DNA of 64,000 nt, from positions 1-64,000 of the forward strand of contig JAJPES010000009.1 of the NCBI GenBank assembly GCA_021166725.1, read 5' to 3'. The DNA is from Burkholderiaceae bacterium. Its GTDB lineage: Bacteria > Pseudomonadota > Gammaproteobacteria > Burkholderiales > Burkholderiaceae_E. Positions 1 to 64,000 of the stretch are shown one piece after another. Below the pieces are notes generated by a model. It worked only from the letters and a program-made list of their open reading frames with translations, was not told the origin of the DNA and did no database searches. Both the position numbers and the translations under genes were made by a program. Numbering within the stretch: position 1 is the first letter of the stretch; each line of letters opens with the position of its first letter.

Positions 1-2161
1 CGAGGTTGGAGGTCATCACGATCACGGTGTTGCGGAAGTCCACCGTGCGGCCCTGGCCGTCGGTCAGGCGACCATCGTCCAGCACCTGCAGCAGGATGTT
101 GAACACATCCGGATGCGCCTTCTCCACCTCGTCCAGCAGGATCACGCTGTAGGGACGGCGGCGCACGGCTTCGGTGAGGTAGCCGCCCTCTTCATAGCCC
201 ACGTAGCCGGGAGGCGCGCCGATCAGGCGGCTGACCGCGTGCTTCTCCATGAATTCGCTCATGTCGATGCGCACCATCGCGTCGCTGCTGTCGAACAGGA
301 ACTCCGCCAGCGCCTTGCACAGCTCGGTCTTGCCGACGCCGGTGGGACCAAGGAACAGGAAAGAGCCGGACGGCCGGTTCGGATCGGACAGGCCGGCGCG
401 CGAGCGGCGCACCGCGTCGGATACCACCTTGATGGCCTCCTCCTGCCCCACCACGCGGGCGTGCAGCTGCGCCTCCATCTGCAGCAGCTTCTCGCGCTCG
501 CCCTCCAGCATCTTGCTGACTGGGATGCCGGTCCAGCGCGCGACCACCTGCGCGATCTCCTCGGCGGTGACCTTGTCCTGCAGGAGGGTGAAGCCTTTCG
601 TTTCCGCTTCCTGTGCGGCGGCCAGCTGCTTCTCCAGCGCCGGGATGCGGCCGTACTGGATCTCGCTCATCGCGGCGAAATCCTGCTTGCGCTGGGCCGC
701 CTCCAGCTCGAGGCGCGCGGCCTCGATCTGTTCCTTGATCTTGGTCGCGCCCTGCAGGGTGGCCTTTTCGGCCTTCCACACTTCCTCGAGGTCGCTGTAC
801 TCGCGCTCGAGCCCGTCGATCTCCTTTTCGAGATCGGCCAGGCGCTGCTTCGACTCGGCGTCCTTCTCCTTCTTCAGCGCCTCGCGCTGGATCTTCAGCT
901 GGATGAGCCGGCGCTCCTTGCGGTCCATCTCCTCCGGCTTGGAGTCAATTTCCATGCGGATGCGCGAGGCCGCCTCGTCCATCAGGTCGATGGCCTTGTC
1001 CGGCAGCTGGCGGTCGGCGATGTAGCGGTTCGACAACGTGGCCGCGGCGACGATGGCCGGATCGGTGATCTCCACGCCGTGGTGCACGGCGTAGCGCTCC
1101 TTCAGGCCGCGCAGGATGGCGATGGTGTCTTCCACCGACGGCTCGCCCACGAACACCTTCTGGAAGCGGCGCTCCAGCGCGGCGTCCTTCTCCACGTACT
1201 TGCGGTACTCGTCCAGCGTGGTCGCGCCGATGCAATGCAATTCGCCGCGCGCCAGCGCCGGCTTGAGCATGTTGCCGGCGTCCATCGCGCCCTCGGCCTT
1301 GCCGGCGCCCACCAGCGTGTGCATCTCGTCGATGAAGACGATCGTGCGGCCTTCCTCGGCGGCCAGTTCCTTGAGCACGGCCTTCAGGCGCTCCTCGAAC
1401 TCGCCGCGGTATTTCGCGCCGGCGATCAGCGCCGCCATGTCGAGCACGAGCACGCGCTTGTCCTTCAGCGTCTCGGGTACGCTGCCGTCGACGATACGCT
1501 GCGCGAGGCCCTCGACGATCGCCGTCTTGCCCACGCCCGGCTCGCCGATCAGCACCGGGTTGTTCTTCGTGCGCCGCTGCAGGATCTGGATGGTGCGCCG
1601 GATCTCCTCGTCGCGGCCGATCACCGGATCGAGCTTGCCCTGGCGCGCGCGCTCGGTGAGGTCGATCGTGTATTTCTTCAGCGCCTCGCGCTGGCCTTCG
1701 GCCTCGGCGTTGTCCACGCTCGCCCCGCCCCGAACGGCGTCGATCGCCGCTTCGAGCGACTTGCGCGTGAGCCCTGCTTCCTTCGCGATGCGCCCGGCCT
1801 CGCCCTTGTCCTCGGTGAGCGCGAGCAGGAACATCTCGGTGGCGATGTACTGGTCGCCGCGCTTCAGGGCCTCCTTCTCGGAGAGGTTCAGCAGGTTCAC
1901 CAGCTCGCGGCCGATCTGCACCTCGCCACCGGTGCCCGAGACCTGCGGCAGCCGCTTGATCGCGGCGTCGGCGGCGGTCTTCAGCGCGGACGAGCGAACG
2001 CCGGCGCGCTCGAGCAGCGTGCGGCCCGAGCCGTCGGCCTGGCCGGCAATGGCGGCGAGCACGTGCACGGGCTCGATGTACTGGTTGTCGTTCGCAATGG
2101 CCAGGCTCTGCGCGTCGGCGAGCGCCTGCTGGAACTGCGTGGTGAGTTTGTCGAGACGCAT
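1..2161 (-). CDS. clpB: ATP-dependent disaggregase ClpB (3' end outside window)
   Basis: Hsp100 AAA+ chaperone that solubilises aggregated proteins together with DnaK in the cytoplasm. The 720 visible residues start [10 protein letters not shown] and hold the N-terminal Clp repeat domain, a first ATPase module (Walker A GEPGVGKT, near residue 205), the long coiled-coil middle domain rich in Glu, Lys and Arg (about 410-530) and a second ATPase module (Walker A GPTGVGKT near residue 607; GYVGYEEGG pore loop). The frame runs off the window at the VIVMTSNL motif, so about 140 C-terminal residues of a usual 860 are missing. A sigma32-like promoter lies upstream. In related Burkholderiales clpB lies next to moaE; here 4.4 kb of other genes separate the two. 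Confidence 0.97.
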
Positions 2162-2220
2162 GGAGTCCTCGGAATCCGGATGTGCGGGAGCGGCTGCGGG
2201 CCGCCAGAGCTGACGCCTAT

Positions 2221-2247
2221 CTGAGGGGGCGCCCGGTCGGTTTCAAG
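2221..2247 (-). promoter_or_regulatory. Probable sigma32 heat-shock promoter of clpB
   Basis: On the minus strand CTTGAAA (2247-2241) is followed after 11 nt by CCCCCTC (2229-2223). The heat-shock consensus is CTTGAAA, 11-16 nt, CCCCAT. It lies about 60 nt upstream of the clpB start, a normal distance, and clpB is a classical sigma32 target. Assigned from sequence match only. Confidence 0.7.
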
Positions 2248-2309
2248 AGTCGCCGGGCGCGGCAATCGCGAAACGCTATATTCGGATCATCGTTTCCCGA
2301 CCCTCTGCC

Positions 2310-3440
2310 ATGTCCACGCTATTCGCTCCGTTGCAACTGCGCTCGCTCGTGCTCGCCAACCGCATCGTCGTCTCTCCGATGTGCCAGTACTCGGCAGTCG
2401 AGGGGCGTGCGCAACCCTGGCACTGCGTGCACCTGGGGCATCTCGCCCTGGGCGGCGCCGGCCTCGTGATGATCGAGGCGTCGGCGGTGGAGCCGGCCGG
2501 GCGCATCACCTACGGCGACCTCGGGCTGTACGACGACACCACCGAGGAGGCGCTCGCGCGCACGCTGGCCACCGTGCGCAGCGTCTCGCAGGCGCCGATC
2601 GGCATCCAGCTCGCGCACGCCGGCCGGAAGGCGTCGAGCGCACGCCCGTGGGAGGGCGGCAAGCTGATCGACGTCGACGCGGGCGGCTGGCAACGGGTGG
2701 CGCCCAGCGCGGCTTCCTACTCCGACGACGAGCCGGCGCCGCACGCGCTGTCGCGCGACGAGCTGGACGCGCTGAAGATGCGCTTCGTCGATTCGGTGCA
2801 CCGCGCCGACCGGCTGGGACTCGACGCGATCGAGGTGCACGCCGCGCACGGCTACCTGCTGCACCAGTTCCTGTGGCCGCGGTCGAACCTGCGCGAGGAC
2901 GAATACGGCGGGTCGCGCGAGAACCGGATGCGCTGGCCCCTCGAGGTGATCGCCGCGATGCGCGCGGCATGGCCCGCGCACAAGCCGCTCGGCGTGCGCA
3001 TCTCGGCCACCGACTGGCGCGACGACCTGCCCGCCGCGCAGCGCTTCGACCTGCCCGACGCAATCGTCTTCGCGCGCGCCTGCGCGCAGCTGGGCGTGGA
3101 CTGGATCGACGCGTCGAGCGGCGGCATCTCGCCGCTGCAGAAGATCGCGCTGCGTCCCGGCTACCAGGTGCCCTTCGCGGAGGCGATCCGGCGCGAGGTG
3201 CCCGATACGCACGTGATGGCGGTCGGGCTGATCACCGAGCCGCGGCAGGCCGAGGAGATCGTCGCTTCGGGACAGGCCGACCTGGTGGCGCTGGCGCGCG
3301 CGATGCTCTACGACCCCCGCTGGCCGTGGCGCGCGGCGGCCGAGCTGGGCGCGAAGGTGGAAGCGCCGCGGCAGTACTGGCGCAGCGAGCCGCGCGAGCA
3401 TCGGGGACTGTTCGGGGATACGGCGCAGGGGCAGCGGTGA
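2310..3440 (+). CDS. NADH:flavin oxidoreductase, YqjM/NamA-type old yellow enzyme
   Basis: FMN-dependent ene-reductase of the old yellow enzyme family, 376 aa, cytoplasmic; it reduces activated C=C bonds using NAD(P)H. A TIM-barrel protein with the YqjM-class signature: SPMCQYS near the N-terminus (Cys25, the redox-tuning cysteine of this class), QLAHAGRK around residue 100 and the substrate-binding pair His177/His180 in VHAAHGYLLHQF. Divergent from clpB, with a 148-bp gap holding both promoters. The HAD gene starts 37 bp downstream, so the two are probably co-transcribed. The physiological substrate cannot be told from sequence. Confidence 0.92.
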   Translation: MSTLFAPLQLRSLVLANRIVVSPMCQYSAVEGRAQPWHCVHLGHLALGGAGLVMIEASAVEPAGRITYGDLGLYDDTTEEALARTLATVRSVSQAPIGIQLAHAGRKASSARPWEGGKLIDVDAGGWQRVAPSAASYSDDEPAPHALSRDELDALKMRFVDSVHRADRLGLDAIEVHAAHGYLLHQFLWPRSNLREDEYGGSRENRMRWPLEVIAAMRAAWPAHKPLGVRISATDWRDDLPAAQRFDLPDAIVFARACAQLGVDWIDASSGGISPLQKIALRPGYQVPFAEAIRREVPDTHVMAVGLITEPRQAEEIVASGQADLVALARAMLYDPRWPWRAAAELGAKVEAPRQYWRSEPREHRGLFGDTAQGQR

Positions 3441-3477
3441 CGATGGGCGGCGGGCGCAGCAACGGACGGCGTCGACG

Positions 3478-4143
3478 ATGAGCCGCTTTCGCGCAGTCGT
3501 GCTCGACATGGACGGACTGATGCTCGACACCGAGCGCATCGCCGTCGAATGCTGGATCGAGTCGGCACGGGTGTCGGGCTGGGAGATCTCGCGCGAAACC
3601 TGCCTGGCGATGGTCGGACTCGACCACCGCGCATCGCGGCAGAAGCTGCTCGATGCGGGCGGACGCAGCTTCCCGCTCGACGAGGTGTCCAAGCGCGGGC
3701 GCGTGCGCTATCTCGAACGGCTGCGCGGCGAAGGGGTCGGGCTGAAGCCCGGCATCGTCGAGCTGCTCGACTGGCTCGATGCGCGCGGCGTGCCGAAGGC
3801 GGTAGCGACGTCGACGATGTGCGAGATGGCGATGGAGAAGCTCGAGCTGGCGGGATTGCGCGGACGCTTCCAAACGATCGTCTGCGGCGACCAGGTGCCG
3901 AAGACGAAGCCGGCGCCGGACGTCTACCTGGCGGCGACGGAGCAACTGGGTTTCAATCCGCGCGCGTGCATCGCGGTGGAGGATTCGGACGTCGGGCTCA
4001 GGGCGGCGCACGGCGCGGGGCTGACGTGCATCGTGGTGCCGGACATGGTGCCGCCGCGCGAGGAGTACGCGGGGCTGGCGCATCGCGTGGTGGGGAGCCT
4101 GGCGGAGGCGCGCGGGGTGATCGAGGGATTGCTGGGGGAATAG
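3478..4143 (+). CDS. HAD superfamily phosphatase / beta-phosphoglucomutase-like
   Basis: 221-aa haloacid dehalogenase-type hydrolase. Motif I is LDMDGLMLDTE, with nucleophile Asp10 and general acid Asp12. The Thr of motif II lies in AVATST, the motif III Lys in VPKTKPAPD and the motif IV acidic pair in AVEDSDVGLRAA. The helical cap inserted after motif I makes it subfamily IA, as in beta-phosphoglucomutase and phosphoglycolate phosphatases. It follows the ene-reductase on the same strand. Members act on many small phosphorylated metabolites, so no substrate is assigned. Confidence 0.9.
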   Translation: MSRFRAVVLDMDGLMLDTERIAVECWIESARVSGWEISRETCLAMVGLDHRASRQKLLDAGGRSFPLDEVSKRGRVRYLERLRGEGVGLKPGIVELLDWLDARGVPKAVATSTMCEMAMEKLELAGLRGRFQTIVCGDQVPKTKPAPDVYLAATEQLGFNPRACIAVEDSDVGLRAAHGAGLTCIVVPDMVPPREEYAGLAHRVVGSLAEARGVIEGLLGE

Positions 4144-4464
4144 GGCCCTACGCTCCCGCAATCACCAGCGCCCCCGCTACGACGAGCCCCCCGCCCAGCG
4201 CGAGCCTCCAGCTCACACGCTCGGATTACGCGCATTTCCCCTCGCTCTCGCGGCAACGCGCACCGATATGCGCGAATTCCGACCGTTCGTCCGCACGTTG
4301 GCGTGATCACCGCGTAATACGCGCGGATTTCGTGCATTTCGGCGCGTGCCTCTCGGGCGCAAAGCCTGGCCGGGAAGCGGGCGAGCATGAGTCTTACGAA
4401 CGAACGGACAATTGCGAGCTGTAAAGCTGCTGCGCGGCCATGCAGGCCGAGTGAACCGTCGGCA
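4144..4464. other. 321-bp gap without a gene; AT-richer motif copies
   Basis: No convincing reading frame. The stretch is less GC-rich than the genes around it and carries several variants of a motif of the type CGAAATYCGCGCATT: at 4215-4230 (ACGCGCATTTCCC), about 4265-4280 (ATGCGCGAATTCCG) and, on the minus strand, 4323-4336 (TGCACGAAATCCGC). The same 14-mer occurs at 34025-34038, and relatives lie near 16967 and 47318. No tRNA or terminator with a U-tract was seen. Confidence 0.5.
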
Positions 4465-4794
4465 TCAACCTGCAGATCGATCCGCAACGCCGCCGCGCTT
4501 CGATCTTCGTCGTGCGACATACCTCTCGAGCACGAGGTTCATGCAGGATTGCCATCCGGGCCCCGTGGAGCGGAAATACTCGAGCACGCCTTCGCTGTAC
4601 CGGACCGAAACCAGCTGCTTCCGCGACTCGGCCGGGGGCCGACCTCGCAGCTTCCGAATCGGCACCATCGCCGCAAGTTGCTCGTCGCTGAGGGGCCTAG
4701 CATCGGGGTCGGACTTCGCGGCTTCGGTGATGCGGCGATCCTCTTCCGCTGAAGGCATTCTGATCCGCGGCCTGGCAGCTTCAACTCGCTTCAT
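4465..4794 (-). CDS. brnA: BrnA-like antitoxin, partner toxin degraded
   Basis: 109-aa protein of the BrnA antitoxin family (PF14384). The family core is clear: a DARPLSDEQLAAM segment (31-43), RGRPPAE (50-56), a strand-type LVSVRYSEGVLEYFRSTG ribbon-helix-helix region (61-78) and GPGWQSCMNLVLERYV (79-93). In known systems BrnA neutralises the BrnT RNase and represses its own operon. The start codon lies inside the last codons of a brnT remnant in the normal brnT-brnA overlap, which supports both the start and the family call. No complete brnT is present, so this antitoxin is an orphan. The tail after residue 95 is basic. Confidence 0.8.
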   Translation of the reverse strand: MKRVEAARPRIRMPSAEEDRRITEAAKSDPDARPLSDEQLAAMVPIRKLRGRPPAESRKQLVSVRYSEGVLEYFRSTGPGWQSCMNLVLERYVARRRSKRGGVADRSAG

Positions 4795-4861
4795 AACGCG
4801 TCACTTCTCTTCGGTTTGCCCGTCGCAAGCTGATGATTCTTCGCACTGGCGGCTTCTTCAA
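4781..4861 (-). pseudogene. brnT: brnT toxin remnant, C-terminal 26 codons only
   Basis: On the minus strand, directly upstream of brnA and overlapping its start by 14 nt, the frame reads ...PVRRIISLRRANRREVTRYEAS-stop. This matches the conserved BrnT ending (RIIS-R-A--RE---YE). An in-frame TAA stands immediately upstream of codon 1 of this stretch, and no other frame further upstream resembles the rest of BrnT (normally about 90 aa). The toxin gene therefore seems to have lost its 5' two thirds. Read by eye from DNA. Confidence 0.65.
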
Positions 4862-5124
4862 TTATCGTAGCTACGAAAAAACAGTTCGGCAACGCGTTTC
4901 TCCCATTCAAGAGGAACAAGCTGGATCGGAAAAGAAGCCTTCCGCCTTACGTCGAACGACTCGAGCGGCTTCTCTTTGCAGATCCGGAAAGCCGCAGCCC
5001 GGGAGCAGCGACGATGCTGCGCCCACCCCCCTGGAGCCAGCGTACGTCCGCGTCCGACCTCGCTCCCACCCTTGCCCCCGCGATCGCCCCGCTACTGCGG
5101 GCCAAGCGCTTTCCTCACGGCCCC

Positions 5125-6153
5125 TCAATGCGGCGCCGTCGCGAGCAGCCACAGCACGCCGGCCACCATCGTCGCCATGCCGATCGCCTCACGGCGCGTC
5201 GTGCGCTGCGAGAACAGCCGATGCGAAACCGCCTGCGCGAACAGGATCTCCGACAGGCCGACCGTACGCACGGCGGCGGCCGTCTGCAGCGAGAACGCGA
5301 AGAACAGCAGTTGCGACGCGAGCGCGCCGGAGGCGCCGGCCACGAGCGAACGGCGCCACATGCGGAAGATCGCGCGCAGCACTTCGCGCTCTCGCCACGC
5401 GAGCCAGCCGGTAAGCAGCGCGGTCTGCATCGCCAGCGTGACGGCGAGCGTCATCGTGGCGCGCGCGTAGAACGGCGCGTCGCCCAGCGCGAGAATCGCG
5501 CCGCGAAAACCGACTGCCGACAGCGCGAACATCGCGCCCGAGCCGACGCCGAGCAGTGCGGCGCGCGGCACGACCGGCAGTTTCGCGCGCCGAGGGTGCG
5601 AGGTCTGCGCAGTGCCGGAGGTAGCACCGACAGCAGCGGGTGTCGCGCTACGCGCGACCGGCGCGGCACTTTCCGCAGGCAGCGACTCCGCCACCGCAAG
5701 CACCGCCCGCGCCGGCATCGACATCAGCAGCACCCCCGCCGTCGCGAGCGCGATCGCCAGCGTCGCCTGCAGGCTCAACCGTTCGCCGAGGAACAGGAAT
5801 CCGAACAGCGCGATCTGCAGCGGCTCGGTCTTCACGTAGGCGATCGCGACGACGAACGAGCGCTCGCGCATCGCGGCGAGCATCGCTGCGGTGGCGGTGA
5901 TCTGGAACAGGCCGCCCATCGCGGCCCAGGCGACGAAGCTCCACGACAGTTCGAGCGCGCGCAGGTCGACGACGAACGCCATCGCGGCGAGAAACAGCAA
6001 CCCGAACGGCAGTCCGAACAGGAAGCGCACATGCGTGGCGCCGACCGTGCCTAGCGTATCGACCAGACTGCGCTGCATCGTGTTGCGGATGGTCTGCACG
6101 CCGTTGCCGGCGACCGTGCAGGCGATCCACAGCCACGCGGGCGCCTCGATCAT
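5125..6153 (-). CDS. EamA/DMT-family membrane transporter
   Basis: 342-aa inner-membrane protein of the drug/metabolite transporter superfamily, with about ten hydrophobic helices in two EamA-like halves separated by a polar stretch around residues 165-195. The start is the ATG at 6153, which overlaps the crcB stop codon as ATGA and implies translational coupling. The in-frame extension upstream of that ATG is an antisense shadow of crcB. The family exports amino acids, sugars and other metabolites; the substrate is unknown. Pairing with a fluoride exporter is not a standard arrangement. Confidence 0.8.
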   Translation of the reverse strand: MIEAPAWLWIACTVAGNGVQTIRNTMQRSLVDTLGTVGATHVRFLFGLPFGLLFLAAMAFVVDLRALELSWSFVAWAAMGGLFQITATAAMLAAMRERSFVVAIAYVKTEPLQIALFGFLFLGERLSLQATLAIALATAGVLLMSMPARAVLAVAESLPAESAAPVARSATPAAVGATSGTAQTSHPRRAKLPVVPRAALLGVGSGAMFALSAVGFRGAILALGDAPFYARATMTLAVTLAMQTALLTGWLAWREREVLRAIFRMWRRSLVAGASGALASQLLFFAFSLQTAAAVRTVGLSEILFAQAVSHRLFSQRTTRREAIGMATMVAGVLWLLATAPH

Positions 6154-6548
6154 GCAACCGCAAGCCGATAGCCGATCGCGGCTGCGGCGAGCGCGCCGAA
6201 TACATGCAGTGCGGTGTGTGCGAGCGCCCAGCCGAAGGCGCCGCGGGCGAGCAGGCCGTAGGACTCGATCGAGAAACTGGAGAAGGTGGTGAGCGCGCCC
6301 AGAAAACCGGTGATCGCGAACAACCGCCACTCGGGGGCGAAGTCCGGATTGCGCGAGAACCAGGCGACAGCGAGACCGATGAGCAGTCCGCCGACCACAT
6401 TGACGAGCAGCGTGCCCAGCGGCAGCGCTCGATGGACCGTGTTCAGCCAGATGCCGGCCGCCCAGCGCAGCCATGCGCCGAGCACGGCGCCGACGCCGAC
6501 GGCGAGGAAACCCGCAAGACTGAAATGCGGGGGGATCAACGCGGGCAC
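6150..6548 (-). CDS. crcB: Fluoride-specific ion channel CrcB/Fluc
   Basis: 132-aa, four-helix membrane protein of the Fluc family. Fluc dimers with dual topology let fluoride out of the cytoplasm. Family residues are visible: Arg28 in GAWLRW, GTLLVN with the conserved Asn50, and GFLGALTTFSSFS (81-93) with the phenylalanines that line the fluoride path. The gene begins 58 bp after moaE and ends overlapping the EamA transporter start. The short gap leaves no room for a typical fluoride riboswitch and none was seen. Confidence 0.93.
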   Translation of the reverse strand: MPALIPPHFSLAGFLAVGVGAVLGAWLRWAAGIWLNTVHRALPLGTLLVNVVGGLLIGLAVAWFSRNPDFAPEWRLFAITGFLGALTTFSSFSIESYGLLARGAFGWALAHTALHVFGALAAAAIGYRLAVA

Positions 6549-6606
6549 GCCTGCAGGGCGCAGGCGGCGTGCGACGCGTGTTTCGCGCAGCCGGCGTGCG
6601 TCGCGC

Positions 6607-7053
6607 TCACCAGCGCGCCGCCGCGTGGTCGTCGGCTTCGCGTGCTTCCACCCAGCGCTCGCCCTGCGAGGTGGCTTCCTTCTTCCAGAACGGCGCCTGC
6701 GTCTTCAGGTAGTCGATGATGAACTCGCAGGCATCGAAGGCTTCGCCGCGGTGCGCCGACGTGACGACGACGAGCACGATGCGATCGCCCGGTTCGAGCG
6801 GTCCGTAGCGATGGACGACCAGCGTGTCGAAGACGTTCCAGCGGCTGCGCGCCTGCGCGCAGATGTCTTCGAGCGCACGCTCGGTCATGCCCGGATAGTG
6901 CTCGAGCGTCATCGAGCCGACGCCCTCGCCTTCGTTGACGTCGCGCACGGTGCCGACGAAGGTGGCGACGGCGCCCACCTTCCGGTTGCCGGCGCGCAGC
7001 GCGTCGATTTCGGCGCCGACGTCGAAGTCGTGGGTCTGGACGCGAACGGGCAT
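6607..7053 (-). CDS. moaE: Molybdopterin synthase catalytic subunit MoaE
   Basis: 148 aa. With MoaD it forms the heterotetramer that inserts two sulfurs into precursor Z to give molybdopterin. MoaE hallmarks are present: FVGTVRDVNEG (32-43), EHYPGMTERALEDI (51-64), HRYGPLEPGD (81-90) and a lysine-bearing active-site segment, YLKTQAPFWKKE, with Lys117 and Lys124/125. It is the last molybdopterin gene of the run and is separated from moaD by the ccdAB insertion, a 675-bp interruption of a pair that is normally adjacent. Confidence 0.96.
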   Translation of the reverse strand: MPVRVQTHDFDVGAEIDALRAGNRKVGAVATFVGTVRDVNEGEGVGSMTLEHYPGMTERALEDICAQARSRWNVFDTLVVHRYGPLEPGDRIVLVVVTSAHRGEAFDACEFIIDYLKTQAPFWKKEATSQGERWVEAREADDHAAARW

Positions 7054-7104
7054 GGAGCGAAAGCCTCTTTCTAGCGGGACGGGCTGCGGCTCGTGCGCAC
7101 GTTC

Positions 7105-7419
7105 TCAGATTCCGGAGATCAGCACGTCGAGCGCCGCGACGATCTCATTGCGACGGTTGACCAGCGACACGACCGGCTCGCCGACGATCGTGCGCGCGAT
7201 GCCGGTGATTTCGCTCGTTCGCATCACCACCACGTGGCCGTCGATCTCGAACACCGGCATCAGCCCGGTGACCGCAGGGCGCGCTGCATCGGCCTCGCCC
7301 AGCGGTACGACGACGCGCGTGGCGAGCGGCTCGAGCAGGTCGGATTGCACGTCGAGCAGGAACGGGAAGCGTTCGCGCGACGAGCGATCGAGGTTGCGAT
7401 AGACGTGGAACTGCGCCAC
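7105..7419 (-). CDS. ccdB: CcdB-family gyrase-poison toxin
   Basis: 104 aa starting at a GTG preceded by AGGAG. The protein reads M-AQFHVYRNLD, then PFLLDVQSDLLEPLATRVVVPL, close to the N-terminal core of CcdB, and ends in ...LVNRRNEIVAALDVLISGI, which corresponds to the Trp-Gly-Ile gyrase-contact end of F-plasmid CcdB. CcdB traps GyrA-DNA complexes when free of CcdA. The last three residues are Ser-Gly-Ile instead of Trp-Gly-Ile, so the Trp that stacks on gyrase is not conserved and activity is uncertain. It lies 11 bp after ccdA. Longer in-frame starts run antisense-like through ccdA and were rejected. Confidence 0.88.
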   Translation of the reverse strand: MAQFHVYRNLDRSSRERFPFLLDVQSDLLEPLATRVVVPLGEADAARPAVTGLMPVFEIDGHVVVMRTSEITGIARTIVGEPVVSLVNRRNEIVAALDVLISGI

Positions 7420-7430
7420 GGCGTCAGCTC

Positions 7431-7703
7431 CTAGAACGCGCGCAGCGCGTCGCCGAAGCAGCCGTGCCGCTCGATGTCTTCGTTGTAGGCCTCGATGGCG
7501 GCGCGATTCTCGACCAGCCAACGCTCGCGCGCGCATCGCATGACCTCGGCGACGAGCGCCGACTCGAGGGTCTGCGAGAGATTGACGTCGAGCTCGCGCG
7601 CGCGACGCAGCAGGTCGGCGTTGACGGTGACGTTCGTGGCGCGCTTCGGCGCCGAGACGTCGTACAGGACGCTACGCTCTCGGACGACATGTTTCATGCG
7701 CAT
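7431..7703 (-). CDS. ccdA: CcdA-family antitoxin
   Basis: 90 aa (84-88 if a later Met is used). The N-terminal region has the CcdA ribbon-helix-helix pattern RATNVTVNADLLRRARELDVNLSQTLE (about 21-47). The C-terminal half, RERWLVENRAAIEAYNEDIERHG, matches the segment that wraps CcdB. It normally binds and neutralises CcdB and represses its own promoter. The gene begins 25 bp downstream of moaD, and an imperfect palindrome covers its start region. Together with ccdB it forms a full chromosomal TA module inside the molybdopterin operon. Confidence 0.9.
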   Translation of the reverse strand: MRMKHVVRERSVLYDVSAPKRATNVTVNADLLRRARELDVNLSQTLESALVAEVMRCARERWLVENRAAIEAYNEDIERHGCFGDALRAF

Positions 7704-7717
7704 ACCGTACGCACATG
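7695..7717. promoter_or_regulatory. Imperfect palindrome at the ccdA start, possible operator
   Basis: CATGCGCATAC and GTACGCACATG flank a central C, with 9 of 11 positions pairing. It covers the moaD-ccdA gap and the ccdA start codons. CcdA proteins autoregulate by binding short palindromes near their own promoter, so this is a plausible operator. No clear -35/-10 pair was recognised. Confidence 0.4.
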
Positions 7718-7728
7718 AACGACCGACG

Positions 7729-7986
7729 TCAACCGCCGGTGACCGGCGGAAAGAACGCGACTTCGGCGCCCGCCGCCAGCGGCGTGTCGGCGCGCGCCAT
7801 CGCCTGGTTCACCGCGATGCGCACCGAGCGGTTGTCGTCGAGCGTCTCGGCCCACGCGCCGCCGCGCTCGCGCAGCCAGCTGCGCAGCTGGCCGGCCTGC
7901 GCTACGCCTTCGGGAAGATCGACCGTTTCGCGCCCGGTGCCGAGCGCTTCGCGCAGCGCCGCGAAATAGAGGATCGTGATCTGCAT
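7729..7986 (-). CDS. moaD: Molybdopterin synthase sulfur-carrier subunit MoaD
   Basis: 85-aa ubiquitin-like small subunit. It starts MQITILYFAALRE and ends FFPPVTGG. The terminal Gly-Gly is the residue pair that is adenylated by MoeB and thiocarboxylated before sulfur is handed to precursor Z. The start lies 1 bp after the moeA stop, so translation is probably coupled. The gene is of normal length and looks intact despite the TA module directly behind it. Confidence 0.95.
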   Translation of the reverse strand: MQITILYFAALREALGTGRETVDLPEGVAQAGQLRSWLRERGGAWAETLDDNRSVRIAVNQAMARADTPLAAGAEVAFFPPVTGG

Positions 7987-7987
7987 T

Positions 7988-9229
7988 TCAATTCAACAAC
8001 GCCGTGAACGGCAGGTAACGAACGACGTCCCCGGCCACGATCGCCTGCTGCGGCGGATTGTCGACGAGGCCGTCGCCCCAGACGGTGGACGTGAGGACCG
8101 CCGAGCCCTGGTTCGGGAAGCGATCGAGTCCACCCCGTTCGTTGAGTCTAACCCGCAGGAACTCGCGGCGTCGGTCGGGCCTGGGCCAGGCGAAATCGGC
8201 ACGCGTCGCGAGCGCGCGCGGCGCGACGTCGTGCGCTCCCTGCAGTCGCAGCACGAACGGACGCACCATCAACAGGAAGGTGACGAAACTGGACACCGGG
8301 TTGCCCGGCAGCCCGATGAAGTGGGCGAAGTCGCTGCTCGTCGCGGAGGCTCGCCGCACCCGCCCGTACGCCAGCGGCTTGCCCGGCTTCATCGCGATCT
8401 GCCACAGGCGCAGTTCGCCCTCGGCCTGAACGGCAGGCTTGACATGGTCCTCCTCGCCCACCGAGACGCCGCCGGAGGTGACGATGAGGTCGTTGTCGGC
8501 GGCCGCGCGGCGCAACGCTTCGCGCGTGGCCTGCAGCGCATCGGGGACGTCGCCCAGATCGTGCACGATGCAGCCCAGTCGTCGCAGCAGCGACACCAGC
8601 ACGAAGCGGTTGCTGTTGTAGATCGCCCCCGGGCGCAGCGGCTCGCCGGGCATCGCCAGTTCGTCGCCGGTGAAGAAGCACGCGACGCGAACGCGGCGGC
8701 GCACGTCGAGCCGCGCGAGGCCGACCGACGCCGCGAGGCCCGTCGCCTGCGGGGTGAGCCGCGTGCCGGCCGGCAGGATGACGCTGTCCGCGGCAATGTC
8801 CTCGCCGACGCGGCGAATCCACTGGCCGGGCTCGGGGCAGTGCGTGAAGACAACGTGCTCGCCTTCGGCGCTCGCCTGCTCCTGCATGACGATGGCGTCG
8901 GCGCCGTCGGGGACGAGCCCGCCGGTGAAGATGCGCGCCGCCTCGCCCGCGGCAAGCGGCCGCCCTACGTGGCCGGCCGGAATGCGTTGCGCGATCGGCA
9001 GCCGCACCGGCGCCTGCTCACTCGCCCGCGCGAGATCGGCGCGGCGCACGGCGTAGCCGTCCATCTGCGTGTTGTCGTGCGGCGGAACGTTCAGCGTCGA
9101 GCGCAGGTCGGCGGCGAGCACGCGCCCGTCGGCGTCGAGCGTGTCGAGGGTCTCGGTTTCGGCTACGGGCGTCGCGTTGCCGAGCAGCGCCGCGAGCGCG
9201 TCATCGAACGGCTGCAATGCGGGTTTCAT
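7988..9229 (-). CDS. moeA: Molybdopterin molybdenumtransferase MoeA
   Basis: 413 aa. It inserts molybdate into adenylylated molybdopterin at the end of cofactor synthesis. The domain order fits MoeA: an N-terminal region with PPHDNTQMDGYAVR (around 50), the substrate-site segment IFTGGLVPDGADAIVMQE (about 105-122), a MogA-like domain with TSGGVSVGEEDHVK (about 245) and a C-terminal beta domain with FIGLPGNPVSSFVTF (about 300). Its start overlaps the end of mobB by 29 bp. Confidence 0.96.
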   Translation of the reverse strand: MKPALQPFDDALAALLGNATPVAETETLDTLDADGRVLAADLRSTLNVPPHDNTQMDGYAVRRADLARASEQAPVRLPIAQRIPAGHVGRPLAAGEAARIFTGGLVPDGADAIVMQEQASAEGEHVVFTHCPEPGQWIRRVGEDIAADSVILPAGTRLTPQATGLAASVGLARLDVRRRVRVACFFTGDELAMPGEPLRPGAIYNSNRFVLVSLLRRLGCIVHDLGDVPDALQATREALRRAAADNDLIVTSGGVSVGEEDHVKPAVQAEGELRLWQIAMKPGKPLAYGRVRRASATSSDFAHFIGLPGNPVSSFVTFLLMVRPFVLRLQGAHDVAPRALATRADFAWPRPDRRREFLRVRLNERGGLDRFPNQGSAVLTSTVWGDGLVDNPPQQAIVAGDVVRYLPFTALLN

Positions 9230-9722
9230 TCGTTCCTTCGAGATGCGCGAGGATGAACTCGGCGATCGCGTCGGGGTCGTTCAAATCCAGGCGCGGCAGC
9301 TTCGTGACCAGCGCTGCATCGCTCGCAACGGCGACGATGTTCGGGTCGTTCGGGTACAACGGCTCCTTGCCGAGCGACGGGCGGTGCACCTCGAGCTTGG
9401 GAATCGCAGCGTGCTTGTAGCCCTCGACGAGCACGAGATCGCACGGCGAGAAGCGCTGCAGCTGCTCGTACAACGACGGCTCGGACTCGTCGCGCAACTC
9501 GTGCATCAGCACCCAGCGCTGGTCGGAGGTGATCAGCACCTCCGAGGCCCCTGCCTCGCGATGGCGGTAGGAATCCTTGCCGGGCTTGTCGATGTCGAAC
9601 AGGTGATGCGCGTGCTTGACCAGCGACACGCGCAGCCCGCGCAGCACGAAGCGCGGTATCAGTTGCTCGATGAGCGTGGTCTTGCCCGAGCCGGAGTAAC
9701 CCGCGAAGCCGAAGACTTTCAT
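9201..9722 (-). CDS. mobB: Molybdopterin-guanine dinucleotide biosynthesis adaptor MobB
   Basis: 173-aa P-loop GTP-binding protein. The Walker A motif GYSGSGKTT spans residues 8-16, followed by LVKHAHHLFDIDKPGKDSYRH and the Walker B-like CDLVLVEGYKH. MobB assists MobA in attaching GMP to the molybdenum cofactor. Its presence suggests that the bis-MGD form, used by DMSO-reductase-family enzymes, is made; mobA itself is not in the window. The gene follows thrC after 111 bp and overlaps moeA. Confidence 0.94.
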   Translation of the reverse strand: MKVFGFAGYSGSGKTTLIEQLIPRFVLRGLRVSLVKHAHHLFDIDKPGKDSYRHREAGASEVLITSDQRWVLMHELRDESEPSLYEQLQRFSPCDLVLVEGYKHAAIPKLEVHRPSLGKEPLYPNDPNIVAVASDAALVTKLPRLDLNDPDAIAEFILAHLEGTNETRIAAVR

Positions 9723-9833
9723 GTCGGGTTCGAGGATACCCGAGCGGAAGGCGCTATGTGCGCGACGCGCATACTCGCGGCATGAGATGCCGGCCGAGCA
9801 CGCGAACGAGCGCGCGCCGCGACCGACCCGGCA

Positions 9834-11285
9834 TCAGGCGTCGGCGCGCCAGCGGCAGTCCACGCTCGACGGCAGCGCGTCGGTGCGATCGGCGATGTAG
9901 CGCTTCAGGCGCTCGACGTCCGCCGGCATGCGCTCGTAGCGCTGCGGCAGCGCCTCGATGCCCTCGTAGCCGACCGGCCGAGGCGGCTCGGCGCCGATCG
10001 CCTCGCGGATCGTATCGGCGAACTTCGCCGGCTGCGCGGTCTCGAGGCAGATCATCGGCACGCCGGTCTCGCGCCAGTTGCGCGCCACGTGCAGGCCGTC
10101 TGCAGTGTGCGGATCGACGACGACGCCGTAGCGCTCGTGCGTCGCGCGGATCGTCGCGACGCGATCGGCATGCGTGCTGCGCCCCGACGCGAAGCCGTAG
10201 CCCGGGAAACGCCCGGCCTCGGCGCTGCCGCCGATGTCGAACTGGCCGTCGCGCTCGAGCGTGGACCACAGCTCGCGAACGCGCGCGGGGTCGTGCCCGG
10301 CGAGGTCGAAGACGAAGCGCTCGAAGTTCGACGCCTTCGAGATGTCCATCGACGGGCTGCTCGTGTGGTGCGTCTCGCGCGCGGCGCGCGGGCGGTAGCG
10401 GCCGGTGCGGATGAACTCGTCGAGCACGTCGTTCTCGTTGGTGGCGACGACGAGACGCGAGATCGGCAGGCCCATCTGGCGCGCGATGTGTCCGGCCAGC
10501 ACGTTGCCGAAGTTGCCCGACGGAACGGTGAACGACACGCGCTCGTCGTTGCTGCGCGTGGCGGCGAAGAAGCCCTTGAAGTAGTAGACGATCTGAGCCG
10601 CGACGCGTGCCCAGTTGATCGAGTTGACGGTGCCGATCGAGTGGCGGCGCTTGAACAGAAGGTCGTTCGAGACGGCCTTCACCATGTCCTGGCACTCGTC
10701 GAACACGCCGTCGACGGCGATGTTGAACACGTTCGCGTCGCTGAGCGAGTACATCTGCGCGGTCTGGAACGCGCTCATCCGCCGGTACGGCGACAGCATG
10801 AACACCTGGATGCCGGCGCGACCGCGCATCGCGTATTCGGCCGCGCTGCCGGTGTCGCCCGAGGTGGCGCCGAGGATGTTCAGCTCGCTCTTCTGCTCGC
10901 GCAGCACGTGCTCGAAGAGCGCGCCGAGCAGCTGCATCGCGACGTCCTTGAACGCCAGCGTGGGGCCGTTGGAGAGCTTCAGCAGCGCCAGGCCCGGCTC
11001 GAGCCCGGCGAGCGGCGTGATCTCGTCGCTGCCGAATACGTCGGCTGTGTAGGTTTCGCGGCACAGCCTGCGCAACTGCTCGGCCGGCAGGTCGTCGGCG
11101 TACAGCCGCAGGACTTCGAACGCGAGCTCGGCGTAGGGCAGCTTGCGCCACCGAGCGAGCGTCGCATCGTCGATGCGCGGATAACGCTCGGGCACGACGA
11201 GCCCGCCGTCGGGCGCCAGGCCGCCGAGCAGGATCTCGGTGAAGCGCGCCGGCTCCATGCCGCCGCGCGTGGACAGATACTTCAC
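9834..11285 (-). CDS. thrC: Threonine synthase ThrC
   Basis: 483-aa PLP enzyme converting O-phosphohomoserine to threonine. The GTG start overlaps the hom stop codon (GTGA). The N-terminus reads MKYLSTRGGMEPARFTE, and the PLP lysine lies in SNGPTLAFKDVAMQ (about 105-118). The phosphate-binding GATSGDTGSAAEYA and substrate-loop SGNFGNVLAGH segments are intact. The length fits the long, fungal/proteobacterial type. It sits between hom and the molybdopterin genes on the same strand. Confidence 0.96.
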   Translation of the reverse strand: MKYLSTRGGMEPARFTEILLGGLAPDGGLVVPERYPRIDDATLARWRKLPYAELAFEVLRLYADDLPAEQLRRLCRETYTADVFGSDEITPLAGLEPGLALLKLSNGPTLAFKDVAMQLLGALFEHVLREQKSELNILGATSGDTGSAAEYAMRGRAGIQVFMLSPYRRMSAFQTAQMYSLSDANVFNIAVDGVFDECQDMVKAVSNDLLFKRRHSIGTVNSINWARVAAQIVYYFKGFFAATRSNDERVSFTVPSGNFGNVLAGHIARQMGLPISRLVVATNENDVLDEFIRTGRYRPRAARETHHTSSPSMDISKASNFERFVFDLAGHDPARVRELWSTLERDGQFDIGGSAEAGRFPGYGFASGRSTHADRVATIRATHERYGVVVDPHTADGLHVARNWRETGVPMICLETAQPAKFADTIREAIGAEPPRPVGYEGIEALPQRYERMPADVERLKRYIADRTDALPSSVDCRWRADA

Positions 11286-12625
11286 TGCAGCTCTTCGAGA
11301 CGAATGCGCACGACGCGCGAGAGCACCGTTTCCAGCGCCTCGATGCGCTCGATCGCGGCGACGATGCGCCGCTCGATCGTGCGGTGCGTGAGCAGGATGA
11401 TGTCGGTCTGGTTTTCGCCTTCGCCCGGCTCGCGCTGCAACGCCGCGTCGATGGAGATCTCGCCGTCGGCGAGGATGCGCGTGACGTCGGCGAGCACGCC
11501 GGGCCGGTCGGCCACGCGCAGGCGCAGGTAGTACGCGGTCTGCACGTCGTCGATCGACAGCACCGGCAGGTCGGACAGCGACTCGGCCTGGAACGCCAGG
11601 TGCGGCACGCGGTTGCCGGGGTCGGAAGTGAACATGCGCGCGACGTCGACGAGATCGGCGACAACCGCGCTCGCGGTGGGTTCGGCTCCGGCGCCCTTGC
11701 CGTAGTACAGCGTGTGGCCGACCGCGTCGCCCTTGACGAGGACCGCGTTCATCGCGCCCTCGACGCTGGCGATCAGGCGCGAAGCCGGGATCAGCGTGGG
11801 ATGCACGCGCAGCTCGAAGCCTTCGGGGCTGGTGTCGGAGCGCCGGCGCCGGCGCGTGATGCCGAGCAGCTTGATGCGGTAGCCGAGCTGCTCGGCGTAG
11901 CGGATGTCCTCGGCCTGCAGCTGCGTGATGCCCTCGACGTGGCACTTGTCGAACTGCACGGGAACGCCGAAAGCGATCGCCGACAGGATCGTGATCTTGT
12001 GCGCGGCATCGATGCCTTCGATGTCGAAGGTGGGGTCGGCCTCGGCGTAGCCCAGGCGCTGCGCTTCGGCGAGCACGGCGTCGAAGGCGAGCTTGCGCTC
12101 GCGCATCTCGGACAGGATGAAGTTCGTCGTGCCGTTGATGATGCCGGCGATCCACTCGATGCGGTTCGCCGTGAGCCCTTCGCGCAGCGCCTTGATGATC
12201 GGTATGCCGCCGGCCACCGCCGCCTCGAAGGCGACCATCACGCCGCGGTGCGAAGCGGCGCGGAAGATCTCGTTGCCGTGCACGGCGAGCAGCGCCTTGT
12301 TGGCGGTGACGACGTGCTTGCCCTGCTCGATCGCGGCGAGCACGAGCTCGCGCGCGATTCCGTAGCCGCCGATCAGCTCGACGACGACGTCGATCTCGGG
12401 ATTCGCGATCACCTTGCGTGCGTCGTCGACGACGTCCACGCCCGCGCCCACCCGCTCGCGCGCCCGCGCGACGTCGAGGTCGGCGACCTGCACGATCTCG
12501 ATCGGCCGTCCGGCGCGACGCCGGATCTCGTCCTGGTTGCGATGCAGGACGTCGAACGTGCCGCCGCCCACCGTGCCGATGCCGAGCAGGCCGACGCGCA
12601 CCGGCCCGAGTTTCTCGCCGCTCAT
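11282..12625 (-). CDS. hom: Homoserine dehydrogenase
   Basis: 447 aa. It reduces aspartate semialdehyde to homoserine for threonine and methionine synthesis. The nucleotide-binding loop is GLLGIGTVGGG (about 12-22). The catalytic domain contains AAVAGGIPIIKALREGL and GIINGTTNFIL, and a C-terminal ACT domain (VADRPGVLADVTRILADGEIS) is likely to bind the threonine effector. The ATG at 12625 was chosen. A GTG at 12670 that overlaps the aminotransferase stop would add 15 residues and cannot be excluded. Confidence 0.95.
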   Translation of the reverse strand: MSGEKLGPVRVGLLGIGTVGGGTFDVLHRNQDEIRRRAGRPIEIVQVADLDVARARERVGAGVDVVDDARKVIANPEIDVVVELIGGYGIARELVLAAIEQGKHVVTANKALLAVHGNEIFRAASHRGVMVAFEAAVAGGIPIIKALREGLTANRIEWIAGIINGTTNFILSEMRERKLAFDAVLAEAQRLGYAEADPTFDIEGIDAAHKITILSAIAFGVPVQFDKCHVEGITQLQAEDIRYAEQLGYRIKLLGITRRRRRSDTSPEGFELRVHPTLIPASRLIASVEGAMNAVLVKGDAVGHTLYYGKGAGAEPTASAVVADLVDVARMFTSDPGNRVPHLAFQAESLSDLPVLSIDDVQTAYYLRLRVADRPGVLADVTRILADGEISIDAALQREPGEGENQTDIILLTHRTIERRIVAAIERIEALETVLSRVVRIRLEELQ

Positions 12626-12666
12626 GCGTGCGCCGCCCGCCTTGCGTTCCTGCGTAGTGTTGACGC

Positions 12667-13872
12667 TCACGCCGCGATCCGGATCAAGCCGTCCTTGCGG
12701 AACATCTCCTTGATGCCGCGCACCGCCTGGCGAATGCGCTGCTCGTTCTCGATCAGCGCGAAGCGGACGTGGTCGTCGCCGTATTCGCCGAAGCCGATGC
12801 CGGGCGAGACCGCGACCTTCGCTTCGTCGAGCAGCTTCTTGGCGAACTCGAGCGAGCCCATCGCACGATAGGGCTCGGGAATGCGCGCCCAGATGTACAT
12901 CGACGCGCTCGGCACCTCGACCTCCCAGCCCGCCTCGTGCAGCGCGCGTGCGAGCACGTTGCGCCGCGTCTGGTACTTCAGGCGCGCCTCCTCGACGCAT
13001 TCCTGCGGGCCGTCGAGCGCGGCGACCGCGGCGACCTGGATCGGCGTGAAGGTGCCGTAGTCGTGGTAGCTCTTCATGCGCGCCAGCGCGGCGACGATTT
13101 CGGCATTGCCCACCATGAAGCCGATGCGCCAACCGGCCATGTTGTAGCTCTTGCTCATCGTGAAGAACTCGACGGCGACGTCCATCGCGCCGGGCACCTG
13201 CATGATCGACGGTGCGCGGTAGTCGTCGAAGACGATGTCGGCGTAGGCGAGGTCGTGCACGACGATGATGTCGTGCTCGCGCGCGAGCGCGACGACGCGC
13301 TCGAAGAATGCGAGGTCGACGCACCGGGCGGTGGGATTGCTCGGGAAACCGAGGATCATCATCTTCGGCTTGGGCGAGGTTTCGCGCACGGCGCGCTCGA
13401 GCTCCTCGAGGAAGTCCACGCCGGGCGTCATGCGCACCGGATGCGTTTCCGCACCGGCGATCACGGCGCCGTAGATGTGAATGGGATAGCTCGGGTTGGG
13501 AACAAGTACGGTGTCGCCGCGATCGAGCGTGGCGAGCATCAGGTGCGCGATGCCTTCCTTCGAGCCGATGGTGACGATTGCCTCGGTGGCCGGATCGATG
13601 TCGACGTCGTAGCGTCGCTTGTACCAGTCGGAGATGGCCTTGCGCAGGCGCGGAATGCCCTTCGAGATCGAATAGCCGTGCGTATGCGGACGCTGCGAGG
13701 CCTCGACCAGCTTGTCGATAATGTGCTGCGGCGCCGGACCGTCCGGGTTGCCCATGCTCAGGTCGATGATGTCCTCGCCGCGATGGCGTGCGGCCATCTT
13801 CAGCTCGCCCGTGATGTTGAATACGTAGGGGGGCAGGCGCTGGATGCGAGAGAACTCGCGATGAAAGACCAT
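12667..13872 (-). CDS. alaC: AlaC-type pyridoxal-phosphate aminotransferase
   Basis: 401-aa class I/II aminotransferase. The PLP-lysine is in [16 protein letters not shown] (about 234-249). Other family landmarks are [13 protein letters not shown], the phosphate-binding SYHDYGTF region and the C-terminal [16 protein letters not shown]. It resembles glutamate-pyruvate aminotransferase AlaC (YfdZ), which is commonly placed upstream of hom in Burkholderiales. The start at [19 protein letters not shown] was chosen because homologues begin there; the open frame extends 11 codons further. Gene order hints at a link to aspartate-family amino acids. Confidence 0.9.
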
Positions 13873-13933
13873 GGGGCAACTCCGTTGAACCGAAGAATGT
13901 AACATTTTCAGTCGTTTCGGAACGTCTTCGGCA

Positions 13934-14308
13934 ATGAAACTTCACTCGGACACTTCCGCCGGCGCCAACACGTTCACCGCCTACGGAGACGGCTGGTTCG
14001 ACGTCAACGGCGCGCGTCACACGGGGTCGGTTCTCGTCGTCCCGGAGGCCGAGGTCGTCGGCTGGGGCGTCGTCGATTTCGATTCCCTTTCGGAAGCGGA
14101 TTTCGAGCGGCTGCTCGCGCTCGAGCCCGAGCTCGTGCTGCTCGGCACCGGCACCCGGCAACGCTTCCCGCATCCGCGGCTCACCGCTCCGCTGGCGCGC
14201 CGGCAGATCGGCGTCGAGGTGATGGATACGGGAGCCGCGTGCCGGACGTACAACATCCTGGCGGCAGAAGGCAGAAGGGCGCTGGCGGCGGTGCTGCCGA
14301 TGGGTTGA
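13934..14308 (+). CDS. Mth938-like domain protein (DUF498 family)
   Basis: 124 aa, the compact Mth938/NDUFAF3-like fold. It starts [21 protein letters not shown] and has the family segments [24 protein letters not shown] and [14 protein letters not shown]. Bacterial function is not established; the human relative NDUFAF3 assists complex I assembly. It is divergent from alaC with a 61-bp gap and is followed by a peroxiredoxin on the same strand. Confidence 0.88.
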
Positions 14309-14372
14309 TCGCCTGTGTTATGTTCACTCGAGCCGACGCGACGCGTCGGTCGATCCGCAGACCGGAGTTTCG

Positions 14373-14834
14373 TTGAGCGTTCCGATCGGCAGTCCGATTC
14401 CCGCTTTCCGCGCCGCCTCCACGGGCGGCGAGATCGACTCGGCGGATCTGAAGGGACGAAAGCTCGTCCTGTACTTCTACCCCAAGGACAACACGCCCGG
14501 CTGCACCCGCCAGGGCGCCGACTTCCGCGACCGGTACGACGACTTCGTTCGCGCGGGCGCCGTCGTCGTCGGTGTCTCGCGTGACAGCGTCAAATCGCAC
14601 GCGAACTTCAAGGCGAAGCTCCAGTTTCCCTTCGAGCTCGTCTCCGACGCCGACGCGTCGCTGTGCCGGGCATTCGACGTGCTTCGCGAGAAGAACCTGT
14701 ACGGCCGGAAGGTGCACGGCATCGAGCGCTCCACCTTCGTCTTCGACGCGGACGGCAAGCTCGCCCGGGAATGGCGCGGCGTACGGGTTCCGGGGCACGT
14801 CGAGGAAGTTCTAGCCTTCGTTCGCTCGCTCTGA
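14373..14834 (+). CDS. bcp: Peroxiredoxin of the Bcp/PrxQ family
   Basis: 153-aa thiol peroxidase reducing hydroperoxides in the cytoplasm. The TTG start has GGAG 6-7 nt upstream; no other start fits the conserved MSVPIGSPIPAFRA beginning. The peroxidatic Cys44 is in the DNTPGCT motif and Arg is conserved in RSTFVFDADG. The resolving cysteine five residues after Cys44, usual in E. coli Bcp, is Ala49 here. Another cysteine, Cys98, is present, so the enzyme is either 1-Cys or uses an atypical partner. Confidence 0.93.
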   Translation: MSVPIGSPIPAFRAASTGGEIDSADLKGRKLVLYFYPKDNTPGCTRQGADFRDRYDDFVRAGAVVVGVSRDSVKSHANFKAKLQFPFELVSDADASLCRAFDVLREKNLYGRKVHGIERSTFVFDADGKLAREWRGVRVPGHVEEVLAFVRSL

Positions 14835-14846
14835 GAAACACCACGA

Positions 14847-16748
14847 ATGCCGCTACCGAAGCCCCCGAGCAAGCCCGGCACCCTGCTCGACCTGACCACT
14901 GCCGTGCAGGCGCGCGCGAAACAGACGCGCGGCGAGGAAGAAGCATCGGCTGCGCCCGCACCCGCCTCCAGGCAGGATGCGGAGCCGGCGCGCGTCGTGC
15001 CGATACGCGGCAAGGCGCGCGTCGAGGAAGTGCAGGACGAGGCTCGTACCGAAGAGCGGCCGCGCCGGCGCGGCGCTACCGCGCAACTGCCGGCGGTGCT
15101 GAAAGCGACGCCGGCACCGGCGACCAGGCCGGCGACCGCCCCCGGCGAGACGACGCAGCCGAGCCGCGCTGCGAAGACGGCAGCAAAGCAGGCCGCAGAA
15201 CCACCTGCCAGGCGGCAAGCATCCAGGCAGCCCCCAGCGCAGGCATCGGCGCCGCCGGCCGCAGTTCCGATGGCAAAGGCGGCGCCGGACTCGTCGCACA
15301 AGAGTTCGCGCGCCGCGCGCCCGGACAGCGAGACGACGCGCGCCCGGCCGCAGGCGAGTCCGGAGGTGCCGAAGCTCTTCGTGCTCGACACCAACGTGCT
15401 GATGCACGATCCGAGCAGCCTGTTTCGCTTCGCCGAGCACGACATCTACCTGCCGATGATGACGCTCGAGGAACTCGACGACCACAAGAAGGGCATGTCG
15501 GAGGTCTCGCGCAATGCACGGCAGGTCAGCCGCACGCTCGACGAGCTGATCGAGGCGGCCGGCGAGGCCGACATCACCGACGGCATACCGCTGGCGGCGC
15601 TGGGCAACCGCGATGCCGTCGGACGCCTGTTCTTCCAGACGCAGGCGATCGCGTCGATGCTGCCGTCGGGACTGCCGATCGGCAAGGCCGACAACCAGAT
15701 CCTCGGCGTCGTGCGCGCGCTGCAGGAACGCCTGCACGATCGGCAGGTGGTGTTGGTGTCGAAGGACATCAACATGCGGATCAAGGCCCGCACGATGGGC
15801 CTGCCGGTCGAGGACTACTACAACGACCAGGTCCTCGAGGACACCGACCTGCTCTACACGGGCGTGCTGCGCCTGCCCGACGACTTCTGGGAGAAGCACG
15901 GCAAGGGCATCGAGTCGTGGCAGCAGGGCGGCCACACCTTCTACCGGATCACCGGGCCGCTCGTCTCGTCGTTGTTGCTGAACCAGTTCGTCTGGTCCGA
16001 AGGCGAGATGCCGCTGCTGGCGAAGGTGCGCGAGATCGCCGGACGCACCGCGGTGCTGCAGACGCTGCGCGACTACGGCCACGGCAAGAACGCCGTCTGG
16101 GGCATCACGGCGCGCAACCGCGAGCAGAACTTCGCGCTGAACCTGCTGATGGATCCGGAGGTCGACTTCGTCACGCTGCTCGGCCAGGCCGGCACCGGCA
16201 AGACGCTGATCACGCTGGCCGCGGGTCTGGTGCAGGTGCTCGAATCGAAGCGCTATACCGAGATCGTGATGACGCGCGCCACCGTGCCGGTGGGCGAGGA
16301 CATCGGCTACCTGCCCGGCACCGAGGAAGAGAAGATGCAGCCGTGGATGGGCGCGCTCGAGGACAACCTCGAAGTGCTCAACCGCAGCGATCCGGCCGCC
16401 GGCGAATGGGGACGCGCCGCGACCAACGACCTGATCCGCTCGCGCGTTCGCGTGAAGTCGATGTCGTTCATGCGCGGGCGCACCTTCACCAACAAGTACC
16501 TGATCGTCGACGAGGCGCAGAACCTCACGCCGAAGCAGATGAAGACGCTGGTCACGCGCGCGGGCCCGGGGACGAAGGTCGTCTGCATGGGGAACATCGC
16601 GCAGATCGACACGCCGTACCTCACCGAGGGGTCGTCGGGGCTCACGTACGTGGTCGACCGCTTCAAGGGGTGGCCGCACGCGGGGCACGTGACGCTGCAG
16701 CGGGGGGAGCGGTCGAGGCTGGCGGATTTCGCGACGGAGGTGCTTTAG
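14847..16748 (+). CDS. PIN-PhoH fusion ATPase/ribonuclease (PhoH2-like)
   Basis: 633 aa. Residues 1-170 form a low-complexity Ala/Pro/Arg-rich linker with no recognisable fold. A PIN nuclease domain follows (about 174-310), starting LFVLDTNVLMHD with catalytic Asp180 and EELDDHKKG. The PhoH P-loop ATPase (about 420-633) has Walker A GQAGTGKT (446-453) and PVGEDIGYLPGTEEEKM. PIN-PhoH proteins are described as RNA helicase/RNases. It starts 13 bp after bcp. The unusually long basic linker is the odd part. Confidence 0.93.
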   Translation: MPLPKPPSKPGTLLDLTTAVQARAKQTRGEEEASAAPAPASRQDAEPARVVPIRGKARVEEVQDEARTEERPRRRGATAQLPAVLKATPAPATRPATAPGETTQPSRAAKTAAKQAAEPPARRQASRQPPAQASAPPAAVPMAKAAPDSSHKSSRAARPDSETTRARPQASPEVPKLFVLDTNVLMHDPSSLFRFAEHDIYLPMMTLEELDDHKKGMSEVSRNARQVSRTLDELIEAAGEADITDGIPLAALGNRDAVGRLFFQTQAIASMLPSGLPIGKADNQILGVVRALQERLHDRQVVLVSKDINMRIKARTMGLPVEDYYNDQVLEDTDLLYTGVLRLPDDFWEKHGKGIESWQQGGHTFYRITGPLVSSLLLNQFVWSEGEMPLLAKVREIAGRTAVLQTLRDYGHGKNAVWGITARNREQNFALNLLMDPEVDFVTLLGQAGTGKTLITLAAGLVQVLESKRYTEIVMTRATVPVGEDIGYLPGTEEEKMQPWMGALEDNLEVLNRSDPAAGEWGRAATNDLIRSRVRVKSMSFMRGRTFTNKYLIVDEAQNLTPKQMKTLVTRAGPGTKVVCMGNIAQIDTPYLTEGSSGLTYVVDRFKGWPHAGHVTLQRGERSRLADFATEVL

Positions 16749-16997
16749 GGAGAGAAGGGTGAAGGGGGAAGGGGACGTCTTCCGATCGTCGGGACGCTCT
16801 TCGGCTCGGCGCGGCGTTCGTTTGGTCTGGCTCAGCGGGCGTTGATCGGTAGCCGGGCGAGTCGGAGTGCGCGTTTCGCGCGCGTCTTGACCGGCGTTGC
16901 CCGGGAGCCGGGTCCAGGAGCGCGTGTTTCGAACGTTTTGCTCGGCGGGGTGTATTGCACGAGCAGAAACGCGCGAATTACGAGCACTGCGGGCGGG

Positions 16998-17417
16998 TCA
17001 AGATTCTGCGAGCGTTTTCCGAGGTCGCCCGCCGAGCGCGCCGTTGCGGCGCGCTGCTACGGCCTTGGCTCGGCTCGTGCTGCGGCCCCCGGCACGGCCC
17101 AACTCGGTGGCCATCCAGCGCGCTGATCCGCGCACTCCGGCGATCAACGCCGGAAGGAAGACATCGGCATCGAGCATCGGGAAGTGCAATCCGAGCCCGG
17201 AGGGACTGACCTCGATAGACGAAAGCGCATCGTCGGGTGCTCCGTCCACGCCCTGCACTCCGTTCGGCGAGAACGCCAACTCCACGCCGCTCTCGAGTTG
17301 CACGACGACTCGTCGACGGCGGCGATCGTAGCGCGCGCTGCTCGCTCGCGGACCTTCGGCCAGGCGCTCTGCCATCCGTTGATCGGCCGCGTCGATGGAT
17401 TCAGGCGAGATCTTCAT
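16998..17417 (-). CDS. DUF2442 protein, putative partner in a two-gene module
   Basis: 139 aa starting MKISPESIDAADQRMAERLA. The central segment (about 30-100), with VVVQLESGVELAFSPNGVQG and a LHFPMLDADVFLPALIAGV end, matches the DUF2442 family. A basic tail, ARRNGALGGRPRK, follows and resembles the DNA-binding tails of antitoxins. The start overlaps the upstream DUF4160 gene by 17 bp. DUF4160-DUF2442 pairs have been proposed as toxin-antitoxin modules from genome context; I know of no demonstrated biochemistry. Confidence 0.75.
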   Translation of the reverse strand: MKISPESIDAADQRMAERLAEGPRASSARYDRRRRRVVVQLESGVELAFSPNGVQGVDGAPDDALSSIEVSPSGLGLHFPMLDADVFLPALIAGVRGSARWMATELGRAGGRSTSRAKAVAARRNGALGGRPRKTLAES

Positions 17418-17652
17418 GGATCGGCTCCCACTTTCGACATAGAGCAAGAAGGTACCGGGCCACGAGTTCCGCGACTCCCTCCAATACGTCACGCGCGAAT
17501 CGGTAGTTCTCGCGGAGACGCGGAGGGCCATCGGGACCGTTCAACTCGAACGTCGCTTCGGCATCCGGGCTTATTACGTGCACGTGCGCGGGCCGATGAT
17601 CGTTCGGACAGATCACGAAACGGATCGCACCAGCGCGGAATATAGTGGGCAT
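17401..17652 (-). CDS. DUF4160 protein, first gene of a putative TA pair
   Basis: 83 aa: MPTIFRAGAIRFVICPNDHRPAHVHV, then FELNGPDGPPRLRENY. The DUF4160 family is recognised by the ND-HRPAHVHV segment with conserved histidines. It is the upstream gene of the pair with DUF2442, with a 17-bp overlap. An 18-bp perfect inverted repeat sits 10 bp upstream of the start codon and no good Shine-Dalgarno is visible. The reading direction matches the neighbouring dnaB, but the gene lies downstream of dnaB behind a 291-bp gap. Confidence 0.8.
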   Translation of the reverse strand: MPTIFRAGAIRFVICPNDHRPAHVHVISPDAEATFELNGPDGPPRLRENYRFARDVLEGVAELVARYLLALCRKWEPIHEDLA

Positions 17653-17661
17653 TGTAGCTTT

Positions 17662-17679
17662 AACCCAACCGTTTGGGTT
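17662..17679. promoter_or_regulatory. Perfect inverted repeat upstream of DUF4160
   Basis: AACCCAA (17662-17668), CCGT, TTGGGTT (17673-17679), lying 10-27 bp upstream of the DUF4160 start on its promoter side. The surrounding 60 bp are clearly AT-richer than the chromosome, with a TATACC at about 17695-17700 on the minus strand that could be a -10. Position and symmetry suggest an autoregulatory operator. Confidence 0.5.
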
Positions 17680-17921
17680 CTTAAAGTGATACTGGTATAG
17701 GGTGCACGGACGCTACGCGCGCGTCACTCCAACGAATGGCCGAGCGCTTCTGGCGCACGCAGCGCGTCAATCTCGGTGCATGCGAGCCGAAGGGCACACG
17801 CGCAGTCTGCGAATCGCACCGTTATCAAGTGCGAAACAGGCTACTCGGCGAGAAACGCTGCATTGCGCAGCGCGCCGCACAGCGACGTGGCGACCGGGAT
17901 ACACGGGAATCGGCGCTTCGG

Positions 17922-17938
17922 GCGGAACAGCGTTCCGC
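17922..17938 (-). terminator. Hairpin just beyond dnaB
   Basis: GCGGAAC-AGC-GTTCCGC is a perfect 7-bp stem beginning 6 bp after the dnaB stop codon. No T-tract follows, so intrinsic termination is uncertain; it may instead act as an mRNA 3'-end stabiliser. Confidence 0.35.
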
Positions 17939-17943
17939 AACGC

Positions 17944-20436
17944 CTACCCGCTCGTGTAGTTCTCGAACTTCGTGTACTGCCCGACGAAGGTCAAGCGCAC
18001 CGTCCCGATCGGACCGTTGCGCTGCTTGCCGATGATGATCTCGGCAACGCCCTTGTCGGTCGAGTCGGGGTTGTAGACCTCGTCACGGTAGATGAAGACG
18101 ATGACGTCTGCATCCTGCTCGATCGCTCCCGATTCCCTCAGATCCGACATCACCGGCCGCTTGTTCGGCCGCTGCTCGAGCGAGCGGTTCAGCTGCGACA
18201 GCGCGATCACCGGGCAGTCGAGCTCCTTGGCCAGGGCCTTCAGCGAGCGCGAGATCTCGGAGATCTCGGTGGCGCGGTTCTCGCCGCTGCTGGTGGCCGA
18301 CATCAGCTGCAGGTAGTCGACGACGATCAGGCCGAGCCGTCCGCACTGGCGCGACAGCCGACGCGCGCGCGCGCGCAGCTCGAGCGCGTTCAGCGCCGGC
18401 GTCTCGTCGATGAACAGCTGCGCGTCCTGCATCTTCTGGATCGCGCTGGTCAGGCGAGGCCAATCGTCGTCGACGAGCCGCCCGGTGCGCAGCCGCTGCT
18501 GGTCGAGCCGGCCGACCGAGCAGACGAGTCGCATCGCGAGTTGCGTAGCGCCCATCTCCATCGAGAAGACTGCGACCGGCAGCCCCTGGTCGATCGCGAC
18601 GTGCTCGGCGATGTTCAGCGCCAGCGCGGTGTTGTGGGTGACGACATAGTCGTCGGTGACATACAGCTGGCTCGGGTGTGAGACCGAGATGCACTGCACC
18701 GGAGCTTCTCGCAACGCTTCGATCGACTGCAGTACCGGCATCTTGCGCCGCGTACGACCATGGGCGACACGCGCAACCTTTTCGCCCATCAGAAACAGGC
18801 TGGCGGGGTCGGGGTGACTGATCGTGCACACGAACGCTGGCAAACCGTTACGGCGGAGGCCGGTCGCGAAATGATCGTGCGCGACGTCACCCTCGCCGTC
18901 TTCGCGATTGCCTGCTCGATCGCCGCTCGCCCGATACGTCGGCTGCTTGTTCCGGATCGAGCACCAGCCGCCGAGCGATCGCACGAGAGACTGCACGTCG
19001 CGTGCGAGCCGTTCGCTCGCCGTCGAGAGCCGCACCGTTCCCCAGCGCTCCACCCATCCGTCGGTATCGAGCAGTCCTCGCAGCAGGTCGAGCCGCGCAC
19101 TTCGGCTCGCTCCGAGATAGCACTCGGGGATGAACTTCTCCTGGGACGCTCTACCCCAAAGGCCGAGCGCTCCGAGTTTCCCCTTGAGGGGATTCGGTCG
19201 GCGGCCGACCTGGCCACGCGCAATTCCCCGGTCCGGCTGCACGACGCGCCAGTCGCAGCCGGATGCTGCGTGCAGAACGAGGCCCTCGCCGACCCGCTCC
19301 CGCATACGCTCGAGCACGTCGTCTGCGACATTGGAAAAGCGGATCGACCCGCCGCGCAGGCAACCATCCCCCAGCAGCGCGCCGAGCACCCACGGATCGA
19401 CCGGCAGCGCTTCTTCATGGCCGAAGTCTCCGGACGGCATGTCGATCCACAGTCGCCCCTGGTAGCGCACGCGGCCCAGCATCTCGCGCAGCCGAGTGGT
19501 GCTCAATACCCGAGGCGCATCCCACTCCCGATAGTGCACGCGCCACAGATGCTCGTCGCAGCACTCGGTGCTACGCCCATCGGAAAACCGTATGCGGTAG
19601 ACGGGGCGTATGCCTTGCGGATAGATGCCGGTGACCGTCGACGGCATTCCATCGACCGACGCGAGCGCGTCACCTACCGAGAGCTCGCCCATCGCCTTCC
19701 AGCCGTGCGACGTGAGCACGCGCGCGTCGAGCGGCTGCGCCTTGCCCATCGACGGCCTGCCCGCCACGATCACCAAGTCCCCCGGCTGCAGCCCCGACGT
19801 CATCCGATCGAGATCGACGTACCCAGTGGGCACGCCGGTGACGTCGTTCGGATTGTTCTGGTTGTACAGCTCGTCGATGCGCTCGACGACCTTGCCGAGC
19901 AGATCCGGCAGCGGCTGGAAGCCGGCCTGTCCGCGCGCGCCGTCTTCGGAGATCTGGAAGACCTTCGACTCGGCTTCGTCGAGCAGCTGGCGCGTGTCCT
20001 TGCCGGACGGATTCAGCGCCGACGTGGAGATGTCGTCGGCGGTGGAGATGAGCTTGCGCAACACCGCGCGGTCGCGAACGATTTCCGCGTAGCGGCGGAT
20101 GTTCGCCGCCGACGGCGTTTCCTGCGCGAGCGCGTTCAGGTAGACGAGGCCGCCGGCGTCGTCGTCCTTGCCGGCGACCTTCAGCGCTTCGTAAACGGTT
20201 ACGACATCGGCCGGGTGGCTGCGCTCGATCAGCCGGCCGATCTGGTGCCAGATCAGCCGGTGGTCGTAGCGATAGAAGTCGTCCTCGCGCAGCAGGTCGG
20301 CCACGCGATCGAAGGCGGTGTTGTCGAGCAGCAGTCCGCCGAGCACCGCCTGCTCGGCTTCGATCGAGTGCGGCGGCACGCGCAGCGCCGCGATCTGCGG
20401 ATCGGAGGATGCCCCGCCCTGCGGAACCGCGGACAT
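17944..20436 (-). CDS. dnaB: Replicative DNA helicase DnaB, interrupted by an in-frame intein
   Basis: 830-aa precursor. Exteins (residues 1-232 and 603-830, 460 aa joined) form a complete DnaB: N-terminal DnaG-interaction domain starting PPHSIEAEQAVLGGLLLD, then the RecA-like ring ATPase with VVDYLQLM (Walker B) and DLRESGAIEQDADV. The Walker A motif is split, GRPSMGK at 226-232 and TALALN from 603, by a 370-residue intein, so the helicase can only work after splicing. DnaB unwinds DNA at the replication fork. The gene follows rplI after 47 bp, the usual place. The upstream part of the reading frame shows no damage. Confidence 0.97.
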   Translation of the reverse strand: MSAVPQGGASSDPQIAALRVPPHSIEAEQAVLGGLLLDNTAFDRVADLLREDDFYRYDHRLIWHQIGRLIERSHPADVVTVYEALKVAGKDDDAGGLVYLNALAQETPSAANIRRYAEIVRDRAVLRKLISTADDISTSALNPSGKDTRQLLDEAESKVFQISEDGARGQAGFQPLPDLLGKVVERIDELYNQNNPNDVTGVPTGYVDLDRMTSGLQPGDLVIVAGRPSMGKAQPLDARVLTSHGWKAMGELSVGDALASVDGMPSTVTGIYPQGIRPVYRIRFSDGRSTECCDEHLWRVHYREWDAPRVLSTTRLREMLGRVRYQGRLWIDMPSGDFGHEEALPVDPWVLGALLGDGCLRGGSIRFSNVADDVLERMRERVGEGLVLHAASGCDWRVVQPDRGIARGQVGRRPNPLKGKLGALGLWGRASQEKFIPECYLGASRSARLDLLRGLLDTDGWVERWGTVRLSTASERLARDVQSLVRSLGGWCSIRNKQPTYRASGDRAGNREDGEGDVAHDHFATGLRRNGLPAFVCTISHPDPASLFLMGEKVARVAHGRTRRKMPVLQSIEALREAPVQCISVSHPSQLYVTDDYVVTHNTALALNIAEHVAIDQGLPVAVFSMEMGATQLAMRLVCSVGRLDQQRLRTGRLVDDDWPRLTSAIQKMQDAQLFIDETPALNALELRARARRLSRQCGRLGLIVVDYLQLMSATSSGENRATEISEISRSLKALAKELDCPVIALSQLNRSLEQRPNKRPVMSDLRESGAIEQDADVIVFIYRDEVYNPDSTDKGVAEIIIGKQRNGPIGTVRLTFVGQYTKFENYTSG
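18631..19740 (-). mobile_element. DnaB intein with LAGLIDADG endonuclease, class 3-like
   Basis: Residues 233-602 of the DnaB precursor, inserted between Lys and Thr of Walker A. Block A: AQPLDARVLTSHGWKAMGEL; the first residue is Ala, not Cys or Ser. Block B: TECCDEHLW with His296 and Trp298. Two LAGLIDADG helices: VLGALLGDGCL (349-359) and LLRGLLDTDGWV (451-462). Block F: VQCISVSHPSQLYV with Cys582. Block G: VVTHN with Thr600, His601 and Asn602; the next residue is Thr603. Trp298/Cys582/Thr600 fit the WCT triplet that defines class 3 inteins, which use the block F Cys as first nucleophile. Both endonuclease aspartates are present, so homing activity is possible. Confidence 0.93.
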
Positions 20437-20485
20437 CGCTGCGCGTTCGTGCGTGGGTCGCGGGAGCGGGAGCGGCCTTGCGCCC

Positions 20486-20938
20486 TCAGGCCGTCTCGCC
20501 GATCACCGATACCGTGATCTCGACGACGACGTCGCTGTGCGGGGCGACCTCGACCGTATGTTCGCCCACCGCTTTCAGCGGGCCCGACGGCATGCGCACC
20601 ATCTGCTTCTCGACCTCGAAGCCCTGCTGCTTCAGGCTGTCGGCGATGTCGAAGTTGGTGACCGAGCCGAACAGGCGGCCGTCTACGCCGGCCTTCTGCA
20701 CAATGCGCACGTTCGTGCCGGCCAGGCGTTCGCCCAACGCACTCGCAGCGGCAAGCCGCTCGTTCTGCACTTTCTCGAGCTCGGCGCGACGGTTCTCGAA
20801 TTCCTGGATCGCCACCGGCGTGGCACGGCGCGCCTTGCCGGTAGGAATCAGGTAGTTGCGCGCGAAGCCGTCGCGCACCTTGACGACGTCGCCCAGCTGA
20901 CCCAGGTTGACGACCTGCTCGAGCAGGATGATCTGCAT
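20486..20938 (-). CDS. rplI: 50S ribosomal protein bL9
   Basis: 150 aa starting [32 protein letters not shown], the diagnostic bL9 N-terminal domain that binds 23S rRNA domain V. A long connecting helix (about 40-75) and a C-terminal domain ending in [17 protein letters not shown] follow. An upstream in-frame extension of 20 codons has no homology to the family and was excluded. Last ribosomal gene of the rpsF-priB-rpsR-rplI operon. Confidence 0.98.
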
Positions 20939-20954
20939 TTGCGTTCCCGCGCCT

Positions 20955-21230
20955 TCAGTGATTGTCGGTGTACGGCAGCAGCGCGAGGAAGCGCGCACGC
21001 TTGATCGCGTCCTGCAGTTGGCGCTGGTAGCGCGCCTTCGTGCCGGTGAGCCGTGCCGGGATGATCTTGCCGGTGTCGGTGATGAAGTCCTTCAGCAGGT
21101 CGACGTCCTTGTAGTCGATCCACTCGATCTTCTCCGCCGTGAAGCGGCAGAACTTCTTGCGCTTGAACAGCGCGCTCTGCGCCGGGCGGCGCGTCTTCTT
21201 GTCTTTCGAACCACGACGGAAGGTTGCCAT
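20955..21230 (-). CDS. rpsR: 30S ribosomal protein bS18
   Basis: 91 aa with the conserved core [48 protein letters not shown] (by position about 25-72). bS18 binds the 16S platform next to bS6. It lies 16 bp upstream of rplI and 18 bp downstream of priB. The zinc-type CXXC variant of S18 is absent. Confidence 0.98.
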
Positions 21231-21248
21231 GGGAGGTCCTCTGGTTGA

Positions 21249-21566
21249 TCAGGTTGGCTCGCCGCTCGAGGTCGAGGCGGGAGCGAATTCGGTGACGTGC
21301 ACGACGAGCGACTTCGACTGGCGGCGGCGCGGCGCGAGGAAACCGTCGACGACGATCGACGCGCCGAGCTGCAGCCGGTCGGCACGCGCAGCGATCGCTC
21401 CGGCGAAACGCAGCGCGACGTCGAATTCGAGCTGGCGCGCCTGTCCGGCCTCGGTCGCCTCGGAGCGGTGGCTGAGCCGCGCGCCGAGCATCGCGATTCC
21501 CGCCGGCGTGTAGCGCAGCGCTTCGCGCTCGATGAGGGTGCCGCTCAGCTGCACGCGATTGCGCAC
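21249..21566 (-). CDS. priB: Primosomal replication protein PriB
   Basis: 105-aa single-domain OB-fold protein that helps PriA and DnaT reload DnaB at stalled forks by binding single-stranded DNA. The NRVQLSGTLIEREALRYTPAGIAM segment, QLEFDVALRFAG and the basic loop before SLVVHVTEF are family features. It starts at GTG, 90 bp after the rpsF stop codon. The location between rpsF and rpsR is the conserved one. Confidence 0.93.
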   Translation of the reverse strand: MRNRVQLSGTLIEREALRYTPAGIAMLGARLSHRSEATEAGQARQLEFDVALRFAGAIAARADRLQLGASIVVDGFLAPRRRQSKSLVVHVTEFAPASTSSGEPT

Positions 21567-21656
21567 GCCGGTGGGCTAACGATGACGGTTGCCGCACATC
21601 CGGGCACCTGTCTCGCCGCTTGCCTGCGCTTCGGTTTCGTACTCAGGGCGGCGCAC

Positions 21657-22136
21657 TCAGCCGGCCGCGCGCTCGCGCTCGCCGGAGCGCTCCGCACCGC
21701 GCTCGCCGGAGCGCTCCGCACCGCGTTCGCCGGAGCGCTCTGCGCTGCGTTCGGCCCCGCGATCGGAACCCGACTGCGGCGCTTCCGCGGAAGCCGCCTT
21801 GCGTGCGTCTTCGCGCTGGATCTGCTTCCACATCGGCGACGGACCCGTTTCGGCTTTCTTCATCGCGACGACCAGGTGCCGCAGCACGGCGTCGTTGAAG
21901 CGGAACGCGTGCTCGAGTTCGTCGAGCGCCGGCTGGCCGACCTCGATGTTCATCAGCACGTAGTGCGCCTTGGCCATCTTCTGGATCGGGTAGGCCAGTT
22001 GGCGGCGTCCCCAGTCTTCGACCCGATGGACCTTGCCCTGCTGGGCTTCGATCATCGCCTTGTACCGCTCGAGCATCGCAGGCACCTGCTCGCTCTGGTC
22101 GGGATGGACGATGAGCACGATCTCGTAATGACGCAT
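21657..22136 (-). CDS. rpsF: 30S ribosomal protein bS6 with repetitive C-terminal tail
   Basis: 159 aa. The globular bS6 domain is residues 1-97: [18 protein letters not shown] at the start, then [17 protein letters not shown] precedes the ATG at 22136. The C-terminal tail (about 115-159) is strongly charged and repetitive (RGAERSGE units), encoded by three 24-bp tandem repeats. bS6 is naturally extended by glutamates through RimK in E. coli; an encoded extension of this length and composition is less usual. First gene of the ribosomal-primosomal operon. Confidence 0.97.
21676..21747 (-). repeat. Three 24-bp tandem repeats in the rpsF 3' end
   Basis: Units at 21676-21699, 21700-21723 and 21724-21747. 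The first two are identical and the third differs at a few bases. Each encodes an 8-residue RGAERSGE-type unit in frame with bS6. The multiple of three keeps the frame, so copy number could change without disrupting the gene. Confidence 0.85.
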
Positions 22137-22340
22137 CGATTCTCCTGGTGCGGAGGCGAGCAGCGCGAGCCGGCGACGAGCCGGAGGAGCGCCGGAAGCG
22201 GAACGCAACGACTCGATTCGAGTCGGCGGTTTCGCTTCGGGCAGCCGCCCCCGGAAAGGGGCGAGTCGCGCTGCAGGCTTCCTTGTGGACAAAGGCCGCC
22301 GGTGTCCTGCGTCGAAGCACCGTGCGGCAAGGAACCGGCG

Positions 22341-22369
22341 ATTATAGCGCGCCCGGAGGAGCGTGAACA
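22341..22369 (-). promoter_or_regulatory. Sigma70-like promoter of the rpsF operon
   Basis: Minus strand TGTTCA (22369-22364), a 17-nt spacer and a perfect TATAAT (22346-22341). It leaves a leader of about 200 nt before rpsF, a place where autoregulation by ribosomal proteins would be possible. The -35 is a weak match; the -10 is exact. Confidence 0.6.
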
Positions 22370-22372
22370 GGG

Positions 22373-23122
22373 CTACTCGAGGTAGTAGTCGATGGTCGAG
22401 ACGACGCGCACTTTCTTGATGTGCGGGGTACTGGCGTCGCGATCGGCGATCGAGAACTGGCCCTGCGACGCGCGGCGGATGCTGCCGAGACGACTGCCCG
22501 AATCCTCGGCGAACTTCGTCGCGGCAGCACGCGCATTGCGCGTCGCCTCCTCGAGCATCGAAGGCTTGATCTCGTTGAGCTTCGTGAACAGGAACTGCGG
22601 CTGCGCGCCCTGCTCCGAGCCGAGGACGATGCCCTCGGTGCCGAGCTCGACGAGACGGCTCATCGTGGCGCGCACGCGCTCCACCTCGGGCGTGTAGACG
22701 GTGATCGTCGCCCGCCCCGTGTAGCGGAACTCCCCACGCTGCGGATCGCCCCATTCGCGGGCCTGCTTGTCGACGACGTGCGGCGGCGAAACGCTCACCT
22801 GCTCGCGGGGGAAACCGGCGCCGGCGAGGAATTCGACAATTCGACCGCTCGTGCGGTCGAGATCGCGATACAGGGCCGCGACGTCGTTGCCGGCCGCCGA
22901 ATGCGCGATCGGCCAGATCGCGAGATCGGCCGGAACCTCGCGCTCCGACAAGCCCTTGACCTCGACGCTGCGGTCGAGCAGCCGGAAGTCGCGCACCGAG
23001 TGTGCGATCTGCCAGGCGCCGAGAACGAGCGCCACGCCGAGCAGCAGGCCGAGAATCGACGCGGCCAGCGGCCGACGGGGGGACGTGTTGCGGGCGGAAC
23101 CAGCGGGCTGCGTATCCTGCAT
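22373..23122 (-). CDS. SIMPL domain-containing periplasmic/membrane protein
   Basis: 249 aa. An N-terminal transmembrane segment ([20 protein letters not shown], about 18-37) is followed by a SIMPL domain (DUF541): [21 protein letters not shown] at its start and [13 protein letters not shown] at its end. The domain is expected to face the periplasm. Family function is poorly known; some bacterial members are linked to oxidative-stress resistance or outer-membrane morphology. It is on the same strand as the downstream rpsF operon, and the rpsF promoter lies just beyond its stop. Confidence 0.85.
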
Positions 23123-23151
23123 CGGGCCGATGGTAGCGAAGGTCGTCGCGA

Positions 23152-23871
23152 TCAGCTGGTGACGGGCGGATCTGCCTGGTCCCAACCGTCGCGCACGCCG
23201 GCATACAGCGCCTGCAGGATCGCCCGTTCGCGCGCTTCGATGGCCTGGAGAAAGCCGAACGCGCCACCGATCGCGCGGAAAGCCTCGAAGCCGCGCACGA
23301 GGAAGTCCTGCATCTCGGACAGGCCGGCGAGCTGCGCGGGCTTCGTCATCGACTTCAGCAAGCGGCCGATCATCGGGCGGCGCACGAGACGATCGAGCGA
23401 ATGGCCGATCGACTCGATCAGTGCGAGCTGATGCTCGCGCTCGGCGCGCGAACCGGCACGACGATACGCGTCGGCGTAGCTCGCTGCATCGATGCGCGCG
23501 ACATCCTCCTCGGACAGCTCGCGGGCGAGCGCGAGGTCGAGCCGCTCCGACAGCGCGTCCATCTCGATCGCGTCGGCGATCGTCTGCAGCGCAGCGTCGG
23601 GCAGCAGGCGAACCATCGTCGGCACCAGCCGCGCGAGTTCCGCGTCGCGCCGCGAGAAATCCTTCGCACCGTACAGGTCGTCGAGAAAGAAGCGCGCGGC
23701 CGCCGCGTACCGCGGATCGTCGAGCAGGCGGCGGTGCGTGCGCGTCAGGCGCTGCGCCTGCCACTGCTTCACCGCATGGACCGATGCGCGGGTGTGCGCG
23801 TCGGCGGCGATCTCGCGACGCAGCCGCCCGACCTCGGCGGCGCAGGCTTCCAGTCTTCTTCCCGGTTTCAT
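23152..23871 (-). CDS. FFLEELY-motif protein
   Basis: 239-aa, helix-rich protein with [24 protein letters not shown] at about 61-84, the signature of the FFLEELY-motif family widespread in betaproteobacteria and of unknown function. No signal peptide or membrane span is evident. Start: ATG at 23871 ([18 protein letters not shown]); a longer open frame upstream runs through the divergent Tat-protein gene and was rejected. The SIMPL gene follows 29 bp downstream on the same strand. Confidence 0.78.
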
Positions 23872-23977
23872 CGGGCGACAGTGTGCGCTGCAGGCCGCGA
23901 GAACGAAACTGCGCGAAACTGCGCGCAACCGCGCCATTAGAGGCGGCGCTCTAGCGCCGACGCCTAGAATCGGCGCG

Positions 23978-24472
23978 ATGGCTACACGACGCGACTTCCT
24001 GAAGCTCGGTGTCGGCAGCGCCGTGCTGCTCGGCGCCTTCGGCGTTGCTTCGCGATTCGTCGGTCGCCATGCGGTCGACGATCGCCGCGAAGTGCTGCGG
24101 GGGGTGATTCCCGCCGTGCTCGACGGCGCCCTGCCCTCCGCGCCCGAGCCGCGCGCGCGCGCGATCTCGACCGCGCTGGCCGACGTCGAGACGACGATCG
24201 CCGGACTGCCGCCGGCCACGCAGGACGAGCTGGCGTCGCTGTTCCTCGCGCTCGCCGCCGCGCCTTCGCGGCTGCTGCTCGCCGGACTGGCGAAGCCGTG
24301 GACGGAAGTCCGCGTCGACGAGGTCGCCGAGGTGCTGCAGGGCTGGCGCACGCATCGGCTGACGCTGCTGCAGAGCGCCTATCACGCCTTCCACGACCTG
24401 ATCCTCGGCGCCGCCTACGCCGACGAGGCGCGCTGGGCGGACATCGGCTATCCCGGTCCGCCCCGGTTCTGA
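23978..24472 (+). CDS. Tat-exported small subunit, gluconate 2-dehydrogenase subunit 3-like
   Basis: 164 aa beginning MATRRDFLKLGVGSAVLLGAFG, a clear twin-arginine signal (RRDFLKL). The rest is helical, with no cofactor motif. Directly upstream of a GMC flavoprotein, such small Tat proteins resemble subunit 3 of membrane-bound gluconate and alcohol dehydrogenases; it may carry the flavoprotein across the membrane by hitch-hiking. The GMC protein itself lacks a signal peptide, which supports that idea. Assignment rests on signal and context more than on sequence identity. Confidence 0.7.
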   Translation: MATRRDFLKLGVGSAVLLGAFGVASRFVGRHAVDDRREVLRGVIPAVLDGALPSAPEPRARAISTALADVETTIAGLPPATQDELASLFLALAAAPSRLLLAGLAKPWTEVRVDEVAEVLQGWRTHRLTLLQSAYHAFHDLILGAAYADEARWADIGYPGPPRF

Positions 24473-24492
24473 CGCTGCAAGGAGCGCCGACG

Positions 24493-26151
24493 ATGAGCTT
24501 CCCCGATCCGATCACCGAGGGCCTGCGTCGCGGCTGGTCGGTGCTCGACGCCGAAGCGCCCACGCTGCCCGGCGAGGCGCAGTTCGACGTCGCGATCGTC
24601 GGCACCGGCGCCGGCGGCGGAACCACGGCCGAGATCCTCGCGCACTCGGGGCTGCGCGTCCTGCTCGTCGAGGAAGGGCCGCTGCGCAGCTCGCGCGACT
24701 TCCGCATGCGCGAGTCGGAGGCGTATCCGCAGCTGTACCAGGAGTCGGCGGCGCGGCGCACGAAGGACCAGTCGATCGGCATCCTGCAGGGACGCTGCGT
24801 CGGCGGCTCGACGACGGTGAACTGGACGTCGAGCTTTCGCACGCCCGCGGGCACGCTCGCCTTCTGGCGCGACCGCTTCGGCCTGGACGGCTTCGACGAG
24901 CAGGCGATGGCGCCGTGGTTCGAGCGCATGGAGCGGCGACTGTCGATTGCGCCGTGGTCGACGGCGCCGAACGAGAACAACGACATCCTGCGTCGCGGCG
25001 CCGAGCGCCTCGGTCTGCACGCGGCCCCGATCGCGCGCAACGTTCACGGTTGCCTGAATCTCGGCTACTGCGGCGTCGGCTGCCCGAGCAACGCGAAGCA
25101 GTCGATGCTGGTGACGACGATCCCCTCGGCGCTGGACGCCGGTGCGACGCTCTACGCGCGCGCGCGTGCCGCGCGGCTCGTCGTCGAGAACGAGCGCGCG
25201 ATAGCGCTCGACGTCGAGTGGCTCGATGCGACCGGCACGCGTCCGAGCGGACGTCGCACCCGGGTGCGGGCCGCGCACTTCGTGCTCGCGGCCGGCGCGA
25301 TCGCCTCGCCCGCATTGCTGATGCGCTCGGGCGCGCCCGATCCGCACGGCCTGCTCGGCGCGCGCACCTTCCTGCATCCGGTCTTCGTCTCGGCGGCGGT
25401 CTTCGACGCGATCGTCGGCGGCTGGGCGGGTGCGCCGCAAAGCGTCTACGTCGACCATTTCCTGCACGATGCGCCGATCGACGGACCGATCGGCTACAAG
25501 CTCGAGGCGCCGCCGATCCACCCGGTGCTGTTCGCGACGACGATGACCGGCTTCGGCGCCGAGCACCGGCGCCGGATGCTCGACTTCGCCCAGACGCAGG
25601 CGACCATCGCGCTGCTGCGCGACGGTTTTCACGATCGTTCGCCGGGCGGGCGCGTGGAGTTGCGCGACGACGGCTCGCCGGTGCTCGATTACCCGCTCGA
25701 CGACTTCGTTCTCGAAGGCGGACGGCGCGCGCTACTGACGATGGCCGAGATCCAGTTCGCCGCCGGCGCGCGCACCGTGCAGCCGGCGCACGAACTGGCC
25801 GCTTCATACCGCAGCTGGCGCGAGGCGCGCGAAGCGATCGCCGCGCTGCCGATGCAGCCGCTGCTCGCGCGGGTCGTCTCCGCGCACGTGATGGGCGGCT
25901 GCCGCTTCGGCGTCGATGCCGCGCGCGGGGTCGTCGATCCCGACGGCGTGCACTGGCAATGGCGCAACGTCTCGGTGCACGACGGGTCGCTGTTTCCGAC
26001 GTCGATCGGCGCGAACCCGCAACTGTCGGTCTACGGCTTCGCGGCGCGGCTGGCGAGCGGCCTGGCGCAGCGTCTCACCGGGCGCGCGTCGGCGGCAACC
26101 ACGTCGCTGCGGACCCGGCCTGCGCAGCCGGCGTCGGTTGCGCCCGGATGA
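24493..26151 (+). CDS. GMC-family FAD oxidoreductase
   Basis: 552 aa. FAD-binding DVAIVGTGAGGGTTAEILAHSG (about 32-53), GRCVGGSTTVNW (about 98-109), Cys-containing NLGYCGVGCPSNAKQS (around 185), and a C-terminal catalytic half with SAHVMGGCRFG (His) and SIGANPQLSVYGFAARLA (Asn). The cysteine-rich stretch resembles the one in membrane-associated alcohol/cholesterol-oxidase-like GMC enzymes. Starts 20 bp after the Tat small subunit and shares ATGA with the lipase gene. Substrate unknown; a lipid or long-chain alcohol is plausible from neighbours. Confidence 0.88.
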   Translation: MSFPDPITEGLRRGWSVLDAEAPTLPGEAQFDVAIVGTGAGGGTTAEILAHSGLRVLLVEEGPLRSSRDFRMRESEAYPQLYQESAARRTKDQSIGILQGRCVGGSTTVNWTSSFRTPAGTLAFWRDRFGLDGFDEQAMAPWFERMERRLSIAPWSTAPNENNDILRRGAERLGLHAAPIARNVHGCLNLGYCGVGCPSNAKQSMLVTTIPSALDAGATLYARARAARLVVENERAIALDVEWLDATGTRPSGRRTRVRAAHFVLAAGAIASPALLMRSGAPDPHGLLGARTFLHPVFVSAAVFDAIVGGWAGAPQSVYVDHFLHDAPIDGPIGYKLEAPPIHPVLFATTMTGFGAEHRRRMLDFAQTQATIALLRDGFHDRSPGGRVELRDDGSPVLDYPLDDFVLEGGRRALLTMAEIQFAAGARTVQPAHELAASYRSWREAREAIAALPMQPLLARVVSAHVMGGCRFGVDAARGVVDPDGVHWQWRNVSVHDGSLFPTSIGANPQLSVYGFAARLASGLAQRLTGRASAATTSLRTRPAQPASVAPG

Positions 26152-27137
26152 TGCGGCGGCTGCTGACGGCGCTGATCGCGCTGATCGCGATCGGCATCGT
26201 CGCGCTCGCCGTTTGGCTGCATCGCAGCCAGGGCTGGCATCCGCTGGCCGCCTTCTCGTTCGCGCTGCTGGTGCCGGTGGTCTTCGACGCAGCGCTGCTC
26301 GGCGTGCAGTTCCTGTTCGCCGCCTGGTTCCGCTCGCGGGAATCGCCGCATTCGCGCTACGGCTTCGCGATGGCGCTGCGCGCCTGGGGCGCCGAGATCG
26401 CCGCCTCGCTGCGCACCTTCTTCTGGGCGCAGATCCGCTACGGGGATGCGCCGCTGCCCAGCGCCGAGGGCGGCGCGCGCACGCCGGTGCTGCTCGTGCA
26501 CGGCTACGTCTGCAACCGCGGCATCTGGCATCCGTTCGCGCAATGGCTCGCTGCGCGCGGGCACCCGGTGGAATCGGTGAACCTCGAGCCGGTGTTCGGC
26601 ACGATCGACGACTACGTGCCGATCGTCGCCGACGGGGTGCGCAGGCTGCGCGAGCGCACCGCAGCCGCCCGCATCGCGATCGTCGCGCACAGCATGGGCG
26701 GCGTCGTGGTGCGCGCCTGGCTCGCCACCGAAGGCGCTGCACCGGTGTGCTCGATCGTCACCCTCGGCACGCCGCACGCCGGCACCCGGCTCGCGCGATT
26801 CGGCTACGGTCGCAATGTCGCGCAGATGATTCCGGGCGGCCGCTGGCTGGGCGAGCTGGTGGCGCGCGAGTCGCCGGTCGGAGGCGCGCTCTTCACGACG
26901 ATCTGGTCGCCGCACGACAACATCGTGATGCCGCAGCAGGCGTCGCAGCAGTTGGCCGGCGCGACCTCGATCCCGGTGCCGGGTCGCGGACACCTGCAGC
27001 TCGCCTACGATGCCGAGGTCTGGCGCATCGCCGCCGAGGCGATCGATGCGAGCTGCGGCACCCGCGTCGATGCGAACGACGCGTTCAGAAATGGATGCCG
27101 CGCATCATCTGCTGCAACGCCTCCTGGTCCGGCGTGA
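26148..27137 (+). CDS. Alpha/beta-hydrolase, triacylglycerol-lipase-like
   Basis: 329 aa. Two hydrophobic segments (about 5-22 and 36-60) suggest a membrane anchor. The hydrolase domain has the oxyanion-region VLLVHGYVCNRGIWHPF (114-130) and nucleophile Ser182 in AHSMGG. The start overlaps the GMC stop codon (ATGA). The last 53 bp overlap, tail to tail, the end of the convergent SDR gene, so its C-terminal 17 residues are written on the opposite strand of another coding end. It resembles esterases/lipases that release fatty acids; substrate unproven. Confidence 0.85.
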   Translation: MMRRLLTALIALIAIGIVALAVWLHRSQGWHPLAAFSFALLVPVVFDAALLGVQFLFAAWFRSRESPHSRYGFAMALRAWGAEIAASLRTFFWAQIRYGDAPLPSAEGGARTPVLLVHGYVCNRGIWHPFAQWLAARGHPVESVNLEPVFGTIDDYVPIVADGVRRLRERTAAARIAIVAHSMGGVVVRAWLATEGAAPVCSIVTLGTPHAGTRLARFGYGRNVAQMIPGGRWLGELVARESPVGGALFTTIWSPHDNIVMPQQASQQLAGATSIPVPGRGHLQLAYDAEVWRIAAEAIDASCGTRVDANDAFRNGCRASSAATPPGPA

Positions 27138-29064
27138 TCTTCGCCGGTGCGCCGCCGGCGGCCGAGCTCGATTCGGGGAACATGCGAAACGACGTGTTCA
27201 TCACGATCTGCGAAACCCTCGGCATCAGTGCATGCAGCACTTCGCCGGCCACCCCCAGGCGGGTGGCGATGCGCACCGGCCTGTAGACGATCGCCTGCGT
27301 GACCAGGTCGGCCGCCTCCTCGGGCGTGAGCGTCGGTGCGTTGCGGTACAGACCGGTGGGCGCGATCATCGGCGTGCGCACCAGCGGCATCGCCACCGAC
27401 GTGAACGTGATCCCGACGTCGGCCAATTCGCTCGCCGCGCAGCGCGTCCACGCATCGAGCGCGGCCTTCGACGCCACGTAGCCGGAGAAGCGCGGCGCGT
27501 TCGTCAGCACGCCGATCGAGCTGATGTTCACGACGTGGCCGCAGCGCCGCTCGATCATCGCAGGCAGCAGGCCCATCGTCAGGCGCACCGCGCCGAAGTA
27601 GTTCAGCTGCATCAGCCGCTCGAGATCGTGGAAGCGCCCGAAGGTGCTCTCGATGCCGCGGCGGATCGAGCGGCCCGCGTTGTTCACCAGCACGTCGACG
27701 TGACCGTGCGTGTCGAGCAGCCAGCGCACGAAGCGATCGCAGTCGTCGGCGTCGCTCAGGTCGCAGGCGAAGGTGACGAGGTCGTGCCCGTCGGCCTGGG
27801 CTGCCGCGCGCGCGGCTTCCAGCTTCGCCGGGTCGCGTGCGCAGATGATCGTCGTGGCCCCCGCGGCCGCCACGCGGCGCGCGGTGGCCAGCCCGATGCC
27901 CGACGAGCCGCCGGTGACCAGCACGATCTTGCCGGCGACCTGTCCGCGCAACGTGCGATCGATCGCGAGTTCCGGGTCGAGATGACGTTCCCAGTAGTCC
28001 CACAACACCCACGCGTAATCGTCGAGCCGTGGGCAGGCGATGCCGGTGCCTTCGAGCGCGGCGATCGCCTGGCGCGAATCGAAGCGCGTGGGGTAGTTGA
28101 CGAACTGCAGGATGTCGGGCGGCAACCCGAGGTCGTGCATCACCGCATCGCGGATGCGCCGCACCGGCGCGAGCGCGAGCGCGGCGCGCCGGATGTGCCG
28201 AGGGATCAGTCCGATCAGCGCGGCGTTGATCCGGATCGACATCTGCGGCGCGTGTGCCGCCTTCGCGAAGATGTTCAGCACGTCGCCGACGCGCAATGGA
28301 TTCGGATCGACCAGGTGGAAGCACCTGCCGTCCAGGCCGCGCGCATGCGCGATGTGGTCCATCGCGGCGACGACGTAGTCGACCGGCACGATGTTGATGC
28401 GCCCGCCCTCGATGCCGACCATCGGCATCCACTGCGGAAGCAGCCGGCGCAGTCGCTGCAGCGGCTTGAAGAAGTACATCGGACCGTCGACCTTGTCGAT
28501 CTCGCCGGTGCGCGAGTCGCCGACGACCAACCCCGGGCGATAGATGCGAAACGGCACGCGCGACTCGCGCCGCACGATCGCCTCGGATTCGTGCTTGGTC
28601 GCGAAATACGGATGGTCGAGCCCCTCGGCCTCGTCGAACATGTCCTCGCGGAACACGCCTTCGTACAGGCCGGCCGCAGCGATCGAGGAGACGTGGTGCA
28701 GGCAGCCGGCGCCGATCGCGCAAGCGAAAGCGACCACCCTTCGCGTGCCCTCGACGTTGACTTCGACCTGCCGCTGCGCGTCGGCGGCGAGATCGTAGAT
28801 CGCGGCGAGATGGAACAGGTGGCGGATGCGCCCCTGCAACGCGGTGCGCGTCGACTCTTCGATACCCAGGACGTCGCGCGTGAGATCGCCCTCGACCGGC
28901 ACCGCGCGCGTTCGATCGACGCCCCAGAATGCGTACAGCGCGTCGAGCCGCTCGGCCGACGCGTCGCGAACGAGGAAATGGACGATCGCGCCGCGTCGCG
29001 CGAGCAGGCGTCGCACGAGGCGACGGCCGATGAAGCCGGTGGCTCCGGTGACGAAGTATTGCAA
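27085..29064 (-). CDS. Double SDR protein: extended NAD(P)-epimerase/acyl-CoA-reductase-like plus classical SDR
   Basis: 659 aa. N-terminal half: extended SDR, YFVTGATGFIGRRLVRRLL at the start and YFATKHESEA (catalytic Tyr and Lys), related to fatty acyl-CoA reductases. C-terminal half: classical SDR, VLVTGGSSGIGLATA (about 370), NNAG and SGYVASKAALDAW. Start: TTG at 29064 preceded by GGAGGG with a short spacer; the frame upstream lacks a better codon and the protein begins at the Rossmann fold. Two-SDR proteins of about 660 aa occur in Burkholderiales and resemble mycobacterial acyl-CoA reductases; fatty-alcohol or wax-ester metabolism fits the neighbourhood. Confidence 0.85.
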   Translation of the reverse strand: MQYFVTGATGFIGRRLVRRLLARRGAIVHFLVRDASAERLDALYAFWGVDRTRAVPVEGDLTRDVLGIEESTRTALQGRIRHLFHLAAIYDLAADAQRQVEVNVEGTRRVVAFACAIGAGCLHHVSSIAAAGLYEGVFREDMFDEAEGLDHPYFATKHESEAIVRRESRVPFRIYRPGLVVGDSRTGEIDKVDGPMYFFKPLQRLRRLLPQWMPMVGIEGGRINIVPVDYVVAAMDHIAHARGLDGRCFHLVDPNPLRVGDVLNIFAKAAHAPQMSIRINAALIGLIPRHIRRAALALAPVRRIRDAVMHDLGLPPDILQFVNYPTRFDSRQAIAALEGTGIACPRLDDYAWVLWDYWERHLDPELAIDRTLRGQVAGKIVLVTGGSSGIGLATARRVAAAGATTIICARDPAKLEAARAAAQADGHDLVTFACDLSDADDCDRFVRWLLDTHGHVDVLVNNAGRSIRRGIESTFGRFHDLERLMQLNYFGAVRLTMGLLPAMIERRCGHVVNISSIGVLTNAPRFSGYVASKAALDAWTRCAASELADVGITFTSVAMPLVRTPMIAPTGLYRNAPTLTPEEAADLVTQAIVYRPVRIATRLGVAGEVLHALMPRVSQIVMNTSFRMFPESSSAAGGAPAKITPDQEALQQMMRGIHF

Positions 29065-29203
29065 GGCGTTCCCTCCGCTGGGGTGCCGATCATTGCATCG
29101 CGCGCAGGCGTGCGGCAAGCGCGTCGCATTAGTGCACCTCCTCTAACGAAGCGGTCGTAGACTGCAGGCGAACGGACCCGCTCCGGGTCACGGGAGAGAC
29201 GAG

Positions 29204-29824
29204 ATGGCGAAGAAACTGAAGAAGCTGGCCGAAGGCAAGGATGCCCGGTCGGACCTGAACCAGTTGACCAGGACGATTCGCGATTCGGCGCAACAGATCT
29301 GGCTGGCCGGCCTGGGCGCGTTCGCGAAGGCACAGGACGAAGGCGGCAGGGTGTTCGATACGCTCGTGAAGGAAGGGCTGACCCTGCAGCGGCGCACGCG
29401 TGCGGCCACCGAGGAGCGCATCGGCTCGGTCGGCGAGAAGATGACGCGCGCAGCGGGCGAAATGTCGAAGCAGGCGACGCAATCCTGGGATCGCCTCGAG
29501 CAGGTCTTCGAGGACCGCGTCTCGCGCGCGCTGACGCGGCTGGGCGTTCCGACCAGCCGGGAGATCGGCGATCTGGTCGGCCGGGTCGACGCGCTGAGCG
29601 AAGCCGTGCAGTCGCTGACCGGCGGCACGCTCAAGCGCGCGGCTCGCAAGTCGAGCGCTGCCAAGTCGAGCGCTGCCAAGTCGATTACGCCGCGCGCGAG
29701 CACGCGTGCAGCGAAGTCGGCAACGCAGGCGGCCAAGGCGCCCGCGCGGCGCCCGCGTGCTGCAGCCAAGGCTGCCGTCGGTGACGGCAAGGCTGCCGGC
29801 GGCGACGGCAAGGCCGCCGCCTGA
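29204..29824 (+). CDS. Phasin-type PHA granule-associated protein (PhaI/PhaF-like)
   Basis: 206 aa. The amphipathic helical phasin domain (about 15-130) includes QQIWLAGLGAFAKAQDEGGRVFDTLVKEG, characteristic of PhaI/PhaF phasins that coat polyhydroxyalkanoate granules. The C-terminal tail (from about 145) is Ala/Lys/Arg-rich with KSSAAKSSAAK repeats, as in PhaF, where the tail binds DNA and partitions granules. Divergent from the double SDR; patatin follows 26 bp downstream. Confidence 0.88.
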   Translation: MAKKLKKLAEGKDARSDLNQLTRTIRDSAQQIWLAGLGAFAKAQDEGGRVFDTLVKEGLTLQRRTRAATEERIGSVGEKMTRAAGEMSKQATQSWDRLEQVFEDRVSRALTRLGVPTSREIGDLVGRVDALSEAVQSLTGGTLKRAARKSSAAKSSAAKSITPRASTRAAKSATQAAKAPARRPRAAAKAAVGDGKAAGGDGKAAA

Positions 29825-29850
29825 CGCGTCGAATCGTCGGAAGTCGGCCG

Positions 29851-31146
29851 ATGGCGCTCCAGCGCGGCGAATCGATGGGCCCGGCGAGCGGCGCGCCAAC
29901 GCAACGCGGTCGCATCGGGCTCGCGCTGGCGGGCGGCGGCTTCCTGGCCGCTGCCTGGGAGCTCGGCGCGCTGTGCGCGCTGAGCGAAGCCATCGAAGGC
30001 TTCGAGCCTGCGCGGCTCGATGCCTACGTCGGCGTGAGCGCGGGTTCGTTCGTCGCCGCCGGCCTGGTCAACGGCGTATCGCCGCACCGGATGGTGCAGC
30101 TCTTCGTCGAGGGCGACAGCGCCGAGGAAACGCTCGAGCCGTCGCGACTGCTGCGCCCGGCCTTCGACGAGTGGAGAAAGGCAGCGCTGTCGCTGCCGCG
30201 GGGCCTGCGCCGCGCGCTGCGCAGCGCGTGCGAGGCGGGCGCGAGACACCCGCAGGCGGCGCTGTGGCAGGGGCTGGACGAACTGCTGCGCGTGCTTCCC
30301 GACGGACTGGTCGACGGCAAGCCGGCCGAACAGGAGCTCGCGCGCCTGTTCGGCTCCGCGCCCCGGACGAACGACTTTCGATGCACGCGCGCGCCGCTGC
30401 GCATCGTCGCCACGGACATCGACTCCGGCATGCCGGTGGCGTTCGGATCGCCCGGGTACGAGCGCGTGCCGATCTCGCGCGCCGCGGTCGCGTCCAGCGC
30501 CGTTCCCGGACTTTTCCCGCCGGTGCGGATCGGATCGCACCGCTACGTGGACGGCGCGCTGAACAAGACGCTGCATGCGTCGCTCGCACTGGACGCGGGC
30601 GCGGGTCTCGTCTTCTGCCTGAACCCGCTGGTGCCCTTCGACGGCTCGCGCGCCGGCGCCCGACGCGTGTCCCGTTCGGGCCCCGGCGCGGTGCTGTCGC
30701 AGACGATGCGCGCGACGATCCGCTCGCGCATGACCGTAGGGCTCGAGAAGTACCGGGTGACGCATCCGCAGGCCGACATCGTACTGTTCGAGCCGCGCCG
30801 CGACGACGCGGAGATCTTCTTCGCGAACATCTTCAGCGTGGCGAGCCGGCGCCGCCTGTGCGAGCACGCGTATCGAACGACGCGGGCCAACCTGCTCGAG
30901 CGGCGCCGCGAGCTCGCGCCGGTGCTGCAGCGTCACGGGCTGTCGCTCGACGAAGCGGTGCTGCATGCGGCAACGCCGCGCCTGGTGCGCGAACCCGAAT
31001 CGCAACGGGTGCGCGTGATCGAGACGCGCGCGACCATCGCGCTGCGACGCCTGTCGTGCACGCTGCACGAGCTCGAACGCTCGCTGGCGATCGCCCGGAC
31101 GAGCGCCGGCTTGCCCGATACTTCGGACGTCGTCGCAGCGGCATGA
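29851..31146 (+). CDS. Patatin-like phospholipase
   Basis: 431 aa. Oxyanion loop LALAGGGFLAAAW (24-36), nucleophile Ser63 in GVSAGS and catalytic Asp in YVDGAL (about 232-237) form the Ser-Asp dyad of patatins. Patatins act as lipid acyl hydrolases. Placement behind a phasin suggests work at PHA or lipid granules, which is inference. No signal peptide. It shares ATGA with the TetR gene, so regulator and hydrolase are co-translated. Confidence 0.9.
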   Translation: MALQRGESMGPASGAPTQRGRIGLALAGGGFLAAAWELGALCALSEAIEGFEPARLDAYVGVSAGSFVAAGLVNGVSPHRMVQLFVEGDSAEETLEPSRLLRPAFDEWRKAALSLPRGLRRALRSACEAGARHPQAALWQGLDELLRVLPDGLVDGKPAEQELARLFGSAPRTNDFRCTRAPLRIVATDIDSGMPVAFGSPGYERVPISRAAVASSAVPGLFPPVRIGSHRYVDGALNKTLHASLALDAGAGLVFCLNPLVPFDGSRAGARRVSRSGPGAVLSQTMRATIRSRMTVGLEKYRVTHPQADIVLFEPRRDDAEIFFANIFSVASRRRLCEHAYRTTRANLLERRRELAPVLQRHGLSLDEAVLHAATPRLVREPESQRVRVIETRATIALRRLSCTLHELERSLAIARTSAGLPDTSDVVAAA

Positions 31147-31793
31147 TCCGCAAGCCGCCGCGACGCACGCGCGAGCGAATTCTCACGACGTCGCTACGGC
31201 TGTTCAACGAGCTCGGAGAGCCGAACGTAACGACGACGGCGATCGCCGGCGAGCTCGAGATCAGTCCGGGCAACCTCTACTATCACTTCCACAACAAGGA
31301 CGAGATCGTCGACGCGCTGTTCGACGAGTTCCAGCGCGAGATCGATCCGTTGCTCGACTCGCCGCTGGCCGGCAACCCGCAGATCGAGGATGCGTGGTTG
31401 TACCTGCATCTGCTGTTCGAGGCGATCTGGCGCTACCGCTTCGTCTATCGCGACCTGAACGACCTGCTGTCGCGCAATCGCCGCGTCGAGATGCGCTTTC
31501 GCCGCATCGTCGAGCGCAAGACGCTCGCTGCGCTCGCGCTGTGCCGTTCGCTGGTGAAGAACCGCGGTGTCGGCGACGAGCTGATCGAGTCGCTCGCCAC
31601 CAACATGGTGCTGGTGACGACCTACTGGCTGTCCTTCGAGTTCGTTCGGCAGACGCGCGGCGTCTCTTCCGCCGAGCGACCGGCGGCATCGATGGCGCGC
31701 GGTGCCTGGCAGGTGCTGTCGCTGCTCGCCCCCTGGCTCGACGACGACGGTCGCCGGCTTTTCGGAAAGCTCGCGCACGAGTACCTTCGCTGA
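31143..31793 (+). CDS. TetR-family transcriptional regulator
   Basis: 216 aa. N-terminal HTH (about 9-55): TRERILTTSLRLFNELGEPNVTTTAIAGELEISPGNLYYHFHNKDEIVDALF is the canonical TetR pattern, with YYHF in the recognition-helix end. The C-terminal part is helical with no recognised ligand motif. Similar regulators accompany lipid and PHA genes in betaproteobacteria. Its start overlaps the patatin stop; likely targets are the phasin-patatin unit and the divergent SDR. Confidence 0.92.
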   Translation: MIRKPPRRTRERILTTSLRLFNELGEPNVTTTAIAGELEISPGNLYYHFHNKDEIVDALFDEFQREIDPLLDSPLAGNPQIEDAWLYLHLLFEAIWRYRFVYRDLNDLLSRNRRVEMRFRRIVERKTLAALALCRSLVKNRGVGDELIESLATNMVLVTTYWLSFEFVRQTRGVSSAERPAASMARGAWQVLSLLAPWLDDDGRRLFGKLAHEYLR

Positions 31794-31818
31794 GAATCCG
31801 AACGAACGGGGGACGACG

Positions 31819-32592
31819 ATGGCGAAATGGGTGGCGTTTCCATACGCCGATGCGCGCTACGAGTACACGCCGGCGACGCTGAAGAAGCGCTGGTCGAGGT
31901 TGCATCGCGGCGACTGCGAGCCGTTCCCGAAGGACGACGCGGTGATCGCCGCCTGGATCGCCTATCACGCGGGCCGCTTCGGCGAAGCGATCGAAGGCGG
32001 GCTCGCCGCCGGCTCCGCCGGCATCTGCGTGGCGAACAAGGCAGCCTGCGTCTACGCCGAGTACCTCGAAACCTCGGACTCGCGCAAGGCGAAGCTGCTG
32101 CAGGAAGCCGGTGCCCGCGCCGATTTGCAGCAGAAGAGCGAACCGAAGAACCCCAACGCGTTCTACCTGTACGCCTTTGCGATCGGCCGCTATTCGCAGC
32201 AGATCTCGGTGGCGAAGGCGCTTGCGCAGGGCCTCGGCGGCAAGGTGCGCGACGCGCTCGCGCACGCGATCGCGTTGCAGCCGAAGCATGCCGATGCGCA
32301 CATTGCGCTCGGCGCCTTCCACGCCGAAGTGGTCGACAAGGTCGGCGCGATGATCGCCAATGTCACCTACTGCGCGAAGCGCGACGAGGCGTATCGGCTG
32401 TTCCGCCAGGCGCTCGAACTGAATCCCGAATCGGCGATCGCCCGTATCGAGTACGCCAATGCGCTGGCAATGCTCGACGGAAAGAAGGGACTGAAGCAGG
32501 CCGAGGCGCTGTACGCGGAGGCTGCCCGGTGCGAACCGCTCGATGCGATGGAGCGCCTCGACGTCGAGGCCGCTCGCGAGGAACTGGCATGA
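31819..32592 (+). CDS. Tetratricopeptide-like protein of unknown function
   Basis: 257 aa, starting MAKWVAFPYADARYEYTPATLKKRW. From about residue 50 on it is made of helical repeats; HADAHIALGAFHAE and NPESAIARIEYANALAML are typical TPR units. No signal peptide. GGGGGA lies 5 nt upstream of the ATG. The end overlaps the following oxidoreductase start as ATGA, so the two are probably made in equal amounts, but no link in function is known. Confidence 0.75.
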   Translation: MAKWVAFPYADARYEYTPATLKKRWSRLHRGDCEPFPKDDAVIAAWIAYHAGRFGEAIEGGLAAGSAGICVANKAACVYAEYLETSDSRKAKLLQEAGARADLQQKSEPKNPNAFYLYAFAIGRYSQQISVAKALAQGLGGKVRDALAHAIALQPKHADAHIALGAFHAEVVDKVGAMIANVTYCAKRDEAYRLFRQALELNPESAIARIEYANALAMLDGKKGLKQAEALYAEAARCEPLDAMERLDVEAAREELA

Positions 32593-33926
32593 ACCTGCAC
32601 GCAATGCTCGTGCGTCGCGCGGACGAAGGCCGGTCGATGCGCGTCGGCCTGATCGGCGCCGGCAAGTTCGGTTCGATGTTCCTGTCGCAGGTGCGGCGTA
32701 CGCCGGGCATGCACCTGGTCGCCGTCGCCGACCTGTCGCCGCAACGCGCGCGCGAGGCGATGACACGCGTCGGCTGGGACGCCGCGCGGTTGTCGGCGCC
32801 GGGCTTCGCGCAGGCACGGCGCGACGGGTCGACCTTCGTGATGGACGACCCGATGGCGCTCGTCGCCGCGGACGAGGTCGAGATCGTCATCGATGCGACC
32901 GGAGACCCCGCGGCCGGCATCGCGCACGCGCTCGCCTGCTGCCGGCACGGCAAGCACATCGTGATGGTCAACGTCGAGGCCGACGCGCTCGCCGGACCGC
33001 TGCTCGCGCGGCGCGCACGCGACGCGGGCGTCGTCTATTCGCTCGCGTACGGAGACCAGCCCGCACTGATCTGCGAGATGGTCGACTGGGCGCGCGCGGC
33101 GGGCTTCGAAGTGATCGGCGCCGGCAAGGGAACGAAGTACCTGCCCGAATACCACTCATCGACGCCGGACACGGTCTGGGCGCACTACGGCATCGACGAA
33201 GCCGATGCGCGCGCCGGCGGAATGAACGCGCAGATGTTCAACTCGTTTCTCGACGGAACGAAGTCCGCGATCGAGATGGCGGCGGTGGCGAACGCAACCG
33301 GCTTGTCGGCGCCTGCCGACGGGTTGTCGTTCCCGCCCTGCGGCGTGGACGATCTCGCGCAGCGCATGTGTCCGCGCGCCGACGGCGGCGCACTCGAAAG
33401 CCGCGGCCAGGTCGAGGTCGTCTCGAGCCTCGAACGCGACGGCCGGCCGGTGTTCCGCGACCTGCGCTGGGGCGTCTGGGCGAGTTTCGCGGCGGATTCC
33501 GACTACGTGCGGCGCTGCTTCCGCGAGTACGGCCTGATCACCGATCGCAGCGGCAACTACAGCGCGATGTACAAGCCCTACCACCTGATCGGACTCGAAC
33601 TCGGCATCAGCGTTGCATCGATCGGCTTGCGCGGCGAAGCCACCGGCGCGCCGCGCGGCTGGCACGCCGACGTCGTCGCCACCGCCAAGCGCGCGCTGAG
33701 AGCCGGCGAGCGCCTCGACGGCGAAGGCGGCTACACGGTGTACGGCCGACTGATGCCGGCTTCCGATTCGCGCGCGATCGGCGGGTTGCCGTTGGGCCTG
33801 GCGCGTGGCGTGGCGCTCGTGCGCGACGTTGCAGCGGGCCAGGCACTGCACTGGAGCGACGTGCGCTTCGATGAAGGCGACGATGCGGTGCGGGTGCGGC
33901 GGGAAATGGAGGCGCAGTTCGCGTAG
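32589..33926 (+). CDS. Homoserine-dehydrogenase-like oxidoreductase with C-terminal SAF domain
   Basis: 445 aa. Rossmann fold VGLIGAGKFGSMFLSQ (about 19-34), then VIDATGDPAAG and VMVNVEAD. The middle resembles homoserine dehydrogenase (KGTKYLPEYH, NSFLDGTKSAIEMA). The end is an SAF-type domain (LARGVALVRDVAAGQALHWSDVRFDE). This is the COG4091 architecture, labelled predicted homoserine dehydrogenase; true hom is elsewhere in the window and carries an ACT domain, so this copy probably has another substrate. Translationally coupled to the TPR gene. Confidence 0.85.
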   Translation: MNLHAMLVRRADEGRSMRVGLIGAGKFGSMFLSQVRRTPGMHLVAVADLSPQRAREAMTRVGWDAARLSAPGFAQARRDGSTFVMDDPMALVAADEVEIVIDATGDPAAGIAHALACCRHGKHIVMVNVEADALAGPLLARRARDAGVVYSLAYGDQPALICEMVDWARAAGFEVIGAGKGTKYLPEYHSSTPDTVWAHYGIDEADARAGGMNAQMFNSFLDGTKSAIEMAAVANATGLSAPADGLSFPPCGVDDLAQRMCPRADGGALESRGQVEVVSSLERDGRPVFRDLRWGVWASFAADSDYVRRCFREYGLITDRSGNYSAMYKPYHLIGLELGISVASIGLRGEATGAPRGWHADVVATAKRALRAGERLDGEGGYTVYGRLMPASDSRAIGGLPLGLARGVALVRDVAAGQALHWSDVRFDEGDDAVRVRREMEAQFA

Positions 33927-34200
33927 GCCCGACCCCGAGGCGACGCGGCGCAAGCGGGTGCGGCACGAGACGGAGACGGCGTTGGCGTAGTTCCAGCGGC
34001 GGCCCGACACGGCCCAGGCGGATTTGCACGAAATCCGCATTTCCGGCGCCGCAATCTGCATCGCCCTCGGAAATGCGCGGAGAACACGCAATCTCGCCCA
34101 CGTGAGCCGTTTGACCCGCGGAGATGCGCGGGAACCGCGCTTTTCTCCTTTCCCACAACGACGCGCAGCCGGCCGCCCTTGCGCCCGGCTGCGCCTCGCT
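33927..34200. other. Intergenic stretch with repeated GAAATCCGC-type motifs
   Basis: Between the converging SAF oxidoreductase and sulP. No gene. It includes TGCACGAAATCCGC (34025-34038), identical to the 14-mer on the minus strand at 4323-4336, followed by CATTTCCGG and, further on, GGAAATGCGCGG (34068-34079) and GGAGATGCGCGGGAA (34121-34135). No clear hairpin with a T-tract was seen. Confidence 0.45.
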
Positions 34201-35955
34201 TCAACTCTCGTTGTACTGCTGGCACTCGTAGAAGATGCGCGCCGTGCACCGCCGGCAGATCTCCGGATCGAGCCGCGAGAACACATCGGCGATCGCCACG
34301 TGCTTCGCCTCGTAGATGCGATCGGCGCCAACCTGCGTGATCGCGTCGCCCCGCTCGAGGAACGCGTGCACCGGCGCACGCAGGCCCTGCAGGTACAGCG
34401 CGCCGCCCATGTCGCGACGGCGCCTCGCCTCGGCTGCGAGCAGATCCACGCCCGCCACATCGACGAAATTCACGTTGCGCATCAACAGCACCAGGTGCTT
34501 CTGCTCGCCGGCGATCTCGCGCAGCGTCTCGAAATGCGACTCGACGTGCGAGACCGCACCGAAGTAGATCGATCCCTCTATGCTGAGCAGCTTCGCCTGC
34601 GGACACTCGCGCAGCGACGGGTCGACCGGGACGAACGGGCGCTCGGGGGTGCGCGGATCGGGCACCAGGCTGCGGATCGTCGGTCGCGACGTGCGGTTCA
34701 GGTAGACGACGAGCGACATCGCGGTGCCGATCAGCACCGCGACCTCCAGCCGCATCAGCAGCGTCGCGACCAGCGTGGCGAGCAGCACGACCCCTTCGGG
34801 CCGACTGATGCGCAGCGTCGAGCGGATGCGATCGACGTCGATCAGCGACAGCGACGCGAGCACGAGCACGCCGGCCACCGCCGGCTCGGGCAGCCACGCG
34901 ACCCACGACGCGAACAGCAGCACGATCACCGCCAGGAACACGCCGGCGAATACCGCCGACATCGGCGTAACCGCACCCGCCTCGAGATTCGGTCCGGAAC
35001 GATTCGCCGACGCGCCGACCGGCAAGGCCGAGAAGAATCCCGCCGCGACGTTCGCCAGGCCCTGCCCGACGAACTCCTGGTTGCCGTCGATGCGCTGTCC
35101 GGTGCGCAGCGCAAGCGCGCGAGCCATCGATATCGACTGCGTCAGCGAGACGATCGCGACCGCGACGGCGACACCGCTCAGATCGCGGATGCCTTCGACG
35201 CCGCCCCCCGGCAAGGCGAATGGCGGCAATGTGCGCGGCACCGCGTCGAGCATCGGAACGCCGACGCCGAATCCGACGCGCAATGCATGCGCGAGCAGGC
35301 TGCCGGCCAGCATCGCGATGACGACGCCGGGCCACTGCGGTCGCCAGCGGCGCACCAGCAGACCGGTGACGACCGTGACGGCGGCCACGGCGAGCACGGC
35401 GGGTTGCCACTGCGCCGGGTGCGCGAACGCAGACAGCACCGTCTGGCCGGCCGATGCGCGCGCGGGCACGGGTGCGCCGGTGAGCGGACCGACCTGGCTC
35501 ACGAGGATCAGCACGCCGGCGCCGGCCGTGAAGCCGACGATCACCGGCTGCGAAATGAAGTTCACCAGCAGGCCCAGGCGCAAGCCGCCCAGCACGAGCA
35601 TGAACACGCCGGTGAGAACGGCCAGCGTCGCCGCCAGGCTCACGTACTCGGCCGTCCCGGGCATCGCGAGCGGCGCGCGCGCCGCGAAGGTCATCAGCGA
35701 CAACGCGTTGGTCGGACCGGTCACGGTATGCAGCGACGAGCCGAAGAGCGCGGCGACGATGGTCGGCACGATCGCCGCGTACAACCCGTGCTCGGGCGGC
35801 AGGCCGGCGAGCGTCGCGTAGGCGAGTCCCTGCGGCAGCACGAGGAATGCGCCGACCAGGCCGGCCAGCGCGTCGGCGCGCAGGCTCGCCGGTTTCACGC
35901 GCGGCCACCAGCGCAGCGCGGGCAGCGCGCGCAGCGCGAGACGTCGCGGAATCAT
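34201..35955 (-). CDS. SulP-family anion transporter
   Basis: 584 aa. A membrane domain with about 10-12 hydrophobic helices includes LPQGLAYATLAGLPPEHGLYAAIVP (the SulP N-terminal signature) and VTGPTNALSLM. The cytoplasmic STAS domain (about 445-560) has KHLVLLMRNVNFVDVAGVDLL. SulP proteins move sulfate, bicarbonate or other anions, coupled to Na+ or H+. The C-terminus ends in CRRCTARIFYECQQYNES. The ATG overlaps the recD stop (ATGA), which places this transporter in the recBCD transcript. Confidence 0.92.
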   Translation of the reverse strand: MIPRRLALRALPALRWWPRVKPASLRADALAGLVGAFLVLPQGLAYATLAGLPPEHGLYAAIVPTIVAALFGSSLHTVTGPTNALSLMTFAARAPLAMPGTAEYVSLAATLAVLTGVFMLVLGGLRLGLLVNFISQPVIVGFTAGAGVLILVSQVGPLTGAPVPARASAGQTVLSAFAHPAQWQPAVLAVAAVTVVTGLLVRRWRPQWPGVVIAMLAGSLLAHALRVGFGVGVPMLDAVPRTLPPFALPGGGVEGIRDLSGVAVAVAIVSLTQSISMARALALRTGQRIDGNQEFVGQGLANVAAGFFSALPVGASANRSGPNLEAGAVTPMSAVFAGVFLAVIVLLFASWVAWLPEPAVAGVLVLASLSLIDVDRIRSTLRISRPEGVVLLATLVATLLMRLEVAVLIGTAMSLVVYLNRTSRPTIRSLVPDPRTPERPFVPVDPSLRECPQAKLLSIEGSIYFGAVSHVESHFETLREIAGEQKHLVLLMRNVNFVDVAGVDLLAAEARRRRDMGGALYLQGLRAPVHAFLERGDAITQVGADRIYEAKHVAIADVFSRLDPEICRRCTARIFYECQQYNES

Positions 35956-37676
35956 CGCGGCGGAATCGCGTCGCCGCGCTGCGCGACGAGCCGCTGCGCC
36001 AGGCGTCCGCGTCGCGACGCGCGGCTGAGCGCCGCCTGCGCGACGACGTCCGCTTCGGACCAGATCGCGAGCCGGCTGCGCGCGCGCGTGATGCCGGTAT
36101 AGACGAGCTCGCGCGTGTTCAGCGGGTGCCCCGGCGGCGCGAGCACGAGTGCCACCGACTCGAACTCGGACCCCTGCGCTTTGTGGACGGTCATCGCCCA
36201 GGCATCCTCGCAAGTCGGCATCTGCGCGACCGGAAAGAGGCGCGGCGCTTCGGCGCCGGCGAACGCGACGACGAGTGCATCGGGAGCGCCTTCGGCGTTC
36301 ATCGCCGGCAGGCAGACGCCGACGTCGCCGTTGAACAAGCCGAGGGCCGGTCGATTGACGGTGACCAGCACGAGGCGTCCCGCGTACCACTGCACGGACG
36401 GCGACGCGCTCGTGCTCGTCGCCGACGGCGACGCCCCGGTCTTCGTCCCCGCTGCGCGTCGGACGGCGACGGCGATGCGCCGGTTCAGCGCGACGCTGCC
36501 CAGCGGGCCCTCGCGCATCGCCGTCAGCACGCGATGCCGTTCGCAGGCGGCCAACACCTTGGCCGGCGCCGCGCGCGCTTCGATCGCCTCGCGCACCTCT
36601 GCCCAGGCGGCGAGTGCATCGTCGACGATCGCTGCGGGGTCGGCACGGAAGCGGCCGATAGCCGCAGGCCAGCGCAGCGGCACGCCAGGGGCACCGGCGG
36701 CATCGCGCACCTGCGCGGCGAGTTCGACGATGTGCGCGGCGTCTTTCTGCCGATGGTTGCGCGTCAATTGCACGGTCGCACCGCCGGCACTCGCGCACAG
36801 GTCGGCGAACACCGCTCCGGCCTCGACCGACGCGAGCTGGTCGCGGTCGCCGGCGAGCACCAGGCGACCGTTCGCGCCGATGGCGGCGACCAGCGCAGCG
36901 GCGATCTCGACGTCGAGCATCGACGCCTCGTCGACGATCACCAGGTCGTGGTCGAGGGGCATCGCGGCGATGGGCGCGGCGCCGTTCGCCCGCAACCCCA
37001 GCAACCGGTGCAGCGTCGTGCCGGCGCGGGGAAGGCGCGCGCGCAGCTCGCCGGTCGGATCGAAGCGCGCGAGCTGATCCGACAGCGACTGCCCGAGGCG
37101 CGCCGCCGCCTTGCCGGTGGGCGCGGCGAAGGCGACCCGCGCATCGGGCGCGAGTCGCGCGAACGCCACCAGCAGGCGCGCGAGCGTCGTCGTCTTGCCG
37201 GTGCCGGGACCGCCCGACAACAACGTGAGGCGATGGCCCAGCGCACGCAGCAGTGCAGCGCGCTGAGCCTCGTCGGCTTCGGCCGGCTCGAACAGCGAAT
37301 CGACGACGTCGCCGACCGCAGCGCCCTTGCCCAGCGCAGCCGGTGCGTCCAGTGCGGCCACGCGTGCGGCAAGGAGCGTCTCGGCGCGCCACAACCGATG
37401 CAGGTAGAGCGCATCGCCGTCGAGTACGAGCGCGGCTTCGTGCACGTCGGGAGCGACGTCGACCACCGGGCTCGACGCGAGTTGCCGGCACTCGGCGTCG
37501 TCGGACAGTTCCGTGCAGACGTGTCCGGCCTCGGCGTCGCTCCACGACTGTCGCGCCCACCGCTCGACGACGCGGCGCCCTGATGAATCGCCGCCGACGC
37601 GCTCGTGCAGCCGCGCCATCGCGTCGCCGAAGGCGTGTGCGACGCGGCCCGCCGGCTTCGCTTCGGCAGGATTCAT
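35952..37676 (-). CDS. recD: Exodeoxyribonuclease V alpha subunit RecD
   Basis: 574-aa 5'-3' helicase of RecBCD. Walker A GGPGTGKTTT (about 180-189), Walker B DLVIVDEASMLD, QLTRNHRQ (motif IV region), and C-terminal AMTVHKAQGSEFESV with VYTGITRARSRL. It starts where recB ends (ATGA). About 30 residues shorter than E. coli RecD, mostly in the N-terminal domain. Confidence 0.95.
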   Translation of the reverse strand: MNPAEAKPAGRVAHAFGDAMARLHERVGGDSSGRRVVERWARQSWSDAEAGHVCTELSDDAECRQLASSPVVDVAPDVHEAALVLDGDALYLHRLWRAETLLAARVAALDAPAALGKGAAVGDVVDSLFEPAEADEAQRAALLRALGHRLTLLSGGPGTGKTTTLARLLVAFARLAPDARVAFAAPTGKAAARLGQSLSDQLARFDPTGELRARLPRAGTTLHRLLGLRANGAAPIAAMPLDHDLVIVDEASMLDVEIAAALVAAIGANGRLVLAGDRDQLASVEAGAVFADLCASAGGATVQLTRNHRQKDAAHIVELAAQVRDAAGAPGVPLRWPAAIGRFRADPAAIVDDALAAWAEVREAIEARAAPAKVLAACERHRVLTAMREGPLGSVALNRRIAVAVRRAAGTKTGASPSATSTSASPSVQWYAGRLVLVTVNRPALGLFNGDVGVCLPAMNAEGAPDALVVAFAGAEAPRLFPVAQMPTCEDAWAMTVHKAQGSEFESVALVLAPPGHPLNTRELVYTGITRARSRLAIWSEADVVAQAALSRASRRGRLAQRLVAQRGDAIPPR

Positions 37677-40600
37677 CGGATTCGCTCGCCCGATGCGCCG
37701 GCGAACAGGCGATCGAGCGCTTCGATCGCACGTGCGCCCGGCCGGCTCGCATGCACCCCGCACACCGGCGCGCCGTGGTCGACCGGCCCCTCGAGTCCGG
37801 CGCCGCGCAGGAACACGTAGAAGACCCCGCCGAACGAGCGCTCGTAATCGTAGCCGCGCAGCGTGCGACGCAGCCAGCGATGCACGGCGAGCGTGTAGAG
37901 GCTCGCCTGCAGCGGATAGGCGTGCGTGCGCATCGCCTCGGCGAGCGCCGGCGGGCCGTAACAGTGCGCAGTGTCGCCGAGGTGGTTGCTCTTCCAGTCG
38001 ACGATGTACCAGCGTCCGCCGTGCTCGAAGACGAGATCGATGAAGCCGCGCAGAAAGCCGCTCCAGCGCGAGGGCGCGGGCAGCACGTCGATCGCGCAGG
38101 CGTCACCGAGCAGGTCGACCAGCGCGCGCTCCGATACGTCGCGCCCCGAAAGCTGGAACTCCATCTCGCGCAACTGGCGCACGCGAGGCACCGACGTCAG
38201 CGCGAGCCGCTTGCCGTCGGGGGCGTGCAGCGCGACGCCGAGCACTTCGTCGAGCCACGCGGCGACCGGCACGGCGTCGGAGCGCCGATAGCCGCAGCGG
38301 CCCAGCCAGTGCGCGACCGATGCCGCGTCGACGGGCGCGTCGAACGGGGCCTGCTCGAGGACCCCGTGCAGGCACACGCCGGCCTGCGCACCGGCAGGAA
38401 AGCGGAAGCGGATCGAATCCGGCTCGACGACCGCCGTCTCCGTCGCCGATGCTTCCTTCGCCTGCGATGCGGTCTCGTCGCGGCCCGGATCGACGACGTC
38501 GACGTTGCGCCAGGACTGCAACGACGTTTCGCTGCCGCCGGTCAGCGCGGCCGCGATCGCGCTGAAACTGGTGGTGATCGTGGCCGGCGGAATCGCCGTC
38601 GTCCACGAGCGCGCATTAAGCGCGGCAGCGCTGGCGGGCAAAGGCTGCGCATCGGAGAGCGCAAGGTCGCAGGGCTGCGCGGCAGGCGGCGAGGGCGCAT
38701 GCGCGCCGGCGAGCAGCGTCGGCGTATCGACGATCGCCAGCGAGCCCGGATGGCGAAGTCCGGCACGCATCTGCCAGTGCGCGAGCGCGGCGCGCACGCC
38801 GGCCGCGTCGAGCGCGAACGAGCCGCCGCCCGCCGTACTCGCCCGGTGCAGCAGCCAGGCGAGCGGCGCATGCTCGCTGCCGTTCGCCGCTCCCCAGAAC
38901 ACATAGCAGCGCTGCTCTGCGCGCGTGAGCGCCACGTACAGCGTTCGCTGGTTCTCGGCCTGCCGCTCGCCGGCCGCGGCCGCGCAAGCCTCGTCGTCGG
39001 GCGAGAGATCGAGCACCGTGTGCCACCCGCGGTCGACGTCGTGCTCGTGGCGCACGCAGGGATCGGGCGCCTGCGCCTTGCGTGCCGACCAGGCGAACGG
39101 AACGAAGACGACCGGGAACTCGAGCCCCTTGCTCTTGTGAACGGTGAGGATGCGCACGAGGTTCTCGTCGCTTTCCAGGCGCAACTCGCGCGTATCGTCG
39201 TCGCCGGCTTCGCGCCCGCGCAGCCGAGCCCAGGCACGCGCCGCTTCACCCGGGTTTGCGCGGGCTGCGTCGTCCTCGGCGAGCAGCGCAACCAGGTGGC
39301 CGACGTTGGTCAGGCGGCGCTCGCCGTCGACGAGACCGGCCAGGCGCGCGTCGGCGTCGAAGGCATGCAGCAGCGGGCGCAGCGAGGCGATCGGGCCGTG
39401 CCGCTGCCAGCGCAGGCGCGCCTCGGCGAAGCGGGCGACGACGGCGAGCAGCGCGGCCGAATCGGCTTCGAGCGCGACGATCGCCGCTGCGTCGAAACCG
39501 AGCAGCGTCGTCGTGAGCGCCGAGCGCAGGAGCGCGGGATCGGCGCAGTCGTCCAGTGCCGCGACGACGCGCATCAACTCGGCGGCCTCGCGGGTATCGA
39601 GGACGCTGTCGCGCGAGATCTCGGCGGCGCCGATGTTGGCACGCGCCAGCGCGCGCTTGACGAGCGCGCCCTGCGCTCGCGCCTGGACCAGCACGGCGAT
39701 GTCCCTCGGCTGCAGCGCTCGTTCGTCGTAGCGGGCCCCGCAGGCAAGCAGGCGCGCGATCTCGGCAACCGTCGCGTCGATCGCCTGCCGGCGCGCCTGC
39801 GGCACGGACAGCGCCTGGCCGGTTGCGCCGGGCTCGAGCATGACGGCGGTCAACGGTGCCCGAGCGCCGACGCCGGGCGGATCGGCGGGCTCGAAGCTGC
39901 GCCGCACTCGGGCGCCGACCGCGGCCGGCGCGAACGCGATGTCGGCAACGCGAAACGGATCGTCGACGTGGAACAACGCGTTGACCGCCTCGATCAGCGC
40001 CGGATGCGAGCGCTGGTTCTCGTCCAGTCGGTGCGTGCGCGCCGCACCGCGGCGTGCGGAAAGATACGAATGCACGTCGGCGCCGCGAAACGAGTAGATC
40101 GCCTGTTTCGGATCGCCGACCAGCACGAGCGCGCAACGGCCGGCGTCGCTGCCGTCGGCGGCGTAGACGCGACGCACGATGTCCCATTGCAGCGGATCGG
40201 TGTCCTGGCATTCGTCGACGAGCGCGATCGGATACCGCTCGCGCAACGCGCGCGCGAGCGACGAGCCGCTCGCCGGATCGGCGAGCGCGTCGTGCACCAG
40301 TCGCAGCAGGTCGTCGAAGGCGAGCGACCTCGCCTGGCACAGATCGGCCTCGCGCGTCCGGCGCAACGACTCGACGATCTCGTGCGCGACCGACCCGCGC
40401 AGGCCGGCCATCTCGTCATCGATCGCCAGCAGCGCGTCGCAGCAGCCGGGAACCGCCGAGTCGGGCTGGGCCTTGGCGAAGCGACGCGAGCCGAGACGCT
40501 CGATCGTCTCGCGCTTCATCGGCGCGAGCGGCGCGTCGCAGAATGCCTGCAAGGCGGCCAGCCAGTTCGCGCCGTGTTGCTTCAGCTTTCCGGCGACGTT

Positions 40601-41335
40601 GCCCTGCTTCATCCACGCGAGCAGGTCGGCGGCGTCGGTGCGCATCGCGTCGACCAGCGCGGCTCGTGCAGCGCATGCGCGCGGGGCGAGCGCGCGCCAA
40701 TCGCAGGCCTGCGACGAGATCCGCGCCAGCGGCAGCGAGACGATCGTTCGCACGATCTTCTCGATTGTTTCCGGATCGACGCCGGCGAGCGCGAACAGCG
40801 CGAGCCGCTCCGGCGGCGCGTCGAGCACTTCGCCGCGCCACCAGTCGTGCACGCGACGGACGATCCGTTCGCCGTCGCCGGCGCCGATGGGCAGTCCGCG
40901 CGCCACCCCGATCGACAACGCGTGCTCGTCGATCACGCGCTGGCACCATGCGTGGATCGTGTGCACCGACATCTCGTCGATGCGGGCGAGCGCCACGCGC
41001 AGCAGGTCGCGCGCGCGTCGCGCGCCCGGCTCGTCGAGCGTGGACGCGTAGTCGATGCAGAACCGCTCGTCGACGCCGCCACCCGGTCGTCCTTCGAGCC
41101 GATCGTCGAGCAGGCGTTCGAGTTGCGCGACGCGAAGACGGATCCGGTCGGCGAGTTCGGCCGCCGCCGCATTGGTGAAGGTGACGACGAGGACGCGGTC
41201 GAGGTCCACGCCGCGCTCGACGATCGCGCGCACGACGAGTCCGGCGATCGTCCAGGTCTTGCCGGTGCCGGCGTCGGCCTCGAGCAGCTGCACGCCGTCG
41301 AGGATGTCGGCATCGAAGACGGGATGGCCGTTCAC
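37673..41335 (-). CDS. recB: Exodeoxyribonuclease V beta subunit RecB
   Basis: 1220 aa. UvrD/Rep-type 3'-5' helicase plus nuclease. Walker A EADAGTGKTWTIAGLV near the start, DECQDTDPLQW (motif II) and VHKSKGLEFPVVFVP (motif V). The C-terminal RecB nuclease domain has FLRGFIDLVFEHGGRWYIVDWKSNHLG, with the metal-binding Asp and the DxK pair. The GTG start overlaps the recC stop. RecBCD resects double-strand breaks and degrades foreign linear DNA. Confidence 0.97.
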   Translation of the reverse strand: MNGHPVFDADILDGVQLLEADAGTGKTWTIAGLVVRAIVERGVDLDRVLVVTFTNAAAAELADRIRLRVAQLERLLDDRLEGRPGGGVDERFCIDYASTLDEPGARRARDLLRVALARIDEMSVHTIHAWCQRVIDEHALSIGVARGLPIGAGDGERIVRRVHDWWRGEVLDAPPERLALFALAGVDPETIEKIVRTIVSLPLARISSQACDWRALAPRACAARAALVDAMRTDAADLLAWMKQGNVAGKLKQHGANWLAALQAFCDAPLAPMKRETIERLGSRRFAKAQPDSAVPGCCDALLAIDDEMAGLRGSVAHEIVESLRRTREADLCQARSLAFDDLLRLVHDALADPASGSSLARALRERYPIALVDECQDTDPLQWDIVRRVYAADGSDAGRCALVLVGDPKQAIYSFRGADVHSYLSARRGAARTHRLDENQRSHPALIEAVNALFHVDDPFRVADIAFAPAAVGARVRRSFEPADPPGVGARAPLTAVMLEPGATGQALSVPQARRQAIDATVAEIARLLACGARYDERALQPRDIAVLVQARAQGALVKRALARANIGAAEISRDSVLDTREAAELMRVVAALDDCADPALLRSALTTTLLGFDAAAIVALEADSAALLAVVARFAEARLRWQRHGPIASLRPLLHAFDADARLAGLVDGERRLTNVGHLVALLAEDDAARANPGEAARAWARLRGREAGDDDTRELRLESDENLVRILTVHKSKGLEFPVVFVPFAWSARKAQAPDPCVRHEHDVDRGWHTVLDLSPDDEACAAAAGERQAENQRTLYVALTRAEQRCYVFWGAANGSEHAPLAWLLHRASTAGGGSFALDAAGVRAALAHWQMRAGLRHPGSLAIVDTPTLLAGAHAPSPPAAQPCDLALSDAQPLPASAAALNARSWTTAIPPATITTSFSAIAAALTGGSETSLQSWRNVDVVDPGRDETASQAKEASATETAVVEPDSIRFRFPAGAQAGVCLHGVLEQAPFDAPVDAASVAHWLGRCGYRRSDAVPVAAWLDEVLGVALHAPDGKRLALTSVPRVRQLREMEFQLSGRDVSERALVDLLGDACAIDVLPAPSRWSGFLRGFIDLVFEHGGRWYIVDWKSNHLGDTAHCYGPPALAEAMRTHAYPLQASLYTLAVHRWLRRTLRGYDYERSFGGVFYVFLRGAGLEGPVDHGAPVCGVHASRPGARAIEALDRLFAGASGERIR

Positions 41336-44300
41336 GACGCTGCCCCGTCCGCTTCGGCGCTGCCGGCCAACGACGTGTCGTCGATCATCGGCCGATAGAC
41401 GCGCTCGCACAGCGGCAGCACCTGCTCGAAGTCGATCTCGGCGTCGCGGTAGAGCGCGCGCATCGCCGGGCGCGCGAGCTCGGGCGTGCGAAACCCGTTC
41501 TCGTCGCCGGCGAGCACAGCCTGCGCACGCTGCAGGGCAAGGTCCGGGCGCTTGCCGCTGAGACGTTCACGCGCGTAGCGCAACCAGCTGCGCGGAAAGA
41601 GCGCCAGCGGTTGCGTCGAGATCCGTCGCGACCATTCGACGGCATGCGCGAGCGAGCGCAGCGCATCGGCACAATGCACCTCGATCGATTCGTCCGGCGT
41701 GACCAGTCGTGCGCTCGCCTTCGAATCGACCGCGAAGCGCCACAACGCCGTGCGCAGCCATGCATCGATCAGCGCATGCGGCCCGAGCGGGTACGCCGAG
41801 ACGAAGAGCAGGCGTCCCTGCGAGTCGAGCGCGGGCGGCGACATGCGCAGCCGCAGGTCGGCGACGCGCGCGACCACCGGTTCGGTTCGGCGCAACGCGA
41901 GTTGCGCTGGCGCGGCAGCAGGTGCCGGCCCGGTTCCCGCGGTTCGGCTCGCGACACTCGCCGCCAGCGCGCGATCGATCAGCGCCTGCGCGCACGCGAC
42001 GACCGCCTGCGCATCGATTGCGCCGGCCGATCCGGCGGGTGTGGCCGGAGAGCGTTGCAGCGCGCGCTCGACGCGAGCGCGCTCTTCGCCGGCAAGCAGG
42101 CGCTCGACGCAATGCTGGACCTGCTTCGCGTCCTGCGCGGCCTGCGGCCACAGCGGTTCGTGCGCGGGCGGCTCTTCCTCGTCGGCCGGCAGCACGACGC
42201 CGAGCGACTCGACGAGCCAGTTGCGCGCGGGATCGGACAGCGCGCGACATAGCCGCTCGATCGGCACGATTGCATCGACTTCGGCGAAGGCGCGCGGCTC
42301 GTCGGCGTACGCGCCTGGCCCGTCCGCGCCCTGCTCGTCCGCCTCGATCGCAGCGTCGGGCGCGACATCGAGGTCGAAAAGCGCACCGACGCCGTCATCG
42401 CGGCTGGCGAGCGGAGCGGCCGCCGCACGCGCGGCTCCCAGCCACTCGCTTGCCCGGTCGGCGCCCTGCCCCTCGAAGTTGCGACGCGAGAACGGATGCA
42501 GCGGGTACTCCACCAGCGCCGGCGCGCCGGCGGCTTCGCCGCGCCGGACGCGCGCGATCGAAGCCGGCGCGGCGCGCGCGTCGCTGCCCGAACGCGCCGA
42601 CAGCCACGCGAGCAACTCCGCCACCAGCGGCGACGGGTTCAGCGCACTGTCGTCGCGCGGGTCGCGGCTGCGGCAAGAGACGACCAGGCGCTCGCGCGCG
42701 GCGAGCACCGCATCGAGGAACGCGCCGCGATCGTCGTTGCGCACGAGCCGGTCGCCGAAACGCGGCGCGTGGCGCATCAAGTCGATCTCGTCGCGCGTGC
42801 CGCGCCGCGGAAACGCGCGCTCGTCGAAACCGAACAGGCAGACCACGCGATACGGCACGCCGCGCAGGCTCCCGATGGGCACCACCGTCACGGCGCCGCC
42901 CGGCACCGCGGCGGGTGCGCCCTGCGCAATCGCCTCGGTAAAGGCGCTGGCGAAAGCGGCGGCATCGAGCACTGCCTCCGCGGACTCGTCGCCCGACGCA
43001 GCCAGCCGTGCGATCGCCTCGCGCACGCGCTGCACGGCGGCTTGCGCGCGCGCGCGCGCGAAGACCGTCTCGAGGACTTCGCCCAGCGCCGCGCACCATT
43101 CGCGCGGCGGCCGCGCGCGCGAGGCGAGCGCCCGCAACCGGCCGAGCGCGTCGGCGAGCACGAACGCGCCCTCGAGCGCCCGCGCGCGCGTGCCTTGCGC
43201 CCCGGGCACGGCGAGCAGGTCGCCACAGGCCTGCTCCGCGCCGATCGCCGCGCCGATCAGCAGGCGATCGGTCGCCGCCTGCAGGTTGTGCTTCGAGGCG
43301 CCGTCGTGCGCGTCGAGCCCGCGCCGCGCACCGGCCCGTTCCAGCGCGGCGAGCAGTTCGTCGACCTCGGATTCGTCGAGCGACAGTGCAGCAGCCAGCG
43401 CCGGATTGCGCAGCAGCGCATCGAGCCGCGCCGCGTCGACTCCGTGCACTGCAGCCGCGACGATCGCCTCGACGGCATCGATCAACGGATCGACGCCGCG
43501 CAACCGGCCGCTGATCGTCAACGGGATCCGGCGCGCCGCGGGGACGCCCTGGAAGACACCTTCGATCGCCGGCGCGGCCGTCTCGATGTCCGCGCAATGC
43601 ACGACGACATCGGCCGGCGCGAGACCGGGCATCGTCGCGAAACATTCGAGCAGCGTTTCGTGCAGGATCTCCGCCTCGCGCACCGGACCGTGCGTGCCGA
43701 TCACGCGAATCGAATCGTCGGTTGCTCGCAGCTGCTGCCAGGGAGCATCGCTGCGCAGGAACACCGCCGCATGCAGCGCCTGCAGCGCAGTGCGCGGCGC
43801 TGCACGCACATCGCCTTCGTCGAAGGGGAGCGGCTCGTCGCGACCCGGCGCCTCGGCCTGCACGTCGAATCGCTCCTCCAGGTCGAGCAGTTGCGCGACG
43901 AAGTCGCGGTGCGCCCGGCCCCAGCTGCCGAGAATCGACGGTTCGCCGTCGTACAGCCAGGCCTCGTCCGGCCGTTGCGCGCGCACGCGTGCAAGCGACG
44001 CCGGATCGAGCAGGTCGCTCCACAGCTCGCGACACGGATCGGGCGCGAAGATCGACACGTCGATGCTCCTGGACAGCCGACCGAACAGCGCGAACTGCTC
44101 GGGCGAGAGGTCGACGCGGCCGAAGATCGCAACGCGTTGTCCGAGAAGCGCGCCGTGGACTCGCGCGTCGTCGGGCTCGGCGAGGACGCGTGCGAAGGCG
44201 TCGTACGGGTGCTCGTCCCGCACCTCGGGCAGTCGCTCGAGCAGGCGGTTCCACAGCCAGCGCTGCCAGGGCTCGTGCACGTCGAGCGCGCGGTCGCGCT

Positions 44301-44754
44301 CGGCCCACTGCCCCTGTTGCCAACGCGCAAGCCAGTCGCGCCGGTAGGCGAGATAGCGCTCGAAGGCGCGGGCTACCGAGTCGGCTGCGTCCAGTCGCGC
44401 GACCGAACCCGGCTCGCCCATCCGCTTTCGCAGCAGCGCGAACTCGTCGCCGCCGGGCAACTCGTCCAGCAGCGCGAGCAGATGCCAGCGCACGCGCTCG
44501 GGATCGAACGGCGACTGCGCGGGAAGTCCGTCGAGCACCGCACGCATCGTGTTCCACAACCAGCTGCCGGCGAACTCGGGACGCAGCCGCGCACTGACGC
44601 CGCGGCGCTCGGCATCGCGCCGTTGCAGCCAGCGCCCGACGCCGGTGCTGGGAACGACGACGACACGTTCGTCGAAAGGACCCGCATCGTCGAAGGAATC
44701 GAGCAATGCGTCGGCGAGACGTTCGAAACGGTGGTCGAGGCGGAGGCGCAGCAA
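41332..44754 (-). CDS. recC: Exodeoxyribonuclease V gamma subunit RecC
   Basis: 1140 aa, close to the family length. It starts MLRLRLDHRFERLADALLD; VVVPSTGVGRWLQRRDAERRGVSARLRPEFAGSWLW (by position about 36-72) is the conserved N-terminal region. RecC is an inactivated helicase/nuclease scaffold that scans for Chi. No classical Walker A is present, as expected. First gene of recC-recB-recD-sulP; DUF924 ends 34 bp upstream on the same strand. Confidence 0.95.
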   Translation of the reverse strand: MLRLRLDHRFERLADALLDSFDDAGPFDERVVVVPSTGVGRWLQRRDAERRGVSARLRPEFAGSWLWNTMRAVLDGLPAQSPFDPERVRWHLLALLDELPGGDEFALLRKRMGEPGSVARLDAADSVARAFERYLAYRRDWLARWQQGQWAERDRALDVHEPWQRWLWNRLLERLPEVRDEHPYDAFARVLAEPDDARVHGALLGQRVAIFGRVDLSPEQFALFGRLSRSIDVSIFAPDPCRELWSDLLDPASLARVRAQRPDEAWLYDGEPSILGSWGRAHRDFVAQLLDLEERFDVQAEAPGRDEPLPFDEGDVRAAPRTALQALHAAVFLRSDAPWQQLRATDDSIRVIGTHGPVREAEILHETLLECFATMPGLAPADVVVHCADIETAAPAIEGVFQGVPAARRIPLTISGRLRGVDPLIDAVEAIVAAAVHGVDAARLDALLRNPALAAALSLDESEVDELLAALERAGARRGLDAHDGASKHNLQAATDRLLIGAAIGAEQACGDLLAVPGAQGTRARALEGAFVLADALGRLRALASRARPPREWCAALGEVLETVFARARAQAAVQRVREAIARLAASGDESAEAVLDAAAFASAFTEAIAQGAPAAVPGGAVTVVPIGSLRGVPYRVVCLFGFDERAFPRRGTRDEIDLMRHAPRFGDRLVRNDDRGAFLDAVLAARERLVVSCRSRDPRDDSALNPSPLVAELLAWLSARSGSDARAAPASIARVRRGEAAGAPALVEYPLHPFSRRNFEGQGADRASEWLGAARAAAAPLASRDDGVGALFDLDVAPDAAIEADEQGADGPGAYADEPRAFAEVDAIVPIERLCRALSDPARNWLVESLGVVLPADEEEPPAHEPLWPQAAQDAKQVQHCVERLLAGEERARVERALQRSPATPAGSAGAIDAQAVVACAQALIDRALAASVASRTAGTGPAPAAAPAQLALRRTEPVVARVADLRLRMSPPALDSQGRLLFVSAYPLGPHALIDAWLRTALWRFAVDSKASARLVTPDESIEVHCADALRSLAHAVEWSRRISTQPLALFPRSWLRYARERLSGKRPDLALQRAQAVLAGDENGFRTPELARPAMRALYRDAEIDFEQVLPLCERVYRPMIDDTSLAGSAEADGAAS

Positions 44755-44788
44755 GCGGGGTGGATGAGGGCGGTGAAGGGTGAAGGGG

Positions 44789-45400
44789 CTAGAAGGAGGA
44801 GCCGGGCTCTTTCAGGAACGCGAGTTCTTCGGGGGACGATTGTCGGCCGAGGATCGCGTTGCGGTGGGGGAAGCGGCCGAAGCGCTCGATGATCTCGTGG
44901 TGGCGCACGGCCCAGCGCCAGGCGCCGCCGGCGAGCGGGTCGTCGCGCAGGATGGCGAACAGGCGCAGCGACTCGTTCTGGTCGTCGAGCGATTCCGAAT
45001 GCTCGAACGGCATGTAGCAGAACCAGCGCGTCAGCGCATCGTAGCCTTCGTCCCAACGCTGCGCGACGATGCGCCGCGCGACGGCGAGCGCGCGCTCATC
45101 ACCGGCGAACATGCGCGGCGTGTCGCGATACACGTTGCGCGTGAACTGATCGAGTACGATCACCAGCGCCGGCGCGCAGCGGCGATCGTGCCCCCACGCA
45201 TCGCATCGTCCGGCGATCGCGTCGGCGACCAGAGCGGCGAATCGATAGTCGATGCTCGCGTCGAAGGCGTCGTCCTTCGCGAACCATTGCCGCCGCACGG
45301 TTGCGGCCTCGCTGCCGTCGTCACCGGCGAACCAGAAGTGCAACACCTCGCGCGCACGTTCGAGGTCCGCCGAATCGAGGGGCCGGTTCGCGTCACTCAT
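44789..45400 (-). CDS. DUF924 family protein
   Basis: 203 aa starting MSDANRPLDSADLERAREVLHFWFAGDD. Family landmarks: VRRQWFAKDDAFDASI (about 40-55), VIVLDQFTRNVYRDTPRMFAGD and GRFPHRNAILGRQSSPEELAFL. DUF924 (COG3803) proteins are all-helical and of unknown function, with TPR-like features. The ATG at 45400 overlaps the stop of the wax-ester-synthase gene (ATGA); an ATG two codons earlier is possible. Confidence 0.88.
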   Translation of the reverse strand: MSDANRPLDSADLERAREVLHFWFAGDDGSEAATVRRQWFAKDDAFDASIDYRFAALVADAIAGRCDAWGHDRRCAPALVIVLDQFTRNVYRDTPRMFAGDERALAVARRIVAQRWDEGYDALTRWFCYMPFEHSESLDDQNESLRLFAILRDDPLAGGAWRWAVRHHEIIERFGRFPHRNAILGRQSSPEELAFLKEPGSSF

Positions 45401-46851
45401 GCCCATTGCAGCCCGAGCATGCACTCGACCTCGCCGGGTGCGGGCGGCTCGCCGGCGAGCACGCCGTTGGGCAGCATCGCCAACGTCAGTACGAGGCGCT
45501 CGAACTCGGGCGCGAAACCGTCGACGATCGTCTGCGGATCGGGACACAGCGCGGTGTCGGCCCGGATCGAGAACTGCACCGCGCCGGCATACGAGAGAAT
45601 CGCGATGCCCACGCCGATGTCGCCCGACTGCGGCACCCAGAAAAGCATGCGTGCGACACGCGCGCCGGCGAGTTGCACCGGCGCCTTAGGCCCGGGCAGG
45701 TTCGTCATCACCGCACTCGCCTTGCCGGCCAGGTACTCGAGCACCACCGTCTGCAATCCGGCCGGCAGCGGCCCGAGCACCGCGAGCAGCAGGAAGGCCA
45801 GCGCCGGCTGGAAGCCTCCGCGCAACTCGCGCATCCGCGCGCGGATCTCGTGCACGCGCTCGATCGGACTCTCGATGCCGATCGGCAGCACCAGCGGTGC
45901 CAGCCCGAAGCAGTTGCCCAGCGACGGTTCGGCATCGGCAGCCCGCAGGTTCACCGGCACCATCGCGCGAAACTCGGCGTCGGGTGCGAGCGCGTCGCCC
46001 CGGTTCAGCAGGTAGCGGCGCAGCGCGCCGGTGACGCAGGCGAGCACCACGTCGTTCAGCGAAGCGCCCAGCGCCCGGCACACCGGCTTCATCTCGTCGA
46101 GCGGCAGCGGATCGTTCCAGGCGAAGGCCTTGGTGCCGCAGAGCTCGCCCTTGAGACTGGTCGGCGTGTCCGAGCGCATCGCGAGGATCTGCACCGCGTC
46201 GGCGACGACGCGGGTACCGGCCTGGGCGAGATCGAGCGCGTGACCCGGCGCTTCGAGCGTGCGCCTCGATTCGGCCCACACCTCGCCGCCCAACCACAAC
46301 GACGAGCGCGCGGCGCCCGCCGCTGCGTCGAGCCACGGCTGCCAGGCGGAACTGTCGTCCGCAGCAGCGCGCGCGCGCCTGCGGCGCCGCGGCGGCGCAG
46401 CGTCGTCCGCCGCCAGTGCGAGCATGACGCGCACGAGCGCGACACCGTCGGCGATGCAATGATGGATGCGGATGGCGAGCGCCGGCGGCGTTCGCGGTCG
46501 TTCGACGAAGTGCATCTCCCACAACGGGCGGGAGAAGTCGAGTGGCTGCGCGACCATCCGGTCGAGGTACCCGCGCAGCGCTGTTTCGCCAGTATCAGGC
46601 AGCCGCACCCGTTTCAGATGGTTCGACAGTCGGAACGACGGATCGTCGACCCACCAATGGCCGGCGAGGTCTTCCTCCACGCGTTGGCGGAAGCGCTCGA
46701 AGCGCAGCAGGCGCTGCGCGAACAGGCGCGATAGCTGGTCGAAGGCCAGTGGCTCGGCGAACGAGAACAGCCCGACGATGGCCATCGGATTGCGCGGGCT
46801 GTCCATCCGCAGCCACGCGCGGTCTACGCCGGACATCCGCTCGCGATGCAT
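45397..46851 (-). CDS. Wax ester synthase/acyl-CoA:diacylglycerol acyltransferase (WS/DGAT)
   Basis: 484 aa. The acyltransferase motif HHCIADG (130-136, pattern HHxxxDG) is intact, and the C-terminal half carries LNDVVLACVTGALRRYL and VMTNLPGPKAPVQLAGA. WS/DGAT enzymes esterify fatty alcohols or diacylglycerol with acyl-CoA to make storage lipid. Divergent from the acyl-CoA-binding protein gene, 59 bp away. With the SDR protein and the lipase in the same window, this suggests neutral-lipid turnover. Confidence 0.93.
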   Translation of the reverse strand: MHRERMSGVDRAWLRMDSPRNPMAIVGLFSFAEPLAFDQLSRLFAQRLLRFERFRQRVEEDLAGHWWVDDPSFRLSNHLKRVRLPDTGETALRGYLDRMVAQPLDFSRPLWEMHFVERPRTPPALAIRIHHCIADGVALVRVMLALAADDAAPPRRRRRARAAADDSSAWQPWLDAAAGAARSSLWLGGEVWAESRRTLEAPGHALDLAQAGTRVVADAVQILAMRSDTPTSLKGELCGTKAFAWNDPLPLDEMKPVCRALGASLNDVVLACVTGALRRYLLNRGDALAPDAEFRAMVPVNLRAADAEPSLGNCFGLAPLVLPIGIESPIERVHEIRARMRELRGGFQPALAFLLLAVLGPLPAGLQTVVLEYLAGKASAVMTNLPGPKAPVQLAGARVARMLFWVPQSGDIGVGIAILSYAGAVQFSIRADTALCPDPQTIVDGFAPEFERLVLTLAMLPNGVLAGEPPAPGEVECMLGLQWA

Positions 46852-46910
46852 CTCCCCCCTCGAACCGCTGTCTGGCTATGATACTTGCGACCGACACGCA
46901 GGAGGAACTC

Positions 46911-47192
46911 ATGACCGGATCCGCCGCCGACGCAGGCACCCCCCTGAATGAGCGCTTCCAGCGCGCCGTAGCCGAATCGAAGATGCTCTCCGAGCGTCCG
47001 GACAACGCGACGCTGCTCGAACTCTACGCGCTGTACAAGCAGGCAACTGCCGGCGACGTCGACGGCAAGCGCCCCGGCTTCACCGATCTCGTCGGCCGCG
47101 CGAAATGGGACGCCTGGAACGCCCTCGCCGGCACGTCGTCCGACGACGCCATGCAGCGCTACGTCGACCTGGTGGAGCGCTTGAAGGACTGA
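46911..47192 (+). CDS. Acyl-CoA-binding protein
   Basis: 93 aa with the ACBP signature LYALYKQATAGDVDGKRPG (about 41-59), followed by KWDAWNALAG. It binds medium- and long-chain acyl-CoA in the cytosol. A strong GGAGG lies 5 nt before the ATG. Divergent from WS/DGAT, which uses acyl-CoA, so a shared promoter region of only 59 bp may drive both. Confidence 0.95.
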   Translation: MTGSAADAGTPLNERFQRAVAESKMLSERPDNATLLELYALYKQATAGDVDGKRPGFTDLVGRAKWDAWNALAGTSSDDAMQRYVDLVERLKD

Positions 47193-47520
47193 TCCGAGGC
47201 GGAGGCGGGCCCGGCCGCAGCGATCTTCGGCGGCGCTCGCGTTGCGCGCGTTGCGCGACGAGGGTCGAACGCGATGGCCGGCCAGCGCGAACCGGACGCC
47301 GACCGACGACGACAACGCGCGAAATCCGCGCATTCCCATCCGCGCCGAAACCACCTCCGACATGCCTGCGCGCAGAACGAACGAAATCGAGCGCGCAACT
47401 CGTCACGTAACCCGTAACGTGCGTGAAACGCGCAATTCCGCTCAACGCTGCGACGACGAAGGCACCGCTCTACGCGTACGCGCCAACGCACGCACTCCAA
47501 ACAATCACGCCACTCGAGCG
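47193..47520. other. Gap after ACBP; motif copies, no gene
   Basis: No supported coding sequence. Around 47318-47334 it carries CGCGAAATCCGCGCATT, a relative of the motif at 4323 and 34025, and further on GAAACGCGCAATTCCGC (47428-47444). The segment 47311-47450 is AT-richer than the surroundings. It leads directly into the 420-bp inverted-repeat element. Confidence 0.45.
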
Positions 47521-47940
47521 GCAGGCTGCAGCGTAGCGTCGGGGCGCCTCGGATCGGCGCGTCCGGCAGGGTGCGCTACGCGGCCGCTCGGCGGCCTGGC
47601 CGTAGGCGGGTTGGCGCCGCGGCAGACCGCCCGGCGGCGCGACCTCTGCGGCGCCGAGCAGCGCAGCCTCGGGGTCGGCGCGCGCAGCGCGCTTCGTACC
47701 TCTGACTCGCGGCCGCATGTCCGAGCGGAGCGAGCGCAGCTCGCGCAGCGAGTTCGGCCGCGCGACCCCGAGGCGAGCCGCGCATGGCAGTCGGCGCGCA
47801 GCGCCGACCGCCGCAGCGGGAGCGCCGCCGGGCGACCTGCCGCGACGCCAACCCGCCTGCGGCCAGGCCGCCGAGCGGCCGCGTAGCGCACCCTGCCGGA
47901 CGCACCGATCCGACGCGCCCCACGCTCCGCCGCCGCCTGC
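47521..47940. repeat. 420-bp inverted-repeat element
   Basis: Left arm 47521-47640 and right arm 47821-47940 are reverse complements over about 120 bp, with roughly ten mismatches and one single-base gap counted by eye. The centre (about 180 bp) holds GAGCGGAGCGAGCGCAG-type repeats. No open frame looks coding. It lies between the convergent ACBP and Na+/H+ antiporter genes. Candidates: a palindromic mobile (MITE-like) element, or a giant bidirectional hairpin. No target duplication was identified. Confidence 0.8.
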
Positions 47941-47954
47941 CGCGACGCGCCGCC

Positions 47955-49220
47955 TCACACCAGCCGGAACGCGCCGATCGCCACCAGCGTCGGAATCGCC
48001 GCCGCCGCGAGCAGCCCCAGCGCGCTGATCTCCTCGTGCTCGAACCGGCTCTTCAGGATCGAGTACCCCGCCGGGTTGGGCGCGTTGGCGATCACGGTGA
48101 GTCCGCCTCCCGTGACCGCCCCGGCCACCAGCGAATACTTGAACTCGTCGGTCAGACCCTCGACCAGCGAGCCGAGATAGGTGAGCGCCGCGTTGTCGGT
48201 CACCGCCGTAAGCGCGGTCGCGCCGTAGTACACGGCGGTCGGACTCATCCGCTCGAGCAGCGCCTGCAGCCACCACTGCTGCTGGCCGCCGAGCACGACC
48301 AGGCCGGCGAGAAAGAACGCGACCATCAGCGCCTCGCGCAGGATCAGCCGATCCTGGTAGCGCTCGTACGCGCCGGCCACGCCGAGGAAGAACAGGAACA
48401 GCGCCATGAACACGATCGCGTGGTGCGCGAACACGACCACGCCGAGCAGGAACAGCAGGTGCACGACGGTGAGCTGCCACGGCACCGCGCCGCCTTCGTC
48501 GTCGGAGCGGGCGACGCGGCCGGACAGCTGTCGGAGCTCGGGCGCGAACAGCAGCGTAGCTCCGACCGCGTTGATCAGGCACGCCAGTGCCGAGCGCCAG
48601 CCGAAATGCTCGAGCATGAACGGCAGCGTCCATTCCCATTTAGCCGCGACCATCAACACCGGCGGCGCGGCGAAGGGCGTCAGCGTGCCGCCGATCGAGA
48701 TATTGACGAACAGCACGCCGATCGTCGCGTACTTGAGCCGGTTCGAGATCGGCAGCGAGTAGAAGCGGTCGCGCAGCAGCAGCGCGGCGAGCGTCATCGC
48801 CGCCGGCTCGGTGATGAACGAGCCGAGCAGCGGCAGCAGGAACAGCGCGAGGAAGTAGGTGGCCATGGCGGGCGGCATCGGCAGCAGCAGCGCGCCGCGC
48901 TCGACCGCCGCGCGCGCGAGCAGCAGGATCGGGCGGCTGGCGGCGACGACCATGATCACGAAGACGAACATCGGCTCGGTGTAGTTGCGCGACTCCACGT
49001 AGCGCAACGCATCGCCGCCGCCGGCGGCGAGCGCGATGTACACGATGAGCACCATCGCCCAGAAGCCGAAGACGACTTCGACTTCGCCGAGCAGGTGCCA
49101 GATGCCGGCATGCGCCGGATAGCGATGCGCGACGCGCTCGAGAGCCTTGGCGGAAAAGGTATGGACCAGCGCGATCGCGAACAGGATCGCGCCGCCGAGC
49201 TGGACGACGGTCGGGTTCAG
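47955..49220 (-). CDS. Na+/H+ antiporter family protein (PF07399-like), CTG start
   Basis: 421 aa, about 11-12 hydrophobic helices. Family segments: LLGSFITEPAAMTLAALLL, NISIGGTLTPFAAPPVLMVA, and ALTAVTDNAALTYLGSLV. The frame extends 55 codons upstream of the first ATG (49055) to an in-frame TGA at about 49245. That stretch encodes conserved-looking NPTVVQLGGAILFAIALVH and HAGIWHLLGEVEVVFGFWA. It contains no ATG, GTG or TTG; AGGGAG lies 6 nt before a CTG at 49220-49218, which is therefore the likely start. Substrate from family name only. Confidence 0.8.
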   Translation of the reverse strand: MNPTVVQLGGAILFAIALVHTFSAKALERVAHRYPAHAGIWHLLGEVEVVFGFWAMVLIVYIALAAGGGDALRYVESRNYTEPMFVFVIMVVAASRPILLLARAAVERGALLLPMPPAMATYFLALFLLPLLGSFITEPAAMTLAALLLRDRFYSLPISNRLKYATIGVLFVNISIGGTLTPFAAPPVLMVAAKWEWTLPFMLEHFGWRSALACLINAVGATLLFAPELRQLSGRVARSDDEGGAVPWQLTVVHLLFLLGVVVFAHHAIVFMALFLFFLGVAGAYERYQDRLILREALMVAFFLAGLVVLGGQQQWWLQALLERMSPTAVYYGATALTAVTDNAALTYLGSLVEGLTDEFKYSLVAGAVTGGGLTVIANAPNPAGYSILKSRFEHEEISALGLLAAAAIPTLVAIGAFRLV

Positions 49221-49244
49221 TTCGTTCTCCCTCGGAACACTTTC

Positions 49245-49520
49245 TCAGCCGAAATAGCGGTCGAAGTCGGCGTGCAGCCGTTCCTCGATGCTGGCGCGAA
49301 ACAGGCCGACCAGTCCGCCGAGCTGCGCATCGAGCACCACGCGGTCGCGCGAGACGGTGAGGCTGCCGCTGACGCCCGAGCGCTCGAAATGCAGCGCATT
49401 GCCGTCCCATTCGCTTTCCATCTCGAAGGACTGCGCCATGTCGTCGGCCACGCGCTGCGCGGCGACGCGCGCCTTCTTCAAGCCCAGACGGTGCCTTCGC
49501 TCGAGGTGGATCGAGGGCAC
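49245..49520 (-). CDS. Polyhydroxyalkanoic acid system family protein
   Basis: 91 aa starting at GTG: MPSIHLERRHRLGLKKARVAAQRVADDMAQ, then VLDAQLGGLVGLFRASIEERLHADFDRYFG. It matches the PHA_gran_rgn family (PF09650), small proteins found with PHA genes and implicated in granule or PHA regulation. It precedes the antiporter by 24 bp and follows the hydroxyacid dehydrogenase by 14 bp on the same strand, so the three are probably one transcript. Confidence 0.85.
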   Translation of the reverse strand: MPSIHLERRHRLGLKKARVAAQRVADDMAQSFEMESEWDGNALHFERSGVSGSLTVSRDRVVLDAQLGGLVGLFRASIEERLHADFDRYFG

Positions 49521-49534
49521 TGACGAACCGACGC

Positions 49535-50497
49535 TCAGGCGGCGACCGGCGTGCGCAGCGGCTGGCCGCTCGCCCACGCGACGAGGTTCTCGGCAGCGAG
49601 CATCGCCATGCCCAGCCGCGAACTGCGAGTGGCGCTGCCGATGTGCGGCGTGAGCACGACGTTGGGCACCTCGAGCAGCGCGGGGTTCACTTTCGGCTCG
49701 TTCTCGTAGACGTCCAGGCCGGCCGCGCCGATCGGCCCGCTGTGCAGCGCCTTCGCCAGCGCCGCATCGTCGACGATGCCGCCGCGCGCGACGTTCACCA
49801 GCACGGCGCCCGGCTTCATCATCGCGAGCTCGCGTGCGCCGATCAAATGGTGCGTTTCGGGCGTGTACGGCACGACGAGCACGACGTGGTCGGCGTTGCG
49901 CAGCAGCTCGTCGAGCGCCACGCGACGGGCGCCGAGCTCGGCTTCGTTCGGCGCCGTCGATCGGTTGTGGTACAGCACCCGCATCGAGAATCCGCGCGCG
50001 CGACGCGCGATCGCCGAGCCGATGCGGCCCATGCCGACGATGCCCAGCGTCGCGCCGTACACGTCGGCGCCGAGAAACTGGTCGAAGGCCCAGGTGTTCC
50101 AGCGACCCTCGCGCAGCCAGCGCTCGGTTTCCGACAGTCGGCGCGCCGCCGCCATCAGCAAGGCCCAGGCCAGGTCGGCGGTGGCCTCGGTGAGCACATC
50201 GGGCGTGTTCGTCACCGCGATGCCGCGCTCGGCGCAGGCGGCGACGTCGATGTGGTTGTAGCCGACGGTACCGGTGGCGACGATCTTCAGCTGCGCACAC
50301 GCATCGAGCAGTTCGCGGTCGATGCGATCGGAGCCGACGACGAGGAGCGCTTCACGATCGGCCGCGCGTTGCAGCAGCTCTTCGCGTGGCCACGGCGTGT
50401 CGTCGGCGTTGCCCTCGAGCGCGAAGTACGGCTTCAGCCGTTCGACGACCTCCGGGAAAACCCTTCGCGTGACGAGCAGTTTCGGTCGCCGGTTCAT
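49535..50497 (-). CDS. D-2-hydroxyacid dehydrogenase (glyoxylate/hydroxypyruvate reductase-like)
   Basis: 320 aa. NAD(P)-binding LGIVGMGRIGSAIARRA (about 150-166), catalytic Arg in NVARGGIVDDAAL, Glu in YENEPKVNP and His in TPHIGSAT. This set is typical of GhrB/GyaR-like enzymes that reduce glyoxylate or hydroxypyruvate; exact substrate is not settled. A TATAAT -10 lies 32 bp upstream of the start. pncB ends 67 bp upstream. Confidence 0.92.
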   Translation of the reverse strand: MNRRPKLLVTRRVFPEVVERLKPYFALEGNADDTPWPREELLQRAADREALLVVGSDRIDRELLDACAQLKIVATGTVGYNHIDVAACAERGIAVTNTPDVLTEATADLAWALLMAAARRLSETERWLREGRWNTWAFDQFLGADVYGATLGIVGMGRIGSAIARRARGFSMRVLYHNRSTAPNEAELGARRVALDELLRNADHVVLVVPYTPETHHLIGARELAMMKPGAVLVNVARGGIVDDAALAKALHSGPIGAAGLDVYENEPKVNPALLEVPNVVLTPHIGSATRSSRLGMAMLAAENLVAWASGQPLRTPVAA

Positions 50498-50528
50498 CCG
50501 CTGTGCTCCGCCTGGAAAGACCGGCGCG

Positions 50529-50534
50529 ATTATA
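50529..50534 (-). promoter_or_regulatory. -10 box upstream of the hydroxyacid dehydrogenase
   Basis: Perfect TATAAT on the minus strand, 32 bp before the start codon. The expected -35 region (about 50552-50557) shows no good TTGACA match. Confidence 0.45.
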
Positions 50535-50563
50535 GCGACGCGATACGGGCGCGTCGGAAGATC

Positions 50564-51736
50564 CTATTGGATCTGGAACACCTGCCGAAGGTACTTCACG
50601 TAGGCCTCGTCCTCGCACATGTTCTTGGCCGGCGTGTCGGAAATCTTCGCCACCGGCTGGCCGTTGCAGCGGACCATCTTGATGACGATCTGCAGCGACG
50701 GATAGCCGAGGTCGTTGGTGAGGTTGGTGCCGATGCCGAAGGCGATGCGCGTGCGCTCGCGAAAGCGCCGGTACAGCTCGGCCATCAGCGGAAAGGTGAG
50801 CGCATCGGAAAACACGAGCGTCTTGGTCTTCGGATCGACGCGATTGCTTTCGTAGTGCGCGATGAGTCGCTCGGCCCACTGGAACGGATCGCCCGAGTCG
50901 TGCCGCGCGCCGTCGAACAGCTTGCAGAAATACATGTCGAAGTCGCGCAGGAACGCCGACATGCCGTAGACGTCCGACAGCGCGATGCCGAGGTCGCCGC
51001 GATATTCGCGCGCCCACGTCTCGAAGCCGAACACCTGCGTATCGCGCAGGCGCGGCCCGAGCGCCTGGCAGGCCTGCAGGTACTCGTGCGCCATCGTGCC
51101 CAGCGGCGTGAGTCCGTGCTTCATCGCGAAATGCACGTTCGAGGTGCCGGCGAAGATCGGGCCGAGCCGCTCGCGGCATTCGAGCAGGACCTCCTCGTGC
51201 CAGACGCGCGAGAAGCGCCGACGCGTGCCGTAGTCGGCAATGCGCACGCCGGCGAGGTCGGGCTGGCCGACGATCGAATCGATCTTGCTCGCCAGCCGGC
51301 GACGGCCTTCGGCGTAATCGGGCTTGCCGACCGTCGCGCGGAAGTACAGCTCGTTGACGATCGACAGCACCGGCACCTCGAACAGGATCGTGTGCAGCCA
51401 CGGTCCGCGGATCGTGATGTCGATGTCGCCGTCGTCCTTCGGCGACGGCTCGATCACGATGTACTTCTCGTTCATGTGGAACAGGCCGAGGAAATCGACG
51501 AAGTCGCTCTTGATGAAGCGCATCGAGCGCAGGTAGGCGAGTTCCTCGTCGCGAAAGCGCACCGAGCACAGGTGGCGCACCTCGTCGCGTATCGCGCCCA
51601 CGTACGGGCGCAGGTCGATGCCTTCGTTGCGGCACTTGAAGCGGTACTCGACCTGCGCACCGGGAAAGTGATGCAGGACGACCTGCATCATCGTGAACTT
51701 GTACAGGTCGGTGTCGAGCAGCGAGTCGATGATCAT
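50564..51736 (-). CDS. pncB: Nicotinate phosphoribosyltransferase PncB
   Basis: 390 aa. Converts nicotinate plus PRPP to nicotinate mononucleotide, with ATP hydrolysis, in NAD salvage. [25 protein letters not shown] at the start and [12 protein letters not shown] near the C-terminus are family signatures; [24 protein letters not shown] (about 213-236) includes the conserved phosphohistidine region. Length is normal. Confidence 0.96.
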
Positions 51737-51848
51737 CGGTGTGCCGGCCGTCCCGCGCCGCGAGACCCAGGGCGCGCCGCCGGGTGGCGGCGCAGCTTCG
51801 ATGATAAGCGATCGACTGAGCCGGATCGGCAGCTGCGCGCGGCGCCCC

Positions 51849-52604
51849 CTACGCGGCTCGCGCCCGGTTCGGCAGGATCTTGCCGAGGAACTGCCGCGCG
51901 CGCTCGCTGCGCGCGCCCATGTCGCCGAAGAAATCCGCGGTGGCGCAGTCCTCGACGATACGCCCGGCGTCCATGAACACCACGCGGTCGGAGACGTTGT
52001 GCGCGAAGCCCATCTCGTGCGTGACGACCATCATCGTCATCCCCTCGCGCGCGAGCCCGACCATCACCTCGAGCACTTCGCCGACCATCTCCGGATCGAG
52101 CGCCGACGTGGGCTCGTCGAACAGCATCGCGATCGGATCCATGCACAACGCACGGGCAATCGCCACTCGCTGCTGCTGGCCGCCGGAGAGCTGCCCGGGG
52201 AACTTGTCGCGCTGCGACGCGAGACCGACGCGCTCGAGGTAGTGCATGGCCTTGCCGGCAGCTTCGGACCTGCTGCGCCGGAGCACCTTGCGCTGGGCCA
52301 GGCACAGGTTTTCGGTGACGGTGAGGTGCGGGAACAGCTCGAAGTGCTGGAACACCATCCCCACGCGTGCGCGCAGCCGCGGCAGGTCGGTGTCGCGCGC
52401 CGAAAGCGAGATGCCGTCGACGACGACCTCGCCCTTCTGGAAGGGCTCGAGCGCATTGACGCACTTGATCAGCGTGGACTTTCCGGAGCCGGAAGGTCCG
52501 CAGACGACGACGACCTCGCCCTTGTCCACGTGGGTCGTGCAGTCGGCAAGCACCTGGAACTGGCCGTACCACTTGCTGACGTCGCGGATCTCGATCATCG
52601 GCAT
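51849..52604 (-). CDS. gltL: Glutamate/aspartate ABC transporter ATP-binding protein
   Basis: 251 aa. Walker [10 protein letters not shown] (36-44), Q-loop [19 protein letters not shown] signature LSGGQQQR and Walker [15 protein letters not shown]. Polar-amino-acid (GlnQ/GltL) type. Last gene of gltI-gltJ-gltK-gltL; it starts 19 bp after gltK. The 112-bp gap to pncB downstream is empty. Confidence 0.93.
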
Positions 52605-52623
52605 GTCGATTCGCCCCCGGGTG

Positions 52624-53310
52624 TCAACGGACGATCGCGATGCGCCGGTTCAGCGCCTTCACGGCGAGCGACAGCGCATAACTGAGTACGAAGTAGATGA
52701 CGGCCACCAGCGTGTACATCTCCACGAGGCGGCTGTCGCGCTGCGCGATCTTGCTCGCCGCACCGACCAGGTCGGTGACGTTGAGCAGCGCAACCAGCGA
52801 AACGTCCTGGAACAGCACGATCGTCTGCGTGAGCAGCACCGGAAGCATGTTGCGCAGCGCCTGCGGCAGCACGACCAGGCGCATCGCCTGCGCGTAGTTC
52901 AGCCCGATCGCGTAGGCCGCCGACAACTGCCCGCGGGGGATGCTCTGGATCCCGGCACGGACGATCTCGCAGAAATACGCGCCCTCGAACAGGATGAAGG
53001 TGACGTAGGCCGAGCGGTCGGCGCCGATGCGCGGCGGATAGGCGGCGCCGGTGATCCACTGCAGCATCACCGGCACGAGGAAATAGAACCAGAAGATGAC
53101 CAGAAGCAACGGAACCGAGCGCATCAGGTTCACGTAACCGGCCGCCGCCCACGCCAGCGGCGCGATTCCGGACAGGCGCGCCAGCGCGAGCAGGATTCCC
53201 CACAGCGTGCCGCCGATGGCGGCGATCACCGTCAGCTGGATGGTGTAGGAAAGGCCCTTCATCAGGAAGGGCAGCGAAGCGGCGATCGACCCCCAGTCGA
53301 AGGCTGCCAT
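52624..53310 (-). CDS. gltK: Glutamate/aspartate ABC transporter permease
   Basis: 228 aa, about five transmembrane helices. The polar-amino-acid permease (HisM) signature is present: [27 protein letters not shown] near the N-terminus and the EAA-loop region [26 protein letters not shown]. Pairs with GltJ in the membrane. Confidence 0.92.
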
Positions 53311-53316
53311 GGTGGG

Positions 53317-54045
53317 CTACCGCTTCCCCCCGAGATAGCCGGGCACCGCCGTGGCGCGCTCGACCCAGGCGAACACGCGGTTGATCGCCAGCGCCACCAG
53401 CACGTACAGGACGGTGGCGGCGCCGAAGGCGGCGAAGTAGCGAAAGGTCATCTCGCCCATTTCGCGCGTGCGGAAGAACAGTTCCGCCAGGCCGATCGAA
53501 TAGGCCACCGCCGAGTTCTTCACCAGGTTCATCGACTCCGACGTGAGCGGCGGAACGACGATGCGAAAAGCCATCGGCAGCAGAACGTAGCGGTAGGTCT
53601 GCGCCTGCGTAAGGCCGAGCGCATAGCCCGCCATGCGCTGGCCGCGCGGCAACGAAAGGATGCCCGACTTCACCTGCTCGGCGATACGCGCCGAGGTGAA
53701 CAGGCCGAGGCAGACCACCGACAGCATCAGCTGGAAGCGCGTCGGGTCCATCTCCAGCGCGAGTCGCTTCAGCGACGGAACGAACTCGGGAACGACGAAA
53801 TACCAGAGGAAGAACTGCACCAGCAGCGGGATGTTGCGGAACAGCTCGACCCAGGCGTCGCCCAGCGCGACCACCCAGCGCCGGTCGGTGGTGCGCAGCA
53901 CGCCGAGCAGCGAGCCGATCGCCATCGCGACGATCCACGACAGCGCGACCAGCGCGAGCGTGTACTCGAGCCCCGAGAGCAGCGACAGCCCCCACGTGGT
54001 CTCGCCGTCCGCGGTCTCCTGGCCGAAGATGCCGAGGTCGAGCAC
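53317..54045 (-). CDS. gltJ: Glutamate/aspartate ABC transporter permease
   Basis: 242 aa, about five membrane helices. The motif SARIAEQVKSGILSLPRGQRMAGYALGL is the EAA loop that contacts the ATPase; FVVPEFVPSL and FLWYFVVPE fit GltJ. Starts 24 bp after gltI and ends 6 bp before gltK. Confidence 0.92.
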   Translation of the reverse strand: MLDLGIFGQETADGETTWGLSLLSGLEYTLALVALSWIVAMAIGSLLGVLRTTDRRWVVALGDAWVELFRNIPLLVQFFLWYFVVPEFVPSLKRLALEMDPTRFQLMLSVVCLGLFTSARIAEQVKSGILSLPRGQRMAGYALGLTQAQTYRYVLLPMAFRIVVPPLTSESMNLVKNSAVAYSIGLAELFFRTREMGEMTFRYFAAFGAATVLYVLVALAINRVFAWVERATAVPGYLGGKR

Positions 54046-54069
54046 GGCCTCCCCTGCGCGCGAACGACC

Positions 54070-54966
54070 TTACTCGACGCCCTTGTCGTTCGGGTGCGCG
54101 AAGGCTTCCTTGTTCGCCTCGTTCTCGGGGAAGTTCAGGTTGATGCCCTTGGGCGGAATCGGGCTGGTGAACCATTCCGCGTAGATCTTGTGGATCTCGC
54201 CCGACTTCATCACTGCGTCGATCGTCTTGTCGACCAGCGCCTTGAACTGCGGGTCGTTCTTGCGCAGCATCATGCTGTAGGGCTCGCTGCGCAGGGAACC
54301 GGGCAGGATCTTGTACGCCGAGGGATCCTTCGAGTTCGCGATCTGTCCGGCAAGCAGGATGTCGTCCATCACGAAAGCGACGGCGCGTCCGTCGGCCATC
54401 AGCAGGAAGCTCTCGGCGTGGTCCTTGCCGTAGATCTCCTTGAAGTCGGCGCCTCGAGCCTTCGCGTATTCCTTCAACAGCGACACCGACGTCGTTCCCG
54501 AAGTGGTGACTATCGTCTTGCCCTTGAGCTGCTCGAAGCGATCGATGCCCGAATCCTTCTTCACCGCGGCCGACACGTTGATGACGAAATACGTCGGCCC
54601 GAACGCAACCTGCTTCTGCCGGGCCACCGAGTTGGTGGTCGAGCCGCACTCGAGGTCGATCGTGCCGTTCTCCAGCAGCGGGATGCGGTTGCTCGACGTG
54701 ACCGGCGAGTAGTTCACCTTCAGGTCGGGCGTTTTCAGCTCGGCCTTCACCGCGTCGGTGATCTTCGCGCACAGATCCATCGCGTAGCCGATCGGCTTGC
54801 CGTTGTTGTCCAGGTAGGAGAACGGAATCGACGACTCCCGGTAGCCGACGGTGATGGCGCCGGTTTCCTTCGCCTTCTGCAGCGTGCCGCTCAGCGCCTG
54901 CGCATGGGCCGCGGCGGACACGAAGGTCAGGCACGCGAAGAGAGCAGCTTTACCGAGTGGGCTCAT
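54070..54966 (-). CDS. gltI: Periplasmic glutamate/aspartate-binding protein
   Basis: 298 aa. Sec signal peptide MSPLGKAALFACLTFVSAAAHA with cleavage likely after AHA (22). Mature part is a family-3 solute-binding protein: ITVGYRESSIPFSYLD, ECGSTTNSVARQKQVAF and PKGINLNFPENEANKEAF. Closest in type to GltI/DEBP. A 175-bp MITE-like element begins 41 bp upstream of the ATG, so its insertion sits in or near the promoter. Confidence 0.93.
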   Translation of the reverse strand: MSPLGKAALFACLTFVSAAAHAQALSGTLQKAKETGAITVGYRESSIPFSYLDNNGKPIGYAMDLCAKITDAVKAELKTPDLKVNYSPVTSSNRIPLLENGTIDLECGSTTNSVARQKQVAFGPTYFVINVSAAVKKDSGIDRFEQLKGKTIVTTSGTTSVSLLKEYAKARGADFKEIYGKDHAESFLLMADGRAVAFVMDDILLAGQIANSKDPSAYKILPGSLRSEPYSMMLRKNDPQFKALVDKTIDAVMKSGEIHKIYAEWFTSPIPPKGINLNFPENEANKEAFAHPNDKGVE

Positions 54967-55007
54967 GGCGAGCTCCGGGGAGCCGAGGGCGGCCGGGATG
55001 GCGCGGC

Positions 55008-55182
55008 TAGGAGGCTGTCGGACTATGGACAGGGGTCGCGCAGAGGACGGCAGGGATGCAGTGCAAGGCGTGCGAAGGCGTCGATCCCGGGCGGTATCGA
55101 CGCCTTCGCGCAACGCGGCAATGCGCCCTGCCGTCCTCTGCCCTGCCGGTTCGAGCCCAGTCCATAGTCCGACAGCCTCCTA
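55008..55182. mobile_element. 175-bp MITE-like palindromic element
   Basis: Perfect 23-bp terminal inverted repeats (55008-55030 and 55160-55182), beginning TAGGAGGCTGTCGGACTATG. Inside, GCAGAGGACGGCAGGG (55049-...) pairs with CCCTGCCGTCCTCTGC, and GCGAAGGCGTCGAT pairs with ATCGACGCCTTCGC around the centre, so nearly the whole element can fold back. No transposase. The right end supplies the TAG stop codon of the ModE-like regulator gene; the left end lies 41 bp from gltI. No other copy is in the window. Confidence 0.82.
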
Positions 55183-56184
55183 CGGCCGGCAGCGCGCGTA
55201 TCCCGGCGTGCGCATCGCGCGGGCGCGAAGCTCGCGCAACAGCGCCCGCACCGCCGCTTGCGTGCGCAGCCGACGCGCGCCCGCGATGAAATAGCGTTCG
55301 GTGCCGATCGGCACGAACCCGAGATCGAGCTGCACCGCCGCCGCGCGCAGCCCGAAACCGGCATCGGCAAGTCCTGCGGCCACCGACGCCGCCACCGCGA
55401 AGTGCGTGAACTCCTCGCGCTCGTAGCCGGCGATCTCCGCCGGCTTCAGGCCGCGCTCGCGCAGCAACCGATCGAACCACGCGCGCGTTCCTGCGCCGCG
55501 CTGCCGATTCACGAAGCGCAATCCCGGGCGGGCGAGATCGGCGACATCCCGCACTCGTCGCGGATTGCCGCGAGCCACGATGAGCCCCTGCTCGCGGCGC
55601 ATCACGGCCTCGGCGAAGTAGCGCGCGTCGTCGAACACCGCGGCGCGCTCGCCCGAGCGCGGCAGCGGCTCGGGCAGATGAAAGCCGGCCAGTTCGGCGT
55701 CGCCCACCGCCAGCGCCTCCAGCGCCTGTTCGGATCCGACGAAGCGTACGTTCCAGCGCGCGTCGCCTCCATCGGCGAGCACCGCCTGCAGCAGCAGATC
55801 GTGGCTCGCCGCGATGCGCAGCGCCGCCTCGCCCGGCCCGAGCAAGGGCGCGAGCGCTTCGCCGAAGGCGCGTGCCGGCGCCTGCAGCCGGCGTACCGCG
55901 TCGCGCTCGAAGCGCGTGCCGGCGGCAGCGAGCGCGGCACCGGCATCGGTAAGACGGCTGCCGTGGCCTTTCACGCGATCCACGAGCGCGACGCCGAGCA
56001 GCCGCTCGGCACGAACGAGCTTGCCCCAGGCGCCCCGATACGAGACACCGAGCGCGCGGGCGGCGCTGCCCACGCGGGGCGCGTCACCGATCGCATGCAG
56101 CAGGCGCGCGAGCTCGACGAGATCCAGCGACTCGTCGCCGAAGCGCAGCATCGCCGAAGACGAAGGCTCGAGGGGAATCGGCAT
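55180..56184 (-). CDS. ModE-like regulator with PBP-like sensor domain (likely tungstate/molybdate responsive)
   Basis: 334 aa. N-terminal winged HTH of ModE type (about 15-85): LARLLHAIGDAPRVGSAARALGVSYRGAWGKLVRAERLLG, and then a periplasmic-binding-protein-like domain (about 115-330). Divergent from tupBCA with a 72-bp gap, the standard site for a regulator of tungstate uptake. The stop codon TAG lies inside the terminal repeat of the MITE, so the original 3' end may have been altered; the C-terminal ...RTPGYARCRP is otherwise ordinary. Confidence 0.78.
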   Translation of the reverse strand: MPIPLEPSSSAMLRFGDESLDLVELARLLHAIGDAPRVGSAARALGVSYRGAWGKLVRAERLLGVALVDRVKGHGSRLTDAGAALAAAGTRFERDAVRRLQAPARAFGEALAPLLGPGEAALRIAASHDLLLQAVLADGGDARWNVRFVGSEQALEALAVGDAELAGFHLPEPLPRSGERAAVFDDARYFAEAVMRREQGLIVARGNPRRVRDVADLARPGLRFVNRQRGAGTRAWFDRLLRERGLKPAEIAGYEREEFTHFAVAASVAAGLADAGFGLRAAAVQLDLGFVPIGTERYFIAGARRLRTQAAVRALLRELRARAMRTPGYARCRP

Positions 56185-56256
56185 CGACGGAGCGGCTCGA
56201 ATAGGAAATCGTTTGCCGAATGAATCGCTTCCTCAGGCTACACCTAAACTGCCCCG

Positions 56257-56949
56257 ATGTTCGATGTGTCGATCGAAGAGCTGATCCGCAGCTTCGAGGG
56301 CGACGTGTTCGCGATCGTCGCGTTGTCGTTGCGCGTGAGCCTGAGCGCGGTCGCCATCGCCGCGCTGATCGGCATGCCGTTGGGCGCGCTCGTCGCCGTC
56401 GTGCGCTTCCCCGGACGGGCGATCGTCGTCACCGTGCTCAACGCGATGATGGGGCTGCCCGCCGTGCTGGTCGGCCTGCTCGTCTACCTGGCGCTGTCGC
56501 GCAGCGGCCCGCTGGGCAGCTTCGGCCTGCTGTTCACGCCGGCCGCGATGATCATCGCGCAGGCCGTCCTCACCACGCCGCTGGTCGCCGCCCTCACCCG
56601 CCAGACCGTCGAGGACGCATGGCGCCAGCACGGCGAGACGCTGCGCTCGCTGCGCCTGCCGCTCGCCTCGCGCGTGCGCGTGCTGCTGTGGGACACCCGC
56701 TTCTCGGTCGCCGCCGCCTTCCTCGCCGGACTCGGCCGCGCGATGTCCGAAGTCGGCACCGTGATGATCGTCGGCGGCAACATCGACGGCTTCACGCGCG
56801 TGATGACCACCGCGATCGCACTGGAGACGAGCAAGGGGGACCTGCCGCTGGCGGTCGCGCTCGGCATGGTGCTGATGGCGCTCGTGCTCGCGCTCAACGC
56901 TCTGGTGAGCACGGTGCGCGGCGTGGCGATGCGACGCCATGGAGGCTGA
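56257..56949 (+). CDS. tupB: Tungstate ABC transporter permease
   Basis: 230 aa, five to six membrane helices. The segment SEVGTVMIVGGNIDGFTRVMTTAIALETSKGDLPLA is the conserved TupB/EAA region. Its start, MFDVSIEELIRSFEGDVFAIV, follows 72 bp of divergent promoter region. Overlaps tupC by 11 bp. Confidence 0.9.
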   Translation: MFDVSIEELIRSFEGDVFAIVALSLRVSLSAVAIAALIGMPLGALVAVVRFPGRAIVVTVLNAMMGLPAVLVGLLVYLALSRSGPLGSFGLLFTPAAMIIAQAVLTTPLVAALTRQTVEDAWRQHGETLRSLRLPLASRVRVLLWDTRFSVAAAFLAGLGRAMSEVGTVMIVGGNIDGFTRVMTTAIALETSKGDLPLAVALGMVLMALVLALNALVSTVRGVAMRRHGG

Positions 56950-57727
56950 GGTCCTCGACGCGCCGCGCATGGCGCCGGCGACGAACGCTGCGCTCGATCC
57001 GCTGCTCAGCCTGCGCGGAATCGTCTTCCGTCCGTCCGAACGCACGATCCTCGACCACGTCGACTTCGACTGGAACGACGCCCGCGTCTGCGCACTGGTC
57101 GGCCCCAACGGCGCCGGCAAGACGGTATTGCTGCGCACGATCCACGGCTTGCTCGCTCCGCACGAGGGCGAAGTGCACTTCGAGGGCCGCTCGCGTCCCG
57201 GCGGCGACCTCGCCTTCGCCGGCCAGGCGCTCGTCTTCCAGCACCCGTCGATGTTTCGCGGATCCGCGCTCGACAACCTGCTGGTCGTTCCCGGAATCGC
57301 TGCTCGCGCCGGCGAGCGGCGCGAGCGTGCGCTGGCCATGCTCGAACGCGTCGGATTGAGCGATCTCGCGCACGCGCCCGCGCTGAAGCTTTCGGGCGGC
57401 GAGCGCCAGCGGCTGGCGATCGCGCGCGCGTGGCTGATGCGTCCGCGCCTGCTGCTGCTCGACGAGCCCACGGCCAGCCTGGACCCTTCGTCCACCGAAC
57501 ACGTCGAGCAGTTGATCCGCGAAATCCGCGCCGACGGCTGCCGCGTGCTGCTCACCTCGCACAACCTCGGCCAGGTCTCGAGGCTGGCCGACGAGGTCGT
57601 CTTCCTGCATCGCGGGCGCGTGCTCGAGCGCACCCTTGTACCCGATTTCTTCGCCAACCCCCGCACCCACGAGGCCCGCCAGTTCCTGCAAGGAGCCCTG
57701 CCATGGCATCTGTCTTCGCCCGTCTGA
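56939..57727 (+). CDS. tupC: Tungstate ABC transporter ATP-binding protein
   Basis: 262 aa. Walker A GPNGAGKT (about 53-60), Q-loop ALVFQHPSMF, signature LSGGERQRLAIARAW and Walker B LLLLDEPTASLDPSS. The first residues overlap tupB; the last 25 bp overlap tupA. The organisation tupB-tupC-tupA is unusual only in that the binding protein comes last. Confidence 0.9.
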   Translation: MEAEVLDAPRMAPATNAALDPLLSLRGIVFRPSERTILDHVDFDWNDARVCALVGPNGAGKTVLLRTIHGLLAPHEGEVHFEGRSRPGGDLAFAGQALVFQHPSMFRGSALDNLLVVPGIAARAGERRERALAMLERVGLSDLAHAPALKLSGGERQRLAIARAWLMRPRLLLLDEPTASLDPSSTEHVEQLIREIRADGCRVLLTSHNLGQVSRLADEVVFLHRGRVLERTLVPDFFANPRTHEARQFLQGALPWHLSSPV

Positions 57728-58551
57728 AGGCCCCCGGCGGGCCGTTCGCGGCGCTGGCCTTCGCCGCCGCGCTCGCGGCGCCGCTGCCCGCCGCCGCGCA
57801 GGCGACAACGATCACCGTCGCCTCCACCACGTCCACCGAGCAATCGGGGCTGTTCAAGCATCTGCTGCCGGCTTTCGAGAAGGACGCCGGCGTCCAGGTG
57901 AAGGTCGTCGCGGTCGGCACCGGCCAGGCGCTCGACATCGGCCGGCGCGGCGATGCCGACGTCGTCTTCGTGCACGACCCGGTCGCCGAGGAGGAGTTCG
58001 TCGCCGAGGGCGCTGGTGTGGACCACAAGCGCGTGATGTACAACGACTTCGTCCTCGTCGGCCCGAAGAAAGACCCGGCCAGGATCCGCGGCGACAAGAG
58101 CGTCATCGATGCGATGAAGAGGATCGCCGAGGCGAAGGCCCCGTTCGCCTCGCGCGGCGATCGCAGCGGCACCAATGCCGCCGAACTGCGCTACTGGAAG
58201 GACGCCGACATCGACGTCGCCGCCGCCAAGGGCCAGTGGTACAAGGAAACCGGCTCGGGGATGGGCCCCACGCTGAACACGGCCGCCGGCATGAACGCCT
58301 ACGCGCTGACCGACCGCGGCACCTGGCTGTCGTTCAAGAACCGCGGCGAGCTCGAAATCCTCGTGCAGGGCGACAAGCGACTGTTCAACCAGTACGGCGT
58401 GATGCTGGTGAACCCCGCCAGGCACCCGCAACTGAAGAAGGAAGCGGGAACGAAGTTCATCGACTGGCTGGTCGGCGCAAAGGGCCAGCAGGCGATCGCC
58501 GACTACAAGGTGAACGGCGAGCAGCTGTTCTTCCCGAACGCCAACGACTGA
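57703..58551 (+). CDS. tupA: Tungstate-binding periplasmic protein TupA
   Basis: 282 aa. Signal peptide ending in AAPLPAAAQA (about residue 33), then the TupA start TTITVASTTSTEQSGLF. TTSTEQSG is the tungstate-binding loop that distinguishes TupA from ModA. FASRGDRSGTNAAELRYWK is the second ligand loop. AGGAG precedes the ATG. Tungstate is used by some formate dehydrogenases and aldehyde oxidoreductases; no such enzyme is in the window. Confidence 0.92.
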   Translation: MASVFARLKAPGGPFAALAFAAALAAPLPAAAQATTITVASTTSTEQSGLFKHLLPAFEKDAGVQVKVVAVGTGQALDIGRRGDADVVFVHDPVAEEEFVAEGAGVDHKRVMYNDFVLVGPKKDPARIRGDKSVIDAMKRIAEAKAPFASRGDRSGTNAAELRYWKDADIDVAAAKGQWYKETGSGMGPTLNTAAGMNAYALTDRGTWLSFKNRGELEILVQGDKRLFNQYGVMLVNPARHPQLKKEAGTKFIDWLVGAKGQQAIADYKVNGEQLFFPNAND

Positions 58552-58633
58552 ACCGCGCTGCAGTGCGCGCGTCGCGCGAACGCCGCAGCGGTCCGTGGGC
58601 GGCGTTGCGCGTCGTGCTAGAATCTCGCGCTTC

Positions 58634-58710
58634 GCGCCCGTAGCTCAGTTGGATAGAGTACCTGGCTACGAACCAGGGGGTCGTGGGTTCGAATCCTGCC
58701 GGGCGCGCCA
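58634..58710 (+). tRNA. tRNA-Arg (anticodon ACG)
   Basis: 77-nt cloverleaf. Acceptor GCGCCCG pairs with CGGGCGC (58700-58706), then G and an encoded CCA. Anticodon stem CCTGG/CCAGG encloses loop CTACGAA, anticodon ACG, decoding CGT/CGC arginine after inosine modification. T-arm GTTCGAATC is intact. A TAGAAT -10 lies at 58618-58623. Confidence 0.97.
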
Positions 58711-58716
58711 ATCGAA

Positions 58717-58744
58717 CAAGGGCTTACCTTCGGGTAGGCCCTTG
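58717..58744 (+). terminator. Hairpin behind tRNA-Arg
   Basis: CAAGGGCTTACC, TTCG tetraloop, GGTAGGCCCTTG: a 12-bp stem with one G-T pair, 7 nt after the tRNA. A run of T is lacking (TCGGTTCC follows), so termination strength is uncertain. Confidence 0.6.
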
Positions 58745-58812
58745 TCGGTTCCGGGGAGTGCATCGTCGGCTCGCGTCGTTCCGTTGCCGGTTCCTCCGTT
58801 CGGTCGTCCGCG

Positions 58813-60321
58813 ATGAAGTCTCGCGCGGTCTGGTTCGCCGTTCCGCTGGGCCACTACCTCGGCGCGACGGTCGGCGTGCTGTTCACCGCCATGCCCGAGG
58901 GCTCGGCGATGCTGTGGCCGCCGAACAGCGTGCTGCTGACTGCGCTGCTGCTGCGCGACGGCCGCGGCATGTTGCCGCTGGCGCTGCTCGTGCTGCTCGC
59001 CGAATTGCTGGCCGACCTGCCGCTGTTCTCGCTGCAGGAGTCGCTGCTGTTCGGCGCGATCAACGTCGGCGAGTCGATCATCGCATTCACGCTGCTGCGG
59101 CGCGCGGGCTTCGACCCCCGCTTCGGCACCCTCGCCGACCTGCGCAAGTTCCTGCTGGCCGGCCCGATCACGGCTGCACTGCTGTCGTCACTCGCCGGCG
59201 CCGCCGTCTACAGCCATTTCCGCGGATTCCAGACTTCCTATCTGGAGTTCGTGCGCGTATGGTGGTTCGGCGACGGACTCGGCATGCTCGTGTTCACGCC
59301 ACTGCTGCTGGGAGTCGCCGAGGCCTGGGGAAACATTGCCGAGCGGATGCGCGCGGTTCGCGCGGCCGACTGGGCAGTGCTCGCATTGGCCTTCGGCGCG
59401 CTCGCCGTTTTCGCCGCCACGCGCGATGCGACCCTTTTCGGAATGCCGATCACCGTAGCGCTGCTGCTGCCTTTCGCGATCGCGGTCGCCGCACGGTTCG
59501 GTGTCGCGGTGGCATCGGGCACCGCCGCAGCGATGGCGCTCGCCGTCGTCGTCAAGACCACGATCGGGCATGCGCCGTTTCGCGCCGACGAGGCGCACGA
59601 AGCCGTGCTGCGTGCCCAGGAATTCGTGTTCGTCCTCGCCGCCATCACGGTGGGACTGGCCGCGCTGCTCGCACAGGTGCACGCGCGCCAGCGCGACGCC
59701 GATCTGGCCAACGCGAGGCTCGCGGAGGCGAACGCGCGCCGCGAGGCGCGCGTTCGCGAGAAGACCGAGCAATTGGAGGCGCTCAATCGCGAGTTGCGCG
59801 CGCTCGCCTCGATCGACTCGCTGACCGGCATCGCCAACCGGCGCGTGTTCCTTGAACAGGGGCACAAGGAATTCGACAACAGCCTGCGCTACGGCACCCC
59901 GTTGTCGCTGCTGATGCTCGACCTCGACCGGTTCAAGCGGGTCAACGATCGCTTCGGCCACGAGGCAGGCGACCGCGTCCTGCAGCAGACGGCCGCGGCC
60001 ATCGTCGAAATGCTGCGCTCGGGCGACATCGTCGCCCGCTACGGCGGCGAGGAGTTCGTCGTGCTCGCGCCGCACACCGGACTGCACGACGCGGCCTCGC
60101 TCGCCGCACGCATCAAGGAACGAATCTCGCGCTGTGCGATCGTGCACGACCAGCGCGCACTGCACGTCACCGTCAGTATCGGCGTGGCGTCGCGCATCGA
60201 CGACGACGCCGACCTGCCGGCGCTGCTGCGGCGCGCCGATGCGGCGCTCTACGACGCCAAGCGCGAAGGCCGCGATCGAATTGCGCTGGCCGAGGCGGCC
60301 GCCGGCAGTGCTGCCGCCTGA
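58813..60321 (+). CDS. MASE1-GGDEF diguanylate cyclase
   Basis: 502 aa. N-terminal MASE1 membrane sensor (about 1-285, eight or so helices) with the conserved WPPNSVLLTALLL and WWFGDGLGMLVFTPLLL segments. A coiled coil (about 300-335), then a GGDEF domain: SLTGIANRRVF, then active-site RYGGEEF (about 409-415). An RSGD five residues before GGEEF matches the RxxD inhibitory site, so product feedback is likely. Makes cyclic di-GMP from two GTP at the membrane. Stimulus unknown. Confidence 0.93.
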   Translation: MKSRAVWFAVPLGHYLGATVGVLFTAMPEGSAMLWPPNSVLLTALLLRDGRGMLPLALLVLLAELLADLPLFSLQESLLFGAINVGESIIAFTLLRRAGFDPRFGTLADLRKFLLAGPITAALLSSLAGAAVYSHFRGFQTSYLEFVRVWWFGDGLGMLVFTPLLLGVAEAWGNIAERMRAVRAADWAVLALAFGALAVFAATRDATLFGMPITVALLLPFAIAVAARFGVAVASGTAAAMALAVVVKTTIGHAPFRADEAHEAVLRAQEFVFVLAAITVGLAALLAQVHARQRDADLANARLAEANARREARVREKTEQLEALNRELRALASIDSLTGIANRRVFLEQGHKEFDNSLRYGTPLSLLMLDLDRFKRVNDRFGHEAGDRVLQQTAAAIVEMLRSGDIVARYGGEEFVVLAPHTGLHDAASLAARIKERISRCAIVHDQRALHVTVSIGVASRIDDDADLPALLRRADAALYDAKREGRDRIALAEAAAGSAAA

Positions 60322-60399
60322 CTCGGGAAGACGAAGCGACAGCGCCGGCGCTGCGCCTTCCCGGGCGAAGCGGAATCGACCGCCCGGATTGCCCGCCTT

Positions 60400-60540
60400 T
60401 CAGTCCTGCCGCGGAGTGGGCAGCCCGATGCCTTCGGCGAGCATCTCCTCGATGATGCCGATGAGTTCGTCGCCTGCCTTTTCGTCGCCCGTCTGTGCCT
60501 GGGTGACCAGCGCATCGATCTTCTGTTGTTCTTCGCCCAT
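60400..60540 (-). CDS. Small acidic protein, unrecognised
   Basis: 46 aa: MGEEQQKIDALVTQAQTG, then DEKAGDELIGIIEEMLAEGIG. Acidic and helical; no family recognised. In-frame upstream codons allow up to 77 aa, but only the part from this ATG looks protein-like. Ribosome-binding match is weak (GGCGGAC). On the opposite strand to the cyclase, lying between it and livM. Confidence 0.4.
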   Translation of the reverse strand: MGEEQQKIDALVTQAQTGDEKAGDELIGIIEEMLAEGIGLPTPRQD

Positions 60541-60684
60541 GGGAAGTCCGCCGGGTCGCTGATGCGCATGATGCTGCCACCGCCCGGCCTGCGTGGTCGT
60601 GACATTTCTCACGGTGTATGACTCCTGCAACACGTTGCAGGATCGATCGGAAAGGGGCGCGCGTCTACGCTGGCTTACCCGCAG

Positions 60685-61665
60685 CTACGCGGACCTTCCC
60701 CGCCCGAGTGCCGCGGAATCGACCACCGCGCCGCTGGACACCGCCGCTTCCTCGCCGATGAGACCGCGCGGGCGGAACACCAGCGTCACCATCAGCACCA
60801 GCCCGATCAGGATCACCTGCGCCGCGCCGCCCTTGACCTGCAGGTTGGCGGGAAGCACCTGCTGCGCAACGGTGCCGCTCAATGTCCACACCGCCCACAT
60901 GACGAGCGCGCCCAGCACCGCACCCTTGTTGTTGCCGCTGCCGCCGACGATGAGCATCGTCCAGATCTGGAAGGTGAGAATCGGCTGGAAATCCTCCGGG
61001 CTGACGAAACCGATGAAGCTGGCGTACAGCGCGCCGCCCAGCCCCATGATCGACGAGCCGATCACGAAGGCCTGCAGCCGGTAGCCGAAGGCGTTCTTGC
61101 CGAGCGACGACGCAGCGGTCTCGTCCTCGCGGATCGCCTTCAGCACCCTGCCCCACGGCGAACGCACCATCGCCTCGAGCCCGGCGTAGACGAGCGCCAG
61201 CACGACGAGCACGAGCGCGAGCATCAGCAGGTTGCGTCCGATCACCGTGTCGAGCAGTTCCGGCAGCGGCCGCGGAATGCTGGCCGCGCCCTGGCTGCCG
61301 CCGGTGAGGCCCTGCGCATTGAGCGCGACGAGTTGCAACGTGGTGGCGATGCCGATCGTCACGATCGCCAGGTAGTCCTCGCGCAGCCGCAGCGTGGGAA
61401 TGCCGACGACGAAGGCGACAACGCCCGATGCGACGAGCGCGCCGGCGAGCCCGACCAGGTACGGAAGATCGAAGCCGCCCAGGTGCATCAGGTACTCGGG
61501 GCCGCACAGGATCGCGAAGGTGTAGGCGCCGACCAGGAAGAAACCGGCCACGCCGATGTTGAACAACCCGGTGTAGCCCCACTGCAGGTTCAGGCCGAGG
61601 CAGACGACGGCGAAGATCGACGCCTGGGCGAGGAAGAACACCAGGTACGAGAACAATCCGGTCAT
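60685..61665 (-). CDS. livM: Branched-chain amino acid ABC transporter permease LivM
   Basis: 326 aa, about nine membrane helices. GLNLQWGYTGLFNIGVAGFFLVGAY at the N-terminus and GRVLKAIREDETAASSLGKN (about 170-189), the ATPase-contact loop, are LivM signatures. Last gene of livG-livF-livH-livM; no livK-type binding protein is in the window. It may serve amino acids or another HAAT substrate such as urea or amides. Confidence 0.92.
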   Translation of the reverse strand: MTGLFSYLVFFLAQASIFAVVCLGLNLQWGYTGLFNIGVAGFFLVGAYTFAILCGPEYLMHLGGFDLPYLVGLAGALVASGVVAFVVGIPTLRLREDYLAIVTIGIATTLQLVALNAQGLTGGSQGAASIPRPLPELLDTVIGRNLLMLALVLVVLALVYAGLEAMVRSPWGRVLKAIREDETAASSLGKNAFGYRLQAFVIGSSIMGLGGALYASFIGFVSPEDFQPILTFQIWTMLIVGGSGNNKGAVLGALVMWAVWTLSGTVAQQVLPANLQVKGGAAQVILIGLVLMVTLVFRPRGLIGEEAAVSSGAVVDSAALGRGRSA

Positions 61666-61684
61666 CGTCGTGTCCGCCGGCAGT

Positions 61685-62575
61685 TCAACTGCGGTCTCCG
61701 AGAATGCCCTTCGGATAGACGAGCAGGATCGCGAACATCAGCAGGAACGCCACGGCCGGCTTGTACGCCGGGCCGATCAACAGCACCGACAGCGACTGGG
61801 CCAGGCCGATGATCAGCCCGCCCAGCACCGCGCCGTAGATGCTGCCGATGCCGCCGAGGATCGCCGCCGCGAACATCGGCAGGATCAGGTTGAAGCCCAT
61901 CTCGGGGGAGATCTGCACGGTGAGCCCGAACAGGATGCCGGCGACCGCCGCGAGCCCCGCGCCGATGAACCAGGTCCAGCGGATGACCGCCTGCACGTCG
62001 ATTCCGGCCACGCGCGCAAGCGACGGATCATCGGAAACGGCGCGCATCGATCGTCCGAGCGAAGTGCGCGTGAGGAACAGGTGCAGCGCGAGCATCAGCA
62101 GCGCGGTGAGCGCGACGACGAAGACCTCGTCGCCGCTCATGCGCACGCCGGGAACGATCTCGCTGGAGACCGCGATGTTTCGCGAGTAGTACTCCGGGCG
62201 CGAACCCCAGACGAAGACGACGACATTGCGCAGCATCAGAGACGCGCCGAACGACGCGATGACGAGCGTCACGGTAATGTCGCTGCGGCGCAGCGGCCGG
62301 AACAGCAGGCGATCGACGCCGAGCGCGAGCAGCGCGGTGAGTACGAGCGCGATCGCCACCGCCGCGAGAAAGCCCCAGCCGAAAGTGAGCGGTCCGATCG
62401 TGCTCGCGCTGGTGAAGAAAGCGGCAAAGACGAGCGCGAAATAGGCGCCGAAGGTGAGGAACTCTCCATGCGCGAAATTGGCGAAGCGCAGGATGTTGTA
62501 GGTGAGCGTGAGCCCGATCGCGCCGAGTGCGAGCGTGGCGCCCACGATGATGCCGTCGGCGACGTACTGGATCAT
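61685..62575 (-). CDS. livH: Branched-chain amino acid ABC transporter permease LivH
   Basis: 296 aa, about eight membrane helices. GATLALGAIGLTLTYNILRFANFAHGEFLTFGAY and RSMRAVSDDPSLARVAGID (ATPase-contact loop) are typical of LivH. The ATG overlaps the livF stop codon (ATGA). LivM follows 19 bp later. Confidence 0.93.
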   Translation of the reverse strand: MIQYVADGIIVGATLALGAIGLTLTYNILRFANFAHGEFLTFGAYFALVFAAFFTSASTIGPLTFGWGFLAAVAIALVLTALLALGVDRLLFRPLRRSDITVTLVIASFGASLMLRNVVVFVWGSRPEYYSRNIAVSSEIVPGVRMSGDEVFVVALTALLMLALHLFLTRTSLGRSMRAVSDDPSLARVAGIDVQAVIRWTWFIGAGLAAVAGILFGLTVQISPEMGFNLILPMFAAAILGGIGSIYGAVLGGLIIGLAQSLSVLLIGPAYKPAVAFLLMFAILLVYPKGILGDRS

Positions 62576-63327
62576 GCGAGCGCCCGTCGCGCGCCGAGGT
62601 ACAGGGCGCCGACCTCGGGGTTCTCGAGCAGCGCGCGCGCCTCGCCTTCGATGCGCTCGCGCCCCTCGGCGAGCACGTAGCCGCGATCCGAGATCGCCAG
62701 CGCCGCACGCGCGTTCTGCTCGACGACGAGGATCGTCAGTCCGAGTTCGCGCACCTCGCGCACCTTCGAGAAAACGATGCCGACGAACAGCGGCGACAGC
62801 CCGGCCGAGGGCTCGTCGAGCATCAGCACGCGTGGGCGAGACATCAGCGCGCGCGCGACCGCCACCATCTGCCGCTCGCCTCCCGACAACGTTCCGGCCG
62901 CCTGGCGACGGCGTTCTCCCAGCCGCGGAAACAACTGGTACATGCGATCGAGGTCCTCGTCGGCGCCGTCTCGCGCGCTGCGCGCCGCGGCACCGATCTC
63001 GAGGTTCTCCTGCACCGACAGGCGCGGGAAGACGTTGCCCGTCTGCGGCACGAAGGCGAGCCCGCGCGAAACCATGCGATGCGCGGGAACGCCGACCAGT
63101 TCGTCGCCGAACATCCGTATCGAACCGGAGCGCACCGGCACCAGGCCGGCGATGGCCTTCATCAGCGTCGACTTGCCGGCGCCGTTCGGGCCGAGCACGG
63201 TGACGATTTCGCGGTCGCGAACTTCCAGCGATGCGCCGCGCAGGATGTCCACCTCGGGCACGTAGCCGGCCACGACGTCGCGCACCACGAGCGCCGACCC
63301 GCCATCGCCGCCCGCACCGGGACTCAC
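62572..63327 (-). CDS. livF: Branched-chain amino acid ABC transporter ATP-binding protein LivF
   Basis: 251 aa starting at a GTG that overlaps the livG stop codon. Walker A GPNGAGKST (about 44-52), signature LSGGERQM, Walker B VLMLDEPSAGLSP and IVVEQN-type ILVVEQNARAAL. LivF-type, one of two ATPases in this transporter. Confidence 0.92.
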   Translation of the reverse strand: MSPGAGGDGGSALVVRDVVAGYVPEVDILRGASLEVRDREIVTVLGPNGAGKSTLMKAIAGLVPVRSGSIRMFGDELVGVPAHRMVSRGLAFVPQTGNVFPRLSVQENLEIGAAARSARDGADEDLDRMYQLFPRLGERRRQAAGTLSGGERQMVAVARALMSRPRVLMLDEPSAGLSPLFVGIVFSKVREVRELGLTILVVEQNARAALAISDRGYVLAEGRERIEGEARALLENPEVGALYLGARRALA

Positions 63328-64000
63328 GCGGGCACTCCTCCGAGGTATGCCTCGAGCACCCGGGCGTCGCTGCGCACGACCTGCGGCGGACCCTCGAGCA
63401 GCAGTTTGCCCTGCGCCATCACGAGGATCGGATCGCACAGGCTCATCACCAGGTCCATGTTGTGCTCGATGACGAGGAACGTGATGCCGCGCTGGTGCAG
63501 CTCGCGCAGCTTGTCGACGATCGTCGCCAGCAGCGTCGGATTCACGCCCGCGCCGGGCTCGTCGAGCAGCACGAGCTTCGGTTCGGACATCAACACGCGC
63601 GCGAGCTCGAGCAGCTTTTGCTGGCCGCCGGACAGGTTGCGCGCGAATTCGCCGGCCAGTCGCGACAACCCGACGAACTCCAGCACCTCGCGCGCGCGCT
63701 CGCGGATCGCGCGCTCCTCGCCGGCGACGCGCGCACGCGCGAACCAGTTGTTCCAGAAGCGCTCGCCGGCCTGGCGCTGCGGCACGACCATGCAGTTCTC
63801 GAGCACGGTCATGCCGGCGAACGGGCGCGGAATCTGGAAGGTGCGGACCAGCCCCTCGTCGAAGACACGATGAGGGGGCAGCCCGCCGATCGCCCGCCCC
63901 AGGAACGAGATCGTTCCGGAGTCGGGTCGGTGCACGCCGGCGATCGTGTTGAACAGCGTAGTCTTGCCGGCGCCGTTCGGGCCGATCAGCCCGGTGATCG
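63324..64000 (-). CDS. livG: Branched-chain amino acid ABC transporter ATP-binding protein LivG (5' end outside window)
   Basis: 225 codons visible of about 255. The frame enters at ITGLIGPNGAGKTTLFNTIAG (Walker A). LivG features follow: GLVRTFQIPRPFAGMTVLENCMV, LSGGQQKLLELARVLM and LVLLDEPGAGVNP. The N-terminal 25-30 residues lie beyond the window. Confidence 0.93.
   Translation of the reverse strand, partial: ITGLIGPNGAGKTTLFNTIAGVHRPDSGTISFLGRAIGGLPPHRVFDEGLVRTFQIPRPFAGMTVLENCMVVPQRQAGERFWNNWFARARVAGEERAIRERAREVLEFVGLSRLAGEFARNLSGGQQKLLELARVLMSEPKLVLLDEPGAGVNPTLLATIVDKLRELHQRGITFLVIEHNMDLVMSLCDPILVMAQGKLLLEGPPQVVRSDARVLEAYLGGVPA

Follow-up and report, generated by a model that had tools for sequence, protein, structure and literature searches.

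A class 3 intein with a LAGLIDADG endonuclease domain in the P-loop of a chromosomal dnaB from Burkholderiaceae and its turnover among related genomes

The window analyzed here, a stretch of 64,000 nucleotides from a Burkholderiaceae bacterium (contig JAJPES010000009.1 of assembly GCA_021166725.1), carries on its minus strand a gene for the replicative DNA helicase DnaB (17944..20436), which was recognized from its open reading frame and family matches and encodes an intein-containing precursor of 830 aa in a single open frame with 0 internal stops. As the preliminary description held, an insert of 370 residues splits the Walker A motif (P-loop GRPSMGK-T) precisely at the junction of Lys232 and Thr603. 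The ORF translation thus comprises an N-extein of residues 1-232 that ends in GRPSMGK with the Walker A Lys (19741..20436, minus strand), the intein (18631..19740, minus strand) and a C-extein of residues 603-830, the first of which, the +1 Thr603, is the Walker A Thr (17947..18630, minus strand). Translation without the insert yields a 460-aa DnaB, the extein produces Pfam matches to DnaB_C (E 1.6e-105) and the DnaB N domain (E 2.4e-34), and the best NCBIfam model for the gene is the replicative helicase equivalog NF005424 (861 bits against a cut-off of 834, in two stretches). Because the insert-free protein is a 460-aa DnaB and the uninterrupted dnaB of another genome of the same genus (G010) is 96% and 98% identical on either side of the intein junction, an insert by chance is excluded. 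The gene adjoins rplI, which encodes ribosomal protein L9 (20486..20998, minus strand), and lies near a gene for a single-strand binding protein (21249..21566, minus strand; Pfam SSB_1), probably priB, a name suggested by its position; rplI was likewise identified by Pfam, and an S6 domain is found farther upstream. The combination of dnaB with L9, a small single-strand binding protein and an S6 domain is a standard chromosomal setting. The earlier view that the host is a chromosomal dnaB of the betaproteobacterial type is supported. Given that only one dnaB match (E<=1e-20) was detected in the genome to which the window belongs (3.57 Mb in 88 contigs, 89% complete), it is a fair inference that replication depends on splicing.

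Insertion site b of DnaB is defined in PMC6195587 by insertion between the Walker A Lys and Ser/Thr, which is where the insert lies here, and class 3 inteins are characterized by Trp at B:12, Cys at F:4 and Thr at G:5, the WCT set, according to PMC3196547 and PMC5050341. All features of this intein given below are on the minus strand. Its first residue is Ala1 (19738..19740), not Ser, Cys or Thr, so that the class 1 nucleophile is absent; Ala is likewise the first residue of each of the 26 bacterial copies whose N-end is present. Block B reads Cys60-Cys61-Asp-Glu-His64-Leu-Trp66 (19543..19563), with His64 at B:10 and Trp66 (Trp298 of the precursor) at B:12; block F (18658..18699) includes Cys350 at F:4 (18691-18693; Cys582 of the precursor), the expected first nucleophile; and block G, YVVTHN (18631..18648), places Thr368 at G:5, followed by the terminal His369-Asn370, the last residue being Asn602 of the precursor (18631-18633). 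Among solved structures, the best phmmer match is the DnaB-1 intein of Mycobacterium smegmatis (DnaBi1; 6bs8, E 4.4e-9), the Trp67 of which is aligned with Trp66, whereas Cys118, Thr137 and Asn139 are aligned with Cys350, Thr368 and Asn370 in a C-terminal piece that is weak when taken alone (8.6 bits). The class 3 signature noticed at the outset (Ala1, His64, Trp66, Cys350 and Thr368-His-Asn370) accordingly occupies the aligned positions of DnaBi1, with the Trp and the block F Cys where class 3 inteins have them. The preliminary description calls for clarification in one respect: the Thr of the motif is Thr368 at G:5 and not the +1 residue, both of which are Thr in this protein. W66, C350, T368, H64, H369 and N370 are invariant in all 90 inteins of an alignment that consists of 26 bacterial copies (27 minus an N-truncated Paraburkholderia copy), 55 dereplicated viral inteins (80 fetched minus near-copies and short ones) and nine others. 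The closest phmmer match belongs to class 3, but the class 1 intein gp41-1 (6qaz, native; 6riz, with grafted WCT) follows closely, and 6riz is ranked first in a profile search and just ahead of the class 3 DnaB inteins in a fold search. We assign the intein to class 3 by its motifs.

Motif reading further delineated the two LAGLIDADG motifs of an endonuclease domain, block C with WVLGALLGDG and Asp125 (19363..19392) and block E with LDLLRGLLDTDGWVE and Asp227 (19048..19092), and Pfam LAGLIDADG_3 (PF14528) matched the insert with E 2.4e-8 at residues 450-495 of the protein. We generated an AlphaFold2 model of 390 residues (the intein with 10 flanking residues on each side) from a 31-row alignment composed of the window sequence, four bacterial loci and 26 viral ones, the latter picked from those among the 80 that were matched from residue 1; it folds as a splicing domain and an endonuclease domain (pLDDT 88.8, pTM 0.87). 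A Foldseek search seeded with this model retrieved 42 solved chains at E<=0.001, of which the top 16 are two-domain LAGLIDADG inteins, among them TliVMA and PI-SceI, which match the model across both domains. Next come gp41-1 and, after it, the class 3 DnaB inteins 6riy, 6bs8 and 6rix; for these DnaB inteins, the match covers a portion of the splicing domain and lies at 2.1-6.3 A, varying with the chain. The two-domain fold with splicing and LAGLIDADG parts is thus predicted to be held in common with PI-SceI and archaeal VMA inteins, which splice by the class 1 route and are 13-16% identical to the intein of the window. With both acidic residues and both motifs present and the predicted fold in agreement, the endonuclease appears intact, as originally suggested.

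With respect to host protein, P-loop site b, WCT set and His-Asn end, the intein resembles M. smegmatis DnaBi1 and the DnaB intein of M. leprae. In contrast to its 370 aa with an endonuclease domain, these two are described as mini-inteins that lack an endonuclease and comprise 139 and 145 aa; they have Ser at the +1 position where the window has Thr, and block B position 7 is Asp in M. smegmatis and Cys in the window, which also lacks Cys48 (PMC6195587; PMC5222942). The DnaB-b inteins of Trinickia diaoshuihuensis, Burkholderia guangdongensis and a Paraburkholderia MAG, which come from unannotated records, share site and motifs and are 62% identical to the window copy in the best segment. The window copy has about 21 extra residues (18859..18921, minus strand; limits approximate) that are absent from the other aligned copies and were modeled with low confidence. 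Among phage sequences, the intein in the replicative helicase of Xanthomonas phage LucasX (38.9% identity) and that of IMG/VR contig L112, in a DnaB (50% identity), likewise are full-length with an endonuclease, contain the class 3 motifs and are inserted at a GK/T junction; phage class 3 inteins differ in that their hosts are phages and often ATPases of families other than DnaB.

Apart from the window, an intein at dnaB site b was read in 26 records, mostly from Burkholderiales. A scan of contigs detected four loci, in T. diaoshuihuensis, B. guangdongensis, the Paraburkholderia MAG and the gammaproteobacterial MAG RIFOXYD12_FULL_61_37. In addition, whole genomes were searched with the intein as the query in four overlapping samples, each of which includes the genome of the window (G000): matches were obtained in 11 of the 74 genomes of the family (E<=1e-25; all in dnaB), 17 of the 399 of the order (16 in dnaB and one, G296, in another protein), 3 of the 369 of the class (E<=1e-20; G000 and G598 in dnaB) and 5 of the 398 of the phylum (G000, G147, G292 and G406 in dnaB). 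Across these samples, the intein is scattered yet far from unique. The expectation that it would be a useful new member of class 3 holds insofar as it adds a full-length class 3 DnaB intein, but not as an isolated novelty, site b inteins being spread through the dnaB genes of Burkholderiales. A betaproteobacterial DnaB class 3 intein is not described in the title or abstract of any open-access paper searched; a class 3 intein in IcmO, encoded on a plasmid of Burkholderia vietnamiensis, is known (PMC5222942). When the P-loops of the family were typed by alignment (66 of the 74 genomes were readable), site b was found to be filled in 11 of the 42 GRPSMGK alleles compared to none of the 24 others (5 GRPAMGK and 19 ARPSVGK; Fisher p 0.005, uncorrected for kinship), so that the P-loop type may be followed up, as a lead only, as a possible barrier to the site b intein.

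Within the genus, dnaB was readable in 17 of the 18 genomes. Site b alone is filled in four (G000, G011, G014 and G016), both sites a and b in two (G003 and G004) and site a alone in seven (G005, G006, G008, G009, G012, G013 and G015); the site a inteins start with Cys after SDLRE and end with HN before Ser. The empty alleles that the preliminary description proposed to look for in sister strains do exist: neither site is filled in four of the 17 genes (G001, G002, G010 and G017), the uninterrupted dnaB mentioned above being one of them. RpoB, sought as a species marker, was not found in the genome of the window; RecB, for which G001 and G017 gave no match, was used instead. The RecB tree includes 16 genomes, 15 of them labelled for occupancy, with G011 on a long branch, and the 15 labelled genomes imply at least five changes at site b and six at site a. 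For the nine genomes in which dnaB and recB are located on one contig, three changes are needed at each site and all inner branches are well supported; three pairs of neighbours on such linked contigs differ at site b, namely, the window and G012, G014 and G005, and G003 and G008. Site b occupancy does not follow the RecB tree.

The divergence of the inteins was compared with that of their hosts as well. G016 and G004 have inteins with 94.6% identity (dS 0.21-0.22), whereas dS is 0.36 for the exteins and 0.59 for RecB. In AU tests, for which both pairs were chosen after the trees had been seen and G007, G011 and G013 were left out, a clade of G016 and G004 was rejected by RecB (p-AU 7.7e-5) and a clade of G014 and G016 was rejected by the intein tree (p-AU 0.009). 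G014 and G015 have a RecB dS of 0.07 but a dnaB extein dS of 0.27, which points to gene conversion or else to an error in the binning of the 5.2-kb contig; because the dnaB contigs of G004 and G015 are only 6.5 and 5.2 kb long, the contrasts that involve these genomes could stem from wrong binning. Between the window and G014, G016, G004 and G003, dS of the intein is 0.59-1.36 compared to 0.34-0.43 for the extein, a gap part of which could be explained by differing codon use; GC3 in the dnaB of the window is 0.776 for the intein and about 0.91 for the extein, and it is lower in the intein than in the extein in 23 of the 27 site b copies. Two further patterns were looked for. Co-conversion of the flanks as a mark of homing seemed to be indicated by the extein dS between the window and G010, which rises from 0.15 ahead of the site to 0.35 in the stretch from site b to site a. 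It was dropped because a similar rise (from 0.16 to 0.42) separates G010 and G012, neither of which has an intein at site b. Nor did the data establish that sites a and b exclude each other: the linked contigs provide only three independent pairs, for which a sign test gave a median p of 0.5. Both sites are filled in three genomes of the family (G003, G004 and G079), and interference between neighbouring inteins is reported for haloarchaeal MCM in PMC10643990.

We consider it probable that the full-length class 3 intein, which resides with its LAGLIDADG endonuclease in the Walker A motif of the single dnaB detected in the genome, splices by means of the block F Cys, homes into empty alleles, moves horizontally and loses the endonuclease once fixed. 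After translation, Cys350 would attack the Lys232-Ala1 peptide bond, the N-extein would be transferred to Thr603, and cyclization of Asn370 would release DnaB with a restored P-loop. At the DNA level, the endonuclease would cut those GRPSMGK-T dnaB alleles that lack the intein, and a filled allele would serve as the template for repair, such that the intein could spread horizontally among related bacteria before the endonuclease is lost upon fixation. We infer the splicing chemistry, DNA cleavage and active homing at present; the empty, filled and decayed alleles along with the invariant splicing residues fit the textbook homing cycle.

The decayed alleles could also be taken to indicate that the intein of the window splices normally but is a fixed, vertically inherited relic with an already inactive endonuclease. 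Both LAGLIDADG acids are kept in 20 of the 27 dnaB site b inteins, the window counted; in six (G011, G034, G019, G077, G030 and G233) the endonuclease motifs have decayed, with one Asp still aligned in G030, and a seventh, G287, has lost one acid while the remainder is intact. All seven retain the splicing residues, and the endonuclease domain of the window copy itself contains the additional stretch of about 21 residues, a loop. Nevertheless, we regard the relic explanation as unlikely. The window keeps both acids and the motifs, and pairwise counting estimates of dN/dS for its endonuclease are 0.19 with G014, 0.19 with G016, 0.18 with G004, 0.31 with G003 and 0.41 with Trinickia, compared to 0.50 (G019-G077) and 0.92 (G019-G034) in decayed pairs; among the 18 pairs run, the window was compared with four of the five other copies in the genus, the decayed G011 being left out, and the values are rough because the synonymous distances are often near 1. 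These estimates show signs of purifying selection on the endonuclease. Vertical inheritance is further at odds with the small clade of the window itself, in which G012 (on linked contigs) and G010 lack the site b intein.

About equally improbable, in our opinion, is that the intein is kept as a gate of DnaB, such that splicing is halted under stress by an active-site thiol or metal and replication is thereby paused. In favor of this possibility, H2O2 and zinc are reported to inhibit splicing of DnaBi1, which occupies this site in M. smegmatis, with the oxidised block F Cys118 paired with Cys48 and with zinc bound by Cys118 together with Val119 and Tyr128 (PMC6195587; PMC7360933). By alignment, Cys350 and Tyr360 occupy the positions of the zinc-binding Cys118 and Tyr128; Tyr360 is nearly invariant in a 10-row alignment. 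However, Val47/Tyr48 are found at the place of Cys48, so that the redox toggle of M. smegmatis is not transferable to the intein of the window, and this partner is absent from all 26 aligned bacterial copies. Instead, these copies invariably contain Cys61, at block B position 7, which phmmer aligns with Asp62 of M. smegmatis, and 22 of the 26 also contain Cys60; a Cys at position 60 or 61 is present in 37 of the 55 dereplicated viral inteins (from 80 of at least 581) and in all nine others. Judged by sequence alone, Cys61 is a candidate for a partner thiol of Cys350, and the cysteine pattern may serve as a lead to regulation. That species differ freely in the presence of the intein does not suggest a needed regulator. 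A class 2-like route, in which Thr603 would attack the N-junction directly and Cys350 would be structural only, could account for Ala at residue 1, class 2 inteins also being described as devoid of a residue 1 nucleophile (PMC7664689), but appears very improbable in view of the complete WCT set conserved in 90 of 90 inteins and of the block F Cys pathway reported for the tested class 3 DnaB inteins at the same site (PMC5222942).

Insertion at Lys/Thr of the P-loop is described as classic in PMC5050341, where transfer of class 3 inteins between phages and mycobacteria is also proposed, so that the principle of P-loop insertion is known. Our profile search of viral contigs yielded at least 581 relatives, 80 of which were kept; in these 80, the junction is GK/T in 77, GK/S in one and AK/T in one, and is poorly placed in L181, where the match starts late, and 52 of the 55 dereplicated inteins derived from them are located at GK/T. 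The stricter Walker A pattern is [AG]x4GK[ST]; it fits 58 of the 80 loci and 38 of the 55, and many of the others resemble helicase motif I, GLGKT. Seven viral host proteins were scanned and found to be a DnaB, three SF2 helicases, two ClpB-type AAA+ proteins and an SMC-like protein (below the Pfam cut-off). GK/T is not a universal class 3 rule, because nine further phage matches, picked from 518 records (seven from a spread list and two from a best list; the start was shifted back for matches that set in only at query residue 4 or 5), read GK/T in three cases, GK/S in three, GK/C in one and otherwise in two, although all nine retain the H-x-W and THN marks. Capture of the window copy from a phage was also rejected: none of the viral contigs matched its own six peptide patterns, and the best viral relative among the profile matches listed is only 50% identical. 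In a quick tree of the 90 rows, the 26 bacterial DnaB-b inteins and the viral L112 are set apart from the rest, although the deep split has a support of 54. We tentatively raise the possibility, doubtful as it is, of a largely phage-borne class 3 lineage that is specialised on Lys/Thr of the ATP loop, jumps among unrelated ATPase families (DnaB, SF2 helicases, ClpB-type AAA+ and perhaps SMC-like proteins) by ectopic homing and repeatedly enters chromosomal dnaB, where its turnover among sister species would continue. The redox partner of M. smegmatis would be replaced, in the branch found in bacteria, by the invariant second thiol Cys61 near the reaction centre.

The single intein of the window is ordinary in kind, and its value lies in the comparative series around it. 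Full-length class 3 DnaB inteins are added to the chromosomes of Burkholderiales, and the redox toggle known from M. smegmatis should not be taken for granted in them; the apparently intact DNA-cutting domain could allow the intein to spread. Alleles of an essential replication gene that are empty, that carry an endonuclease, that have decayed or that hold two inteins occur side by side in a single genus, and the homing cycle as well as the interference between neighbouring inteins thereby become open to testing within one genus.

Besides site b, the Lys/Thr junction of the DnaB P-loop occupied by the class 3 intein in the window, DnaB contains a second insertion site, site a, which carries an intein in sister species (loci L040, L041 and L213, among others). 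The junctions of the site a inteins read SDLRE/C ... HN/S, and most of these inteins are 422-423 aa long, those of the sampled genomes G009 and G036 being 153 and 146 aa, respectively. The P-loop of dnaB has the form GRPAMGK in five genomes (G005, G006, G009, G012 and G036), and all five of these alleles combine a site a intein with an empty site b. Among the 20 alleles that entered this count, out of the 55 in the family with an empty site b (the other 35 remained outside it), GRPAMGK was found in 5 of the 8 with a site a intein vs none of the 12 without one (Fisher p 0.004, with kinship ignored).

The window's own genome (G000) encodes two further inteins with LAGLIDADG domains, one in gyrase subunit B (L061; contig C24, 552-5501, minus strand) and the other in a dCTP deaminase-like protein (L060; contig C85, 686-2563, minus strand). 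Full-length related inteins, with 33% identity, are present on plasmids (matches H48-H52), four of which come from Enterobacteriaceae; in one record (H48), the host protein is annotated as TraD. Phage proteins bearing an intein of the window's kind (H5, H12, H19, H21, H23, H26, H30 and H35) are named DarB-like antirestriction in RefSeq, whereas the corresponding GenBank records for several of them give helicase or terminase instead. The source of the RefSeq name may be the intein that these proteins have in common.

Within the endonuclease part of the intein, approximately 21 residues (18859-18921) are found, among the copies aligned, in the window copy only. For the intein copies L218 (G455) and L223 (G292), dS is 0.13 in the endonuclease parts vs 0.78 in the splicing parts, which looks as if one part of the intein had been exchanged separately.
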